A DNA stretch of 64,000 nt from Medakamo hakoo (lineage: Eukaryota > Chlorophyta > Trebouxiophyceae > Coccomyxaceae): contig CP089453.1 of assembly GCA_026636295.1 (NCBI GenBank), positions 496,001-560,000 on the forward strand, written 5' to 3'. Positions 1 to 64,000 of the stretch are shown one piece after another (positions within the stretch are counted from its first letter, which is position 1; each line of letters opens with the position of its first letter). A model generated the notes under the pieces. That model had not been told where the DNA came from. It made no database searches and worked only from the letters and a program-made list of their open reading frames with translations. Position numbers and translations under genes: made by a program.

Positions 1-1
1 C

Positions 2-652
2 GAGCTGTCGGCCTACGGCGAGGACGACTACCTGCTGTTCGACTGTCCAGGCCAGGTGGAACTGTACTCGCACGTCTCTGCGTTTCGCTCGCTCGCGGAC
101 TTTTTGACGGGCGCGGGCTGGCACGCCGCGGCCGTCTACTGCATGGACGTCCAGTTCGCGGCGGACCCAGCCAAATTCGTGGGCGGGTGCCTGGCCGCGC
201 TGGGCGCCATGGTCCAACTGGAACTGCCGCACGTGAATGTCCTCACAAAAGTCGACCTCCTGCCGGACGGTGGGCGGGATGCGCTGGAAGCGTTTTTGAT
301 TCCCGACGGCCGCGCGCTCGCGGCCGACCTGGCGGAACGGCGCCGCGCACGCGGGGGTGCCAACCCGTCCGCCGCCCGCTTGGACTCGGCCGTCTGCCGC
401 CTGTTGGATGACTGGTCCATGCTCGCCTTTGTGCCGCTGGACCGGGCGGCGGGCAGCCGGAGCCGGGGCGGTGGGGAGGAGGGTGGTGGGCACGAAGGCG
501 ATGAAGAACAGGAGGGCGAAGGCATCGCGGCCGTCCTGGCCGCCGTCGACAACGCCATCCAGTGGGGCGAGGACGCGGACGTCCGCATCCGGGACATTGA
601 GGGCATCGACGACGGCCGCGAGATCGAGGCGGCGCTGTGCGGGGAACCCTGA
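2..652 (+). CDS. GPN3: GPN-loop GTPase 3, 3' part
   Basis: This is the C-terminal two thirds of a GPN-loop GTPase; the 5' end lies before the window. The frame is open from base 2 to the TGA at 650-652. Visible motifs are the G3 box DCPGQ, the following VELYSHV segment, and TKVDLL, the NKxD-like guanine-specificity motif. The end QWGEDADVRI resembles the QYGED tail of GPN3 rather than GPN1 or GPN2. GPN3 works with GPN1 in assembly and nuclear import of RNA polymerase II (family knowledge). A Gly/Glu-rich insert (about residues 155-175 of the visible part) is unlike the animal protein. It is convergent with the AP-1 gamma gene; the two stop codons are about 40 bases apart, so the 3' UTRs must overlap or be very short. 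Confidence 0.88.
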   Translation, partial: ELSAYGEDDYLLFDCPGQVELYSHVSAFRSLADFLTGAGWHAAAVYCMDVQFAADPAKFVGGCLAALGAMVQLELPHVNVLTKVDLLPDGGRDALEAFLIPDGRALAADLAERRRARGGANPSAARLDSAVCRLLDDWSMLAFVPLDRAAGSRSRGGGEEGGGHEGDEEQEGEGIAAVLAAVDNAIQWGEDADVRIRDIEGIDDGREIEAALCGEP

Positions 653-691
653 GTTTTTTTTTGTAGTGTGCACTGTTTTTTTTTCCGTTCT

Positions 692-3600
692 TTACAAGCC
701 GGCCGGCAGGCCCGCCACCTCCACCATTTCGACGATTTCCGCACCGTCAGCGCCTACATACGCCAGCCGCACGCGCAGCGCCAGCGCTTTGCTCCCGTGC
801 GCGGTGTTGGTGACGGTGAGGGTCTGCGTGATGGGCGGACCGCCCGGCGTGAGGGACGCACCACTCGCGGGCGCGAGGGCCAGGCGCGCGAATTTTGGCA
901 CCGCCGCCTGCAGAGAGACGGAGGACAGGGGGGCGGCGGTGCCAGGCGCGAGGCCTAGCTCAGCGGTGACGACGGTGTCGGGCGAGTCCGCGCCCGCCGG
1001 CTTGGTGAAAGCCAGGCGGAGGGTGAGCGGGGAGTCGGGGCGGAGGGCTGGCGTGGAGACGTGGAGGGGCGCGGGCTCAGCGGCCGCGGGCGCGGGCGGC
1101 CCTGCCACGACAGCGGGCGCAGGTGGAGCCGGCTGCTCGACAGCCGCAAACAGGTCGGCCGGTAAGGGTGGCGGCGCGCCCGGCGCGGACGCGGGCGCGG
1201 CCGGGATGGGCGCGGCGGCCGCCCCATCCAAGCCAGCGAAGGGGTCGCCACCGCCGCTCCCTGCCCCCGCCGTCGGCGGCGCCGCAATCGCGGCCGCCGT
1301 CGCCGCGCCGTCGTCCAGGGCCAGCAGGTCGCCGAGTAAGTCGGGTTCGGCGGTGGAGGCGTCGGCGGCCGCGGGCGCGGCGGCGGCGGCGGCGGCGGCC
1401 GCCGCGGCCTCGCCGCCGCCTCCAGCGGCCGCGCGCGCAAAGGCGGCCAGGTCGAGCGGCGGGACGCGCTCCAACACCGCCGCCGCCAGGGCCGGCGCAC
1501 TGCCCGCCGGCGACGCCAGGGCGGCCAGCGGGTCACCACCGGCACTGGGTCCACCGCCCAGCAAAGCCCCAAACTCGACGGCCCGGGCCTGGACTTCCGG
1601 GTCGGCGTCGCCCGCCAGCAAGCCCTGGTCGTCGACGACGCGCGCGCTGGTCGAGCCCGCGCCCCCACCGCCCGCCGCCGCGCGCGTGGCGAGCTTGGCC
1701 AGAGCCGTCAGGGCCAAGGCCCGGACATCTACAGCACCCTCCGCCCGGGCTTTGGGACCAGATGCCGCGAGCGTGGGGCCGGCCGGACCGTCCGGGATGA
1801 GCACGGCCGCGGGCAGGTCGACGGGCGCGAGCGCGCACGCGACGGCGGGGGGTGCGGCCGCCACCCGCTCCAAAGCAGCCGCCAAAACGGCCGCGTCCAG
1901 CGGCGGGTCGGGCGCGACCTCGCCAGGCAACAGCCCAGGCGGTGGCTGGGCCAGCAACAGGTCGGCCCACTCGCCGACGGCCCAGACGGCCGCGCCCAGC
2001 AGCGGGTGCGGCGGGAGCGGGGTGGTGGCGGGCGAGCCGGTCGGCGGCGCGTCGTGTCCGTCCCCACCGCGCCCTTGCAGCTCGCGCAGGAACGCCCGCG
2101 CCGCGTACGCTTGCAAGTCCGGGCAGTTGGACACCATGGCGAGCAAGCCGCGCGCGACGGAGGGGGCGACGGCCGCGCCCGGCGCCCGCATGACGGCCAC
2201 CAGCGCGTCCAGCCGCCACCGGGCGTCGGGCGCGTGGCGGGCGGCCAAGCCGGCCAGGCGGGCAGCCAGTTCGGGCCTGAACGCCGGGTCGGCGGCGGTG
2301 CCCAGGTAGTCGGTCAGCTCCCGGGCCAGGGCCACGACGTTGGACGGCGTGACGAGGGCGCAGACCAGCGCCAGCGCCCGCCGCCGGATGGACGCGTCGC
2401 CGTCGCGCACGCACGCGACGACGGTCGCGCGGTGGCGCTGGACGGACGCCGGGTCGGTGGCGGCGACGGATGCGAGGGCGTCCAGCGCCACGTACCGCAG
2501 GTTGCCGTCCCGGGAGGACAGGAAGCGGCCGAGGATGCCGACGGCCAGGGCGCGCAGGCCGCCGCCGGCGCCGCCGGCCGACCCGTCCGCCCCGCCGCCG
2601 CCGCCGCCGCCCCCAATGCCGGGCGCCAGGGCGGTGCGCACGGCTTCCAGCAAGACAGCCGCCGCGGCGGTGGCTCCGGGACCGCCGCGCGACGGGTCGG
2701 GCGTGGCGGCCGCGACGGCCGTCAGCGCGTCGGCCACGCCGTCCGCGTCGGCGGGCGCCAACTTCCCCGTGCCTGCCAGCTCCCGCAGCAGGCGCAGCGC
2801 CGCCACCTGCAGCCAGGGGTCGCACACGCCGCCGACGTCGTGGTCGGGCGACGCGCCGCCGCCGGCACCGGCCAGGGAGCGGACGAGGCGGGTGAGGGCG
2901 GGCGGGAGCGTGGTCGCGAGGTTGGCGGCCGCGGCTGGATCCGCTGCCACCACCGCCGACCCCAACGCCGCGGCCGCCAGCAGGACGCCGTGCGTGCGGT
3001 CGGTGGTGAGTAAAGCGGCAGGCCGGTCCGCAAACAGTTCCACCAGGTCCGGGCACCGGGACACGCACCGCGCCCCACAGGCCGCGGCTTTCTTGCGCAC
3101 GGCCGCCGAGGTCGGGCAGGCGGTCAGGCGAGCGACTTCGGGCGCGAGGTCGCGCAGCATGGCGGCCGAGCCCACGGCGGCGAGCGCGCTCAGGGCGACG
3201 CCCACCACGCCCGGGTCGCGGGACCCCAAATCGGCTTTCAGCGAGTTGGTGACGAGCATCAGCACTTCCGCCCGCTCGTCCAAGAGGACGGCCAGGCCGA
3301 GGTAGCCGAGCCGCTTTTGGCCCAAGCCCGGCGACGCGACGAGCTTCAGGGCTTCCATTTGGCCAAAGTGGGTGGGATACCCGAGCATGTGCATGTACAT
3401 GAGCTTGGCGACGTTGCGGTGGCGGAACATGTTGGTTTCCTGCGGGGCGTTTTTCGGGTGGGGGGGTTGAGTCGAGGGTGGATGGATGGATGGATGGATG
3501 GTTGAGAAAAACAAAAACGGCCGCGCACCACCACGCGCACGGCCTGCCCTCGCGCTCACAGGACGCATGCAAGCACACACGTCCTCTCTCCGCGTGCGCA

Positions 3601-3913
3601 TGCTTCCAACCCCTCCAAACCTCACCTGTTCCCGGAACGCAGCCCGCAGTTCCGCCGCTTCTTTTGCGATCACGTCGCGCTCCTCCTGTGCGGTCTTACA
3701 GGCGCGCACCGCTTTGATGAGGTCGCTGTGGGGTTTGGAGAGGGCATATGAGTGTGAGCATACTGGACGTATGAGAGAGGGGCGGGGACGGCGTGGGCGC
3801 GGGCGCTGGGCGTGGAGGCAGAGTGAATGCGCGGTCGCATTGGTCTGCGTCGCAAGTGTTTTCATCAGGCGGGCGCTTGTCCCACACGCAACGCACCGCA
3901 GCCGGATGCTCAT
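692..3913 (-). CDS. AP1G: AP-1 complex gamma-adaptin
   Basis: Large subunit of the AP-1 clathrin adaptor acting at the trans-Golgi network and endosomes. Predicted exons on the minus strand are 3913-3897, 3725-3626 and 3439-692, giving 954 residues. The 17-base first exon encodes MSIRLR and joins in phase to DLIKAVRACKTAQEE, matching the conserved start of gamma-adaptins (LRDMIRAIRACKT). The trunk has the signature KLMYMHMLGYPTHFGQME, then HEAT-like repeats. An Ala/Gly/Pro-rich hinge with DLLGDLL follows, and a C-terminal ear with ITQTLTVTN. The introns begin GTGCGT and GTGAGG and end CAG. The ear marks this as gamma rather than alpha adaptin. Trunk and ear identity is firm; the tiny first exon is inferred from phase and homology. 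Confidence 0.93.
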   Translation of the reverse strand: MSIRLRCVACGTSARLMKTLATQTNATAHSLCLHAQRPRPRRPRPSLIRPVCSHSYALSKPHSDLIKAVRACKTAQEERDVIAKEAAELRAAFREQVRFGGVGSMRTRREDVCACMRPVSARAGRARGGARPFLFFSTIHPSIHPPSTQPPHPKNAPQETNMFRHRNVAKLMYMHMLGYPTHFGQMEALKLVASPGLGQKRLGYLGLAVLLDERAEVLMLVTNSLKADLGSRDPGVVGVALSALAAVGSAAMLRDLAPEVARLTACPTSAAVRKKAAACGARCVSRCPDLVELFADRPAALLTTDRTHGVLLAAAALGSAVVAADPAAAANLATTLPPALTRLVRSLAGAGGGASPDHDVGGVCDPWLQVAALRLLRELAGTGKLAPADADGVADALTAVAAATPDPSRGGPGATAAAAVLLEAVRTALAPGIGGGGGGGGADGSAGGAGGGLRALAVGILGRFLSSRDGNLRYVALDALASVAATDPASVQRHRATVVACVRDGDASIRRRALALVCALVTPSNVVALARELTDYLGTAADPAFRPELAARLAGLAARHAPDARWRLDALVAVMRAPGAAVAPSVARGLLAMVSNCPDLQAYAARAFLRELQGRGGDGHDAPPTGSPATTPLPPHPLLGAAVWAVGEWADLLLAQPPPGLLPGEVAPDPPLDAAVLAAALERVAAAPPAVACALAPVDLPAAVLIPDGPAGPTLAASGPKARAEGAVDVRALALTALAKLATRAAAGGGGAGSTSARVVDDQGLLAGDADPEVQARAVEFGALLGGGPSAGGDPLAALASPAGSAPALAAAVLERVPPLDLAAFARAAAGGGGEAAAAAAAAAAAPAAADASTAEPDLLGDLLALDDGAATAAAIAAPPTAGAGSGGGDPFAGLDGAAAAPIPAAPASAPGAPPPLPADLFAAVEQPAPPAPAVVAGPPAPAAAEPAPLHVSTPALRPDSPLTLRLAFTKPAGADSPDTVVTAELGLAPGTAAPLSSVSLQAAVPKFARLALAPASGASLTPGGPPITQTLTVTNTAHGSKALALRVRLAYVGADGAEIVEMVEVAGLPAGL

Positions 3914-3948
3914 GGTTGGTTGTGCGTGTGTATGCAGGCGAGGTCCGA

Positions 3949-3980
<32 letters not shown>

Positions 3981-4312
3981 AGGGAAAGGCGGCCGCGCCT
4001 GTAAAAAACGAGCGCCCGCGGGCGCGCGGGTCGTCGGTGTGGTGACCATCGCGGATCTCAACCCCCCTCCCCCTCTTCTCTACGCCAAAAACACTCACGC
4101 CCGCAGGCTGAGCCGCCAAGAAACACACACGCCCTCCCCCGATCTCGGCCATCGGCTTCTCATGGTGGGAACGCGCTCTGCACGCGCGCGGGCGCGTTGG
4201 TTGCATCCATGCCATCCCAGACCACCCACCCCCAACCACGCACCCCTCTCTCACTACCCCTCCGAAGACACACGCACGCACACACGCACGCACCGTAGCC
4301 GACGGGCTACAT
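3914..4312 (-). other. Intergenic region with GT repeat
   Basis: No gene is seen here. The stretch holds the 5' flank of the AP-1 gamma gene and the 3' flank of the aldo/keto reductase gene, both on the minus strand. It contains a GT dinucleotide tract and a CA-rich stretch near 4267-4290. No tRNA or other RNA gene was recognised. Confidence 0.6.
3951..3979. repeat. (GT)n microsatellite
   Basis: About 14 uninterrupted GT units just upstream of the AP-1 gamma start codon, probably in its promoter or 5' UTR. Length is likely to vary between strains. Confidence 0.9.
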
Positions 4313-5996
4313 CTAGTCCATCGGCTTCATTGTGGGATCGCGGTACCGCGCGTACACCCGCTCAATGTCTTCCAGGCACTCCTCACTCAGCGCAATGTCG
4401 AACGCGCCCAGGTTTTCTTTCAGCTGGTCCTCCGTCGTCGCGCCGATGATGGTGGAGGCGACGCACCAGCGCCCGGCGCACCAGGCCAGGGCCATTTGTG
4501 TGGGCGTCAGCCCGTGCTTTTTAGCAACGCCGATATAGGCGGCCACGGCTTCCTTGGCCAGGGACTTGTTGTACCTGCACGTGGGTGGGGGTGGGGGGTG
4601 GGGGTGGGGGTGGGGTCGACTTTTTTAGGCGAGGGTGGAAGGAAGGGCGGCCAGGGGGAGGACAGGGCACGCCGCCCGGCCGCCCCAACAACAACGCACC
4701 GTGCCATGTAGCCCTCGAACAGGTTCAGCCGGGCGGTCTTGGGCGCGGTGCCGTCCACGTACTTGCCGGACAGCGTGCCGCCCGCCAGGGGGGAGTAGGC
4801 CAGGAGGCCGACGCGGCCGCCGGCGCCGGAGCCGTCGCCGCGGTCGCCGCCGGGGCCGGCGACCTGCCAGCCGTCGGGGGCGTAACACACTTCGGCCAGG
4901 TCGGTCTCGAAGGCGGACCGCACCAGCAGCGAGTACGAGTTTTGGGTGGAGATGATTTTGGGGCCGCCGCCGTCCGCGGCCGCCTGCAGGAAGCGCATGA
5001 CGCCGTACGACGTTTCATTGGACACGCCCAGGTGGCGGACTTTCCCCGCGTCGATGAGTTTTTGGAAGGCGCCGAGCTGGTCTTCAAAGGGGACGGCGTC
5101 GTCGCGCGAGTGCACCGCCGGGTCGTACGCGCCCGAACTGAACAGCGGCAACGGCCGGCTGGGCCAGTGAATCTGGATGAGGTCGATGTGCGACAGGCCC
5201 AGCCGCGCGAGCGAGCTGTCGACGGACTCGACGATCTGGGACGGCGTCAAGTTGGAGACTTCGCCGCCCTTGCGCAGGTACGCGTTTCCGTACCCAGCGA
5301 CCTTCGTGCAAATGACGAGCCGCGACCGGTCCCGCCCCTTCAACCAGGACGCCAGGTACTTGTCCGTCAGCCCCGCCGTCTCAGCGTTGGGCGGCACAGG
5401 ATAAATTTCGGCGGTGTCGATGGTGGTGACGCCCGCGTCCGCGGCCATGGACAGCTGGGCGTGCGCTTCCGCCTCAGAATTCTGGTTGCCAAATGTCATC
5501 GTGCCCAGCGTGCACGCTGTGTTGGTTTTTTCAATGGTGTGGTGTGTGCGGATGTGGTGCGTTTGGACGTGGGCGTGAATCCAAAAGTGCGTGAGTGTTT
5601 CCTGTGCACTCCAGGAGTGTACGGGAGGCGTTTGCAGGCGTGCCAGCGGACGGAGATCCGAGGTTTGATGTGGGGGCATGCATGGTGCGCAGGTTGTTGG
5701 TGGTCGCCGCGGCCGCGCGCGCCTGGAAGCAGAGAGACCGACGCGGGCCCGATCACAGTGTGCCGACGCGCGGTGCACCGCCCCACCATCAACGCGGAGA
5801 ACGTACAGGACACCATCAGATCAGAGTCACCCAGCCGCCGCTGGTGCGCGGCGCCCAGGCCGCCCTTGCCGACGGCCGACGCAGCGACGGCGCGCTGCAG
5901 CGACGGCGCGGGGCGAGAGGATGGCAGGGCAGGCACCCGTGCCCGGGAGGGGACCGTGCCGCTGAGTGTTCCAGTCATTGGGGCAGCGGCTGGCAT
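4313..5996 (-). CDS. Aldo/keto reductase, Tas-like, probably plastid-targeted
   Basis: NADPH-dependent aldo/keto reductase. Predicted exons on the minus strand are 5996-5807, 5516-4700 and 4574-4313; the phases agree and give 422 residues. The first exon has an Ala/Ser/Pro/Arg-rich leader of about 55 residues, then RRLGDSDLMVS, which joins to CTLGTMTFG, the family's first strand. The catalytic tetrad is visible: Asp and Tyr in DTAEIYPVPP, Lys in ICTKVAGYG and His in IQIHWPSR. The barrel ends with IIGATTEDQLKENL and the conserved tail with an Asp-Ile-Glu helix. This is the longer Tas/YajO-like type with the PVPP loop. The substrate cannot be told. Donors are GTACGT and GTGCGT. The leader looks like a chloroplast transit peptide (inference). 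The start at 5996 is the first ATG that keeps the leader; an internal Met six codons later is possible. Confidence 0.9.
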
Positions 5997-6107
5997 GGTG
6001 TGGGGTCGAGTGCGATCCCTGGAAAAGGCGCGCGCGTGTCGTTTACTAGGAACGCAAGGAGCCGATGCCGTTGTGTCGTCGCCGTGCGTTTGCAACCACC
6101 GCTCTCT

Positions 6108-8909
6108 TCACCCTCCGCCCACCACTCTCGCCGCCGCAGCCGCCAGCCCCGCCCCACCCGCCCGCCGCGCCTGGTCCACCACCCAGCCCGCGTCTTCGTT
6201 TGTCAACCCACCCACAATGCTGAGAATTGCGGGCGCCGGATCCACACCCACACTCGCACCAACTCCGGCCGCCAAGCTCGCCGCCTGATCCAGTCCCGTC
6301 CGCCCACCCGCCGCCGCGCACGCGCGCAGCGCCGTGCGCACAGCGGCGACGGTGGATTCAGGGTCGCGGCACTGTCCAGGTGCGGCGCACAGCAGGGCCA
6401 AGGCGGCGGCGGAAGGAGAGGCGTGGTGGGAGCCGACGCCGCCCACGCCCTCCACCAGCGCGGGCAGCGCGGCCCAGCCCGCGTCCGCTTCACCCGGCGC
6501 CCAGGACGGCGCGTCCGTGGACACGGCGGCTAAAAGAGCGGTCCACCGAGCGCTCGGCGGGACGGCAGCCGCGGCGTGGGCCAGCGCGTCAGCCAGGGCC
6601 GGCGGCGCCTGGCCACCACCACCAGCCACCGCGGCCGCGAGCCCGTCGCGGGCCAAAGCCACCAAGTCGCCTTTCCGCGCCAGCGACGGCGCTGCGCCCG
6701 CATCCCCGCCCAGTAAAGCACCCGCCACGGGTAGCCGCGCGCGCCAGGGCAGGGAACGCACGGCGTCTGCGGCCGCAGCCACGGCGCCCGGCGGCGCACG
6801 GCGCACGGCCAGGCCAGCAGCTGCGCTTGCCACGCTTGCGGCCGCGGCCGACGTCGCGGGCGGCGGCGCGTCCAGGGACCGCGGGCCGTGGCGCATGGAC
6901 GCCAAAGAACACAGGTCGGCGATGCATCCGGCCGCAGCGGTGGCTAAAGCTGGCGTCGGCGCGGCGTCGGCGAGGAGGCGGGCGGCGAGGCGAAGCGCGG
7001 CGTCGGTCGCAGACGGTGGCGGCAGAGGGGCGTCGTCATCGTTTTCGGCCAGCCACCCGCGGGCGGCGCGAGCCGTGACACAAGCGAGGAGGTCAGCCGG
7101 GTCCAGGGGTGCGGAGCATGACGTGCCATCGTCGGCAGACACCACGGGCGTGGCCAGGCCGGCTGCGAGGGGGACCCACGCGGCCGCGGCCGCGCCGGTC
7201 CACGGCGGGCGGCCTTGTCCCTCTCCGCCGCCGCCGTCGCCGCACGCCAGGGGCGGTGCATTAATGACCAGGGTGAGGAGCGCTGCGTGCTCAGACCCGG
7301 GCGGTGTCCAGGACCACAACGCCGGCCCTCCCGCCGCCACAGCCGCCACGACGGCCGGGCAGGCGGCCCGGTCTTGTAATCCAGCGGCGACGAGCGCGCG
7401 CAGCGCCGCGCCGCCGTCCACCAGAGCCGCGCCCGCGGCAGCCGCCGCTAAGGCGTCCGCAGCCGCCGGGTCATCCGCGCCGCACCTGTTGGCGGCGTCT
7501 GCTAAAGCCGCAAGCGCGGCTGTCCGGGCCGGGCCGGCAGCGTGTGGGGTGGGCGGCGGGCCGCGCACGACCGCCAGCGCGGCCGCGCGCGCGCCCGGGT
7601 GGCCGTCCGCCGCCATCGCCGCCCGCGCCAGGTCGGCCGCCGCATCGGCGGCCGCACCGTGGCAGCGGTTTCGAGCCATGGACGCCGCCGAGACAGCAAT
7701 CCGGGCCGGCGCGTGCGGGTGGGCGCCGCCTGGTGCGGACTCGAGGCGGTCGCACCAGGCGGCCGGCCCCGCGCCCGGCAGCGCGTCCGCCAGCGCCGCC
7801 GCGACAACAGCTTCGGTCGGCGTGGGTGTTGAGGCTATGGCGGGTACGGGCGCGCTGCAAGGCGCCAGCATGGCGGCCCAGACCCGGTCCGCGCCGCCGG
7901 CGTAAGGCTGGAGCGGAAGAGGTGGCGGCTGGTGGTCGGCCTGGCCCCCACCCACCACGCCCGCCATGGCCAGCCGGGCGCGCAGGCGGCAGGCGGGGGC
8001 CCACGCAGGGTGGGATGTGGCCTCACCACCAGCTGCGAACGCGTCCAGGGCTGCCGCCAGGCGGGCCAGGGCCGGCGACGAGGGCGACGGCGGCGAGGCC
8101 AGCAGGAGCGCGTCGAGCGCTGTGAGCAGGGCGGCGTGGGCGGGCGGGCGCGCCGCCGCGAGGTCGGCGGCCGCCGCCACGGCGCGCTCCGGGTCAGCAT
8201 CGCCTGACCGGGCCGTGAACGCGGCCAGAGCTGACGTGGCCGCCGTGGCCGGACCGCCGTCCGCGCGCGCTGTGTCCAGCGCGGCCGCGACCAGGCGGGC
8301 CAGGCCGTCTCCCGCCGGCCACGCGGCGACGAGTTCGGACACAGCGTCGTCGGCCTCACACCGCACGACTAAGGACGCTCCTGCTGGACCCGCCCAGCCC
8401 AGGGCGTCGGCCAGGGACGCGTACGCGGGCGTGGGCAGTGCGCCGGCTGCAGCAGCACCTAGGCGCCACTCGTCGTCATCGTTGTTTGCGGCGGACGGAC
8501 GCCGTTCCCGCCGTTCCCGCCGCCGCCACGCCCGCCAGGAGGTTGCCAGGACTTCATGTCCCAGTGCTGCCGTCCACCGGGCTTGAGTTGTGGACGTGGT
8601 GGACGCGCCGTCGTGCGCGCTGGACGTCGTCGCCAGCCCGCCGCAGGCCGCTCGCACGGCCGACGACGCATCCGCACACACGGACGGCCACCACGGCGCG
8701 GACGGCGCATCTCCACCACCCTCTACGCCACATGATGCTGCTATGGATGGCGCCAGTCCTGCCTGCAGGGCGAGCAGGCGGGACGGAGGCTGGGTTGGCG
8801 GCGGCAGCGCGTCTAAAGCCGCCGTGAGTGCGGCCGCTGCTTCGGCATGCCGCGCCCACTCGGGGCCGGTTTTCAAGGCTAGCGGGCGTCGAGAAGTCGT
8901 TGCAGCCAT
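6108..8909 (-). CDS. Large alanine-rich helical-repeat protein, unknown function
   Basis: A 933-codon uninterrupted frame with coding-type third-position G/C. The product is very rich in alanine and made almost entirely of predicted short helices, in the style of HEAT/ARM solenoids. I cannot assign it to a named family, and no catalytic motif is visible. The ATG at 8909 gives MAATTSRRPLALKTG. However, the 20 bases just before it read TACTGACTAATCTAGCAG on the minus strand, a good branch site followed by an acceptor. An acceptor ending at 8915 and a GTGCGT donor at 9001 would join in frame to the small membrane reading frame upstream, giving 980 residues with a transmembrane start. Both models are open. 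The stop is TGA at 6108-6110. Confidence 0.72.
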   Translation of the reverse strand: MAATTSRRPLALKTGPEWARHAEAAAALTAALDALPPPTQPPSRLLALQAGLAPSIAASCGVEGGGDAPSAPWWPSVCADASSAVRAACGGLATTSSAHDGASTTSTTQARWTAALGHEVLATSWRAWRRRERRERRPSAANNDDDEWRLGAAAAGALPTPAYASLADALGWAGPAGASLVVRCEADDAVSELVAAWPAGDGLARLVAAALDTARADGGPATAATSALAAFTARSGDADPERAVAAAADLAAARPPAHAALLTALDALLLASPPSPSSPALARLAAALDAFAAGGEATSHPAWAPACRLRARLAMAGVVGGGQADHQPPPLPLQPYAGGADRVWAAMLAPCSAPVPAIASTPTPTEAVVAAALADALPGAGPAAWCDRLESAPGGAHPHAPARIAVSAASMARNRCHGAAADAAADLARAAMAADGHPGARAAALAVVRGPPPTPHAAGPARTAALAALADAANRCGADDPAAADALAAAAAGAALVDGGAALRALVAAGLQDRAACPAVVAAVAAGGPALWSWTPPGSEHAALLTLVINAPPLACGDGGGGEGQGRPPWTGAAAAAWVPLAAGLATPVVSADDGTSCSAPLDPADLLACVTARAARGWLAENDDDAPLPPPSATDAALRLAARLLADAAPTPALATAAAGCIADLCSLASMRHGPRSLDAPPPATSAAAASVASAAAGLAVRRAPPGAVAAAADAVRSLPWRARLPVAGALLGGDAGAAPSLARKGDLVALARDGLAAAVAGGGGQAPPALADALAHAAAAVPPSARWTALLAAVSTDAPSWAPGEADAGWAALPALVEGVGGVGSHHASPSAAALALLCAAPGQCRDPESTVAAVRTALRACAAAGGRTGLDQAASLAAGVGASVGVDPAPAILSIVGGLTNEDAGWVVDQARRAGGAGLAAAAARVVGGG

Positions 8910-8933
8910 TGGGACTGCTAGATTAGTCAGTAC

Positions 8934-9137
8934 TTATTCGGCCCGGCGGCGGCGGGCGGCCTGGCGGGCGGACCCGCGCACGGCGGCCGTGCCGGACGCA
9001 CGGTTGGCTGTCGTCGCCGGCCCAGTCCGGCCCCAGTAGTGGAGCAAGTGGCGCGGGACGAGGTAGAGCAGGACGACGGCAAGGAGCGCGTACAGGACAA
9101 AGTCGGAGGGTTCGAGGGCGAGGATGGCGGGGGGCAT
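8934..9137 (-). CDS. Small single-pass membrane protein, or first exon of the downstream gene
   Basis: A 67-codon frame from an ATG at 9137. It has a hydrophobic segment DFVLYALLAVVLLYLVP (about residues 12-28) followed by a basic tail ending in RRRR. It stops only 24 bases before the start codon of the helical-repeat gene on the same strand. Two readings fit. It may be an independent small membrane protein, perhaps on a dicistronic transcript, which is known for some green-algal nuclear genes. Or its first 136 bases (9137-9002) may be exon 1 of the downstream gene, spliced with GTGCGT at 9001 and CAG at 8915, which preserves the frame. I do not recognise the family. Confidence 0.45.
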   Translation of the reverse strand: MPPAILALEPSDFVLYALLAVVLLYLVPRHLLHYWGRTGPATTANRASGTAAVRGSARQAARRRRAE

Positions 9138-9290
9138 GGCTTGGGAGAGCGGGGGCAGGGCGCGGCCGGACGAAGGGAAAAGGGGGTCTGGAGGTTGGCG
9201 AGCGCGCTCCACTCGCGTTTTTTTTTTGCTCGTCGGCGCGGAGAAAAAAAAACTCCCGTCGCCGCGCCCGCACCCCCCACATCCCCTTAC

Positions 9291-10877
9291 ATGGCCACGT
9301 CGGCCCGGCCAGGCCGGCCGGCTGCTTCCGTCGCCGTGAGGTCTAGACCCAGCCGCCGCACGACCACCATGATGCCGCGCGCTGTGGCCGACGGCGGCGC
9401 GTCTGCACCCACCACCACTTCCACCTCAGTGGACACCACGCTCAACGCCCGCGTCGCCTCGCTGCGCCCGTCCAAGACAATGGCCCTGACGGATTTGGCG
9501 CGCTCCTTACGTGAGGGAGGCGCTGACATCATTGGTTTAGCCGCGGGCGAGCCGGATTTCGACACGCCGTCGGCCGTCGTCGACGCGGGTGTTGAAGCAT
9601 TGCGGTAAATTGCGGAGGGTTGCGAGACCGCCGAATGAGAGGGTTTGGGCTCGGTGTGAGCGCCAGTGCTCGGTCTACGTGCGGGACGGGGCAGATTGAT
9701 TGGGAGGCGCCGCCTGAGGCGCGTGCCGCGCGCCGGAAACAAGGCCGCACGACAGGCCCCGCCTCACCCCCCGCGCCCCATCTCCATTTCCTCTCTCCAC
9801 ACCCACACCCACAGCACGGGCATCACCCGGTACACGCCCAACACGGGCACCGCGCCCCTGCGCGCCGCCATCGCCGAGAAGCTGGCAGCCGAAAACGGGC
9901 TGCACCACAGCCCGGACGACATCGTCGTCTCCAACGGCGCGAAGCAGGCCATTTGGCAGGCGCTGCTGGCGACCTGCAACCCCGGCGACGAGGTGCTCAT
10001 CCCGTCGCCGTACTGGGTCTCCTACCCGGAAATGGCGCGGCTGGCGGGGGCGGAGCCCGTCATCCTGCCGTCGTCCGCGGCTGACGGCTTCCTGCTGCGG
10101 CCCGACACCCTCGCAGCCGCGCTGACGCCGCGGTCCCGCCTCTTAATCCTGTGCTCGCCCTCCAACCCGTCGGGCGGCGTGTACGCCCGGCCCGACCTGG
10201 AGGCGCTCGCGGCCGTCGTCGCGACCCACCCGCGCCTGCTCGTCCTGTCCGACGAAATCTACGAGTACATCGTGTACCCGCCCGCCACCCACACCTCGTT
10301 CGGGGCCCTGCCGGGCATGGCGGGCCGCACGCTCACCGTCAACGGCTTCTCCAAAGCGTACGCGATGACCGGCTGGCGCCTGGGCTACCTGGCCGCGCCC
10401 CCGCCCTTTGCGGGCGCGGCGGCGGCCATTCAGTCGCAGTCCACGTCGGGGGCGTCGTCCATTGCGCAGCACGCCGGCTTGGCGGCGCTGACGGTGCTGG
10501 GGCGGGGCGGCGGCGCGCCGGTGCGCGAGATGGTCGCCGCGTTTCAGGAGCGGCGGGACTATGTGTGCGAGCGGTTGCGGGCCCTGCCCGGCGTGACGCT
10601 CGCCTCCACGCCTGCGGGCGCGTTTTACGCCCTGTTTGACGTGTCGGCGCTGGTGGGCCCGGGCGCGAGTGCGGAAGGCTTTGGGCCCGTCCCGGACGTC
10701 GACGCGCTCTGCCGCTATTTCGTTGAGAGCGCTGGAGTCGCTTTGGTTCCCGGCGACGCGTTTGGCGCGCCGACGGCCGTGCGGCTGTCTTACGCGGCGG
10801 GGATGGAGACGTTGAAGGCCGCGTTAGACAGGTTGGAGGGCGCGTTGAGCGCGGACAAGTACACGCCAGCGAAATGA
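9291..10877 (+). CDS. Plastid-type aspartate/prephenate aminotransferase
   Basis: PLP-dependent class I aminotransferase of the bacterial-type aspartate/prephenate group. In plants this type sits in the plastid and feeds phenylalanine, tyrosine and aspartate-family synthesis. Exons are 9291-9604 and 9815-10877 (458 residues); the donor CG|GTAAAT and acceptor CACAG|C restore VEALRTGITRYTPNTG. Motifs in order: GLAAGEPDFDTP, GAKQAIWQAL, PSNPSGGVY, SDEIYEYIVY and NGFSKAYAMTGWRLGY with the PLP lysine. A C-terminal substrate Arg lies in VRLSYA. The first 45 or so residues are Ala/Arg/Ser/Thr-rich and look like a transit peptide. It is divergent from the small membrane frame, with a 153-base shared upstream region. 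Whether prephenate is also a substrate cannot be decided by eye. Confidence 0.93.
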
Positions 10878-10979
10878 GCGCTGGAGGGGGGGACTGGCCG
10901 CGGGTGCAAACCGAAAGGGTCTCTCCTGAGCAGCCAAAAAAAAACGCGTGACAGCGTTCGCGCCAAAGCCGCATTTAGT

Positions 10980-12710
10980 ATGCTGGGCCCCACCGGCGCG
11001 GCCGCCAGGCCGCCGCCGAGACCCGTCCTCCTTCCCAGACCTAGCAGACGGGTTTCGAGCAGCCAACCCGCCGCGGCCGAGCCTCGGTCGGCGTCGCCCA
11101 CGCGGCGGTCTTCGTCTGGCGCGGCGACGGCGACGGCCGCTGCACGCCCGCCACCACCGCCCCAACCTTTCCAGCGAAAGGTTGGGGCGCTCTCGTTTCT
11201 TGCCCGCAGCCCAGCCAGGACGGACGACCTGCCTCCACCCAACCTTTCCAGCGAACTTGCCTGCCCGCACTTTGGCGCGTGCGCCGGCTGCGTCCTCCAA
11301 TCCAACCTCGCCGACCCACCGTCCAGGTCTGCTGCGGCGGACTGGTTTGCCGACCGTGGCTCCCCACTCCCGCCGCCGCCCGCCACGGCCGGCCCTCCGC
11401 ACGCCTGGAGGTCGCGCGCCCGGCTCGCCGTCCGCCCGCCGCCCTCGCCCTGGTGGGACGCCCGGCCGGCGGTCGGCCTGTTCCAGACTGGCACGCACGT
11501 CGTGTACGACATTGTGGGCGGTGCTGGCACGGGCGGCGGCCGGCAGGAGGGGGCGGCGGACGCAAGTGTGGCGTGGAGCCCGGCCGCCACGCCGTGCCGC
11601 GCGCACCACCCGCGCCTCAACGCCGCGGCAGCCGCCGTGTCCGCGACCGCCGCCCGCCTGGGCACGGCCATTTACACGGAGCCGGACGGCGGGCGGGCCC
11701 CGCCCAACAAGAAAAAGGGCGCCCCTGCGCGGCGGCCGTCGCCGCCACCCACGCCCGGCCTGCGCTACCTCCAACTCACGGCCGTCGCGCCGTCGGCTGC
11801 GGCCGCGCTGGCGCGCCCGCCGCACGCCGACCCGGGCGCGACCGTCCAGGCTGTGCTGGTGTGGGGTGGGAGCAAGGACGGCGCGCACCCACCGGCCAAG
11901 TCCGGCCCCGCCGCGCTCGCGGCCGCGCTGTGGGCCGAGCACGGCCCGGGCGGGTCGCGCCTGCTCCACTCCATCGCCCTGAATTACCAGCCGCACGCCG
12001 GCAACGCCATCCTGGGGCCTGAGTGGGAGGCGGCAGCCGGCGACCCGGACGCGGCCTGGCAGGTGGCGGGCGCCGCCGCCGTCTCGACTCCGCCCGCCGC
12101 CTTTTGTCAGGCCAACCCCGGCGGCTTTGGCCGGCTGTTAAGCGACGCGGGGAGGCTGTTGGACGGGAGTGAGGCGCTGCGCGCCCTGGACCGCCCGCTC
12201 GTCCTGGCGGACCTGTTTGCGGGCGCGGGCGCGGTGGGCCTGGGCCTGGCGGCGCGCGGTTTGGAGGCCGGCGCACCCGCCGCCGCCCTCCCCATCGGCG
12301 CCGTGCGGGCGGTCGACGTCAACGCGGCCGGCGGGCCGGCCTTGGCCGCGGGCGCGGCCGCGCTGGCGGCGCGCTTCCAGGCGGCCACTGCTCCGCCGCC
12401 GTCCTTTGCATTCGTGGCGGCCCGCGCGGGGGAAGCGCCGGGCGCCTGGCTGGACGGCGCGGACGCGGCCGTGGTCGACCCGCCGCGCAGGGGGCTGGAC
12501 GCCGAGCTGGCCGCCGCGCTGGCTGCCCGCCCGCCGCCCTCGCTGGCGGCGGTGCTCTACATCTCCTGCCACTTTCCGTCGTTGGCGAGGGATGGGGACG
12601 CCCTGCTCGCGAGCGGGCGGTGGCGGCTGAGCGGGTCGGCCGCTCACGTCCTGTTCCCGGGTGCGGACGCGGTGGAAGCCGTCGCGCTCTTTGAGCGGGT
12701 TGTAGAATGA
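10980..12710 (+). CDS. TrmA/RumA-family RNA (uracil-5-)-methyltransferase
   Basis: SAM-dependent RNA methyltransferase of the COG2265 family, forming 5-methyluridine in rRNA or tRNA. Single exon, 576 residues. A cysteine cluster CPHFGACAGC (about residues 94-103) fits the 4Fe-4S site of RumA-like enzymes. The Rossmann part shows VLADLFAGAGAVGLGLA, then AVVDPPRRGLD and YISCHFPSLARD, which carry the catalytic Cys and the DPPR motif. The usual YVSC-P-T is YISC-F-PS here. The first 90 residues are low-complexity and may target a plastid or mitochondrion. They include a perfect DNA hairpin (listed separately). It follows the aminotransferase gene by about 100 bases. The target RNA is unknown. Confidence 0.9.
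   Translation: MLGPTGAAARPPPRPVLLPRPSRRVSSSQPAAAEPRSASPTRRSSSGAATATAAARPPPPPQPFQRKVGALSFLARSPARTDDLPPPNLSSELACPHFGACAGCVLQSNLADPPSRSAAADWFADRGSPLPPPPATAGPPHAWRSRARLAVRPPPSPWWDARPAVGLFQTGTHVVYDIVGGAGTGGGRQEGAADASVAWSPAATPCRAHHPRLNAAAAAVSATAARLGTAIYTEPDGGRAPPNKKKGAPARRPSPPPTPGLRYLQLTAVAPSAAAALARPPHADPGATVQAVLVWGGSKDGAHPPAKSGPAALAAALWAEHGPGGSRLLHSIALNYQPHAGNAILGPEWEAAAGDPDAAWQVAGAAAVSTPPAAFCQANPGGFGRLLSDAGRLLDGSEALRALDRPLVLADLFAGAGAVGLGLAARGLEAGAPAAALPIGAVRAVDVNAAGGPALAAGAAALAARFQAATAPPPSFAFVAARAGEAPGAWLDGADAAVVDPPRRGLDAELAAALAARPPPSLAAVLYISCHFPSLARDGDALLASGRWRLSGSAAHVLFPGADAVEAVALFERVVE
11158..11189. repeat. Perfect 14-bp inverted repeat with 4-base loop
   Basis: Left arm 11158-11171 (CGCCCCAACCTTTC) and right arm 11176-11189 are exact reverse complements around a CAGC loop, inside the N-terminal coding region of the methyltransferase. 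An 18-base segment of the unit, 11161-11178, recurs exactly as a direct repeat at 11238-11255. The mRNA would form a strong stem. Confidence 0.9.
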
Positions 12711-13336
12711 ATGAATGAGAAGTTTTTGTGTGTGCGGGTCTTTTTTGTTCGGCGGGTCGCCTTTCTTCACAGGAAAAACACCACGTCTGTCAGCCCGCCT
12801 CCGTTCCAGCCCGCAAGCAAAAAACGCACGCTCTCTCTCTTTCTCTCTCTCTTTCTGTCCTGGGGTCTTTGTTTGTTGTTCTCTTTTTGGTCTTGCTCTA
12901 AAGGGGAGCGCTAGAAAAAAAAAAAGGGTTCAACTCTGTCTCTCGTCTGGTCTCTCAATCTCTCTCAAAACTGGGGGCCGGACGACCGCGCCGCACAGCC
13001 GGGGAGTGTGAAGGGCACACCCCGGCGTGGCGGGCGGGCGCCGCGCCGCGTAAGAATCGGTTGGGGGGTGGGGTGGGGGGAAGCTGTCCATCTAAGCAAA
13101 AAGGGGGGGGGGGGCGGGTAGGGGGGTTGTTGTTTTTTTGGGGGGGGGCGGGGGGCCCGTTGTCGCCCGACCCGCTCCCGTCTCTCTTTCAATCAAAAGC
13201 AGTCCTCGATCCACGGCGTTTTGAATCAAGCCGACAGGGGGGGAAGCATGGTAAGGTAAAAAGAGCGCGCGCCCAGGCCCTCGCCTAGCACAGGAAAGGG
13301 CGGGCGGCGTTTTTGGTTGGTTTTTTCTTTTTTTTT
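12711..13336. other. Convergent intergenic region with homopolymer G/A/T runs
   Basis: Between the stop codons of the methyltransferase (+) and the DUF506 gene (-). It holds a CT-rich stretch near 12833-12855, A runs near 12914-12926 and long G runs at 13061-13156 that could form G-quadruplexes. No gene or RNA was recognised. The base calls in the G runs may be unreliable. Confidence 0.6.
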
Positions 13337-15140
13337 TCAAGCCACGACCGCGCCCGCCAGCTTGACCTGGCGGACGGGGGGCAGGAAGGCAGGTGCGCCG
13401 AACGCAGCGGCCAGCAGGCCGGCCTTGCGCGGCGGCGACGCCGCGGCGGTGGCCGTGGCAGGGGCGGCCGTCGCCGTCGCCTTGGCCGCGGCCGCCAGGC
13501 GGGAAGACAGCAGCGACCGGCCGGCCGCCTCAATGGCGGCGGCCGCGCCCGCCCGCGGCACGACGGCGGCGACCAGCGGCGGCCGCGGCGGGAGGGACGC
13601 CAGCATCGGCGCCGCGCCCAGGGCGGCCGGCGGCGTGCAGGCGGCGGCGGCCGCGCCCGCGCGCGGCGAGGCGGGCGGCGACGCGGCGCCGTTGCAGCAG
13701 CCCAGGCCGCACGCGGCGGGGGAGAGCGGGGACGCGCCCGTGGGCGGCCCGTGGGCCAGGTGGTGGCAGGTCGACTCCAGCGCCGCGCCCTCGCCGTCCG
13801 CGCCGGCCAGCGCGCCGCCCGCCGCGCCCGCCGCGCACCCGCACGGCAGCAGCGCGGGGCCGTCGGCCCACGCGGCTGGGCGCCACTTGGACAACAGCGC
13901 CTTGGCCGACCGCCAGGGCGGCAGCGCGGACCCGGCGTCCTTGAAGCAGGCTTCCAGGGCGGCGCCCACGGCCCGGACCAGGCGTTCCAGGGACGACGGC
14001 GGGCCGACGAACAGGGCGGGCAGGCGGGACACGAGCGCGCCGTACGCGGCGGGGGCGCCGCGCACGGCAAACCCGTCGGCGAAGGCGGCGTCGACGATGA
14101 GCTCGGCCGGTCCGCCGGGCGAGCCCAGGCTGTCGACGACCACAAAGGCGTGGCGCAGGTGTTCGAAGACGGCCCGGCCGCGGACGGAGGGCGGGGCGGG
14201 CAGGGCGTCGCGCGTGCGCGCGCGCCAGCCGGCGCGGGCGAGCGAGCGCGCGACGGCGCGCGCGCACGGCGCACCCCCACTATCGCGGAGGGCGGCGGCC
14301 GCGTCGGCGCGGAGCAGGCGCTCCACCGGCGAGTCCGGGCCCAACGACGCGATGGCCGCGGACGCGGCGGCCAGGGCGCGGGCGGCGGACGGGCCGGGTG
14401 GGGGTGGGGTGGGGGCGGGGGTCGTGGAGGCGAGGTCGTCAGCCTGGGGTGGGTGGGGGTGGGGAGAGAAAAAAGTGAGGTTACGCAATCCGGGGAGACG
14501 AGCCCTCCCAGGCCACGAGTGCGAGGCGTGCCGTGCAGTGTGTGGACGGGGAGGGTGTCGGAGGGAAGGGGGGCTCGTGCCTCCCACCCACCTCCCACGG
14601 CCCGAAAACAACAGCTCCCCCCAAAACATTTGCTACCATCCGCGCGCCACGGCCGCGCGGGCTTCCCTTGCGCTTGAAACCCGGCGCAGACGATGCGCCA
14701 AGCCCTGCCACACCCTTCGGCGGGAGGGCGTCACGTCCAGGCCGGGGTTCGGACGCCGGCGGGGCCGGGGATTCCGGACGGAGAAAGACGCTCCGTGCGA
14801 GAACTCTCCGGGCATGTGCAGAACCGCCGCGGCCGCGCGCGGGGCCTTGGCGCCACCCACCCTCCCTTGGGGGTGCGCCACGGCCAGGAGGAGGCCGGGG
14901 ACACTCCTCACTCACCTCAATGGACCCGAAGATGGCAAAGTGCGCCGCGGTTGGAGGCGCGGCGGCGGGTTTGGGCGTCGGCGTTGGTGCCGCGCGCGCG
15001 GCACCGGCGCCGGGTGCAGCGCTCGTCGCCGGGCCGGAAAGCAGGGCCCACGGGCTCGCCGCCGCCGGGTGCACGGCAGGCGCGGCCCGAGCAGTCATCC
15101 GAGGCCCGTGGGCGCCGGAGCGCGTGGGCGGCCGGGACAT
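13337..15140 (-). CDS. DUF506 (PD-(D/E)XK nuclease-like) family protein
   Basis: Plant-type DUF506 protein of unknown biochemical role. Predicted exons on the minus strand are 15140-14916 and 14443-13337, joined in phase 0 (GAG|GTGAGT and CCCCAG|GCT), giving 443 residues. The family core is visible: RAVFEHLRHAFVVVD, ELIVDAAFADGFAVRGA (normally D-x-x-F-R-x-x-F-x-I-A), LPALFVGPPSSLERLV, and PPWRSAKALLSKW, the conserved PPWR-KW block. A Cys/Ala/Pro-rich low-complexity tail follows. The start ATG at 15140 lies in a CCACCATG context. The 472-base intron is one of the longest in the window; a further small exon inside it cannot be excluded. In land plants some members act in root-hair growth; the algal role is unknown. 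Confidence 0.82.
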
Positions 15141-15344
15141 GGTGGGGGGCGGCGTCAAAGATTTTGTACGTGCAAAAAGAAGTTCTGTGAGACGAAGTGG
15201 CCCCCCACCACCTCCGACACCCTCTCATTCGCCCCCCCCCCCCCCTCCTTCCCTCCCCCAAGGGCGCCCACGGGCATCCAGGCAACTCTGAGCACACTGA
15301 CCGCGTCCAACACACCCACACCCACACACACACACACCCACACC

Positions 15345-16245
15345 TCAACCGCCGCCGCCCTCCCTCGTCCACGCCTCCACCCCGTCCCCGACCCGCCTCC
15401 ACTCCCCGCCCTTCCCGCCCGCTTTCCGGTCCAGGCGGACGGCCTCGATGACGCTCCCCGGCGACAGCGCCTTGGTCATGTCGTGCAGCGCCAACGCGGC
15501 GACGGACGCGCCCACCAGGGCTTCCATCTCCACGCCCGTGCCGGCGGGGCCGGTCGTGGCCGTCGCCGTCAGCGTCACCGCGCACGCGGCCGCGTCCAGG
15601 TCCGCGGCCAGCGCCACGTGCGCCAGGGGCACGGCATGGCACAGCGGGATCAGGTCGGCCGTCTTCTTGGCGGCGGCAATGCCGGCGATGCGGGCCACGC
15701 CCAGGGCGTCCCCCTTGGCCAGGGTGTCGGAGGCCAGCGCCTCAAACGCGGCGCGGGACAGGGAGACGCGCGCGCTGGCGGTCGCAGAGCGGACGGTCTG
15801 TTTCTTACCGCTCACGTCCACCATGGCCGCCGCGCCCGTGGACGGGTCGATGTGGGTCAGGCGGTCGGGCGTAGGCGTGGGCGGAGCGGCGTCCGGTCCA
15901 CTGGGCGGCGTGCCCAGCAGGTCGGCGAGTTCCTGTGGTGGGGCGGGTGGGAAGGTTTTCAGGTGGGGGTGGTGGAGAGGTGGCAAAAGGAAACGAATGC
16001 TCTCCATCCACCCGCACCAAACACACCTTGTTGAAGGCTTCGACCATGCCGCCCACGTCTGCGCCACCTCCACTGGCCTTAGTAGCGAATGAGCAGCGGG
16101 ATGGCGTGTCGGAGGAGGGTGTGTGGGCGGCGGTGCGGGACGAGGCGGTCGTTGCGCCGGCGGCGCAAGCGCTCGTGCTGGCTGAGCTACTGCGCGCCGC
16201 GGCTGCCGCCCTCAGCAGCAGGAGCGAGGAGGTCGACCGCATCAT
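15345..16245 (-). CDS. CNX3: Cyclic pyranopterin monophosphate synthase (MoaC/CNX3)
   Basis: Second half of the first step of molybdenum cofactor synthesis, forming cPMP; in plants it acts in the mitochondrial matrix. Exons on the minus strand are 16245-16027 and 15932-15345, in phase 0, giving 268 residues. The MoaC core runs LTHIDPSTGAAAMVDVS, then KKTADLIPLCHAVPL with the active-site His, GVEMEALVGASVAALALHDM and EAVRLDRKAGGK. The first exon is Arg/Ser/Ala-rich (MMRSTSSLLLLRAAAAARSS) and fits a mitochondrial presequence. Two adjacent Met codons (16245, 16242) are possible starts. The gene ends in a CA-rich stretch shared with the flank of the DUF506 gene. Confidence 0.92.
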
Positions 16246-16368
16246 GCCCCGCGGTGATGCGGGGCGGGAGCCCGCCGCCGCTGTTTCAAGAGAAAAAACC
16301 ACGAGGGAGAAGAAACGGAGGTCTGTGGTCGACCATTTCCTAACGAAACCTCTACACCACACGGGCCG

Positions 16369-17421
16369 TCACCCACCAGAGCCCCCTGTCGCGGCCCCAT
16401 AACTCGCGTGCGTCGCCGCGAAACGGGCTTGCAAGTAATCCAAGTACCGCACAGGCGGCCACGCCGCCGCGGTCTCTTCCCCTCCACCCAGCGGGGCGCA
16501 CACGCAGTCCGCGGGCGGGTCGTAGAAGAAGGCCGCCGAGTGACGGGCCGGCGCGCCAGCGGCCGGCGCGGCCACCCGGTGCCGAGCGGACAGGCACCGC
16601 CCCGCCGACCAGCGGTGCAGCATGTCCCCACAGTTGAAAAATATGGCGAACGTGTCGTCGGCGGGGTCGCCGGCCCGCCCGGGCGGGCCGGGCGGGACGG
16701 ACCGCCACCCGGCGCCGGGCACCTCGACCTCCAGGCCGGGCGCGCCGCGGTCGACGAGCAGGAGCGTCGCGAAACCGTAGTCTGTGTGCGCGCCCGCGCC
16801 GATGGCGGCGTCGGCCGCTCGCTCGTCGTCGTCCGCGCCTCTGGCCGGGTAGAACAGCGGGCGCAGGAAGGCCATGGCCCGGCGCGGCGGCGTCAGGAAC
16901 GCGGCCGCAAACACAGCCGGCGCGTCGCCGGCGAGCGCGTCTCCGATGACGGGCACCAGGCGCTCCGCCAGGCCCTCGAGCGCGTCCTGGGCGTCCTGCA
17001 CCGCGTCCTTGAACCCCGGCACGCCGTCCGGCCACTGGTTGGGCCCGTGGAGCGGCAAGGCCGCGTCCGGGTGGTCGGCCGCCAGGTCGCGCCCAAAGTA
17101 CAGGCCGGCCTTGCGGTCGCCTCCACCGGCGGGCCGGGCAGTCGCACTCCCTTCGTCCGCCGTGTCTGCCAAGTCCAAAGACTCGTCTCCCAGGGGCGTG
17201 TACCCGCGGAACTTGGCGTCGGCCGCGACCCGCATCTTCACAGCTTCGGGCTGGGCGAAAAACGCGCGGGTCGCGGCAAAGAGCGCGTCGACGGTGCGGC
17301 GCGGCACGCCGTGCGCGACGACGTACGCGCAGCCCAGCGTGGACAGGGCTGACCACAATTGTGTGGCAGCATCTGGGCCCGTCAGCGTCACCACAGGGAT
17401 GTCGACGGGTGGCACTGGCAT
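16369..17421 (-). CDS. 2OG-Fe(II) oxygenase, isopenicillin N synthase-like
   Basis: Single-exon non-haem iron, 2-oxoglutarate-dependent oxygenase of 350 residues. The N-terminal half has PVVTLTG and a GCAYVVAHGVP segment typical of the DIOX-N region. The iron-binding HxD is in GAHTDYGFATLLLVD, and the distal His is probably in LSARHRV. RHSAAFFYDPP supplies the RxS motif for 2-oxoglutarate. NQWPDGVPGFKDAV is the conserved mid-region of this subgroup. The family acts on many small molecules; the substrate is not readable. It is divergent from the EDR2-like gene with only 105 bases between start codons, so the two probably share a promoter region. Confidence 0.88.
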   Translation of the reverse strand: MPVPPVDIPVVTLTGPDAATQLWSALSTLGCAYVVAHGVPRRTVDALFAATRAFFAQPEAVKMRVAADAKFRGYTPLGDESLDLADTADEGSATARPAGGGDRKAGLYFGRDLAADHPDAALPLHGPNQWPDGVPGFKDAVQDAQDALEGLAERLVPVIGDALAGDAPAVFAAAFLTPPRRAMAFLRPLFYPARGADDDERAADAAIGAGAHTDYGFATLLLVDRGAPGLEVEVPGAGWRSVPPGPPGRAGDPADDTFAIFFNCGDMLHRWSAGRCLSARHRVAAPAAGAPARHSAAFFYDPPADCVCAPLGGGEETAAAWPPVRYLDYLQARFAATHASYGAATGGSGG

Positions 17422-17526
17422 GGCGCGGCGCGCGCCCGTCCCGTGAGAAAAACCGGAAAAGGCACTGTGGAGACGCGCGCACGCGTCCCTCTCTCACACC
17501 GCAAACAGCAACAAATAGAAAGAAGA

Positions 17527-20500
17527 ATGAGCGACGACGGCGGCGGCGCCGGGCCTTCGCCCGCCAGCGGGACCGTCTTAAAAGAGTCTCTTCTATATCG
17601 CGAATCCACGGTCGTGCCTGGGATAGTGAAAAAACGCTATGGCGTCCTGTTCGCGTGAGTTTTTTTCGCGGGCGTCGTCGCGCCGATGCCATTTGCTTGC
17701 TCGCCCGCCAGGGGGTGGTGTGCCCGCGCTCTCCGGCACACGCCGGCGCCTTCCCTGGGTTGCAGAGGCTTGGCGTCCCTGTCTGCCGCGTGGGTATGTG
17801 CGGTGGAACAGCCGTCCAAGCCGTGCCGCCCCATCCATCATCCGCCGTCGCACCCGAGCAGGCACCCTCAACCGCGGCTCCCCCCCTGCCCCACCCCCCG
17901 CCCTCAAAACCAGCGACCGCTTCGTCACCCGGTCCCGGGCCGACGACCCGGCCGCCGGCTTTGGCCGCGTCTGGCCGCTGTCACCGTCCTGCACGCTGTC
18001 GGCCGTCCACCGGCGCAAACTGTCCGTGCTGGGCACCAAGCAGCACCACTCGCTGTGGGCGCTCCTGTCCGGCAGCTACGAGGACCGCGACCTCTTCCGC
18101 TTCACCCTGACCGCCGGCGAGCACACGGCCGCCCTGGCGTTTGACGACGCGGGCGACGCGGCGGCCTGGCATGCCGCCTTTAAAAAGGCGCTGGAAGCGC
18201 TGGGCGGTGGCGTGGATGGCGGCGGCGGCGGCGGAGGGAGCGAGGGCGAGCCCAACGGGGCAACCCCGCGCCCGCCGCCCCCGGCGTCGGGCGCCCGCCC
18301 TGCCACGCCCGGCTGGCGGGGCGCGGGCGGCGTGCGGCGCGCCGCCGCGTCCGTCGCCGCGTCCGCCGCCCGGCGCGTCGGCTACGTCAGCGGCGGCGGG
18401 TCGGCCGGCGGCGCGGGCGACGGCGGCGACGACTTGGCCGGCGCCGCGGGCGGCGGCGGGCCCGCCCCGCTGGCGGAACGGTCCGCGTCCGCGGCGGCCC
18501 TGGAGCGCGACCTGGGCCGCGTCCTGCAGGCGTGCATGACCCGTGGGCGGGCGGCGGCGGCGGCGGCGGCGGCCGTGGCCGAGACGGACGCCCAACCCGC
18601 AGCTGCCGCGTCTCCGCGCCCGCCCGCGCCCGCCCCCTCCCAACCTCCGCGCCCCCGCCCGTCCGGCCTCGCCCCCGTCGGCCTGACGCCCTGGTACACG
18701 GAAGACGGCGTGACGGCCTACTGCGGCCGCGACGCCGACGGCGACGACGTGCTGGTGGAATCGTTCGTCGTGCGCGCGCCGCCGCGGCTGTGTGTCGCGA
18801 CCCTGCTGAGGGGGGAGACGGAGGGCGGCGCGACCGCGTTTGGCGGGCCGCAAGCCGATCCGCCGGAGCTGTTGGCCGTTGTTGACGCGCACACCCAGTA
18901 CCTGCGCCTGCGCTGGCGGCCGTCCGGGTGGTTGGGCGCCGCGCTGGTCGCGCCGCGCGAATTAACACTCAAACGCGCGTGGCGCCGGGACGACGACGGC
19001 CAGTACGTCGTGCTGTACACCTCTGTGGAAGCGGCGGAAGCGGAGGCAGCAGCGGCGGCGGGAGCGGCGGGCGTGCCGGTCACGCCGCCACCCACCTCGA
19101 CGCCCACGGCCCCGCCTCCGCAACCCCCGCTTGACGGTGGGTGGTACGGAGAGTGGGCGCCGGCCGCGGCTGGAGGCGGCGTCCGCGGCCGCGTCCTCTC
19201 GTCGGGCTACACCTTTGCGCCGCTCCTCCCCGAATACGACCCGGCCCGCGCGTGCGGCGAGACGCTGGTCACGCACGTCGCGAAACTCGACGCGGGCGGC
19301 GTGGTGGGCGCGCTGCGCCGGTCGCGCGCGGGCTGGGCGCGCGCCCTGGCGGCGCCCGCCTGGAGCGCGCTGCTGCACCCGCTGGCTCAGCGGTCGGTCT
19401 TGCTCAAGCACCGGGCCGAAGCCGAGCGGTTTGTGGCCCGGCCGTTCTTGGCGGGCGCCCGGTCCGGGACGGCGGGCGTGGGCCACCCCGCGCTGGCGGT
19501 CCTGGGCCTCGGCCTGGGCGGCGGCGGGGACGGCGCCGGCGCGGAGCCGGCCTCCCCGCCTGTCGCGCCACCGCCCACGCCACCCGAAGCCGCCCGCGTT
19601 GCGGCCTTGGCCACCAACCGGTCCATCTTCCGCCGCGGGCCGTCGGTGGCGGCGGCGGCCGAAGCAGCGGTCGCAGCTGCTCCACCCACGCCCGAACAGC
19701 AGCAGCCGCCCGCCCCGCCGCCTCCCACGGGCACCATGCCTCCCACCATGTGGTCCTGCCCGGGCGCGGCCGGCTTCAAGGTGCGCGGCCCGCACTATTT
19801 GGAGGACCACCGCAAGGTGGAGGCGGGCGCGACGGTGCTGGAGCTCGCGAGCGTCGACTTGGTCGAGCTGGACGCCCCGGCCTTCGACGTCGCCCGCTTC
19901 CTGCCCTCCATCCGGGAGTCGGGGTCACCCTTTTCCTTTGTCGTCAACCTCATGATCCCTGGGACGCGGCCGTATTCGGTCGTCATTGCATGGGCGGCCG
20001 ACCGCGGCTTTGCCGCGCCGCCGCCGCCTGGGCATGGTGGTGGTGGCCTGGACCGCGGCGGGTCGGGCTCTGTCGGCGCCACGACCCTCGCCCGGTTCGA
20101 GTCCGTCGTCGCGACCGCCGCGACCGCCAACCCGTCGGCCGCCACGAATGACGACGACGGCGACGCGGCCGCGTCGTCGCCCTTTGATCTAGCGCTCGCG
20201 CGCTTCTTGGCCGGCGGCGATTCCCCACAAGCCAACGCCCGGCGGGACGACACGTTCAAACTCATTCCGCGTGTCGCAGAAGGGCCGTGGGTCGTGCGCC
20301 AATCTGTGGGGTCGACGCCCTGTTTGTTGGGGCATAAGCTGCGGCAGCGGTACTCGAGAGGTGAGATTTTAGTTGAGGGAGGGTCGCTGGTCGCTCAACC
20401 CACCACACGCGCTCACCCTCTCCCGCTCCCACCAAATGAAAAAAAAACACCGTAGGCCCAAACTACATGGAGGTCGACATCGACGTCGCGTCCTCCTCCG

Positions 20501-20715
20501 TCGCCGCCACGGTCGTGGGCCTGGTCATGGGCGCGACCAAGGCCGTCGTCGTCGACTTGGCGATCGTCCTGCAAGGCAACGCGGCGGACGAGCTGCCGGA
20601 AGCGCTGTTGGGGACGGTGCGGCTGGCGCGGGTCGACATGGCGGCGGCCCGGTACCTGGATACGCGGGATGGCAAGCTGTACGAGGCTGGGGACCGGCCA
20701 GCGGACGCCAAATGA
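17527..20715 (+). CDS. EDR2-like protein: PH, START-like and DUF1336 domains
   Basis: Plant ENHANCED DISEASE RESISTANCE 2-like lipid-binding protein. Exons are 17527-17654, 17914-20360 and 20456-20715; all phases agree, giving 944 residues. Exon 1 plus the start of exon 2 rebuild a PH domain: VPGIVKKRYGVLFA joins DRFVTRSRAD, and the domain ends at AWHAAFKKAL. The acceptor at 17913 follows a strong pyrimidine tract. A START-like region begins at TPWYTEDGVTAYCGRD. The C-terminal DUF1336 region contains WSCPGAAGFKVRGPHYLEDHRK, FLPSIRESGSPFSFVVNLMIPG and, in exon 3, GPNYMEVDIDVASSS, the hallmark G-P-N-Y motif. Long Gly/Ala/Pro linkers separate the domains. Plant relatives act at endomembranes in lipid-linked signalling; this one is likely cytosolic or peripheral membrane. 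Confidence 0.92.
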
Positions 20716-20724
20716 GGGGGGGGG

Positions 20725-20822
20725 GGAGTGGGCGGGCGGGCCGTGTGCGTTTTTGTTTATGTAGCGGGGGTGGGAGTGGGCGGGCGGGCCGTGCGTGCGT
20801 TTTTGTTTATGTAGCGGGGGTG
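20725..20822 (+). repeat. Two-copy tandem repeat of about 48-50 bases
   Basis: Copy 1 is 20725-20772 and copy 2 is 20773-20822. Both read GGAGTGGGCGGGCGGGCC, then a TTTTTGTTTATGTAGC element, and differ only near a GTGCGT segment. They lie directly after the EDR2-like stop codon, in its 3' UTR or cleavage region, so the poly(A) region may be duplicated. Confidence 0.9.
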
Positions 20823-20873
20823 GAGGCGGTGTGGCTCTTTCTGTTGTGTCCCGTTCCTTTCTATGCTGCACTC

Positions 20874-21638
20874 TCAACCCTCCTTCTTTTCAAAGACCAG
20901 CGTGAAATTGTTGGCCGGCATGGCAACCGTGGCAATATGCGCCAAGCCCACGGCCGCCGCGGCAGGTAAGACCTCACCCTGAATGCACCGGTACCCCCAG
21001 CTCACGTCGCGCGCCCTCAACGACGCGTCAAACGCCGCGTCCGACGGCGTGGCGGGCGACCTGTTGACGGCAAACGGTCCGTAGAGGAGCAGGCGCCCGC
21101 CCGGGCGCAAGGACGCGGCGGCGCCGGTCAGGAGGCCCAGCGTCGCGCCCCAGGGCGAGATGTGCGTGAGGTTGGCGGTGAAGACGGCCGACCACCCGCC
21201 GCCTCCAGGCGGTTGCGGCCAGGCCGACGGAGGTGTGGAGCTCACGTCCAGCACAAATGGCTCGCTCACATTGTCCATCCCCGCCGTGTGGGCGGCAATC
21301 GATGAGAGGCACCCGCCATCCGCTTCGGTCGGCTGCCACGTCCATCCAGGCGGCAGGCCCGCCGCGAAATGGGCGGCGTGCTGGCCCGTGCCGGCCGCAA
21401 TTTCAAGCACAGGGCCTGGAGTCGAAGGCAGCCACTCTTTCAACACAGCCAGGATGGGGTCTTTGTTGCGGTCGGCGGCGGCGGCGAACAGTCTGGCGCC
21501 AGAGGCGGCGTGGTGGTCGAGCGAGTGAGCCGAGCGAGAGGACGCCGCGGCGGCCATGGTTTGTGCGCGCGGCCTGGCGCGCCCGTCGCGTGTGGCTACT
21601 GTCAGGCGTGCGGCTGGACGGGTCAAGCTGGCCAGCAT
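20874..21638 (-). CDS. METTL26: METTL26-like SAM-dependent methyltransferase (DUF938)
   Basis: Predicted methyltransferase of the UPF0585/DUF938 family, substrate unknown. Single exon, 254 residues from the ATG at 21638. The body matches METTL26 closely: FAAAADRNKDPILAVLKEWL, then the SAM motif VLEIAAGTGQHAAHFAA, WQPTEADGGCLSSIAAH, NLTHISPWGATLGLL, LLLYGPFAVN, and the end MPANNFTLVFEKKEG. The first 27 residues before MAAAASS are Arg-rich and may be a mitochondrial or plastid leader; an internal start at 21557 is possible. The frame remains open upstream for about 240 bases with a further Met at 21881 and a charged segment (see findings). It is convergent with the EDR2-like gene. Confidence 0.88.
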   Translation of the reverse strand: MLASLTRPAARLTVATRDGRARPRAQTMAAAASSRSAHSLDHHAASGARLFAAAADRNKDPILAVLKEWLPSTPGPVLEIAAGTGQHAAHFAAGLPPGWTWQPTEADGGCLSSIAAHTAGMDNVSEPFVLDVSSTPPSAWPQPPGGGGWSAVFTANLTHISPWGATLGLLTGAAASLRPGGRLLLYGPFAVNRSPATPSDAAFDASLRARDVSWGYRCIQGEVLPAAAAVGLAHIATVAMPANNFTLVFEKKEG

Positions 21639-21940
21639 GTGCTGGGTGCGGGTGGGTGGATGGCGGGCGTGGCGTGAGCAAATGCGCTCGCTGCCATGAA
21701 AAATACGCGCGAGTGTGGGGGACTCGACCTCTACCTTCTCCCTCTCATCCGCTCCATCCATCTCCATCCGCCCAAACAGGCTCCAGCCCGCCTTTTCTTC
21801 CGCCTTTTCCGCGGCGGCGGCCACCAGGGCGTCCCGCGATTTCTCCTCCGGGTTCGGAACAGGGGCATTCTGTTGATACATTCGCACATGACAAGACAAG
21901 GGGACAGTACTCTCTCCCTCTCTCTCACCCCCACCCCCCT
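21639..21940 (-). other. Short intergenic stretch with an open in-frame extension
   Basis: Between the SfsA-family stop codon and the METTL26 start, both on the minus strand. The METTL26 frame stays open here from a Met at 21881. The first part encodes a Glu/Lys/Ala-rich helix ending in GWSLFG, with coding-like third positions; later it becomes less GC-rich and looks like 5' UTR. A CT/GA-rich tract lies at 21901-21925. Confidence 0.45.
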
Positions 21941-23998
21941 TCACCCCACCGCCGCCGCCGCCTCCTCCAACGCCCAGCCGTGGTCCTCGCCTTCCTCCTC
22001 CTCCTCCACGACCACGGCCGCGCGCGCCCGCCCACCACGCTTCCGCGCGGCCGCACGCGCCGCGGCCGCCGCGGCACGCCGCTCGTCTGCAAATAAATCC
22101 AGCCGGAAGCAGTCGCCCAAGGACACGCCGTCCGGGTCGATGCGCAAGTTCACCTGCCACGCTTCGACGCCCGCCGCCGCCGCGGCTCGCATGGCAGCCA
22201 GCACGGCCGCCCGACCATCCGTCGAGGACGCCGCCGCCGCCGTCGCCGCCGCCGCGCCCTTTGGCGCCGCCACCGCCCGCTTGACGGGCGGCGCGTCAAA
22301 CTGGAAGCAGTGGACCAGCATGGCGCGGGCTGGGGCGGGCGGGTCGGGTGGTGCGGGTGTGTGCGCGCCGGCGGCGTCTTTCCCCGCTTTCGCCGCCCGT
22401 CGTGCGGCCATGCGCGCCCGCCGCGCCGCGCGCCGCTCGCTCTCACGCGCGGAGGACAGGTGTTCCGCTAACGCGGCAGCATGCCTGGCCGCCCGCTCGT
22501 ACATGGCGGCCCGGCGGGCGACCGGGTACCGAGAGAGGAGCGAGCCGCGGGCGGCGCGCCGCGCGGCAAGGGCCGCCACCAGCGCCGGGTTGGGCGGCGC
22601 GTGGCCCGGCCCACCACCACCCGCCGCCGCCAGCAAGGGCAGCGCTTCCAGCGGGCTCTTCACCTCCACCAAATCCCGGCCCTGGTACACAAAGTCCAGG
22701 CGGGAGCCGCCGGGCACGGCGACTTCCCGCGCCAGCCCGGCCGGGTCGGCGACCAGGTCGGGCAGCGCGCCGCTGCGCATGAAATGCTCCAGGTACCGGT
22801 TGGCGGCCAGCTGGTTGATGCCCACCCAGGGCAGCGGCGCCGCCTGAGGCAGGGCAGCCAGGGCGGCAGGGTCGGCCAGGCACACCGCTTCGACCGTGTG
22901 GCGGGTGCGGCGGGCGTACGAGGCCTCGCCCCCGCCCTTGCGCCGGCGCCGGGGCCCGTCCACCGCGGCCGCGCCGGACGCCGCCCCGGCTTTGGACAGC
23001 AAGCACGGCACGCCCGCCCCGTCGAAGGCGGCCAGGCCCAACCCGCCCAGGCTCCCCGTCACGGGGCAGTGCGCGGACACGGTCTCCCCCGTGTCGTCCA
23101 GCCGCACCGTCATCGTGAACCGGTTGGGCCGGGCCAGGACGGTGCCGCGCACAAGGCGGGACGGGAACGTCAGGCGGGCCGGGTCGGCTGATGGAGGCGG
23201 ACCGGGCGGCGCGGGCGCCGGCGCCGGCGCCGGCGCCGCACCCTCCTCCCCCCCGCCGCCGTCCCTCTCCTTGCGCGGCCGCCCGGCACCCGGCGGTGGA
23301 CCAAACGTCGCGTAGAACAGGGCGAGCGCGTCGCGGGCGGCGCGGGCGGACTCGTCCCGTCCCGGTGCGCCGGCCGCCGGGTCGCCGCCGTAGACGCGGC
23401 AGAAGAGCGACAGCTTGGCGTCGTAAGGGGCGGCGGTCAGGGAGGAGGACGACGGGGTCGTGGTGGTCGTCGGGGTTGATGCGACGACAGCGGTCGAGCT
23501 GCTGGTCGCGCCATCGTCCTCGCGCGCCGGCGCCGCCTCCAGTCCGTCTCCCTCCAGTTCCAGTTCCGCCGTCAGCCAGGGCGCGGCCACGCCGCCTGGC
23601 GGCCGCGGGCTGGACGGGCACGCGCCGACGAGGCGCGGGGTGGGCGTCGGCGAGGCGTCTGCGTCGATGTCGTGCGCAGGAGCAGCGATGATTGCGGGCG
23701 CCGTGGGCGCGGCTGCCGCGCCCAGCGGCGGTGGCCGCCCGCCGCGGCGAGGCAAGAGGGACGGAGATGCCATCGCGGGCGGTGGAGGGGTGGCAGGACC
23801 AGCCGACTCGGCGTGGGAGGGGCGAAACGCGGACGCGGCAGTCGGGGCGCGCGCCCTGCGCGCGAGCGAAGAAGTCGACGGCCCGCTGCCACCCATGCCC
23901 GCCTCGGCCAGGCTGAGCAGCTGGGCCGCTCGCCGGGCAAACAGACGCGCGGCCGGGCGCATGGGTTGTGTGGGCGGCGGCCGGTGCGGGGCGCTCAT
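21941..23998 (-). CDS. SfsA-family protein with long N-terminal extension
   Basis: SfsA-fold protein (bacterial sugar fermentation stimulation protein A; OB-fold plus PD-(D/E)XK-like nuclease fold). Single exon, 685 residues, two to three times the length of bacterial SfsA. The core begins near residue 290: LVRGTVLARPNRFTMTVRLD, HCPVTGSLGGL, then VGINQLAANRYLEHFMRSG. SRLDFVYQGRDLVEVKSPLEA follows, with the D and ExK residues of the nuclease-like site. The C-terminal part has DAWQVNLRIDPDGV-like sequence and an acidic EEEEEGED stretch. About 280 low-complexity residues precede the core and could include an organelle signal. An Arg/Ala-rich insert splits the C-terminal half. Its cellular role in algae is unknown; a bacterial or plastid ancestor is likely (inference). 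Confidence 0.85.
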   Translation of the reverse strand: MSAPHRPPPTQPMRPAARLFARRAAQLLSLAEAGMGGSGPSTSSLARRARAPTAASAFRPSHAESAGPATPPPPAMASPSLLPRRGGRPPPLGAAAAPTAPAIIAAPAHDIDADASPTPTPRLVGACPSSPRPPGGVAAPWLTAELELEGDGLEAAPAREDDGATSSSTAVVASTPTTTTTPSSSSLTAAPYDAKLSLFCRVYGGDPAAGAPGRDESARAARDALALFYATFGPPPGAGRPRKERDGGGGEEGAAPAPAPAPAPPGPPPSADPARLTFPSRLVRGTVLARPNRFTMTVRLDDTGETVSAHCPVTGSLGGLGLAAFDGAGVPCLLSKAGAASGAAAVDGPRRRRKGGGEASYARRTRHTVEAVCLADPAALAALPQAAPLPWVGINQLAANRYLEHFMRSGALPDLVADPAGLAREVAVPGGSRLDFVYQGRDLVEVKSPLEALPLLAAAGGGGPGHAPPNPALVAALAARRAARGSLLSRYPVARRAAMYERAARHAAALAEHLSSARESERRAARRARMAARRAAKAGKDAAGAHTPAPPDPPAPARAMLVHCFQFDAPPVKRAVAAPKGAAAATAAAASSTDGRAAVLAAMRAAAAAGVEAWQVNLRIDPDGVSLGDCFRLDLFADERRAAAAAARAAARKRGGRARAAVVVEEEEEGEDHGWALEEAAAAVG

Positions 23999-24452
23999 CT
24001 ATCGCGTCCAATCTTGGCGAAATAGCACGAGTGAGAGCGTGCGAAAGAGGGAAATTTTTAAAATTTTTCCCTCAAGCCGCGGCCTGGTTCCCGCCAACCT
24101 AGCCAACGCCCGCTAGCCGGCCCAACGGTCACTTGCCCTGGCCGCTCTCTCGCCTCTGCCGTGCCCGGGAGAACAAAAAAAATCTTCTGCCTACGGCAGT
24201 GCTGCCCCCCCCCCCCCCCCCCATCCCGCACACCCTACTACCAAACCAACCCGCCGCTGGGCGCGCGGGCGCAGGGTGTGGTTCCAAGGGCAGAGGCCGC
24301 CCCCGCCCTGTGTTCCCTTGTCGCGCCCGTCCGTTGCCCGCACTCCTCGCGCCGTGGACCCCCCAAAGATAGATCTGCCTACAGCCCGATTCAAGTCACG
24401 TGTTGCAGTGTTTTGGTCCTATCCTCCTCCTCCGTCTCTCTCCCCAACAACC
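23999..24452. other. Intergenic region with AT-rich palindrome and C tract
   Basis: Upstream flank of the SfsA-family gene and 3' flank of the second 2OG oxygenase. An AT-rich imperfect palindrome lies at 24047-24073 and a run of about 16 C at 24206-24222. No gene or RNA was seen. Confidence 0.6.
24047..24073. promoter_or_regulatory. AT-rich imperfect palindrome upstream of the SfsA-family gene
   Basis: GAGGGAAA and TTTCCCTC flank an A/T-only core of 11 bases. It lies 49-75 bases upstream of the start codon of the SfsA-family gene. It stands out in a GC-rich region and may be a promoter element; this is inference from position and composition only. Confidence 0.4.
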
Positions 24453-25889
24453 TCAAGCAAACGCGCCCTTCCCTCCGTCCGCCGACGCGCGCGGCGTCGC
24501 GCCCGCCCTCCCCACTTTCAGCCGGATCTCTTCCAGTTCCTTCTGCACAAAGGCGCCCGCGTCGATGGGCGGGTAGGCGTCGATGGCGCCGGGGCGGTCG
24601 GCGAAGTGGCCCAGCGGTTGCAGCACCGCATCAGACGCGGCGTGGCCAAAGACGGTGGACGACACGCGCCACGCCCGGCCGGGCGGCTCCCCAGCTGCTG
24701 CAGCCGCGTCGACGGCGGCCAGCGCTTCCGGCGTGACCACCACCTCATGCCGCCCCGCCGCGACCGCGCCTCCTGTGACGTGCTCCAACTGCAGGCCGGC
24801 CTGCAACAGCAGGCAGCCGGGCGGGATGGCGACGGGCAGCCGCGCGCCGGCCCGCGTCCACACAAACAGCCCGGGCAGCCGCCCCCGGCTGTGGATGGTC
24901 AGCAGGTTGAGGTCGGCGTGGTAGCCGGCCAGCACGGTTCCGGGCGCGCGGTGTTTGGACAGGTCGGACCCCGTCGGCGCGAGCAGGTGCGGGCCGTGGT
25001 GGAGGAGGGAGGCCAGGGACGACGAGTCCAGGCCCAGGCCCACGCCGGCCGCCCGGGCGACGGTCTCCAGGGTGTCCAGCAGCTTGCCGCCCCACCCGTC
25101 CAGCACGGACGCCCACCTGTCGGCAAAGGCGGGCGGGATGACGGGCGGCGCGTTGAGCTCCGGGTACGCGGTCTCGGCCGGCCGGTCTCCCAGCCTCCAA
25201 AAAAACCGCCACTTGGGGTCGGCGCCGGTCGGCCAGTGCGGCTGGTCGGACGGCGGGACGTGCGCCAGCGCCGCCGCTTCTTGCTGCTTGCGCGGGGAGC
25301 GCAGGCAGGCCGGTTCCTCGATGCCTTCCGGCGTGGCGCCGACCTACAGGGGTGGGGTGGGACCGGGGAATGAATGGGATGGGAGGGGTTGAGGGGGCGG
25401 GGGGCGCAGGCACCCAAGGTTTGCGCACCGCATGCGCTCGCGCCATCATACCTACCTGCGCACCCCGCCAACCCCGCACTCCCGCCCACCACCTCCCCTC
25501 CTCACCTGGTAGTGCAGGTCCGGCCGCACGTCCCCGGCCTTGTCCGCCGCCGGCTGCGCGAAATACGTCTCCAGCATGTCTAAAAAGGCCGCCGCGTCCG
25601 CCGCGGACGCCCGCGCGTCGCGGACGAGCACGGCGCCCGTCTCGACGAGCGAGGCTGCGATGGCGGCGCAGGCGGAGGTGACGGCCTCTGGAGCTGTGCC
25701 GGCATCCGCTGCGGGCCACGGGTCGCCGTCCAGCAAGGGGGCGAGGTCGATGACGGGCAGGGCGGTCGCGGTCGTGGTTGGCTCGCACGCGGGCGGTGGT
25801 GGCTTCGCCGTCGAGGCGCCGGGCGGAGCGCCGGGCGCGGGACCGACGGCCACGCCACTGGCCCGCGGGGACGGCGGCGCGCCAGGCAT
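24453..25889 (-). CDS. 2OG-Fe(II) oxygenase, second type
   Basis: Non-haem iron oxygenase of 424 residues from exons 25889-25506 and 25343-24453 on the minus strand (CAG|GTGAGG, TGTAG|GTC, phase 0). The iron ligands are in GYHADLNLLTIHSRG (HxD) and LEHVTGG (distal His); the 2OG-binding Arg is in GRAWRVSSTVFGH. The N-terminal half has ALPVIDLAPLLDGD and AIAASLVETGAVLVRDARA. It differs clearly from the oxygenase at 16-17 kb, with little similarity beyond the iron motifs, so they are not recent duplicates. The tail FADRPGAIDAYPPIDAGAFV matches a subgroup found in plants, algae and fungi without known substrate. A pyrimidine-rich TTTTTCAG at about 25932-25940 upstream of the ATG suggests a 5' UTR intron. 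Confidence 0.85.
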
Positions 25890-26501
25890 TGCGGGTTGGG
25901 AGGTGTCAGCTCGCGGATTTGCTTGCCTGCCTCTGAAAAATGAAGAGGAAGAAGTGAGGACACAGGAGTGGAGTATCCGGCCGCGCGCAGAGCTGCGTTT
26001 TTTCGCCGAAGCCAAAGAGCGGAGCGAGAGCAAAGAGATTGCAGGTCCAAAGGTGCGAGGCGCGCGCGCCCGCCATTCTTCCGCCCATCCCCAGTCCCGG
26101 TGCACGGGCCTGAGCGTGTGCGGCGGACGCAGAGGTGCACGCCCGGGCTTGCGCGGCCGTTCCGTTTCGAAAGTCCGTCGGGCCGTTTTCGTCGCTCAAC
26201 CAACACCGAACCGTCGCCCGCGGCCGCGGTGCGGCAGCCACCCCGCCAGTCTCCGCCTCACCTGGGCGACAACGTGCGCGTGGCGCAGGCCTGGATGCCC
26301 GAATGCTGGCGCCCGCCGCGCCGGCCGTCGGCCGTTTTTACGGAAACCGCAATCCGCGCGTTGCCCGCCGACGCGTCTTTCTCCGACGCCAAGGCCCGCC
26401 GCCTCCCGCGCCCACCTGACCTCCGCCCACCCCCATCCCCACACCATACAAGCCTAGACTGCACGCAGTCTTAGATCCAAGGGAGTGCGCTAGCCAGAGC
26501 A
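25890..26501. other. Divergent intergenic region
   Basis: Shared upstream region of the second 2OG oxygenase (-) and the first patatin-like gene (+). It contains the possible 5' UTR acceptor of the oxygenase and a TTTTTTCGCC element near 25999. Reading frames across it have poor codon character. No further gene was recognised. Confidence 0.6.
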
Positions 26502-28056
26502 ATGCGCCTGTCCCGTGCCGTTTTCGTCGTCGCGGCTGCGCTGGCCGCTGCGGGGAGTGGCGCCCATGCCGCACGCGCGACGCCGGAAGAAGCCGTGGCC
26601 GCGGCGGCGTCGCCGGCCGCCTCGCCGCAGACTTTAGCTGAGGTGGGCGGCCTGACTGCTGCGGAAGCGCCGGAGGCGGCGCCCACCACGGGCCAGCTGG
26701 CCGCGGTGCGTTTTGCTGTTTCGTGCTAGTTGTGAGGGGCCAGGTGCCGCCCGGCCGCGCCCGAGCACCGACCCCCCTCCCCCCTGTGCTCACCTCACCC
26801 GCTCCGCTCCCCATCAACCCGTCCCTCCTCCTCTCCCCAAACAGGCGAAACACCAGTTGGCCGCCGACTACCAGCGCCTGAAGAACTTCACGTCCATGAT
26901 GGAGACCCGGTGGGCGGGGAAGGGCGCCGCGGCGGGCGCGCCGCCGGCGGGCACCCCCGCCGACGGCCCGGAAGCGGACGGCCTGTTCGACTTTGCGTAC
27001 ACGGGCTCCGGCGGCCTCATCGGCTTCTACGCCGGCGTCACCCAGGGCCTGCTGGACTACGAGGTCATCGTCCCCGGCGTCACCCGCTTTGGCGGCCTGT
27101 CCGGCGGCGCGCTGGCCATCACGATGACGACGCTCGGCCTGACGGGCCCGGAACAGCTCGCGGCGACGGTGCAGACGATGCTGCGGTGCGCGGCCCTGCC
27201 GGGCCACTGCGCGGAGCCGGGCCAGATCGATGAGGCGCTCATGGACCAGGTCCACGCCATGCTGGACGACGATGCGGCCGCCCTGTTCTCCGAAAAGGTC
27301 TTCTACTGGGCGGCGGAAATCAACCCGGCCGACCCGACGGAAGCCGACTCGCGCGCGCGCCTGCTCGCGCCGTACAAAGACAAGGAAGACCTGGTGGAGG
27401 CGCTGTCCGCCACCTGCTACGTGCCTTGCGGCATCGGCGCCAACCCGTACAAGGTGTTCCGGGGGCGGCCGTACATCGACGGCGGGTACGCGACGGCCAT
27501 CCCGTGGGAGTGCCCGCCGCGCGAGCCGGGCAAGCCGGAGCGGCGGTGCGTGACGGTCGCCGTCTCGCAGGTCGGCCCCCTGGCCAAGGGCTCCCTGGCG
27601 GAGTGCCCCCGCAACTTCAGCCAGCCGCGGACGGGGCCGGCGTACGACCTGGAGTCCGACAACCCGGAAGACTGGGCGCTGCCGCGGACGTGCGACGGCT
27701 TTGTGACGCCCGACCTCGTCCAGGCCAAGGGCGCGGAAATCTGCCCGGGCTGCCGCGTCCCGCTGCCCGAACAATTCGACGTGTGCACGTGGCGCAGCTT
27801 CTCCAAGCGGCCGCCCAAAGCGTTGAAGGACGTCATCGCCATCTACCAGCAGGGCGTCGCGGAAGCGCACGCGTGGGCCGTGGAGAACGGGTTCCGCCCC
27901 AAAGTGACGTTCACGTCGGCCGTCGCGGCCGCGCCCAAGGCCGTGCTGTCCCACATCGTCGACGCCGCCGGCGGCGGTGGTGGTGAGCAGACCCGCCACG
28001 TGAGCATGCTGCAAAAGCTGGGCAAAGCCTCGCCGCTGGCCGGGTGGCTGCCATGA
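26502..28056 (+). CDS. Secreted patatin-like phospholipase-family protein, copy A
   Basis: Patatin-like serine hydrolase. Exons are 26502-26705 and 26845-28056 (GCG|GTGCGT, AAACAG|GCG, phase 0), giving 471 residues. Residues 1-23 form a signal peptide (MRLSRAVFVVAAALAAAGSG). The catalytic fold shows FAYTGSGGLIGFYAGV (glycine-rich oxyanion region), the nucleophile elbow GLSGGALA and the partner Asp in YIDGGYA. Many cysteines, including EICPGCRVPL near residue 400, suggest disulphides in the secretory pathway. Related algal proteins are often listed as patatin-like or as putative acyl hydrolases; the activity is inferred from the Ser-Asp dyad. It stands in tandem with copy B. Confidence 0.88.
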
Positions 28057-28461
28057 GTTGAGGCGTGTGGGGGTGGGGGGGGTGGGGGTGGGGGGGAGGG
28101 GGGTCGAGGAGAGAGTCGCCGCAGCGTTTGCCGTTTATAGAGAACTGAGCGCACACCGCCTGCATCCTTCCTGTCTTTGAGAGAGGCTGCACGGGGGGCG
28201 TGTTGAACGATTGGGGAATGAGGGGGCTGTAAAAATGGAGGGATCAACGCAGTCCGTGAAAAAAAAAAGACGGAATCTGTTGCGCAGCAAAAGCGAATTA
28301 TATTCGCTCCCGGCCCTCGGCGCCCGCACTCAAAGACGGCCCTCCCTCAGCGATTTCTTGCGCTATTCGAGGTCCACAGCGCTCGCACCACCCGCTGATC
28401 CGCTCAAGCCCGGGCCTTGACCGTTGCCCGACTCCGTGCGCGCGACTTTTTTTGCAAGCCA
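28057..28461 (+). other. Intergenic region between tandem patatin-like genes
   Basis: Holds G-rich runs right after the copy A stop codon and a region of lower GC around 28200-28310. A 69-codon open frame at 28211-28420 lacks the GC third-position bias of the neighbours. It is probably 3' UTR plus the promoter of copy B. Confidence 0.55.
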
Positions 28462-29796
28462 ATGGCCTGTCGGACACGACGGCGGCGCACGGCTGCCGCC
28501 CTGGCGCTCGCCGCCCTCACGCTCGCCACCTCCACCCCCTTCACCTCTGCCACGGCCAATGAAGCGTCGCCAGACACGGTCAAAGCCGCAATCGAGCGCC
28601 GCCTGGCCATCCCGGGCAAAATCATCGCGACCGCACCGGCCGCGCTCGTCGACAAGGCGGCCGTCCTGGCGGACTTGCTGGCGCACGGCGGGAAGGTTAC
28701 GCATGAAGCCAATAAGAGGGCGGTGAATGAGGGCGACATCAAAAAGGCGGTGGAGGCGAGGAGGGCGGCCTTCGAGGCTCAGGCGGACGGTCGGCAGCGG
28801 GTGCAGGCCGGGGGCGAGGGAGGGGACGGCGCGGCCGCCCAGGCGGCAGCTGCCCCTGTGCCCGCCGCTGCCGACCCAACCAAACCCGTCCCGCCGCCGA
28901 CCGTGGCTTTCTGGGGAGCTGGCGGCCTGATTTACTTCTACGCCGGCGTGGCGCAAGGCCTCATGGACGCGGGCGTCATCACCAACTCCACCGTCCTGGC
29001 GGGGCTGAGCTCCGGCGGCCTGACCGCCGTCCTGACCGCCCTGGGCATGAGCGGCGCCGACCAGGCGGCCCTGGCCACGCAGACCGTGGCGGGCTGTGGC
29101 CGGGCCTGCTTGAGCGCCGGCGGCCTGGGCGCGGCCGTGAGCGCGAAGCTGAGGGAGGTCCTCCCACCCAACGCGGCCGACCTGCTCAACGGCCGGGTGC
29201 ACGTGTGGGCGACGGAGCTGGACCCGCTGGACCCGGCGGGCCACGCGGGGCGGGCGCGCGACTTGGCGCCCTTTGCGGATGCAGACGACGTGGCGGGCGC
29301 CCTCACCGCGTCCATCACCATCCCCTGCTTCGTCACAAACGAAACTTCGACCGTCTTCCGCGGGCGGCCGTACCTGGATGGAGGCATGTCGACGCCCTTT
29401 TGGGACGACGCCGCCCGCAATGGGCTGTGCAACGTGGGCCCGGGATCTGGTCCCGGGTCGTGCCTGAAGGTGTCGACGCGGCCCGGTCCGTTTGCGTTCG
29501 GCACGCCGGCGGCGTGCGACGTCGAGCCTGGCAAGGCGTCGTTTGGCCCGCCGTACCCGCTCCTGAACCGCACGGAGTGGAAGCTGCCGACGCAGTGCCA
29601 GTCGTACCAGGCCCCCCTGTTTTTACATGCTGACCACGCCGACATTTGTCCTGGGTGCCGCGTCCCGCTGGGAATGGATGCGTGTTCGTGGGCGACGCTG
29701 TCGTTCTCGCCGCGCCTGGCGGTCGAGGGCCCGCGCGCGTTTGCGGTCGGTGTGGCGGAGGCACGCGCCTGGGCGCGGGAGTACGGGTTTTTGTGA
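28462..29796 (+). CDS. Secreted patatin-like phospholipase-family protein, copy B
   Basis: Paralogue of the preceding gene, single exon, 444 residues. A signal peptide (MACRTRRRRTAAALALAALTL) and an Ala/Lys-rich helical prodomain-like stretch precede the fold. Matching motifs are WGAGGLIYFYAGVAQGLMDAG, the elbow GLSSGGLTAV, YLDGGMSTPF and DICPGCRVPL. Ser and Asp of the dyad are both kept. Copy B lacks the intron of copy A and has diverged strongly, so the duplication is old. The ATG at 28462 is chosen because it starts the signal peptide; the open frame reaches slightly further back without an ATG. Confidence 0.88.
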   Translation: MACRTRRRRTAAALALAALTLATSTPFTSATANEASPDTVKAAIERRLAIPGKIIATAPAALVDKAAVLADLLAHGGKVTHEANKRAVNEGDIKKAVEARRAAFEAQADGRQRVQAGGEGGDGAAAQAAAAPVPAAADPTKPVPPPTVAFWGAGGLIYFYAGVAQGLMDAGVITNSTVLAGLSSGGLTAVLTALGMSGADQAALATQTVAGCGRACLSAGGLGAAVSAKLREVLPPNAADLLNGRVHVWATELDPLDPAGHAGRARDLAPFADADDVAGALTASITIPCFVTNETSTVFRGRPYLDGGMSTPFWDDAARNGLCNVGPGSGPGSCLKVSTRPGPFAFGTPAACDVEPGKASFGPPYPLLNRTEWKLPTQCQSYQAPLFLHADHADICPGCRVPLGMDACSWATLSFSPRLAVEGPRAFAVGVAEARAWAREYGFL

Positions 29797-30189
29797 GCAG
29801 GGCCTGCTCCCAGAGCGGTTGCGTGCGCTCTCTTGGTGAGAGGAGCAGGCAGGCGCCCGGGCGCCCGGGCGTGCGGCGTTTGTCGCCGAGGTTGGGGCTC
29901 GAGGAGCGGGTGGATGGGAGAGATGGGTTTCGGGAGGCGAGCTTTTTTCTGAGGTTGCGCCTGCTGATGGGAGTCAGGCTCCCACCTGCGGCCGTGGCAA
30001 GAGCGGGAGAAGTGGCGTGGCGTGGGCGGAGGAAGGTTTTCTTTAGATCGTTGCTGAATTCTTAGACAAAAAGGTGGATGGACGGATGGACGGGGTGGTT
30101 GGTCGGGGCCTTGTTGTTGGGTTTCTTAGAAAAACGTCTCCGGACTGAGAGCTAACACTAGTCTACACGTCGGCTGTCTAACTCACTGT
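29797..30189. other. Convergent intergenic region
   Basis: Between the stop codons of patatin-like copy B (+) and the AT-hook protein (-). It contains a short GCCCGGGCG self-complementary cluster near 29853-29870 and GGATGGAC repeats near 30072-30090. No gene or RNA was recognised. Confidence 0.6.
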
Positions 30190-33030
30190 CTACGCCCTGA
30201 CGTCCGCCGTCGCGTCCGCCTCCTTCTTCTTGGCCGGCCGCCCACGCGCCGCCCCCACAAACTCCAGGCCCAACAGCTCTGCCACGGCTTTCACGCCACC
30301 CGCCCGCGTCACGGCGCGTGCGGCGGCGGGCGACGCCAAGATGGAAGCGCGCGACGGCATGCGGCCTTCAGCGACCGCGCTCGGATCCACGGCCGCCACC
30401 AAATAACGCAGCGTGGGCGCGTCGGGAGCAGCAGCGGCGCGCGTCCGCGGCTTGCCCCGCCGCGGCTCGTGCGCCAGCCCCGCCGCCGCCGCCACCACCG
30501 CCGACCCGCCGGCTTTGCGCACGGCATGCGCTAGCCGGTGCTCGCCCATGGACCGCAGCACCGCGTGCGAGGGCATGACGCCGGGGGTGCCGGCACTCGC
30601 CGCAACCTCGCGCAGCGCGGCTGCCAGTGTCCCTTCCTCCGCCCACGTCCCGGGCGTCATGCGTTTGGGGCGCAGGCCCGTCCGGGCGGCCAGGGCCGTC
30701 GACCCGCCCGCGACTTTGGCCATGGCCGCGCTCAGGCTGGACGCGCCGCCCGCGCACAGCTCGGCCCGCGTCGGCAGCCACCGGCCAGGGCGCGAGCCTG
30801 CCTCACCGCCGCCGTCGCCCTTCGCTTCAACGTACGCCCGCACGGCCGCGTTGACGCGGTCAGGGTCCGCAGCCCAGTGCCGGGACGGCATGCGGCCCAA
30901 GCGGACGGGGCGTGGCGGTGCGCCCGGCCGCCTCTCACGCAGCGTGTAGAGGATGGGCGGCGGCGGTGGGGTGGTGGTCGCCGACGCCGCGCCTGGCGCA
31001 GTGCGCCCGCCGACCGTCGCAAACATCGCCGCCGCGCCGGGGGGCAGCTCGTCCTCCAACCACAGCGGTGCCCACCCAGGCGTCCGGGCGGGCGCGCTGG
31101 TCACAGCCAAAGCGGGCGGGCGGGTGATGGTCGGGCGGCGGCGGGGAGGGGGCACAGCCGTCTGCTGCCGCGCCGCGCCCCGGCGCCGCGTCGGGACGGC
31201 GACGCTCCGCCGCCAGTCCGCGTCCGCCTCCGCCGTCAGCAGCGGGCACAGGCCGGCGGCAGCCAAGGCAGCCCGTGGGCTGACGACGCCCGCCCGCACA
31301 ACCGCCGCGCCCGCGATGTCGGCGGCCAGGTGGGCGGCCAGCCCGGCCGCGGCGGCCTTCACTTGCGCGACCGCGACCGCCGCGGCCGCGTCAAAGCTCC
31401 AGGCTTCCGCCCACGTTTCTTGGGCGCCTCCACCACCGTAGGTCCAGGGGTCGTCGATGTCCGGCGTGGAGGCGGGGAACAAGGGGCGGCTGGACCCGGG
31501 CGCACCACCACAACTGCCGGGCCTGGACGCGTACAGGCCAAACGGGCGGACGCGGCGGCTGTACGCGCCGCGCGGGCACACGGCCTCCATGCCGGCCGCT
31601 TCGCGGACCAGCTCCTCCGCGTCGTACGCGTCCATGACGAGGGCCAAGTCGGATTCCACGACCGCGTCCGCGCCGTGTGGGGCGGCCGGGTCGAGGGCGG
31701 TGGACGATGGGTCGAGCACGATGCCGGCCGCTTCGGCCGCGGCGACGAGGCGCGGGTCGGCGGGAGGTGGGGGCGGCGCGCCCGGGGTGAGGCGGGTGAT
31801 GGACGCGACGCGGACCCGCAGGTTGATGCCCGCGGCCGCCAGGGCGGCGGCCCGGTCTTTCAGTGCGGCCTCCAGGGCAGCCGCGGCCAGCGCGCCCCTG
31901 TACGCGCCGAGCGCGCCGCCGCCGTCGTCGAAAAAGGTGATGGCCAGTGTGCGGCCACCGCGCGGGTCGCCCGCCGCCGCGTCCGCTGCCGCCCGCCGGG
32001 CTTCGGCCCGGAAGGGCGCCCGGTGGTAGACGACGGTCGTGGTGGGAGAGGAGGCTGTGGTTGCAGCGCGCAGCGCTGCCGGGACGGCGGTTTTGGTGGA
32101 GGGCGGGCGGCCGTCCTTTTTGGTGGTCTTGCTGCCTTTCGGCCGGCCGCGCGGGCGCGGCGCGGGCTTGGGGCCCAGCGGTTCCTTGCGCGGCCGGCCG
32201 ATGGCGCGCGGCGGCGGCGCCGGAGTGGTTGGTTCATCGGTCGGCGGTCGTTTGCGCGGGCGGCCGGCTGGGCGACGGGGCCGTTTGCGCACGTCCTCAT
32301 CACCGCCCAGGCTTGACAAAACATCCCACTGGTCCCGCCACGACTGCCGGGCTTTGGAGACGAGGGCCCTGAGCCAGGAGGAGGATGAGGCGGGTGACGG
32401 CGGTGTGGTGGCCGTTGGGCGGGCGCGCCGGGGTTGCGGTGGTGGCGGCGGCGGCTCAGACGGTTGCGCCGCCTCCAGCTCACCACCCACGTCGACTTCG
32501 CGGGCGGCGTACGCGCTCGGGATGGGGAAGCCGGTGCCGCCGATGAGGGACCGGTACCGGCGGGCGACGGCACGGGCGAGGCGGCGGCGGGGTTGGGTCG
32601 GGTCGTCGCCGTCCGCGCCGCCATCTTTATCCTCGTCGTCTTCGGGCCAGGGCCACACGCAAAACGGGCCAGAGGCAGGCGCGCTGGGCGGATCAGGCTC
32701 CTTAGTAGTTGATGCAGGAGGCTGGGCGCGGTACGCGGCCGGCGGCCGCCAGGGCGAGGCGATGGCGCGTGGGCCAGAATGGGCGTCGTCGGCCAAGTTC
32801 TTTTCGGACGGCGGCGGCCGGGCTGCCCAGGGCAGGCGACGGGACTCTTTGGCGCCGTCGTCATCATACACAGAGCCTTCGCCTCGGCGGTCGACGCGGC
32901 GGGCGGCGGGCGGAGGGAGGGCGCGGCGAGCAGCGAGGTGGAGCGGGCGAGCGAATGCGTCCGCCGACGACGCTCGCCTTGTGACGCCCGCTGCGCCGCC
33001 GCCACGCACCGACCTTGCTGGGTGCAGCAT
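30190..33030 (-). CDS. AT-hook protein with degenerate LMW-PTP-like domain and GG-type repeats
   Basis: Single exon, 946 residues, function unknown. The N-terminal 60 residues are Arg/Ala-rich and could be a transit peptide. Residues about 245-310 hold four basic GRP motifs like AT-hooks (GRPRKRP, GRPRKEP, RGRPKGS), with a further GRPAKKK at the very end. Residues about 350-600 align with low-molecular-weight tyrosine phosphatases: a first strand and loop AITFFDDGGGALGAYRGA, SDLALVMDAYD (normally the LAMD segment) and DIDDPWTYGG (normally DPYYG). The catalytic C-x5-R loop is absent; the loop reads DDGGGALGA instead, so it should be inactive. The last 250 residues carry repeats with MPS or TRAEL starts and AV-x3-GG-x3-VA-x3-GL ends. 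This suggests a DNA-associated, perhaps organellar, factor (inference). Confidence 0.78.
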   Translation of the reverse strand: MLHPARSVRGGGAAGVTRRASSADAFARPLHLAARRALPPPAARRVDRRGEGSVYDDDGAKESRRLPWAARPPPSEKNLADDAHSGPRAIASPWRPPAAYRAQPPASTTKEPDPPSAPASGPFCVWPWPEDDEDKDGGADGDDPTQPRRRLARAVARRYRSLIGGTGFPIPSAYAAREVDVGGELEAAQPSEPPPPPPQPRRARPTATTPPSPASSSSWLRALVSKARQSWRDQWDVLSSLGGDEDVRKRPRRPAGRPRKRPPTDEPTTPAPPPRAIGRPRKEPLGPKPAPRPRGRPKGSKTTKKDGRPPSTKTAVPAALRAATTASSPTTTVVYHRAPFRAEARRAAADAAAGDPRGGRTLAITFFDDGGGALGAYRGALAAAALEAALKDRAAALAAAGINLRVRVASITRLTPGAPPPPPADPRLVAAAEAAGIVLDPSSTALDPAAPHGADAVVESDLALVMDAYDAEELVREAAGMEAVCPRGAYSRRVRPFGLYASRPGSCGGAPGSSRPLFPASTPDIDDPWTYGGGGAQETWAEAWSFDAAAAVAVAQVKAAAAGLAAHLAADIAGAAVVRAGVVSPRAALAAAGLCPLLTAEADADWRRSVAVPTRRRGAARQQTAVPPPRRRPTITRPPALAVTSAPARTPGWAPLWLEDELPPGAAAMFATVGGRTAPGAASATTTPPPPPILYTLRERRPGAPPRPVRLGRMPSRHWAADPDRVNAAVRAYVEAKGDGGGEAGSRPGRWLPTRAELCAGGASSLSAAMAKVAGGSTALAARTGLRPKRMTPGTWAEEGTLAAALREVAASAGTPGVMPSHAVLRSMGEHRLAHAVRKAGGSAVVAAAAGLAHEPRRGKPRTRAAAAPDAPTLRYLVAAVDPSAVAEGRMPSRASILASPAAARAVTRAGGVKAVAELLGLEFVGAARGRPAKKKEADATADVRA

Positions 33031-33178
33031 GGCGGTGGCGACGCTTGCACAGGCAACGCTCGCCTTTTAACTACACGAGCGTTTTTTCCCCCACCCTATC
33101 TTTCTTTTTTTTATAGAGAGGGAGTGTGTGTGGCGTTGCACGACTGTGCCCAACAAAAAAAAACATCATCATCTACAT

Positions 33179-33722
33179 CTAAAACAACCGCGTCCCAGGC
33201 GGCGGGTCCCGCCCAAAGTACTGTCTGCGCAGCAGGGCCTTGTGCCGGTCCATGGCTTCGCCCGGGCTCAGTTTGCCCGCGCCGATCGCACTGGCGGTGG
33301 ATGAGGATGGGGACGTGAGGAGTGGGGATGGAACGAATTGGACGCGGTGGTCCGAGAGAAAAAAAAAACGCACAAACGCACCGCTTTGCGCTCTCTCCTC
33401 CGCCTTCGCCCTCCACCAGCTGTCCCCTCCTCAACACATACACGCCGCTGCGTCCAGCCCTCCGTTCTCCTGGGCGTTTGGCCGTGGTCGCGCGCAGTGT
33501 GGCGACGGCGGCCAGCAGTTTTTTCAGGCCAACGTCTGGCTTGTCCCCGTCGCCCGCGCGCACGCGAGCCGCCGCGTCGGCTTTCCGGGCCGCCGCGAGC
33601 TCGGGCGGCAGGCGGCGCAGGACTTCGATGTAGTCGCGCCACGCGGACAGGACGGCGCCCCGGCTGGGAGAGGCGGGAGAGGTGGACGTGGACAGGAGGC
33701 GGGACAGGAGGGAGGGAGGCAT
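33179..33722 (-). CDS. Small helical protein of unknown function, possibly mitochondrial
   Basis: Two predicted exons on the minus strand, 33722-33442 and 33290-33179, give 130 residues. The junction uses GT|GTATGT and CGCCAG|T in phase 2. Residues 1-20 (MPPSLLSRLLSTSTSPASPS) look like a mitochondrial presequence. A helix AVLSAWRDYIEVLRRLPPEL follows, with some resemblance to LYR-type proteins, though the LYR tripeptide itself is not there. After a linker the end reads DRHKALLRRQYFGRDPPPG. I do not recognise the family with certainty. Both exons have coding-type third positions. The donor choice is the weakest point, as another GT lies two bases earlier in a different phase. Confidence 0.5.
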
Positions 33723-34000
33723 GTGGCGGCAGCGCGCGAACGTGCGTGTGCAGAACGGGATGGCAGCCCCTTTCCATATCCCGGAAATGGAAAGAGGGCC
33801 GCTGAGGGAGAGGGAGGCGCGGGTGGGACGCTCCGTCCACAGATGGCCCGTGCCGGACGACGCAGTGAGACGAAAGGCCGGCGGCGGGCGTGTGCGCCCG
33901 TGCCCGCAGACTGAGGAGAGAGGATGGGTGGGGAGGGGTCTGCCCCACCCGCCTGGTTTAGGGTTGCGTGACAGACGCCCCCCTCCCCCCTCTTGTTGGG

Positions 34001-35694
34001 TCACACCACACCACCCTTTGCGGCCTCACCGCCGCCCGCGTCCAGGGCCGCGAGGCCGCGCACCTGGGCAGCCACCCGTTCCACGTCCCGCCGCGTCGTG
34101 TCCACGATGTCCGCCAGCGGCAGGCGCGGGAACGGGTCCTCCAGCTTGTCCGACGCGGCCAGCGCGCCCAGGAAGAGCAGGTTGCAGCCCAGGTACAGCA
34201 GGAGCGTGAGGACGGCGGAGACGGTGGCTGGGCCCAGGTCGGCGGCCGCCTCGGCCCGGGCGTGCTTGGCGGCCGCCGCGCTCCACCAGGAGAGCGGGAG
34301 CATGAGCAGGAAGGTTTCGACAAAGCCCGTGGCCAGGAGGACGAGGCCGTCGGGCATGCACTGGAAGCGGAGCGCGCCGACCACGCCCGCGGCGGCCGTG
34401 CCGCGCGCCAGCAGCTCCTCCATGGCCAGCGCCTGCGCGGTCGGCAGGTTGGCGTCCTTGATGAGGGTGGCCAGGCGCAGCGTGACCAGCTGGCGCGGCT
34501 TGCGCGTTTTTTCGTACAGCTCCAGCTCGGCCGGCCGCAACAGCGCCGCGCCGTCGGCGGGCAGGTGCTCGCCAAACGTGCACATCTGCCAGATGGAGTA
34601 GTGCCACACGGTGGCCCAGCGCGCGATGGCATCCCGGCGGGCGGCCGCGGCCGGGTCGGCGTCGGTGGGCGCGACCCAGGCGTGCGCGCGCTGGGCGAGC
34701 GACACGGCCACTGTCCCGATGCTCGCAAAGGCCTGGCGGGCCGCCCACCACCGCTCATACACGCGGTTGAGGCGCCAGGTCGCCATGAGGGAGACGGCTG
34801 TGCGGGTGCGTGTGTGTGTGCGTGTGCGTGTGGGGTGTAGAGCAGTGAGTGGCGGCGGGTCAGGGAGCGTTCGCGCGCGCCCTCCCCGTCCCTCTCCCGC
34901 CGGCGGGTCCCTCTCTTACTACGGGTCCCTCTCTTACTTACCCAGCAGCATCATGCGCGTCAGCGACTCCATGTTGGACAGGTTGTACTGCAGCCGGTTG
35001 GGCAGGAAGCCGTCGCGCCACCGCCCGTCCGGGTCCGCCGTCGCTGTGAGGACAAAGTCGGCCGCGACGATGGACGCGAGGGCCATGTTGAACAGCATCG
35101 GCGGGAAAATGTCGTACAGTAGCTGGTCGGGGAGGCCGGCCCAGAAAAACGTGCCGTGCACGTACCTGGGGTGGCGTGGGCGGGAGGGGGCCGTGAGAGA
35201 GGGAGGGGAGGGACACAGAGCGCGAGGCTGCGCGTGGGCCCGCCTGGAACAAGGCAGCAGCCCGTCCAATCCATCCCGCACCCCCACCAAACTCACTTCC
35301 AACGCGACTGTCGCGCGATCCATTCCGGCTGCCGGCACTTGCGATTCCACACGTCCGGGCGGTGGGGCAAGCCTGGCAAGCACAGGGACCTGTGCGCTGG
35401 GCCGGGCGTGGTGGACGGGGCCGAAGGCATTGTGGTTGACGGAACGCCTCCGCCGTCGCCGCCGTCCCCGCTCCCTGCGCTGTCGCCACCGCCCCCAGCC
35501 CTTGCGCCTCGACGGCGGAGGATGCCGCTGGCCGTGGGCGCGATGGGCGGAGTGGCGGCAGGTGAGGAAGCTGCCGGGCCATTCGCATCGGCGCGTCGGC
35601 CAGCATCGTCGGATGATGATGGCAGCCGCGAGCGGCGTGTGCCCGCTTCCACGTCTAGGGATCCTTCTAGTGGGGCGTCGACGGAGGCTGGCAT
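34001..35694 (-). CDS. Bestrophin-like anion channel (VCCN/UPF0187 type)
   Basis: Bestrophin-family chloride channel. In plants the related VCCN proteins sit in the thylakoid membrane and adjust proton motive force. Exons on the minus strand are 35694-35297, 35165-34942 and 34797-34001; all phases agree, giving 472 residues. The first exon gives a low-complexity, probably disordered or transit, N-terminus, then QPEWIARQSRWK, which joins YVHGTFFWAGLPDQLLYDIFP. Exon 3 opens with AVSLMATWRLNRVYERWWAAR, the conserved FR-x2-AY-x-R/W region. Hydrophobic helices include GLVLLATGFVETFLLMLPLSWW and TVSAVLTLLLYLGCNLLFLGAL. FPRLPLADIVDTTRRDVERV matches the conserved C-terminal helix. Targeting to the plastid is inferred from the long N-terminus. 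Confidence 0.87.
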
Positions 35695-36139
35695 TGTGTT
35701 TTTTTGGAGGGTGGGTGGGTGGGTGGGTGGGTGGTGGGCGCGCGTGCCCCGCACACACACACACGCGCGCGGTTTAGAAACAGTGAATTAGTAAAGTGGG
35801 AGCGGCCAGTGTTAGGGATGGGACCAGCGGACCTTCTTCCCTCCCCCATCCATCTTCTCGGCCGCGCCAAAAACGAGGCGGCCGGCGGTGGACGACCTCC
35901 TGTGCACGCCCACTCAAACCGCCCGCCTCCTCGCGCACGTCCCTACCCTCACGCACCGGAGAGCGCGCACGCGCGTGGATGGCGGAGTTGCCCAATACCA
36001 CAACGAGCGTGGGAGGGGTGGGAGGGCCTTTCACCTGGGGGCGCCCACACGCCCACCCACCTCCTCACCCCCCACCCAACCCCGTCACTCCAGGCCCCCG
36101 TGCACAAAAAAAAAGGCAACGCATGCAAAACGAAAAAAG
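35695..36139. other. Intergenic region before tRNA-Ile
   Basis: Upstream flank of the bestrophin-like gene. It holds a GGTG-rich tract at 35708-35735, a CA tract near 35752-35765, and short A runs before the tRNA terminator. No gene was recognised. Confidence 0.6.
36133..36138 (-). terminator. RNA polymerase III terminator of tRNA-Ile
   Basis: A run of six T on the minus strand starts two bases after the tRNA discriminator base, as expected for Pol III termination. Confidence 0.75.
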
Positions 36140-36213
36140 TGGTCCAGCTCGGGCTCGAACCGAGGGCCTTCGAGTTATTAGCTCGACGCTCTAACCAACT
36201 GAGCTACAAGACC
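36140..36213 (-). tRNA. tRNA-Ile (anticodon AAT)
   Basis: A 74-base cloverleaf on the minus strand, without intron or encoded CCA. The D arm is GCTC-AGTTGGTTA-GAGC. The anticodon stem TCGAG/CTCGA is perfect around the loop CTAATAA, giving anticodon AAT (read as IAU). The T arm is CTCGG-TTCGAGC-CCGAG. Box A and box B sequences are intact. The acceptor stem GGTCTTG/CTGGACC has one T-T mismatch at pair 6-67 and one G-T pair, which is weaker than usual. The discriminator is A. Confidence 0.93.
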
Positions 36214-36633
36214 GGCGGGGTGTTATTCTCCAAACTCGGATTTTGGAGCGGCTATAAATGGTGGGAAGGGGGCAATGGTTAGTGTGTGTCTGCTGGGGAC
36301 AAGGCCCAGAGTCGGCACGCCGCGCCCGACACGCGCACACGCCCGGCACACACCGCGTGGCACAGGCTGGAATGCACGGGCGTCGCAGGGATGTCCACTG
36401 TGGCGTGCACGCGTGTGGGCGGCTTTGTGGAGGGGGCGGGTGGTTGAAAAACAGGCACCGCCTCCTGTCCATCCCACGACCCGCCCGCCACCAATTTTTT
36501 TCATGTCTTCGTTTGCCGCGTTCGTCAATGACTTTTTGTTTCACAAAAAAAACCAGCACCAACGCCCCTCCACCTGCCGCGCGCGCAGAGGTCACCTCTC
36601 TGAGGTCACCTGTTCCCCCCGCGCCCCCCCCCT
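36214..36633 (-). other. Intergenic region upstream of tRNA-Ile and downstream of CNOT3
   Basis: Contains the 5' flank of the tRNA and the 3' flank of the CNOT3 gene. Codon character is poor in all frames and no gene was recognised. A duplicated GAGGTCACCT lies at 36589-36611, just past the CNOT3 stop codon. Confidence 0.55.
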
Positions 36634-38908
36634 TCAAAACTCGTCCTCCTGCTCCAGGGAGTCGTACCGGAACGTGAAATCCTGCTTCAGGCGGTAGCAC
36701 CACCCCGCCTGCGCGTCGTCGTGCACGACGTTGTAGTCAAAGTACACGTACGTCCCGCGCTCGTACTCGTCCGTCGCCGCCGACGGCTCCTCGTGCCGCT
36801 GGAACCAGGCGCCGTGCTGGGTGTGGTACCGCCACGACTGGCGCTTGAGCTCGCGGGCGGCGAGGAACTGCTGGTGGGAGCCGGGCTGGTAGTAGAAGGC
36901 GAAGAACAGGGCTTCCGCGTCCAGGCGCTCAAACAAGGCCGGCGCGTCGAGGGCCGGCGGCCGCGACGCCGGGTACGACGGCGCGGGCTGGCCGCGCGGC
37001 AGCGACCGCACGCGCGGCGGCACGGCCGGCCACGCGGAATCGGCCGGCGTGGGGATGGACCGCGGCGCGCACGCGGTCAGCAAGGACTGCAGGACCGATG
37101 GCGGGACGGCCGGGATGGGCGCGGGCGGCGCGAGGTCGGCTTCGGCCGCGTCGGCGGCCGCAAACGCGTTTTGGGGCGGTGGCGCGGCGCCACCAGCGCC
37201 GGGGCCGCCGCCGCCGCCCGCGTTGGACGCCGCGCCACCCCCGCCCGCCTCGGCATCGCCGTCCCCCCGCTTCCATCCGGCCGGCCGGCCGGGCGTGGAG
37301 CTGGAGGGCGGTGGCGGCGCCGGTGGTGCGCCTCCGCCTCCCCCACCCCCACCGCCCCCGCCCGCGGCCGCTTTTGGAGATGAGCTGGCCGTCGACCCGT
37401 CGGCCGGGCGGCGGCCGCCGCCGGCGCCGGCAGCGGGCGACGCGGGCGGAGGCGCGCGGTCAGCGGACGTGCGCGGGGACGCGGGCGGCGGGGCAGAGGT
37501 GGCGGTGGACGCCGTGCCGGCGGCGCCCTTGCCGCGACCGCTGTCCTTTGACGCCGCGGACGGCGCGTCTTTGACGGCGGCCGCGCCCTTGATGGCGGCG
37601 GCGGACGGCACGGCCGGCAGGGCGGCCGCCGCCGCGTCCAGGCGGTCCAACAACCCGTCGTACGCGTCGTCCGGGTCCTCGCCCAGCCCGCCGTCCATCA
37701 CGTCTTCGACGTCCAGCGCGTCGTCGCCCGTGTGCGACGCGAGGTAGTCGTCCAACGCCTCGCGCACGGGGTCGACCTCTTCTGGGGAGACGGCCTCGTT
37801 GTCCAACAGGCGCAGCAACTGCTCCAGGCGGGCGACGTGGGCGCGGTGGCGGGCGATGGCGGCTTCCAGGGCGGCGGCCCGCGGCGGCGGCGCCTTGGCC
37901 CGCGCGCGCTTGTTGCCGCCGCCCGCCGTCAACGCCTCCAACTCGCCGTCCAGCGTCTCGACGTGCTCGCCCAGGGCCGTCACCGTCGCCGCGATCCAGT
38001 CCCGGGCCTCCGCCCGGCGGGCTTCGCGCGGGTCCACGCGCGCGGCCGCCGCGGCCAGGCCCTCGCGCGAAAACGCGCGCGTCTTGGACTCGCGCTCGCA
38101 CACTTTGAAGGCTTCCATGCAGCGTTCGACGGCGCGGCGGGCGTCGGCCAGGGCGGCCTTGTCCTTCACTTCCGTGCCGGCGAGCCTGGGGTGTGGGGGC
38201 GTTTTTGGTCGGGTGGTGGTGGTGGTGGTAAGGTCCAGGCGTTCGAACGCCAGGGCGAGACAGCGGGGGTGGGTGGGGGGGTGGGATGGTGGTCGACGGG
38301 GGGCGTGCCCCGTCTGCCGGGCATTCGGGCTGCGGCCCTCGCGCCCCGCGAATTGCCCTCCCACACCCACGTGCAGGCGGGGAGTGCGTCTCAGCCGCCG
38401 CGAGGCATGCGTGGCAGGCCGCGCAAAGCGACGCCTGCCACCGCCTCACGCGACCCCCCGCGTCCCAACTCCGGCCGGAAAAAAAAACGCCGCACGTCCT
38501 CCTCACCATGTCTTGACCTGGTCCCGGAACTTTTGCAGCTTCTTGACCTCCTTCTTCAGTTCGGCTTCATTCTTCTCCTTAACGGACGCCAGGTCCGGGT
38601 CGTGGACCTGGGGTGGAGGGGAGGGCGGGGAGCGAGTGAGTGGGACCGATCTTTCGCATGCCTCGCTCGGACGACAGGGCCCGCCGCAACAAAGGGGCGA
38701 CGCCCCGGACGAAACCGTGACCCGCCCCCCTCCCGCCCAACCGCCAGGCGGGGATAGCCTGCGCATCTGCGCATCCGCCCGCGCTGCGCCACCCCCCAAT
38801 TCCCGCCCGCCGACCCACCTTTTCCCAGATGCCGTCAAAGACTTCCACGCCTTCGGCCACTTTTTTGAGGGTCTTGTCAATCTCCTGTTGGAGCTTGCGG
38901 GCCGCCAT
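36634..38908 (-). CDS. CNOT3: CCR4-NOT complex subunit 3 (NOT3/NOT5)
   Basis: Subunit of the CCR4-NOT deadenylase, acting in mRNA decay and translational control. Exons on the minus strand are 38908-38819, 38607-38507 and 38185-36634; phases agree, giving 580 residues. The spliced start reads KLQQEIDKTLKKVAEGVEVF then IWEK|VHDP, and DQVKTW|LAGTEVKDK, closely following the animal and plant Not3 coiled coil. CERESKTRAFSREGL and VARLEQLLRLLDN continue it. A long Ala/Pro/Gly linker (about residues 230-430) replaces the Ser/Thr-rich linker of animals. The C-terminal NOT2/3/5 box is complete: LFFAFYYQPGSHQQFLAARELK, SWRYHTQHGAWFQRHEEP and YVYFDYN. It is divergent from the Trp-repeat gene with 215 bases between the starts. 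Confidence 0.94.
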
Positions 38909-39123
38909 GGCCGTCCGCGCGCGGGGGACGGAGGCGACCTCCTTCCGGCGGAGTGGTTTTGTGTGCGCGGGGCTGGCGCGCGTGCGCGCGCGGGGCCCTC
39001 GCTTTTTTTGCGCCTGCTGTAAAGTCTTCGCAGGAGTGAGAGGGCCCGGGCCGGTCTGCTCGTCGCCGCACTCCTTTTGTTTTCGCCCGCTCCTGTCCCC
39101 CACCGCGTCTCCACACACCCTCC

Positions 39124-41946
39124 ATGGACCCGCCGCTGCCGGCGCCAGCGGCGCGGCCGCCCACTCGCACACCCGCCCCGCTGCCGCTGCCGCGGCGGGA
39201 CGGCGGTGCCGCGACGCTCGCCCCATCCTCCTCTGTCCTCGCGACGGTCGAGTCTGGTGGCACTGGCGCGACAAACCTCGCCGCGTTCGACGGCGCGGAC
39301 TCGGCGCCGTCGGCTGCTGCTGTGCGGCCGCCCTCTGCCAGCTCCATTCCAGGTGAGGAGGGTGTGGTGGGAGTCAGTGGGGCGGAAGGCCGCCGCCTCT
39401 GTGCGTCTGTTCTGCGTTGCTGCGTTCAATTCGGCGCGCGGCGAACGACAGGCCGCGCCTTCTTTTTTGGCTTCGCGGCCACCGCCTCGCCCGCTCTCCC
39501 GCCCCGCGCCGTCCTCGCCTGCCTGGCACACGCACGACACGTGCACCCACCGCGCGGCGGAACGAGGCTCGGCCGTGACGCGCGCATCGTTTCTCCGGAC
39601 CTTTTTTTGCTCTCACACTCCAACCATCCATGCCGCCCCTCCCTCCCACCGCCCCTCTCCCAGTCCCACGCTCGTTCGTCCGGGGCGCCATGAAACGCCC
39701 GGGCCTGGACACGGGCGACGTCGTGACTTTCGCCGACGGCGGGTCGCCCTACGCGGCCGTGCCCGTCGCCGTCCCCGGCGGCGGCGCCGCCGCGCCCCAG
39801 CCCGCCGACCCGCCGGCGGGCGGCACGGCCGTCCACTGGGTCCTCGAACCCCGCGGCGGCGGCGGGCACGGCGCCGGGCGCCCGCCATCGTCGCCCGAGG
39901 ACACGTCCACCCTGCTGGAAGTCGTCCGGTCCGGCGACTGGTACGGCCTGCGGTCCGCGGCCGCCGGCGGCCGCTTCCTCCAAGCCCGCCGCCGCGGCGG
40001 GCGCCGCCTCGCCTTTTTCAGCCCGCACTTTGGCGTGTGCGAGCAGTGGGAGCTGGTGGGCGGGGCGCCGGGCGTGCCGTGGGAAGCTGCGCGGTTGGGG
40101 TTTCGGAACCGGCGGTTTCCGCAGGTGTTTTTCGCGGCGGACGTGACGCGGGTCGGCAGCGCGGCCGCGCCCGCGCCGACGCCGCGGTCTTTCGTCGGCC
40201 CGGGCAGTGTCGTGGGCGGTGGGAGCGTGGCTGGCGCTTCGACAGCCCACCACCCGGACCGCGTGGCCGGCGTCGTCGTGGGAGAGTGGCTCCAGTTCGT
40301 GGCGCGGGAGCAGGGCGCGCGCGCGGCGCTGGACGCGCGCACGCGCGAGCTGGCTGCCGAGGTCGCCGCGCTCAAAGCCTGGGCGTCGGACGCCGTCGCG
40401 GCGACGCGCGCCGCCCTGGCGTCCGAGCTCACCGCTCTGTCGTCGGACTTGGCCGCGGCTGAGCGCGCGGCCGACGCGGCGGCGGCCCGGCGCGCGGCGG
40501 CGGAGGGCGCGCTGGCGGCCGTCGCGGCGGCCGCGCGCGAGCGCATGGTCAAAGCGACGGCCGCCCGCTCCGCCCGCCTCGCCCTGGCGACCTGGCGCAT
40601 CAACGCCCGGGCGTCGGCTGCGCGGGCTGAGGTGGCGGCGCGCTGGGCCGCTGACCGGGAAAAGGCGGTCGGGCGCAGCATCCTGCGGGCGTGGGCGCGC
40701 GCGGCGGCCCGACAGACCGCGGCCGCGGCCGGGTTGGCCAGGGCGGTCGACCGGTCGGCGGCCCGCCGCCTGTCGTCCGCCCTGGCGGCCTGGCGGGGCG
40801 TCGCGGCCGCGTCCGCCGCCGCCCGCACCGGCGCGGCCGAGCTGTCCATCCGCCGTGCGCGTCGCACCGCGTCCACCGCCCTAGCCGCGTGGCGGGCGCA
40901 GGCGGCTGGCGCGCGGGTCTCAGCCGCGGGCGCGGCCGCCGCCGCGTCGGCCGGCCTGGCCCGCCGCGCGCTGCGCGCCTGGGCGGCCGAAGCGGCTTTT
41001 GCCACCCGCTCTCGGTCTGCCCTGGCATCCGCCGTCGACGCCGCCGCCACCCGCCGTGTCGCCGCCGCCTTCACGGCCTGGCGGGCTGTCGCGTCCGCGT
41101 CCGCGCGAGGGCGTCGCATCGTCGCGGGCCGCGACGCCGCGCGCGACGCGGCGACCGCTCGGGCCGCTGTGCGCGCCTGGGCGGGCGTGGCCGCGTCCGC
41201 CGCTTCCCGCCGCCGGGCTGCTGCGGCTGTGACGGCGCGCTCCAACCGCGGCGCGGCCCGCCGCGCCCTGCAGGCGTGGGCGGGTGTTGCGTCCGCTGCG
41301 GCCGACGCGCGCGCCGCGGCCGAAGCCGCGGCTGCGGCCCGTTCCCTCCGCCTGGCCCGGGCCGCCGCTGCGCGTTGGCGGGCGGCCACTGCCGCCGCCA
41401 CCGAACGCCGCGCGGCCGCGTCCGACTTTGTCTCGCGCCGGGCGGACGCGCTGATGCGCGCGTCACTGCGCGCGTGGCATGGCGTGGCGGCAGACGCGGC
41501 CGCGGGGCGGGAGCGCGTCGCCCGCTGCATCGCGGCGCAAGCCGCGGCCCGCGTGGCGCTGGAAGCCCGGTACTGGGACGCGCTGGACGCGGGCGTGGCG
41601 GGTCTGGTGGCCCGGCTCTACCACAGCAGCGGCGGCGGTGAGGCGGCGGCGGCGGGCGCGCGGGCGGTGGAGGAGGTTGGTGGAGGCGGCGCCGCCCTGG
41701 CCGGGCCGCCTCTCCCGCCCGTCGAGCGGGGCGCGCTGGCCGCGCCCCCAGCGGCTCCGCCGTCCTTCCCTAACCTGGCCGCCGTGTCGGCGTGGGTGGA
41801 CGCGACCCAGCCGGCCGTCCCGCCGCTGGCGCTGCCGGCTGAGGTCGCTCCTGCGCCTCCGCCGCCACCACCGCCCGTCCGCCCGGTCGCGGCCGCCGCC
41901 GCTCCCCAGCTGCGGCCGCGCTCGCCGTTAAGCCGGGCCAGCCGGC

Positions 41947-42001
<55 letters not shown>

Positions 42002-42386
42002 ACCCGCTCGGCGGACGGCGATGAACCCTGCGCCAGCGGCTGCGGCCTTTGGTCGGCGCGCGCCGCCGGCGGGTCCGCTGCGCCCGCAGGTCACGGCGGC
42101 GTCGAAAAAGGCGCCCGCGGCGGGGTCTCAGCCTGCGCCACAGCGGCCGCAAGCCAAGCAAGCCGGCGCTCTGCCGGCGGCGGCCAAGGCGGCGGCGCCT
42201 CAACAACCGCCGGCCATCACGCGCCGCTTTGGCACGGCCGCCCAGGAGTCGGCGGCTGTTCCCAACAACAGCAGCCTCACCGGGCCGTCGCCTGCCCGGG
42301 CGGCCGCCCTGGCGGCGGGCCGGGTGCGGGCGGCGCGCGGCGCGTTCATGGGCGGCGGCGGGAGTGGGGAGAATGGCGGGGTGTGA
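39124..42386 (+). CDS. Beta-trefoil-like protein with ten 33-residue Sfi1-like Trp repeats
   Basis: Exons 39124-39352 and 39664-42386 (CCAG|GTGAGG, CCCAG|TC, phase 1) give 983 residues. After a disordered start, residues about 80-200 contain GDWYGLRSAAAGGRFLQARR and SPHFGVCEQWELV, which resemble a fascin/DUF569-type beta-trefoil. A coiled-coil region follows. Then come ten copies of a helix ending in AL-x-AW-R/A. The Trp residues are spaced 33 residues apart in eight of nine steps and 30 in one. Period and Leu-x-Ala-Trp pattern match the centrin-binding repeats of yeast Sfi1, so a role at basal bodies or centrosomes is suggested (inference). The tail is Pro/Ala-rich with a pure PA repeat. No orthologue is recognised. 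Confidence 0.75.
41949..42006 (+). repeat. (CGCCCG)n coding hexanucleotide repeat
   Basis: About nine tandem CGCCCG units encode an alternating Pro-Ala stretch in the C-terminal tail of the Trp-repeat protein. Its length is likely to vary. Confidence 0.9.
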
Positions 42387-42418
42387 AAAAAGACGGGGGG
42401 CCCCCCGCTGATTGTTCC

Positions 42419-43862
42419 TTACTTCTTCTTCCTCGCACCACCACCCTTTGCCTTCCGCTCCACGCCCACCCCACCTTCTTCGAGCACGCGTTCAGCCTCC
42501 TCCGCCCGCCCAGACGCTTTCAGAGCTGCCGCATAAGCGCGCACGACATCCGCACCTAAACTCGGGTCCGCCGCACGCGCGGCCGCGTACGTGGCCACCG
42601 CACCCGCCGCGTCCCCACGCCCCGCCAGCGCGGCCGCCCGTCCCACGCGCGCAGCCGAGCACGCCGTGTCCTCGCCACTCAGCACGCGGTCGTACGCAGC
42701 CAGCGCCGTCTCATAATCCCCCGCGCCAGCCGCCGCGCTCCCCGCCTCCAAATCCGCAGCGGCAGTCCGCAGAACCGCCGCCGCCTCAGCCGCGCCGGCC
42801 GGCGGGTCCTCCGCGCCCGCCGCCTCGCCCGCCAGGGCCGCCGCCCGGCTCAGCTCACTCAAGCCGGTTGCGAGGGCGCGCGCAGCCGCCATCAGCAAGT
42901 CTGGCGGCGGCGCCTCCCCCTTTTTTCGGTACTTCCGCACGGCCTTGTCCAGGCGGGCCGCGCCCGCGGCCGGGTCGCCCGCGGCTGTTTCCGCGGCTGC
43001 CGTCGCGATGGTGGCCAGGTCGGCCGCGGAGACGCGGAGTGGGGGCTTGGGTGGGGGTGGTGGGTCCACGGCAGCAGCGCAAGCAGGAGGTTCTTCAGGC
43101 GCGGCGGCCGGCTCCTCAGGTGGCGGCGGCGGCGCGGCGGGCGCCCCGGCCTCTGGCGCACCACCACCGCCCTCGCCACTCCCGTCGCCGACGTCTTCGC
43201 CGTCCGCCGCCCGCTGCAGGATCGGAAACATCTCGCCCAGCCCGCCAGGCGCCTTCAAATTCCAGTCCAAGGAAGCCGCGGCCAACTGGCGGCGTTGCGC
43301 GTCGCTCGCGGCCAGCCCGCCCGTCGTCACGTCGTCGTCGCACATGAAAGACAGGAAGCCTTTCAGGATGGTCGCCACGCTCCAGCTGGGGTTCCACGCG
43401 TGGAAGGCCGTGAAGCCGTCCACACAGATGGCTGTCCCCGTCGCAAACCTCCCGTTTGGCGTGATCATGGACACGTGCGGCGCGCTGAACGGGTAGTTGT
43501 CATCGAAGCGCAGCCTGCCCACATACCACCCGCCCTCGTACGGCGTGTCGGGCGGGCCGCGCAACAAAAAGTGCCAGGTCGTGATGGCGTCGCCGACGTG
43601 GACGGCCGGAATGTAGGGTGGCGGGTCGAGCAGGATGGCCCTGAGTTCTTTCTTGAGTCTGTTTTTTTGGAGGGCGGGGGGAGGGAGGGAGTGGGAAGGT
43701 TTGATGGGGGGAGAGCGAGCGCGCCGGTCGTCGTGCGCCGGCCGTCCGCCACGACCCCGCCACGCCTCCGTCCTCTCTCCTCCCTCCACGGCTGGGAGCC
43801 AGGAGACTCTGATATACCTAGCGCGTCACTCACTTTGCGATGCAGACCTTCGTCGGCGCCAT
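42419..43862 (-). CDS. UBE2J2-type ubiquitin-conjugating enzyme with C-terminal TPR-like region
   Basis: E2 enzyme of the UBC6/UBE2J group. Exons on the minus strand are 43862-43834 (29 bases) and 43658-42419; phase 2 joining gives MAPTKVCIAK|LKKELRAILLDPPPYI, 422 residues in all. Core motifs: TTWHFLLRGPPDTPYEGGWYVG, MITPNGRFATGTAICV with the catalytic Cys, FHAWNPSWSVATILKGFLSFM (the J-class WNP-W-S-V), and RRQLAAASLDWN. Family members normally end in a transmembrane anchor for ER-associated degradation. Here the anchor is missing; after a Pro/Ala linker come helices of TPR type (DYETALAAYDRVLSG, DAAGAVATYAAARAADP) and a Lys-rich end. That suggests a soluble E2 recruited by protein contacts (inference). 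Confidence 0.88.
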
Positions 43863-44035
43863 TTCTACGACACCAGCAAATGCCGCGCTGCGGCCGCGCG
43901 CGACGGCGGAAAGCCCACGTCTGAAAACCAACCTCCCATTTTTTTTGTTACCTCACTCCACTCGCACACAAAAACGCAATCGTTGGGAGGGGGAGCCCTC
44001 TCACCCCTCTCCATTCCCCACTCACCCGTTGACAA

Positions 44036-44098
44036 CCACACACGCACACACGCACACACACACGCACACACACACACACACTCGCACACACACCCGGC
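44036..44098. repeat. CA-rich microsatellite
   Basis: Interrupted (CA)n tract with CACGCACA variants, between the E2 gene start and the 3' end of the remodeller gene. Confidence 0.85.
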
Positions 44099-44155
44099 GT
44101 CCTCTCTCCCTCCCTTTCCCAAAAAAAGCAACCCCCTTCCCGCTCCCTCCATTTT

Positions 44156-47100
44156 TCATTTTTTGTCCATGGCCGCAGGACCCACACCCGCCGGCGACGG
44201 CGGCCCACGGGCGGGCGGCGGCTTGAACGCAAAGGGCGACCCCGCGCCAGCAGCGGCGCTGGGGACGCCGCCCGCACTCCCACCCCCGACGTCCGTGCTC
44301 CAGTCGCGGAGCGACGACTCGCGCCCGGTGAGCGGCGCGCCACCACCAGTCCCAGCGCCGGCGCCACCACCTCCAGCCGCCGCCGCGCCGCGCGGGCTGG
44401 GCGGCGCCGTGTTGGCGGTGCCGCCGCCCACGCCGCCAGCCGGGCGGGCAAAGGGCGTGGGCCCGCCCACGCCGGGCGGCGGCGCGCGCGGCGACGCGGC
44501 CGGGGACGCGGACGCAGAGCGCAGCGCGGCCGCGTGGACGGCCGCAGCCGCGGCCGCCGCCGCGGCCGCCGCGCGCGGGGACGCCGGCACGCCGCCCCCG
44601 CCCCGATCCAGGGACCGCATGCGGGCGGGCGCGCGCGCCGCGGCGTCGAGCAGCGCCCGCTCCGCGTCGTCGATGACGACGGTGCGGGCTTCGCCCTTGC
44701 CCGCGCGCACGGTCGCGGTCGTGCCGCCCGCCGACCCGCCCGACCCGCCGGCCGACCCGTTGGCGGACGGAGCGGGGGCGGCGGCAGGCGCAGCGGCGGT
44801 CTTGCCGCCTTTGGCCGCGGCCTGGGCGGCCAGGCTCGCCATCTGTTCCGCGGACAGACGCTGCAGCGGCAGGCCCGCCGCGGTGGGCGCGGGCGCGCCG
44901 CCGGCCCCGCCACCGCCGCCGCCCTGCTGCAAGCGGGCCGCCAGGGCGGCGGCCTGGTCGCCGCCCAACGCCGCCGCCGCCGCGGCGGCAGCTTCAGCCG
45001 ACGCGTCCAAGCCGTCGCCTGGGGCGGGCGCGTCGCCACCCGCGCCGCCGTCGCCGCCCTCACCACCCGGCCCAGGCGGGCCGCCGCCGTCCCCACCACC
45101 ACCGCCTCCGCCGTCCGGCGCCGCGCCCGCCTCGGCGTAGAACCGGGCCTGGAACAGGGCGACCAGCGCGTCCAGGTGGACGGTCACGCCGTGGCGGGTG
45201 GCCTGGAAGCCGGCGTTGGCTTCGTCGACCGCGCCCTGCGCCAGCGCCCGCACGTCCTCCATGAACCGCCCGTACTCGTCCTGGATGGCGGCGACGCGCA
45301 GGGCGTGGGCGCGGTCCAGCAGCGCGATCTGCTCGCAGACGGCCCGGATTTGGGTGGCGACGGCATCGTACTCCGCCCGGGCTTCGTACGAGGACGCCAG
45401 GTGGGGCGGGGGCGGCGGCAGGGGCGGCGGCCCGGCGCGGGCTTCGGCCGGGCCGTCGGCCGCGGCCGCGCGCGTGAAGTCGCCCGCGACCAGCTCGCCC
45501 AAGCGGGCGGCGAAGCCATCCAAGTCAGCGGCGGGGCCAGGGCCGGAGTGGGCGGGCGGCGGGCCGGGGCCGCCGCCGCCGCCGCCCCCGCCGCCGTCGC
45601 CAGACCGGCCGCCCCCCCCGCCGGCGCAGTGCCCCGCCAGCACGTCCTCGGCCGCGCCAAACGCCGTGCGCACGCGGTCGCACAGGGCCCGGTAGGAATT
45701 CAGGGACGCCATGACGTAGTCCAGGACGGTCTGCAGCGATTCGGGGTCGTGGCCGTGGGTGGTGGCCAGCCGGCGCGGGTCGGCCGCGACGTGGCTGCGC
45801 GGCACGCCGGCCAGCCGCGCGGCCGCGGCCACGACCGCCAGCAGCGTGTAGTCTTGGAAGTCGGACGGCGGCTCGCCGTCGGGGCGGCCCGCCAGCAGGA
45901 CGTCCGCCGCCTGACGCGCCAGCTCCCCGGCGCCGGGCGGCAGGCCCAGCTGGCGCACCAGGGCGCCGACTTTCGCGTACGCGCGCCGCGCGACGCCGCC
46001 CTCGGCCGACAGCGGGTCGGCAATCAGGCGCATCCGGGTTTCTTGCAGCGCCCACTCCCGGGCGACGTCGGGCAGGGGGACGGCGCCCAGGGGCGTGTCG
46101 GCGCCAACCGCCGCATCGTCGTACGGCGGCGTGTCGTCCATGGCCACGCGGCCGCGCTTGGCGTCGCCGCCCAGGCCGTCGTCCTCCGGGCGGCGGCGGC
46201 GGCCCGCCCCGCCCGCGGCTGGGCGGCCGCCGCGGCGGCCGCCCCGGCCACCGCGCCCGCCGTCGTCCGTGCCGCCCGCGCCGTCGTCGTCCAGCAGCAT
46301 GCCGGCCACGCCGCCCTCGTCTTCCGTCTCGCCCGTGCGGCCGTGCAAGACGCCGCCGGGCGCGAAGGGCGCGGCTTCCGCAGCAGCGGCTTCGGCCGCG
46401 TCGGCAGCCGCCGCGTCGGCGGCGGCACCCGCCAAGGCTGCGGGCCAGTAGGCGGGCGGGATGGGGGCGTCGGTCGACGGGACCGGGGTCGCGGCCGTGC
46501 CAGTCGTGGCGGCGGAGCCCGGGCGGTCGGCGGTGGCGGCGTCTCCGCCGTCCTCGTCGTCGTCGCCCGCGGCCGCCGCATTGTCCCCGGCCAAATCCGT
46601 GACGCCCGCGCCGTCTGGCAGGGCGGGCGGCGACGCGGCGCTGGCTTGACCGCCGCACAGCCAGTCTGCGGCCGCGTCCAGGTGGGCGTCGTCGTAGGAC
46701 GCGATAGTGGGCGGCGGCGGCGTCGGCGTCGGCGGCCGCGGCGGGGCGGGGTCGGGGCCGTCGCCGCCGTCCCCACCCCCGCCTTCCGCCTTGACGCCGC
46801 CGGCCGCGATGGCGGCCACGCCCGCATCCAGACCGTCCGGGCACAGGAAGTCGGCGGCCCAGCGCAGGGCGTCCTCCAGGGCGCGCTCGCCGGCCTTGCC
46901 CCGGCGCGGCGCGGGCGACGCGCGGCCGAGCAGGCGCTCTTCCACCGAGCGCGCGATGACCAGCCGCACGACAGGGGGCGGCGGCCCGCCCGCGCTTCCC
47001 AGCGCCCGTGCCCGGGCCAGGGACGCGGCGTCGTGGCGGCGGGACCAGGCCGAGTCAAAGGCCAGGACGACGGTCGCGCCGGGCAGCGGCGTGCCCAGGC

Positions 47101-50100
47101 CGAGCGCCTTGGCCGCCGCGACCAGGAGCCACGCGTCCGGGCGGCGGCCGTCGGCGTCGTTGAACGCGGCCAGGGCCGCGTCGCGGTCGGACGGCGGCGT
47201 GTCGACGCGCAGGACGCCCACGGCCGACGGCTCACCCCCGCCCGCAATGACCACCGTCTTGCAAAAGTCGGCGGCCAGGGCCAGCGACCGGTCGCCGCCG
47301 GCGACAGTCACCAACACGCGCGCGCCGCGGTCGCGCAGGCGGGGCAGCAGCCGGCCCATCAGCGCGAGTTTGGCGGAGCCCATGGCCGCCGCCGCGCCCG
47401 GCGGTGGGGCGGGCGGCACGGCCGCGCCCGCTCGGCCCGTGCCCAGGCCTGCGTGCGCGCACAGCTTGAGCTGCTCGTCGACGGCGGCCCGCAGCGCGTC
47501 GGCGTGGTCGGCCGGGTTGGAGGCGTTGCTGAGAGCCGGCAGGGCCCGGCCCAGGGCCAGGCGCGCCGCGGACGCCTGGTCGGCGGTCGGCGCGACGGGC
47601 AGGGTCAGTTCCAGGGCGGGCAGCGTGGGCGGCGCGCCCGCGGCGGACCGGTCGCGGCGCAGGGTCGCGCCCGCCAGCGCGGCCATGGCCGGCGAGTCGG
47701 CCGCCTGGGCTTCGGCCGACGAAAACCGCCCCGGCCACAGGAACGCCGCCGCGGCCGCGCGTTCCGCCGGGTGGGAGGAGGCGTCGTACGGGCGGCGGGC
47801 CAGCACCAATCGCGCGCCCGCGTCCAGGCCACCGCCCACCGCGTCGGCGCCGCGGGCGATGGCCCGGCGCGCGCCCGACCGCGCATCCAGGATGATGGCC
47901 GCCCACGGCAGGGCCGCCAGCGCCGCCTTCTCCGCGCCCGCCGCGTCAAAGGGCGCCAGGACAAAGTCAGGGCGCGGGACACGGCCGGTGGCAGGGGTCG
48001 CGGGCGCGGGACCGGCCTTGGCGTCGCCGCCGCCGCCCTCCCCGCCGCCGCCGTCCTCGCCCATCTCTGTCCCCCGCCCCTCCCGCACTCGGAAAGTCGA
48101 CCGCCCGTCGAGCGCGGACGGCGGCACCCACAGCTCCCGGTCGCGCACCGCGCCGCGCACGGCGGGCGGACCGGCCAGGCGGGCGACGTCCGCGGCGGGC
48201 GCCCAGGCGGCCAGGTCGGCGGTCCAGGCGCCCAGGGCGGCCGCCGCGCAGACTACGAGGACGGGGCGCGGGTCGCGCGCGTCGAAGCGCAGGGCGTGCG
48301 CCCACGCCAGGGCGGACGCGCCCCGGCCCAGGCCCGCGGCGTCGGCCAGGATCGACGCCCGGCCACCCGCACCGGGCCCGGCCGCCCACCGGCCGCGCAG
48401 CCACTCGACGGCGGCGCGCTGGTGGGGCAGGAGGGCCGCCCCGCCGCGCGCACGCAGCCACGACGGCGGCCAAAAGGCGAACGGCAGCGGGCCGGGCGGC
48501 TCGCCGTCGGGCGCGCCCGCGTTTTCCACGCGCGCGGCTTCTTCAAGTTCGGCAGCCCGGGCAGACGCGGCAGCAGCGGCGGCGGGCGACGCCCGGCGTT
48601 CGGCGCCCTCCATCTGCCGCCACGCGCGTGCGAGCAGGGCGGCGCCGGGCGGGCTGGCCAGCACGCCGCCGCCCTCCGGCTCCCACGTCGCCGCGTCGGC
48701 GGGCAGGCCCGTCCACCGGACCAGGGCCTCCCACCCGGGCCCGGCGGGAGCGGGGCGGCGGCCGACCACTTTTTCGGGCACCGACCACCGCGGCTCCGAC
48801 AGGTCGCACGGCGCGCCGCCGTGCGCGGACCGGAAGGCCTTCAACGCTTCCCGCCCGCCGGGGACCCGGCCCAGCGCCGCTTCGCACGCCCACTCGTCGT
48901 GGACGTGCGCCCGCCCTACCCAGTGGACCAGGAATTCGGGTGGGGCGTCTCCCGCGCCGGCGCCGCCGTACCGCCAGCCCAGGATGGCGCCGACCGTGGG
49001 CGCTTGGAGCGAGCGCGCGGCGGCGCGGCCCGCAGCCGTCCCCGCCGCGCCCCACCCGCCGTCGGAGTCCGCGTCGGCCGGGTCTCCCTCCTCGATGGGG
49101 AGCGTGACAGCAGCGCGGGCGGCTTGCGTGGCGGCCAGGGCCGCAGCAGCGGCCCGGACGCACGCTTCCAGCGTGGAGTCGGCCGCCGGCGCGCCGTCCG
49201 GGTTGACGCGCGGCGGCCCGCCCTCCGGCCCCAGCTCGAACGGGCACAGGGCCGGACCCGGCAGCCACGCGAACTCGGCTTCGTCCGCGTCCGCGTCGGT
49301 TTGAGACGCGCCATTCACCCCGCCCGGGCTGGGCTCGCCCGTGGGCGCGGCGGCGGCTTCCGCGTCGCGGTCGAGGGCGAGGCCGCGGCCGCTGGCCCGC
49401 CCCGCGCGCGCGGGGTCGACGTCGCCGTCGTCGTCGTCGTCCGACGCGGCCACCGCGGCGGCGGCAACAGCCGCAGCACGGCACCCCCGCCTCAACTCAG
49501 CGGGCAGGCCGCGCGGCGTGAAGAATGCGACGGGCACAAAGGCGCGGACGGCCGCGGGCGTCGCGCGGCCGTCGGGCCCCGCGCACCCTGGCGGTGGGCC
49601 GACCTCACGCGGCACGGCTCGGCGCCGGACCACGCGCGCCGGCCACCAGTCGTGCCCCTCGACTTTGGCCCACACCGCATCGCCCGGGCGGAAGGGCGGC
49701 GGCGGCGCCGGCGGGTAAGACGCGGCCGGGTGGGTGTGGTGGTGGTGGTGCACGGCCGCGGCGGCGGCGTGGTGCGCGTAAAACTCGCCGCCGTCGTCCA
49801 CGTCGGACGGGCCGACGCCGTAGTGCTCGCCGCCGTGCTCGCCGCCGTCGCCGTCATACCCGCCGCCGTAGCCGTCGTCGTCGTAGGGCGGGCCGGCGCT
49901 GCCGTCGTCGCCGTCGTCGCCGCCGAAGCCCATGCCCAGCAACGCTTCCGCGGCCTCGCTCAGCCCGCGGGCGGCGGCGCGGCCAGAGCCCGCGGCGCCG
50001 GCGCCGCCTCCCGCCCGGCCGCCGCGACCCGGGCGGGACCCGCGCGGCGCGGCGGGGCGGGACCGAGGGGCGGGACCGCCGGGCGGCGCGCCCGGCAGGC

Positions 50101-51515
50101 CGGCCGAGCCCGGGCGGGCGGCCGCGGCGGCCGCCGAGCCACCGCCGACGGACGCACGCCCACGCGGGCGGGCGGGCCCACTGTCGGGCCCGGCGTCACC
50201 GGCCCGCCCGGCCCGGCCCGCCCGCCCACGCGCCGGACCCGTCGACCGCTGGCGGGAGCGGGCGCCGCCCGCCCGGCCGCGCGCGCGCGGGTTGGCCGGC
50301 CCGCCCTCGCCCTGGGTGGACAGCCCGTCGTCGTCGAAGCCCGACCCGCCGGCCGACCCGCGGGCGCCCGGGGGCAGGCCGGTGCCGTCGTCGTCGTCCA
50401 AGCCCTCGTTGGCGCCCGCGGCCAAGTCCGGGCCGGCCTGCAAAGCCAGGATTTCGTCGATGGCCGCGTCCGACAGCGCTTGCGGCACGGAACAGTCGGC
50501 GTGCGACGGGTCCCACACATTGCCCGCGCACGTCCAGTCGTCCGGGATGGCATCCTCGGGCAGCTCGTACGGCACCTGGCGCCACAGGTTGCAGGACGCG
50601 CACTGCACCCACTTTTGTGGGGCCGGGCGGGCCGGGGGTTGGTGGGGTGGAGGCGGCGGCGCCCCGGCCGCCTCGGCCCCGCCCGACCCGCCCGACCCGG
50701 CGCGCGGGGCTTGCGACCGGTTGCGGCCGCGTGGCGCGCCGCCGGAGCCGCGCGCGCCCGTGGACCCGCCGCGTGCTCCAGCGCCGGGCGGGGGCGGTGA
50801 GTCGCCGTCACCAGTGCCGTCGGCAGCGGTGGTCGGAGCGTCGCCGCCCTCACCGCCGTCCGCCGGTTCCGCGTCGGCAAAGGCGGCCAGGGCGCCCAGC
50901 GCGCCGGCCGCGTCCGCGTCGTCGGCGGGTGGTTGAGGAGGCGGCTGCGTGGCCGGCTGGTGTTGGGGGTGGGTGGAAAGGGATGGTGCGGGGGGGGGGG
51001 GGGGGGGCGGATGGGATGGTGCGGGGGGGCCGGGGCCGGGTCGGCTCGAGCTTTCTGTGCGCGAGCAATCCGCCCCCAGCCGTCGACGCCGGTGGAACGT
51101 GCCCGCACACGGGCGAGCCCGCAGCCCTGAGCCGGGCACGCCATGCGCTACTCCCTGAACACGCAGGACGCGCCGCTCCCGGGAACGAGGCCTCGCCTCC
51201 GTGGAGAGGGAGCACTCGCGCCGTGGAGCGCAGTCGCAGGCGAGTGCAGCCCCGCCCGTCCACGTGCTCCATGCCTCCCTTGCCAGTAAAACTCACCTCT
51301 TCACCGGCGCGCTCGCCTGTGCGTGTGTTTTGATGGCAGGGTGATGGGCGTGGGGTGGGGAGGTGAGAGGCAGGGCGGGACGGGAAAAAAGAGCGGAGCG
51401 AAGAGGAATGCAAGCAGCACGAGCGGGGGCACCGCAGCCGGGCCAGTGCTCTGGCATCTGACGCACGATCCGGGCCTTCCGTCGCTGCCAGGGTGAGGCG
51501 GACACCCGCCGCCAT
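44156..51515 (-). CDS. MOM1/CHD-like chromatin protein: CW, PWWP, two chromodomains, degenerate SNF2
   Basis: One exon of 2266 codons spans 50956-44156. The 5' end is not certain: the frame has no ATG before the CW domain, and an acceptor AACACCAG ends at 50957. A strong donor GAAGAG|GTGAGT at 51297/51296 in matching phase suggests an exon from an ATG at 51515 (or 51614). Domains by position: CW zinc finger (about 50612-50450, CASCNLWRQVP), PWWP (about 49690-49530, AVWAKVEGHDWWPARVV), chromodomains (about 48985-48830 and 48790-48680), SNF2 N-lobe (about 48450-47560) and C-lobe (about 47370-46850). The SNF2 part follows CHD proteins but has lost its catalytic residues: Walker A reads ADAAGLGRG, the DEAH box LDARS, and HRIGQ is RALGS. 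It should not hydrolyse ATP. Arabidopsis MOM1 also has a degenerate CHD3-like SNF2 region. Gly/Ala-rich stretches fill the rest. Confidence 0.82.
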
Positions 51516-52248
51516 GCGACACACGCAGGCGCGAGGGCCGTCGTCGGCGCGAACGCCGTCCGCCCTGGGGCGCTTCCCTCGCGCACGCACGCAACGACTC
51601 GGCACCCGAGCCATCGGCGCTGGCGGTTGTGTCTTTTGCGGGCCATGGCAGGGACAGTGGGAGCCTTTGCCAGCCCAATCTGCGCCGGCGGCAGGTGCGC
51701 AGCAGGCGTCCGCATGCTTCGGCAGGGTCGCGCGCCACGGCGCACGGGAAGTTTTGCCGGCCGCCGCCCGGCTCCCCCTTCTTTCTGCTGAGCGTGCGGC
51801 AGCGCCGCAGCGCTCCTTGCGACAGCGGCCCGCACTTTAGCCGGCCGCGGCAGCGTCGCCAGGCGTTTCCTGGCCCTCCCACCCACCCCACGCCGGCCTC
51901 CATTCATGTCCCCACCTGAGCTCATGGCGGCGCGTCGGCCGGCTCACGCAGGAAAATAAGGGTGCCGCGGCGGGGAAGAGCCGTGCGTTTTTTGCAGAGC
52001 CGATTGTTCGGCCCGCACGGGAGCAGAGGAGGAGGGGAGACGTCCGTGCCCCCTCCCTGGGTGTGCGTTGTGCGCGCGCAGGATCAGGCTCGCGTTGCGT
52101 GTGTGCGCGGTTCGTGCGGGCACGCGCGGCTCCGGCCCCAGCTCGCACAGGCGGGCGGAAAGAGGGTTTGGGCAGAGCACGGCTCGGCTCGGCTGCGCGT
52201 TTAGTTCTCACAGCGCCGAAGGCGAACCGCATTGAGAGCACGGCGAAC
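51516..52248. other. Divergent intergenic region
   Basis: Between the remodeller (-) and allantoinase (+). It may contain more 5' UTR or coding exon of the remodeller on the minus strand, since an open frame from an ATG at 51614 runs into the proposed exon. Composition is less GC3-biased than in the genes. No RNA gene or repeat family was recognised. Confidence 0.5.
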
Positions 52249-53958
52249 ATGCGGCGCCGCGCCGTCCTGGTCGCTCTGGCCGCCGTGGCCGTCGCCCGCA
52301 TATGGACCTGGAATGACACCACACCCGCGGCCGTGGCCGCAGCCCTGCGAAACCGCGCCCTGCTCGCGCTGTTGGGCCCGTCGGCCGCGTGCTCGCTCCT
52401 GCCCGTCGCCCCGACCATCCTCGCCGGGCGGCGGGTCGTGCTGGAGGACGGCACGGAGGGGCCGGCCGCCATTGCCCTGGCCGCCGACGGCACCATCAGC
52501 TCGGTCATCCCTCTGTCCCCGGCTGCCGCACAGGCGGATTTGGCGGCCGCCGTCGCTTTGGCGACCGGCCGGCGCGGCCCGGCCGTCCGCCTCGCGGCGC
52601 CTGCGGCCATCATTGCGCCCGCGGCCGTCGACGCGCACGTCCACGCCAACGACCCCGGGCGGTCCGGCTGGGAAGGCCTGGCGTCCGCGACACGCGCGGC
52701 GGCCGCCGGCGGCGTGGGCACAATCGTGGACATGCCGCTCAACTCGCACCCGTCGGCCACGAGCGCGGCGGTGCTGCGGTCCAAAATCCGCGCGGCGGCC
52801 GCGTTTCGGCCGCTGGCCGTGGATGTCGCGTTTTGGGCTGGGCTGGTGCCCGAGAATGCGGGCGACCCGGCCGAGTTGCTTGCCATGGCCGCTGCGGGCG
52901 CCCGCGGCTTCAAAACCTTCATGACGCCGTCCGGCATCGCCGACTTTGGCAACGTGAGCGCGGCCCACATCGCGTCCGCCCTCCCCACCCTCATGGCGGC
53001 GGGGCTGCCCCTCCTGATCCACGCCGAAGACATGGACGCCGCGCCGCCTGGGACGGGCGGGGCCCCACCGTCTGATTTGGCGGGCTGGGAAGCGTCACGC
53101 CCGCCCGCGTGTGAAGCCTCGGCCGTGCGTGCTGTGTGCGACGTGGTGGTGGCCGCGATGAAGGCGGGCCCTCCCCCGTCGCCCGGCTTTCGCGTCCACA
53201 TCGCCCACGTCGGCGCGCCGGACGCCGTGTTGCCTGCCATCGCGTCCGCCCGGGCCGCGGGCGCTCCCATCTCCGGAGAAGCCGTCCCGCACGCCCTGGG
53301 CGGCCTGCCGTACCCCGAGCGCGCGCCACGCCCGGGCGACCCCGCTGCCGCGCTGTGGAAGTGTGCGCCGCCGCTCCGTGGCCCGGCCGCCGCGCGCGGC
53401 CTCTGGTCCGGCCTCCTCTCCAACACGCTCTCCACCATCGGCTCCGACCATTCCCCGGCCCACCCGGACCTCAAGCTCCGCACGACCTTTGCGCGCGCGT
53501 GGGGCGGCATTGCCGGGCTGCAATTTTCGCTGCCCGCGGTTTGGACGGCCGCGGCGAAGCACGCAGAGCCTGGCGGTGTGACGCCCGCGCGGCTGGCCGG
53601 CTGGATGGCGACGGGGCCTGCGGCCTTGGCCCGGCTGAGTTCTAAAGGCCGCATAGCGCCGGGCTACGACGCGGATGTCGTCGTGTGGGATCCGACCGCG
53701 CCCGCCGACACCTCTCCCGCTGCGTGCCACCAGCGCCACCCGTCTGCGTCTCCCTACCTCAACGCCCCGCTCACAGGCCGTGTGCTCGAAACCTACGTAC
53801 GTGGGAACCTGGTGTTCCAGGCGGATGAGAGTGGAGGAAAGTTTGCGGTGGCGGCGTGCGGGCGCGTGGTGGTGGATGGAGGTGAGGGCGGTCGTGCGAG
53901 GAAGCAGCGCGGGTTGGCCGGGTCGGCGGCCGCGGCGACAGCGGCGGCTCACGCCTAG
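52249..53958 (+). CDS. ALN: Allantoinase
   Basis: Zinc-dependent amidohydrolase opening the allantoin ring to allantoate in purine breakdown. Single exon, 569 residues. A hydrophobic start (MRRRAVLVALAAVAVAR) is a signal peptide or anchor, fitting the ER location known in plants. Metal and catalytic features: DAHVHANDPGRSGWEG (HxH), GGVGTIVDMPLNSHPS, GARGFKTFMTPSGIADF (the carboxylated Lys), LIHAEDMD, HIAHVGAPDA, and GSDHSPAHPDLK (catalytic Asp). The end YDADVVVWDP is the usual composite beta-sandwich. The ATG at 52249 is chosen because it begins the hydrophobic segment; the open frame upstream lacks codon bias. Allantoinase suggests use of purines as a nitrogen source. Confidence 0.93.
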   Translation: MRRRAVLVALAAVAVARIWTWNDTTPAAVAAALRNRALLALLGPSAACSLLPVAPTILAGRRVVLEDGTEGPAAIALAADGTISSVIPLSPAAAQADLAAAVALATGRRGPAVRLAAPAAIIAPAAVDAHVHANDPGRSGWEGLASATRAAAAGGVGTIVDMPLNSHPSATSAAVLRSKIRAAAAFRPLAVDVAFWAGLVPENAGDPAELLAMAAAGARGFKTFMTPSGIADFGNVSAAHIASALPTLMAAGLPLLIHAEDMDAAPPGTGGAPPSDLAGWEASRPPACEASAVRAVCDVVVAAMKAGPPPSPGFRVHIAHVGAPDAVLPAIASARAAGAPISGEAVPHALGGLPYPERAPRPGDPAAALWKCAPPLRGPAAARGLWSGLLSNTLSTIGSDHSPAHPDLKLRTTFARAWGGIAGLQFSLPAVWTAAAKHAEPGGVTPARLAGWMATGPAALARLSSKGRIAPGYDADVVVWDPTAPADTSPAACHQRHPSASPYLNAPLTGRVLETYVRGNLVFQADESGGKFAVAACGRVVVDGGEGGRARKQRGLAGSAAAATAAAHA

Positions 53959-54043
53959 GTTGAGGAGGGTGTGTGTGTGACATCAAAGCAACAAGCGTAG
54001 GAGAGTAGGCGATAACAAAGAGTGCGTGCGTGTGCGTGCGTGT

Positions 54044-54345
54044 TCACCCGCCGCCGCGCGCCTTCCACTGCCGCACCGCGCCCACGGCCGCGCCCGCGGC
54101 CGCAAAGGCGGACGTCCCCCAGAGAATGTCGGTCAGCGCCAGGCGCACGCCCCAGCCTTAAAATTGTTTGCACCTTTTTTAATACGTCGCCTTTTAGAGT
54201 GTCGTTAAAGATAAAGATAATTTTTTCTTTAAGACCAGCGGCTCCCCGCGATTCGTAGAAATAGAGGAGGGAAGACACTGGGGGAGGGGGGGGGGGGGGG
54301 AGGGCGTGGGAGGCGGATGGCTAGGCTGAGCAGAGCGAGCGGCAT
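54044..54345 (-). CDS. Possible small membrane protein with an AT-rich intron
   Basis: Tentative. The minus strand has a GC-biased frame ending at a TGA (54046-54044) that encodes WGVRLALTDILWGTSAFAAA and a basic tail, like a small one-pass membrane protein. Upstream, 54235-54157 begins with GT, ends with TTTTAAG and is very AT-rich, so it could be an intron; removing it joins SSLLYFYESRGAA to GWGVRLAL. Further up, a C/T tract ending CCCCCAG suggests another acceptor, or a frame from the ATG at 54345 with an uncertain C-run length. The donor GTCTTA is unlike others here. No family recognised. Confidence 0.28.
54157..54235. other. AT-rich block in GC-rich surroundings
   Basis: About 79 bases of mostly A and T, sharply bounded by GC-rich sequence. 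It is either an unusual intron (GT at one end, AG at the other on the minus strand) or a small insert of organelle-like DNA. Confidence 0.6.
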
Positions 54346-54563
54346 GGCTTTCGTTTTTTCTTCGCGACCGCAACGCGCGTTCCTTTCTCTAAACCGCGCG
54401 CCCCGTCCCGTCCACGCACTTGCTTGGAGGCTGAAAACGGCGGGAGGCTGGGTTGCCAGCGGTGACGTGTGGGAGGGCGGGCGGAGGGGCGCGCAAGGGT
54501 GCAAGGACGACGACCTGGAGACACACCTGTGACCTGACACACCTGTGCGGCGGCACTGCCTGC

Positions 54564-55595
54564 CTACACCTCCAACTTCAACGTCCGGCTCGTCGCCGAA
54601 CCCCGCCCGACCACGGTGAGCTCCCGCTCGCGCACCTCCACGGTCGCCCACGCATTGCTCCCACTCGGCGCTTCCACCAACGCCTCCAGCGTCAGCCAGT
54701 GCACGCCGCCCGCGCGCGCGTACCCGCCCTCGTGGTCGTGGCCGGCAAGGTACGCGACGACGGGCGAGGCGGCGGCGGCCCCTCCCCCGCCCACCCTCTT
54801 CCGCGTGACAATGTCGAAAATCTCGTCCTTGTTCCAGGCCGCGTGCGTCGGGCGGACCGCGGGTGGTGGGCCGGCCTGGTGGTGGGCGATGACGATCACC
54901 CGCTCGCCCGCCACAGCGGCCGCGTCCAGCTGCCCGTCCAACCACGCCGCCTGCGCTTTTCCGATTCCGCCATTCCATGGGCTCATCTGCGGTTCGGCGT
55001 CGGACAGCGGGTGCGCGGCCGCGTACGCTGCCGCCTCCTCCAAAATCGCGGGTTCCGCGTGCGAGTGCCCACTCAGCTCCGTCGTGTCCAGGGCCACCAG
55101 CCGCCAGCCCGGGTGGAGCAGCGTGGAATAGTAGGACGACCGGGCGGTGGAGGTTGCGCAGCCGTCCCTCGCCGGGAAGCCCAGCCGCGCCAGGACCGTC
55201 GCCTGGGGCATGTCCAGGCAGTGGTTGCCCAGGACGTGGTACGTTGGGATGGACGCGTCGGCCAGGCGGTCCAGGATGGCGGCGGCCGTCTCCAGGTCGG
55301 ACGGGTTGCGGGACACGTCCTCCCGGTTGCCGTTGGTGATGTCGCCCAGCGTGACCGCGGCCTGCAGCCGGCCGGCGCCCGCCAGGCGGACGAGCTCGTC
55401 CACGGCTTCAGCGAGTTTGGCCGGCGCTTCTCTGAAGCGTTGGGTCCGCCCCTCCACGTGCGTGTCCGTCATGTCGGAGTACTGGATGTCGGCGATGAGG
55501 CCAAAGGCGAAGAGTGGTGGTGGGGAGGGGTGGCCGACGGTCGGGGCATCGGCTGTGGTTGGTGGTGTCGCCGCGGCGGGGGGAGGAGGTGTCAT
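54564..55595 (-). CDS. ADPRM: ADP-ribose/CDP-alcohol diphosphatase-like phosphoesterase
   Basis: Calcineurin-like metallophosphoesterase of the ADPRM group, cleaving ADP-ribose and CDP-choline type compounds with Mn2+ (family knowledge). Single exon, 343 residues. Metal-binding motifs in order: GLIADIQYSD, TLGDITNGN, VLGNHCLDMPQ, VIVIAHHQAG and LAGHDHEGGY. GRTQRFREAPAKLAEAV and QMSPWNGGIGKAQAAWLDGQL are typical of ADPRM. The start at 55595 gives MTPPPPAAATPP, a short low-complexity leader without an evident targeting signal. Confidence 0.9.
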   Translation of the reverse strand: MTPPPPAAATPPTTADAPTVGHPSPPPLFAFGLIADIQYSDMTDTHVEGRTQRFREAPAKLAEAVDELVRLAGAGRLQAAVTLGDITNGNREDVSRNPSDLETAAAILDRLADASIPTYHVLGNHCLDMPQATVLARLGFPARDGCATSTARSSYYSTLLHPGWRLVALDTTELSGHSHAEPAILEEAAAYAAAHPLSDAEPQMSPWNGGIGKAQAAWLDGQLDAAAVAGERVIVIAHHQAGPPPAVRPTHAAWNKDEIFDIVTRKRVGGGGAAAASPVVAYLAGHDHEGGYARAGGVHWLTLEALVEAPSGSNAWATVEVRERELTVVGRGSATSRTLKLEV

Positions 55596-55867
55596 TCTGG
55601 GTAAAAGCGCAGCTCTCCGGGTAGGACAAGCCGGCAAGTCCGGGCCTGAGTGGGCGCAAGGACGCACGGAGACACGGATCGTGGTGTGCGGGCGCGGTCA
55701 AAAAGCGCGGGCCGCGCGCGCACGTGCGTTTTTTCTTCCCTGTGGTGCAATGACCCCACCTCCACATCCATCCATCCCGTTGACGCCCTTTCCATGGGAA
55801 TGGACGCTTCCTCGCCCGGCTCGTGCCAATTCTTTTCTCAGATAGAAAACGCTGCTGCTCACACATG

Positions 55868-56962
55868 TCACAGCCCACCCTTCCACACGGCCACCCCCGC
55901 CACCACGGCCGCCACCGCCGTCTGAATGACGTTCACCGCGTCGTTGGTCAGCCACCCCACCCGGCCCTGGACGGTTGCTCCCAGCACGGACTCGAAAAGG
56001 TTGGCAACCGCGGCAGCGGCCGCCACCGCGCCAGCCGCAGCAGGAGAGACCAGCCCCATCGCCGCCGCCGCCGCCGCAAACACCGCCCCCGCCACCAACC
56101 CGGCGCCCGTCCCCTCCAGCGACACCGCCCCTTCCGTCCCGCGCGGAACACGCGCCAAGCTCGTCACCAGGACCGTCGTCTTGCCGTACGCTTTCCCAAC
56201 TTCCGAGGAGGTCGTGTCGGCCAGCTTAGACGCAAAAGCAGCCACAAATGCTGCCGCTAAAGCCGGGCGCAGCGAGGCCGCGCGCGCGGCCGCTGTCCCA
56301 GCCACCCCACTCGCCGGCACAGCTAACGCGCCCACGGCCCACGCGTCCACGATTAAAGCCGCGGCCGCGGCCGTCATGCCCGCCGCACCCGACCCGTACA
56401 CACTGCCCGGCCCCCTGTGCCCGGACCGAGCTTCCGCGATGCCGGCAGCTTGCTTCTGGGCCAGGCGCAGCTTTGTGACGGCGGAGCCAGCGATGAAGTA
56501 AGCGCAGACGAGCACGTAGGCGGGCCAGCCAAAGGCGCTGTAGGTTAGAGTGCCCAGCAGCCAGGCGTGCGCGACGCCGGCGGGGGTCAGGCCTTTGGGT
56601 GGATGAGTGGACGGGTGAGTGCGCGGATGGAGAAGGAGAGAGTTTTTTGCGCTGGAAAACAAGGTGGTGGCCCGCCACCCAAACTCACCCTTGAGCAGGA
56701 CTTGAATCCCCAACGCAAAGACAGCGGAGTTCATGGCCACGCCCGTGATCAGGCCGGGCGCGGGCTGGGACGCGGAGGACAGGAGGGACGCGACGGACGG
56801 CGGGAGGGCAGCAGGAGGCGGGTGGGTTGGGCGTGGGATGTGCCGCGAGATGGTGGTGGGGGGAGGGGCGTGCGGAGCCCGCGCCAGCCGTGGGCGCGCC
56901 GGCACGATGATCCGACCTCCTGTGCGCACGCCCGGCCGGGCGGTGGGTGCGAGTGCCAGCAT
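55868..56962 (-). CDS. VTE6: Phytyl-phosphate kinase, VTE6-like (DUF92/TMEM19)
   Basis: Integral membrane kinase making phytyl diphosphate from phytyl phosphate, part of the phytol salvage route to tocopherol and phylloquinone in the chloroplast envelope (knowledge from plants). Exons on the minus strand are 56962-56689 and 56592-55868, phase 1, giving 332 residues. An Arg/Pro/Ala-rich leader of about 70 residues fits a transit peptide. DUF92 motifs: GLITGVAMNSAVFALGIQVL, LTPAGVAHAWLLGTLTYSAFG, KLADTTSSEVGKAYGKTT, PRGTEGAVSLEGTGAGLVAG, and GWLTNDAVNVIQTA. The 96-base intron is a multiple of three without a stop, so an unspliced message would still be read through. Confidence 0.92.
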   Translation of the reverse strand: MLALAPTARPGVRTGGRIIVPARPRLARAPHAPPPTTISRHIPRPTHPPPAALPPSVASLLSSASQPAPGLITGVAMNSAVFALGIQVLLKGEFGWRATTLFSSAKNSLLLHPRTHPSTHPPKGLTPAGVAHAWLLGTLTYSAFGWPAYVLVCAYFIAGSAVTKLRLAQKQAAGIAEARSGHRGPGSVYGSGAAGMTAAAAALIVDAWAVGALAVPASGVAGTAAARAASLRPALAAAFVAAFASKLADTTSSEVGKAYGKTTVLVTSLARVPRGTEGAVSLEGTGAGLVAGAVFAAAAAAMGLVSPAAAGAVAAAAAVANLFESVLGATVQGRVGWLTNDAVNVIQTAVAAVVAGVAVWKGGL

Positions 56963-57312
56963 GTGGACGGGCGAGCGGGAGTGACGGGGGAGACAGCCGA
57001 GCGAATGCGCTGTGACCCCCCGACTCGGCCATTCCACCCTCTCTCCATCCATCCCCGTCGAAAAATGTGCGGGCGCGCCTCTTCACGCCTGCAGTTATAA
57101 AGCCTTCGCCCTTCTTCGCTCCCACGCATTCTGTTCGCTCACTGTGTGCGTCTGTCGCCCGGAGTTACAGCAAACACGCGCCACACGCACCCCCCTTAGA
57201 ACTCTCTCACCACGCGCGCACTCTGTCTCCCTCTTTCTCTCTCTCTCTCTCTCTCTCTCCCTCTCGCACGCGCCCACACAGCACACTCCGCTCTCTTCTG
57301 TCTTCAAAAAAC
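56963..57312 (-). other. Intergenic region with CT microsatellite
   Basis: 5' flank of the VTE6-like gene and 3' flank of the EAF1-like gene. A CT tract runs from about 57223 to 57266. No gene was seen. Confidence 0.65.
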
Positions 57313-59700
57313 TCACTGCGCCGCGCCTGCGCCCGCCGCCGCCTGTGCAGCCGCCTGGGCCTGCGCTGCCGCCTGCGAGGCTTGCAGTTTAGCCACCAGC
57401 GCCGCCCGCATTTCTGCCGTCAGCTCGCGCCCGTCCGGCAAACGGCCGGTGGCTAAAATGTGCTGGGCCTGGGCGAGCGTCAGGCCCTGGCGCGGCGGCG
57501 GTGGTGGGGCGCCTTGGCCGCCGGCCAAGCCCGCCTGCTGCTGTTGGGCGGCCGCGGCGGCGGCGGCGGCTTGGGCGGCGGCAGCCGTGCCGGGCGCGCC
57601 GTGTCCCACGCCGCCAGCCTGCGACGCGGCGGCCTGGGCCGACGCCACCGCCGCCTGCTGCTGGGCCGCCGCCTGCGCCGCCGCGGCCTGGGCGGCGTTG
57701 GCCTGCGCGGTGGCCTGCGCGGCCGCGGCTTCCGCGTGCTCCACCAGCTGCTGCGGCGTGGGCGGCACACCGCCCGTCGCGGCCAGCGCCGCCGCCGCGA
57801 CGGCCGCGTGCGAGGGGTGCGCCTCCGGGCGGGCGCGCGCCGCGTCCCGGGCCCGGCGCTCGTCGGCCGCCCGCCGGGCGCGGGCGGCCGAGAACGCGGC
57901 GGCGGCCGCGCGGGCCGCGGCGGTCAGGGCGCCGTCCGGCACAGGCAGCGCGCGCGCCAGCAGGTCGCGCGCCTGGGGCTTGGTGATCTGGGCGGCGGCG
58001 AGCGCGCCCTCCTCCGTGACGGGCGACCCGGCCGCCGCGGCTTCCTGCGGGTGCGTCAGCGCGCGGAAGCGGGCGCGGCAGGCGGCCGCGCCGCGCACGA
58101 CGCCCCGCAGCGCGGCCGAGCCGGTGAGCACGTCCGCCACCAACGCCCAGTTGAGCCCAAACTCGTGGGCGGCCGCGCACAGGAGCACCTCGTCCGCGGC
58201 GGCCCAGGGCGCGCCGCCCGCGGCGGCGGCGGCGGCGGCGGCGCGGCGGTGCGCGGCCGCGGCCTGCTGGGCCGCCGCCGACCCGGGCGGCCCGCCCGCC
58301 GGCGTGGGCGTGATCGCGCCCGGCCGCCCGCCCGGCCGCGCCTTTTTGTCGCGCCCGGCCCGGCGTCCGGCCGTGGACAGCGACGCGTCGGAGCCCTTGC
58401 GCGTCAAGTCGCCGCCGACGTCGACGCCGCCGTCGTCCAGGCCGCCCTTGCGCTTGCCGCTGGGCGGGCGGCCGCCGGGGCGCACCTTGGGGAGGCCCAG
58501 GCTCGCGGCCGTGCCGCGCAGGCCGCCGGCCGCCCGAGGCTGGCCGAACGCGTCCGGGTCGTAGTAATCGCCAAACAGGTCGGCGGGGCCGCCAGGGATG
58601 CCGGCGCCCGGCGGGGCAAAGGGCGCGCCGGGCAGGGCGGACGCCGCCCGGCCCGGCCCGCCGCCGCCTGCTGAGGGGCGGCGTCGGGCGGCGGCGGCGG
58701 GCGTGCCGGGCCCGCCCGCGTCGCCGCCGGCCGCGTCGTAGCTGGCCGCAGGCGTGGCGATGGAGCCAGACGGCGCGGGTGGGAGGGTGGGCGGGCCACC
58801 GCCGGCGCTGCCAGGGCCCGGCGCGGCGCCGGCGTCTCCAGCGGCTGCCGCCGCCGCGGCCGCCGCCCGGTCGGCCGCGTGGAGGACGGCCTGGCGCGCG
58901 ACGTCCAGGTCGCCTTCCCATTCCTTGACCGCTTGCAGGGCTGCGATGGCACGGTCGCGGGCCTCCGACTCCAAGCGCGTGCGCAGGGCGGGCGCCAAGC
59001 CGGGCGGCGCGGCCCACACCACCAGCCCGCCGGCGCCGTCGAGGGGCAGGGGCGGCCCGCCTGCCGCCGCTTTTTCAGCGGCGGCCAGCGCGGCTTCGCG
59101 CTGTTTGGCGGCCGCTTTCTCAGCTGCCGCAGCCTTTTCAGCAGCGGCGGCAGCGGCCCGGCCGCGGAAGGTGGGCGCCTTCTCACCGCCGTCCGCACTG
59201 GCAGCGCCCTTGTCTGCGGCTTTCTCGGCCTTTTCAGCTTCGGCCGCGGCCGCCGCCGCCGCCGCCCGCTCCGCCGCCCAGAAGGAGGTGGACGCTTTGC
59301 GCGTGGCCGCGCCCGCCTCGGTCTTGGCCAGCGTCGCCGGCCAGTCCACAGCCGCGGCGGCGGCGCCGACCACGCTCGCGGCCACCGCCTTCCACGCGCG
59401 CTCGCCCTCCACGTCCCGGCGCATCCACTCCGCTTCGACAAGCAGGTAGTCCCAGTGCGAGGTCGGGCGGGGAGGGTCGATGTACGGCCGGGCCCAGGCG
59501 TGGGCGAGGGCGGCGCGGGTGGCGCGGGCGCGCGTGGCGGCGGCCAGGACGGCGTCGGTGGAGGAGGGTGGGGCGGCCGCGTCCCCGCTTTTCGGCGCGG
59601 CTTTGTCGGGCGCGGGCGCCGCCGGCGGACTGCCGCCCGCCTTGCCGTCGGCCGACCCGGCCTTGCCGCCGCCGCCGTCCGCGGGCGGGGCGGTCGGCAT
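57313..59700 (-). CDS. EAF1: EAF1-like NuA4 subunit (HSA and SANT domains)
   Basis: Scaffold-type subunit of the NuA4 histone acetyltransferase complex by domain order. Single exon, 795 residues. The HSA domain (about residues 72-130) shows RPTSHWDYLLVEAEWMRRD and ERAWKAVA. A charged Ala/Lys/Glu helix region follows. The Myb/SANT domain (about residues 490-550) reads PWAAADEVLLCAAAHEFGLNW and CRARFRALTH. The last 200 residues are Ala/Gln-rich, as in EAF1/Vid21. FGDYYDPDAFGQP in the middle is a conserved-looking linker motif. No ATPase domain is present, which separates it from SWR1/EP400-type HSA proteins. The gene is shorter than plant EAF1 (about 1900 residues). Confidence 0.87.
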   Translation of the reverse strand: MPTAPPADGGGGKAGSADGKAGGSPPAAPAPDKAAPKSGDAAAPPSSTDAVLAAATRARATRAALAHAWARPYIDPPRPTSHWDYLLVEAEWMRRDVEGERAWKAVAASVVGAAAAAVDWPATLAKTEAGAATRKASTSFWAAERAAAAAAAAEAEKAEKAADKGAASADGGEKAPTFRGRAAAAAAEKAAAAEKAAAKQREAALAAAEKAAAGGPPLPLDGAGGLVVWAAPPGLAPALRTRLESEARDRAIAALQAVKEWEGDLDVARQAVLHAADRAAAAAAAAAGDAGAAPGPGSAGGGPPTLPPAPSGSIATPAASYDAAGGDAGGPGTPAAAARRRPSAGGGGPGRAASALPGAPFAPPGAGIPGGPADLFGDYYDPDAFGQPRAAGGLRGTAASLGLPKVRPGGRPPSGKRKGGLDDGGVDVGGDLTRKGSDASLSTAGRRAGRDKKARPGGRPGAITPTPAGGPPGSAAAQQAAAAHRRAAAAAAAAGGAPWAAADEVLLCAAAHEFGLNWALVADVLTGSAALRGVVRGAAACRARFRALTHPQEAAAAGSPVTEEGALAAAQITKPQARDLLARALPVPDGALTAAARAAAAAFSAARARRAADERRARDAARARPEAHPSHAAVAAAALAATGGVPPTPQQLVEHAEAAAAQATAQANAAQAAAAQAAAQQQAAVASAQAAASQAGGVGHGAPGTAAAAQAAAAAAAAQQQQAGLAGGQGAPPPPPRQGLTLAQAQHILATGRLPDGRELTAEMRAALVAKLQASQAAAQAQAAAQAAAGAGAAQ

Positions 59701-60782
59701 GTCAGGAGGGAGGGTTGTGGGCCCCCCCCGGCCAGCCGGGGAAAGGAGGTGGAGGTAGGGAAAGCGGGGTGGTGTGTGCGTGTGTGTGTGTGAGGCCGGT
59801 GCGTCCCTCTCGCGTGCTGAACTTCAAAAGCCGTCCATGCGTCGGTCTCTCTTCCACGTGATGCTTTGGTTCGTCTGGAATGCGTGTGTGGTGGTTTGGC
59901 GGCCGTGCCGTGAGTGGGATCGTGCACGCGGGCGCGGACAGAGGACTGGGGGCGGGGTGTGGTCGAGGTTTGGGCGCGCCGCGCGCCGGCGTGTTTTGCC
60001 CAGCGCCGTGGGTCGGGTAAATGGCATCGAGAGGAGCCCAAACTCGGCAGGTAAGGGGACAGAGCACGAAGCCACGCTGTGCCGGGCCCGGGCGAAATAT
60101 GGAGGCCATTTGGGCGGGCTGGCGGCGGCGCAAAGAGAGAGCTTTCAAGTTTTTTCGATGCGCAAACCAGGCACACGAGTCGCGGCGAGTAAGATGTGGC
60201 GGCGCCGGGCCCGTCCTTTACTCCAACGCTCCGTCAGAGGGATGTCGGTATCTGGTGACTTCCCCTGCAGAAAGCTGGGCGGAAAAAGGCGCCGCCGTGG
60301 TCTTCATCGCCGCGCCTGGTTCTCCAGCGAGAGGTCGGAGCGATTTGGGAGGGAACCGCCCCGGCGGCTGCTTTTGGACGCGTCCAGCTCGCTCGTGCGG
60401 CTTTGTTTCGCCTCGCCACCCACACCAGTCTAAAGCGCACCGTTCAGGTCCCTAGCAGCGGGCAGGAAAAAAAATCCGAGTGCGTCGGGCGCCCAGGAAA
60501 AATTCTAAGAATGCCGGCGCCCAGTCCGCTCTGCGCCGGAGAGAGTACGCCGTGTGCTGAGTGAAGGGACGGCCTGAGCGAACGGCGGGCACTCTTCCCT
60601 ATTGCAGGGCGCCCCTCCCGGTCCGGCCTGGCCCGACGGCGGCACGCTCTTTCACGCGGCCGCATCTCCCAGCTGCGCCTGCGTCCCACCCCCACCCCAC
60701 CCCACCCCTCGCCCGCATCGGCCGCGCCCCTCGCCGCGGCTGCTGCCGTCACCCTGGCCATTCGCTTGCGCGCCAAACAGCC
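59701..60782. other. Divergent intergenic region, about 1.1 kb
   Basis: The largest gene-free stretch here apart from that near 52 kb, between the EAF1-like gene (-) and 2-oxoglutarate dehydrogenase (+). Middle parts (60100-60440) are less GC-rich. I looked for tRNA, snRNA, small ORFs and repeats and saw nothing I can support. Confidence 0.55.
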
Positions 60783-63700
60783 ATGCTGCTGTCGGCCGCC
60801 CTGGCCACCCTCCGCCGCCGGGCGCCCGCCCTGGCCGCCGCGGCGGCTGGGCGGGCGTCCGTCGCGCACCTCGTCCCCCGGCCGGCCGCCCTGCCCTCGC
60901 CGTTTGGCCGGCGCGCCCTGCCTCCGCTCGCTGTGGCGCGCACCTTCGCGGCGGCGTCGTCCGCCGCGCCGCCGCCGCCGTCGCCCACCCCGCTCCCGAA
61001 ACTCAAAGACTCCTTCCTGACCGCCAACTCCAACGTCTACCTGGTGAGTGCTGGGAAGGGCGGGCGGGCGTGTGGCATTGCTGCGGCGCCCTGGAGAGGA
61101 GGGGGTGCACAGGCTTTGGCGCGGCGAGCGGCGCGCCTGCGGCGACTGTTCACCTCCCTTCACACTCCCACGCCCCGTCGACCACGCCGCCCCCACACCC
61201 AAAAAAACAGGAGGAACTGGAGGAACGGTACCGGGCCGACCCGGCGTCCGTCGACCAGTCGTGGGCCGCCTTTTTCCGGGCGCTCGGTGAGGAGAGAGGT
61301 TTTGGTTGAGAGAGACACGGCGGCCGCGCGCCTCGGGGGTGGGCATCTCCCTGAACACACTGCCCACGGCCCAGCCAGGCCTGAGTGTCCCCACGGCACG
61401 CGCGTCCCACCCCGCACGCCACCCACCCACCCACCCACACACACAACAACCAGAGCAAGGCACGCCGCCGGAAGCCATCGCGGAAGCCTACCACGCCTAC
61501 GAGGCGGGCGAGTCGGCCGTCGCCCCCCTGACCGCCGCCGCGCTCTCCGCCCAGACCATCCACGAGTCGATGAAGCTGCTCCTCCTCGTCCGAGCGTACC
61601 AGGTCAACGGCCACTTCATGGCGGACCTGGACCCGCTGGGCCTGGACCCGCGGCCGACGCCGCCGGAGCTGGACCCGGCGACGTACGGGTTCACCGAAGC
61701 GGACCTGGACAGGGAGTTTTACTTGGGGACGTGGCGCATGGCGGGCTTCATGTCGGAGGACCGCCCCGTCCGCACGCTGCGGGAGGTGCTGGGCCGCCTG
61801 CGCGACGCGTACTGCGGCAAGATTGGATACGAGTGCGTGGGCTTGTGTTGTGTGGGAGGGGTGTGAGTGTGTGTGTGTGGGGGTCGCGCACCACCCCGCC
61901 CGCCCACCCACCACCCGCCCACCCACCCACTCCACCCACCCTAACCCCCCCCCCCCCCCCCCCCCCCAGGTACATGCACATCCCGGACCGGGACCGGTGC
62001 AACTGGCTGCGCGAGCGCATCGAGACGCCCGAACCGTTTGCGTACCCGCCCGCCCGGCGCGTGCACATGCTCGACCGCCTGGCCTGGTCCGAGATGTTCG
62101 AGTCCTTCCTGGCCGCCAAGTACTCGGCCGCCAAGCGCTTTGGCCTGGAGGGCGGGGAAACGCTCATCCCCGGCATGAAGGCGCTCATCGACCGGGCGGC
62201 CGAGCTGGGCGTCGAGTCCATCGTGCTGGGCATGCCGCACCGCGGCCGCCTCAACGTCCTGGCCAACGTCGTCCGCAAGCCCATGGCCCAGATCTTTAGC
62301 GAGTTCACGGGCGTGCGGCCGGGCGACGGCGACGACTACTCCGGCACGGGCGACGTCAAGTACCACCTGGGCACGTCGTACGACCGCCCGACCGTGTGCG
62401 GGCGGCGCGTCCACCTGTCGCTGCTGGCCAACCCGTCCCACCTGGAGGCCGTCGACCCCGTGCTGCTGGGCAAGGTGCGGGCCAAGCAGTACTACGCGGG
62501 CGACGGCGACGGGTCCCGCACCATGGGCGTGCTGCTGCACGGCGACGGCTCCTTCGCCGGCCAGGGCGTCGTGTACGAGACGCTGGACATGGCGGGCCTG
62601 CCCGCGTACGCGACGGGCGGGACGGTGCACATCGTCGTCAACAACCAGGTCGCGTTCACGACGGACCCGCGGTCGTCCCGGTCGTCGCCGTACTGCACGG
62701 ACGTCGCCAAAGCGCTCAACGCCCCCATCTTTCACGTCAACGGCGACGACGTCGAGGCCGTCGTGCGGTGCTGCGAGCTCGCGGCCGAGTGGCGCGCGCG
62801 CTGGAAGAGCGACGCGGTCGTCGACATCGTCTGCTACCGCCGCCACGGCCACAACGAGATCGACGAGCCCATGTTCACCCAGCCGCTCATGTACAAGAAG
62901 ATCAAGGCGCACACGGACGTGTACCGCCTGTACCAGGACAGGCTGCTGGCGGAGGGCGTCGTGTCGTCGGACGAGGTGAAGGCCATTTCCAACAAGGTCG
63001 CCACCCACCTGGCCGACGAGTTTGACCGGGCGAAAGACTACAAGCCCGCCGCCAAGGACTGGCTGTCCTCGTACTGGGCCGGCTTCCACGGGCCCAACCA
63101 GCTGTCCCGCATCCGGGACACGGGCGTCCCCGCGGCCGTGCTGCGGGAAGTCGGCAAAGCCGTGTCCACCCTGCCCGACTGGCTGCGCCCGCACCGCCAG
63201 ATCGCCAAGGTGTATGAAGCCCGGTCGGCGGCCATTGAATCCGGCCACGGCGTGGACTGGGCGCTGGGCGAGGCCCTGGCCTTCGGCACGCTGCTGGCCG
63301 AGGGCAACCACGTGCGCCTGTCGGGCCAGGACGTCGAGCGCGGCACGTTTTCGCACCGCCACGCCGTCGTCCACGACCAGGAGACGGGCGCGACGTACAC
63401 GCCCCTGGCCCACGTGTTCCCCGGCCAAGCCCCCGGCCAGTTCACCGTCTCCAACTCCTCCCTGTCCGAGTTCGGCGTGCTGGGCTTCGAGCTGGGCTAC
63501 GCCCTCGAAAACCCAAACGCGCTCGTCCTGTGGGAGGCCCAGTTTGGCGACTTCGCCAACGGCGCCCAGGTCATCTTCGACCAGTTCCTGTCGTCGGGCG
63601 AGGCCAAGTGGCTGCGCCAAAACGGCCTGACCGTCCTCCTGCCGCACGGCTACGACGGCCAGGGGCCCGAACACTCGTCCGCCCGCCTGGAGCGCTTCCT

Positions 63701-64000
63701 GCAGATGTCTGACGAAAACCCGTACGTCCTGCCGACGGTGGACACCTCTCAATGGGCGGTGGGCGGCCACCTGGGCTCCCAGGTCCAGTCCGCCAACTGG
63801 CAGGTCGCCAACGTGACGACGCCCGCCAACTACTTCCACCTGCTCCGCCGCCAGCTGCACCGCCAGTTCCGCAAGCCGCTCGTCGTGATGGCCCCCAAAA
63901 ACCTGCTCCGCCACCCGGCCGCGCGCTCCGACCTGGCGGAATTCGACGACGACGCGGACGACCCGCACATCCAGGGCGTCCGCTTCAAACGGCTGATCAT
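60783..64000 (+). CDS. OGDH: 2-oxoglutarate dehydrogenase E1, 3' end beyond window
   Basis: Thiamin-diphosphate-dependent E1 of the mitochondrial 2-oxoglutarate dehydrogenase complex in the TCA cycle. Exons 60783-61043, 61211-61286, 61454-61832 and 61970 to the window end; phases agree, giving 915 complete codons. An Arg/Ala-rich mitochondrial presequence precedes DSFLTANSNVYL|EELEERYRADPASV. Key motifs: GYE|YMHIPDRDRCNWLRERIE, MPHRGRLNVLANV, VKYHLGTSYDR, LANPSHLEAVDPV, HGDGSFAGQGVVYETL (ThDP/Mg site), VNNQVAFTTDPR, YRRHGHNEIDEP, LSGQDVERGTFSHRH and LPHGYDGQGPEHSS. Roughly 90-100 residues should remain beyond base 64000. Intron 3 ends in a run of more than 20 C directly at the acceptor. Confidence 0.95.
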   Translation, partial: MLLSAALATLRRRAPALAAAAAGRASVAHLVPRPAALPSPFGRRALPPLAVARTFAAASSAAPPPPSPTPLPKLKDSFLTANSNVYLVSAGKGGRACGIAAAPWRGGGAQALARRAARLRRLFTSLHTPTPRRPRRPHTQKNRRNWRNGTGPTRRPSTSRGPPFSGRSVRREVLVERDTAAARLGGGHLPEHTAHGPARPECPHGTRVPPRTPPTHPPTHTTTRARHAAGSHRGSLPRLRGGRVGRRPPDRRRALRPDHPRVDEAAPPRPSVPGQRPLHGGPGPAGPGPAADAAGAGPGDVRVHRSGPGQGVLLGDVAHGGLHVGGPPRPHAAGGAGPPARRVLRQDWIRVRGLVLCGRGVSVCVWGSRTTPPAHPPPAHPPTPPTLTPPPPPPPRYMHIPDRDRCNWLRERIETPEPFAYPPARRVHMLDRLAWSEMFESFLAAKYSAAKRFGLEGGETLIPGMKALIDRAAELGVESIVLGMPHRGRLNVLANVVRKPMAQIFSEFTGVRPGDGDDYSGTGDVKYHLGTSYDRPTVCGRRVHLSLLANPSHLEAVDPVLLGKVRAKQYYAGDGDGSRTMGVLLHGDGSFAGQGVVYETLDMAGLPAYATGGTVHIVVNNQVAFTTDPRSSRSSPYCTDVAKALNAPIFHVNGDDVEAVVRCCELAAEWRARWKSDAVVDIVCYRRHGHNEIDEPMFTQPLMYKKIKAHTDVYRLYQDRLLAEGVVSSDEVKAISNKVATHLADEFDRAKDYKPAAKDWLSSYWAGFHGPNQLSRIRDTGVPAAVLREVGKAVSTLPDWLRPHRQIAKVYEARSAAIESGHGVDWALGEALAFGTLLAEGNHVRLSGQDVERGTFSHRHAVVHDQETGATYTPLAHVFPGQAPGQFTVSNSSLSEFGVLGFELGYALENPNALVLWEAQFGDFANGAQVIFDQFLSSGEAKWLRQNGLTVLLPHGYDGQGPEHSSARLERFLQMSDENPYVLPTVDTSQWAVGGHLGSQVQSANWQVANVTTPANYFHLLRRQLHRQFRKPLVVMAPKNLLRHPAARSDLAEFDDDADDPHIQGVRFKRLI

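Follow-up and report, generated by a model that had tools for sequence, protein, structure and literature searches.

The window analysed here is a 64-kb stretch of the genome of Medakamo hakoo (15,638,232 bases in 16 contigs). According to published work, Medakamo is a trebouxiophyte green alga with Choricystis as its sister. On the minus strand of the window, a single frame of 2327 amino acids is open (51139..44156), with GC of 0.84, 0.69, and 0.90 at the three codon positions. Residue numbers throughout refer to this frame. Because 2088 amino acids are also open on the antisense strand at a local GC of 80%, the length of the frame alone is no proof of a gene. Nevertheless, the frame is considered real since it can be aligned across most of its length with two orthologues, P0001 (jgi) and P0002 (ena), at 77% and 58% global identity, respectively. 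Upstream, we found six in-frame ATG/GTRAG/AG combinations, all with the donor at 51296 and with the ATG at 51515 or 51614, and a splice-site model placed AG acceptors in frame before 50956 or 50944. The spliced protein would start differently from the 2327-residue frame. An earlier note on this DNA had set the gene end at 51515, which is consistent with the predicted spliced first exon (ATG at 51515, GT donor at 51296). The features of the locus are as follows.

51297..51515, minus strand: candidate first exon predicted from in-frame splice signals, ATG at 51515
44156..50956, minus strand: main coding exon (ORF, orthologue alignment, splice model), stop at 44156
50474..50620, minus strand: CW zinc finger, residues 174-222 (Pfam, orthologue alignment; 80% identity to P0002)
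49505..49693, minus strand: PWWP domain, residues 483-545 (Pfam; core GHDWWPARV; 85% identity to P0002)
48794..49003, minus strand: chromodomain 1, CHD type, residues 713-782 (PDB sequence comparison)
48620..48793, minus strand: chromodomain 2, residues 783-840 (Pfam and alignment)
47645..48436, minus strand: degenerate SNF2 lobe 1, residues 902-1165 (Pfam, PDB comparison, own-genome SNF2 profile)
48314..48349, minus strand: motif I, LADAAGLGRGAS where LADEMGLGKTxQ is expected
47864..47887, minus strand: motif II, DARSGARR where DEAHRLKN is expected
46904..47392, minus strand: degenerate SNF2 lobe 2, residues 1250-1412 (PDB comparison, own-genome SNF2 profile)
46994..47026, minus strand: motif VI, ASLARARALGS where QAxxRAHRIGQ is expected
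45632..46093, minus strand: conserved C-terminal region A, residues 1683-1836 (83% identity to P0002)
45686..46006, minus strand: putative cyclin-box/TFIIB-like domain, residues 1712-1818 (from the predicted fold)
45128..45529, minus strand: conserved region B, residues 1871-2004, containing a predicted 62-residue helix (orthologue identity, AF2)

In Pfam scans of the protein, CW (residues 177-220, 4.7e-13), PWWP (486-541, 2.7e-07), Chromo (787-822, 7.4e-07), and SNF2 (906-990, 2.9e-06) scored above the cut-off, while no PHD finger and no CHD1-type HTH was matched. The four zinc cysteines of the CW domain (C180, C183, C204, and C216) and its tryptophans W177 and W186 were invariant in all three orthologues (M. 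hakoo, P0001, and P0002); this tryptophan pair is the one aligned with MORC3. The CW slice matched the CW structure of ZCWPW1 (2e61). The CW domain binds methylated H3K4 according to the literature, and the PWWP domain binds methylated H3K36. The chromodomain pair preceding SNF2 (chromodomain 2 above the Pfam cut-off) aligned with the double chromodomain of yeast Chd1. Chromodomain 1 was not recovered as a Pfam stretch of its own in the scan of the protein, and it carries R743 where the CHD1 chain 5afw, aligned with it, has the tryptophan of its GWSH stretch. The CW, PWWP, and tandem chromodomains proposed in the earlier note were thus recovered by Pfam and PDB comparisons, but the conserved C-terminal domain had been missed.

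The SNF2 region was compared with a profile of 13 rows (12 own-genome loci and P0003, a fungal-type SNF2 protein), which had been aligned beforehand together with the three dead orthologues. This profile matched residues 902-1407 in one stretch with 131.7 bits (137.3 bits in all), while none of 500 shuffled versions of residues 895-1412 exceeded 3.5 bits. At the sequence level, SNF2 homology is therefore far above chance across both lobes, although Helicase_C remained below the Pfam cut-off (15.3 against 23.5 bits). The best match in a single-sequence comparison with the PDB was CHD4 (1.8e-18), and the profile comparison gave a Chd1-type chain (95.3 bits), followed by CHD4 (83.0) and ISW1 (82.8). 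The segment quoted earlier as following CHD proteins aligned with CHD4 as claimed. When a 731-residue piece was compared with the own genome, it matched itself and otherwise only weakly the ISWI locus (L023) and a further locus, L019.

The catalytic motifs had been described as lost, with Walker A reading GLGRG, the DEAH box LDARS, and HRIGQ RALGS, and all three strings proved exact. Residue replacements are given below in the order M. hakoo/P0001/P0002. In Walker A, K939 is replaced by R/R/R and T940 by G/A/A; in DEAH, E1086 by A/G/A and H1088 by S/A/S; motif III TGTP by ARRP/ARRP/ARAP; in motif V, G1346 by L/L/L; and in motif VI, Q1372 by A/G/G, the finger R1379 by A/C/A, and Q1382 by S/A/D. 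The replacements R939, A1114, and R1115 are themselves fixed in all three. Retained residues were D1085 of DEAH, G-L-G of motif I, and G1347 and G1349 of motif V, together with R1376 of motif VI in two of the three orthologues. Intact residues in relatives would have pointed to sequence errors or recent decay according to the earlier note; both orthologues found share the losses.

The own genome gave 33 SNF2 matches. Twenty loci were retrieved, of which 12 entered the tree and the motif table (L011, L016, L020, L022, L024, L025, L027, and L028 remained outside them); two SNF2 places on contig C5 (427504 and 105855) lie outside the 20 loci. Together with P0003, these 12 made up 13 comparison rows. 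They retained the Walker A lysine in 12/12 rows having the column (that of L019 sits in a neighbouring frame), the Walker A threonine in 13/13, the DEAH glutamate in 13/13, and its histidine in 12/13, L010 having DEAQ. In motif III, the glycine and the second threonine were kept in 13/13 and the first threonine in 11/13, and the arginine finger was present in 13/13. Since the comparison rows keep their catalytic residues, the losses are not due to the assembly or genome composition. These replacements in all three orthologues remove residues for ATP binding and hydrolysis, and the motor is predicted to be dead. The comparison rows share 130 conserved columns, and 49 of these were kept in all three dead orthologues. 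The kept columns comprised 6/24 motif and 43/106 other columns (p 0.17), a count in which motif I was wrongly placed among the others; after hand reassignment, the values were 10/32 and 39/98. The motifs were thus lost no more than other conserved positions, suggesting that the motor drifted as a whole after catalysis was abandoned.

We searched a set of 5.8 billion proteins with the SNF2, C-terminal, and CW regions, and each search scored only a capped or small list of candidates (7978, 7973, and 17, respectively). The same two orthologues were obtained from every region, and the SNF2 search additionally gave P0003. The orthologue clusters contained 15 and 11 member sequences. P0001 begins with V, as if called by a prokaryote-style gene caller. 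With such gene calling, orthologues in intron-rich algae may be missed, and therefore their absence says little. The sources of P0001 and P0002 are presumably kin of Medakamo. No relatives were found in the viral contigs and plasmids searched. Beyond the identities to P0002 listed above for CW, PWWP, and C-terminal region A, region B showed 74%, while the chromodomains showed 54% and 57%, lobe 1 61%, and lobe 2 52%. As judged from these alignments, the CW, PWWP, and C-terminal domains are strongly conserved and the chromodomains and SNF2 lobes more weakly.

In a tree of 16 SNF2 rows (the 12 own loci, P0003, and the three dead orthologues), the dead clade adjoined the own CHD3-type locus L014, which carries PHD, chromodomain, and SNF2, with support of 92/89 (not starred) and a stem of 3.39. 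Alternative clades with the CHD1-type L013 (p-AU 0.075) and with both CHDs (p-AU 0.057) were not rejected, whereas a clade with the ISWI-type L023 was (p-AU 0.033). Six rows, including the three dead ones, had an odd composition. Because of this composition and the long stem, placement with CHD3 is a lean rather than a result. The CHD descent proposed earlier agrees with the double chromodomain followed by SNF2, with this tree, and with the Chd1-type chains on top of the PDB matches. The algal protein shares with CHD1 and CHD3 (Mi-2, PICKLE) the double chromodomain and the two subsequent SNF2 lobes. It differs from them in having an N-terminal CW and PWWP and a new C-terminus and in having no PHD, no CHD1-type HTH, and, as predicted, no working motor. 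The PHD that stands upstream of the chromodomains in the CHD3 subfamily, L014 included, is missing here.

C-terminal region A gave nothing above the Pfam cut-off and no relevant PDB sequence match. In an AF2 model, block means ranged from 46 to 85 across residues 41-130 of the piece A3, and 6/9 blocks were at least 74. A VIA-align search with the C-terminal model gave Z up to 10.9, and the 50 matches listed were, judging from entry titles, TFIIB-, BRF-, or cyclin-containing structures. A profile comparison matched the domain weakly to TFIIB repeats, with one such region and not two in tandem; Pfam gave no TFIIB match in the C-terminal part. The predicted fold suggests that residues 1712-1818 form a cyclin-box/TFIIB-like domain. 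The 62-residue helix of region B (residues 1918-1979; block pLDDT 51-64) is possibly a coiled coil. Against the own genome, the C-terminus gave 13 matches, namely itself and 12 weak ones mostly across its glycine-rich stretch. Five own ORFs compared in windows scored at most 32.2 over 16-77 columns and were taken as composition. Two own cyclin loci, compared singly with the C-terminal core, gave no signal, but this comparison says little because the slice of one of them (L051), which showed no cyclin and is probably on the wrong strand, seems misread. An own TFIIB-type gene on contig C10 had one relative in a scan of prokaryote genomes.

Among proteins comparable to this one, the fungal Hda2/Hda3 proteins (PF11496) have an SNF2-like fold serving as a scaffold without ATPase; they belong to a different complex and have a different layout. 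Arabidopsis At5g44800 is CHD3-like and mutated at SNF2 residues that remodelling requires, and the passage describing it mentions neither CW nor PWWP (PMC2507757). The same source derives MOM1 from CHD3 and makes silencing dependent on CMM2. PtMOM1 and SmMOM1 keep a CHD3-like layout; MOM1 relatives carry 'all seven helicase motifs', yet essential residues within them are replaced, identically across plant species. CMM2, and thus MOM1, is reported there only from vascular plants and was not found in Physcomitrella and Chlamydomonas (PMC2507757). In the literature searched, no paper treated green algae together with CW domain, SNF2, and chromodomain, and none combined cyclin fold, TFIIB, and chromodomain. 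The terms 'CW-type zinc finger', chromodomain, PWWP, and SNF2 occurred together in one proteomics paper on an unrelated subject.

We hold with middling confidence that a CHD remodeller became a non-catalytic chromatin reader/adaptor before the three known lineages split. The CW and PWWP domains would recognise nucleosomes methylated at H3K4 and H3K36 (or DNA), and the dead motor would be at most a nucleosome/DNA clamp or a protein platform. The cyclin-box-like domain may hold a kinase or a partner from the transcription machinery, and dimerisation may be the role of the long helix that follows it. The partner would thereby be brought to marked chromatin while nucleosomes are left unmoved. The own genome has 14 SET-domain matches, possibly the writers of the marks read. 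As a bolder and rather tentative proposal, picoalgae of the Medakamo lineage may possess a family of pseudo-remodellers that has not been described before. In its members, the dead CHD motor would lie between CW/PWWP and a cyclin-box/TFIIB-like domain, and the protein would tether initiation machinery or a CDK to H3K4/H3K36-methylated nucleosomes.

A somewhat doubtful alternative is a silencing scaffold of the MOM1 type, descended from CHD3, in which the motor is dispensable and the C-terminal part silences, by convergence or very old descent. The own CHD3 as the nearest relative in the tree, the conserved loss of essential SNF2 residues (of the same kind as in MOM1), and a single match to a DNA methylase in the own genome fit this reading. 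So does the conserved helical C-terminus, as MOM1 silences through its C-terminal coiled coil, CMM2 (PMC3276543). A double chromodomain is also kept in PtMOM1. MOM1 differs by its CMM1-3, the PHD of PtMOM1, the partial SNF2 deletion in Arabidopsis, and the restriction to vascular plants, and the sections of its description that were consulted do not mention CW or PWWP. The algal protein has CW and PWWP instead of PHD and a different C-terminus, among the 47 PDB matches listed for which there was no MOM1 chain (not a strict CMM2 test), and its descent from CHD3 rather than CHD1 is a lean. The earlier comparison with MOM1 thus holds in kind, as a conserved dead CHD motor; in view of the reported distribution, neither kinship with MOM1 nor an 'ancestral algal form' is supported, and the losses of the motor are probably independent. 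The silencing role proposed with it is not indicated, as CW and PWWP are known as readers of methylated H3K4 and H3K36. Because these marks favour active chromatin, we prefer an adaptor on active chromatin to MOM1-like silencing.

An unlikely reading makes the protein a dual-mark reader that CW and PWWP recruit to nucleosomes carrying both methyl marks, for instance during recombination or repair, with the remainder vestigial. ZCWPW1, which also combines CW and PWWP in one protein and is described as an H3K4me3/H3K36me3 reader, is the model for it. To our knowledge, ZCWPW1 has no chromodomain, SNF2, or algal C-terminus, and here the C-terminal domain is conserved as much as the readers. Remodelling activity through an atypical active site would accord with the retention of both lobes and some motif residues, but with K, T, E, H, motif III TGT, and the arginine finger gone in all three orthologues, it is highly improbable. 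Sequencing error or a decaying pseudogene is barely conceivable, given that two separate orthologues at the identities stated, each from a cluster of several sequences, share the losses. The preferred reading, a non-catalytic adaptor, would add a further CHD remodeller turned non-enzymatic, probably independently of MOM1, this time in a single-celled alga whose genome measures 16 Mb. It allows asking what the body of a remodeller does without ATP hydrolysis, and the C-terminal domain may directly connect histone marks with the fold of a transcription factor. Should a tree link the algal protein to MOM1, the origin of MOM1 would lie much further back than assumed so far.

Several other loci were noted. 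Within the window, a 918-residue frame on the plus strand (39630-42386) matches nothing in Pfam but contains numerous helical repeats of the ALxAW type; we take the repeats to resemble the centrin-binding repeats of Sfi1. Next to it, at 42419-43789 on the minus strand, an E2-like UBC domain is followed by a TPR match below the cut-off, an unusual pairing. Elsewhere in the genome, L027:1853-6664 (plus strand, G000:C5) encodes a second CW-SNF2 protein with weak F-box-like and weak RING matches; unlike the protein described here, its CW separates motif I from the remainder of SNF2, and its motor motifs GLGKT and DEGH are present. A third CHD-like gene, L019:698-5934 (minus strand, G000:C15), has chromodomain and SNF2 in two frames and lies near the CHDs in the tree. 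SET and partial CW matches ca. 0.8 kb apart on one strand (G000:C8:249683-250890, minus) possibly belong to a CW-SET (ASHH2-like) histone methyltransferase gene. SET and PWWP matches at G000:C4:491976-493709 (minus strand), apparently in one frame of 1262 amino acids, are possibly a trithorax-type methyltransferase.
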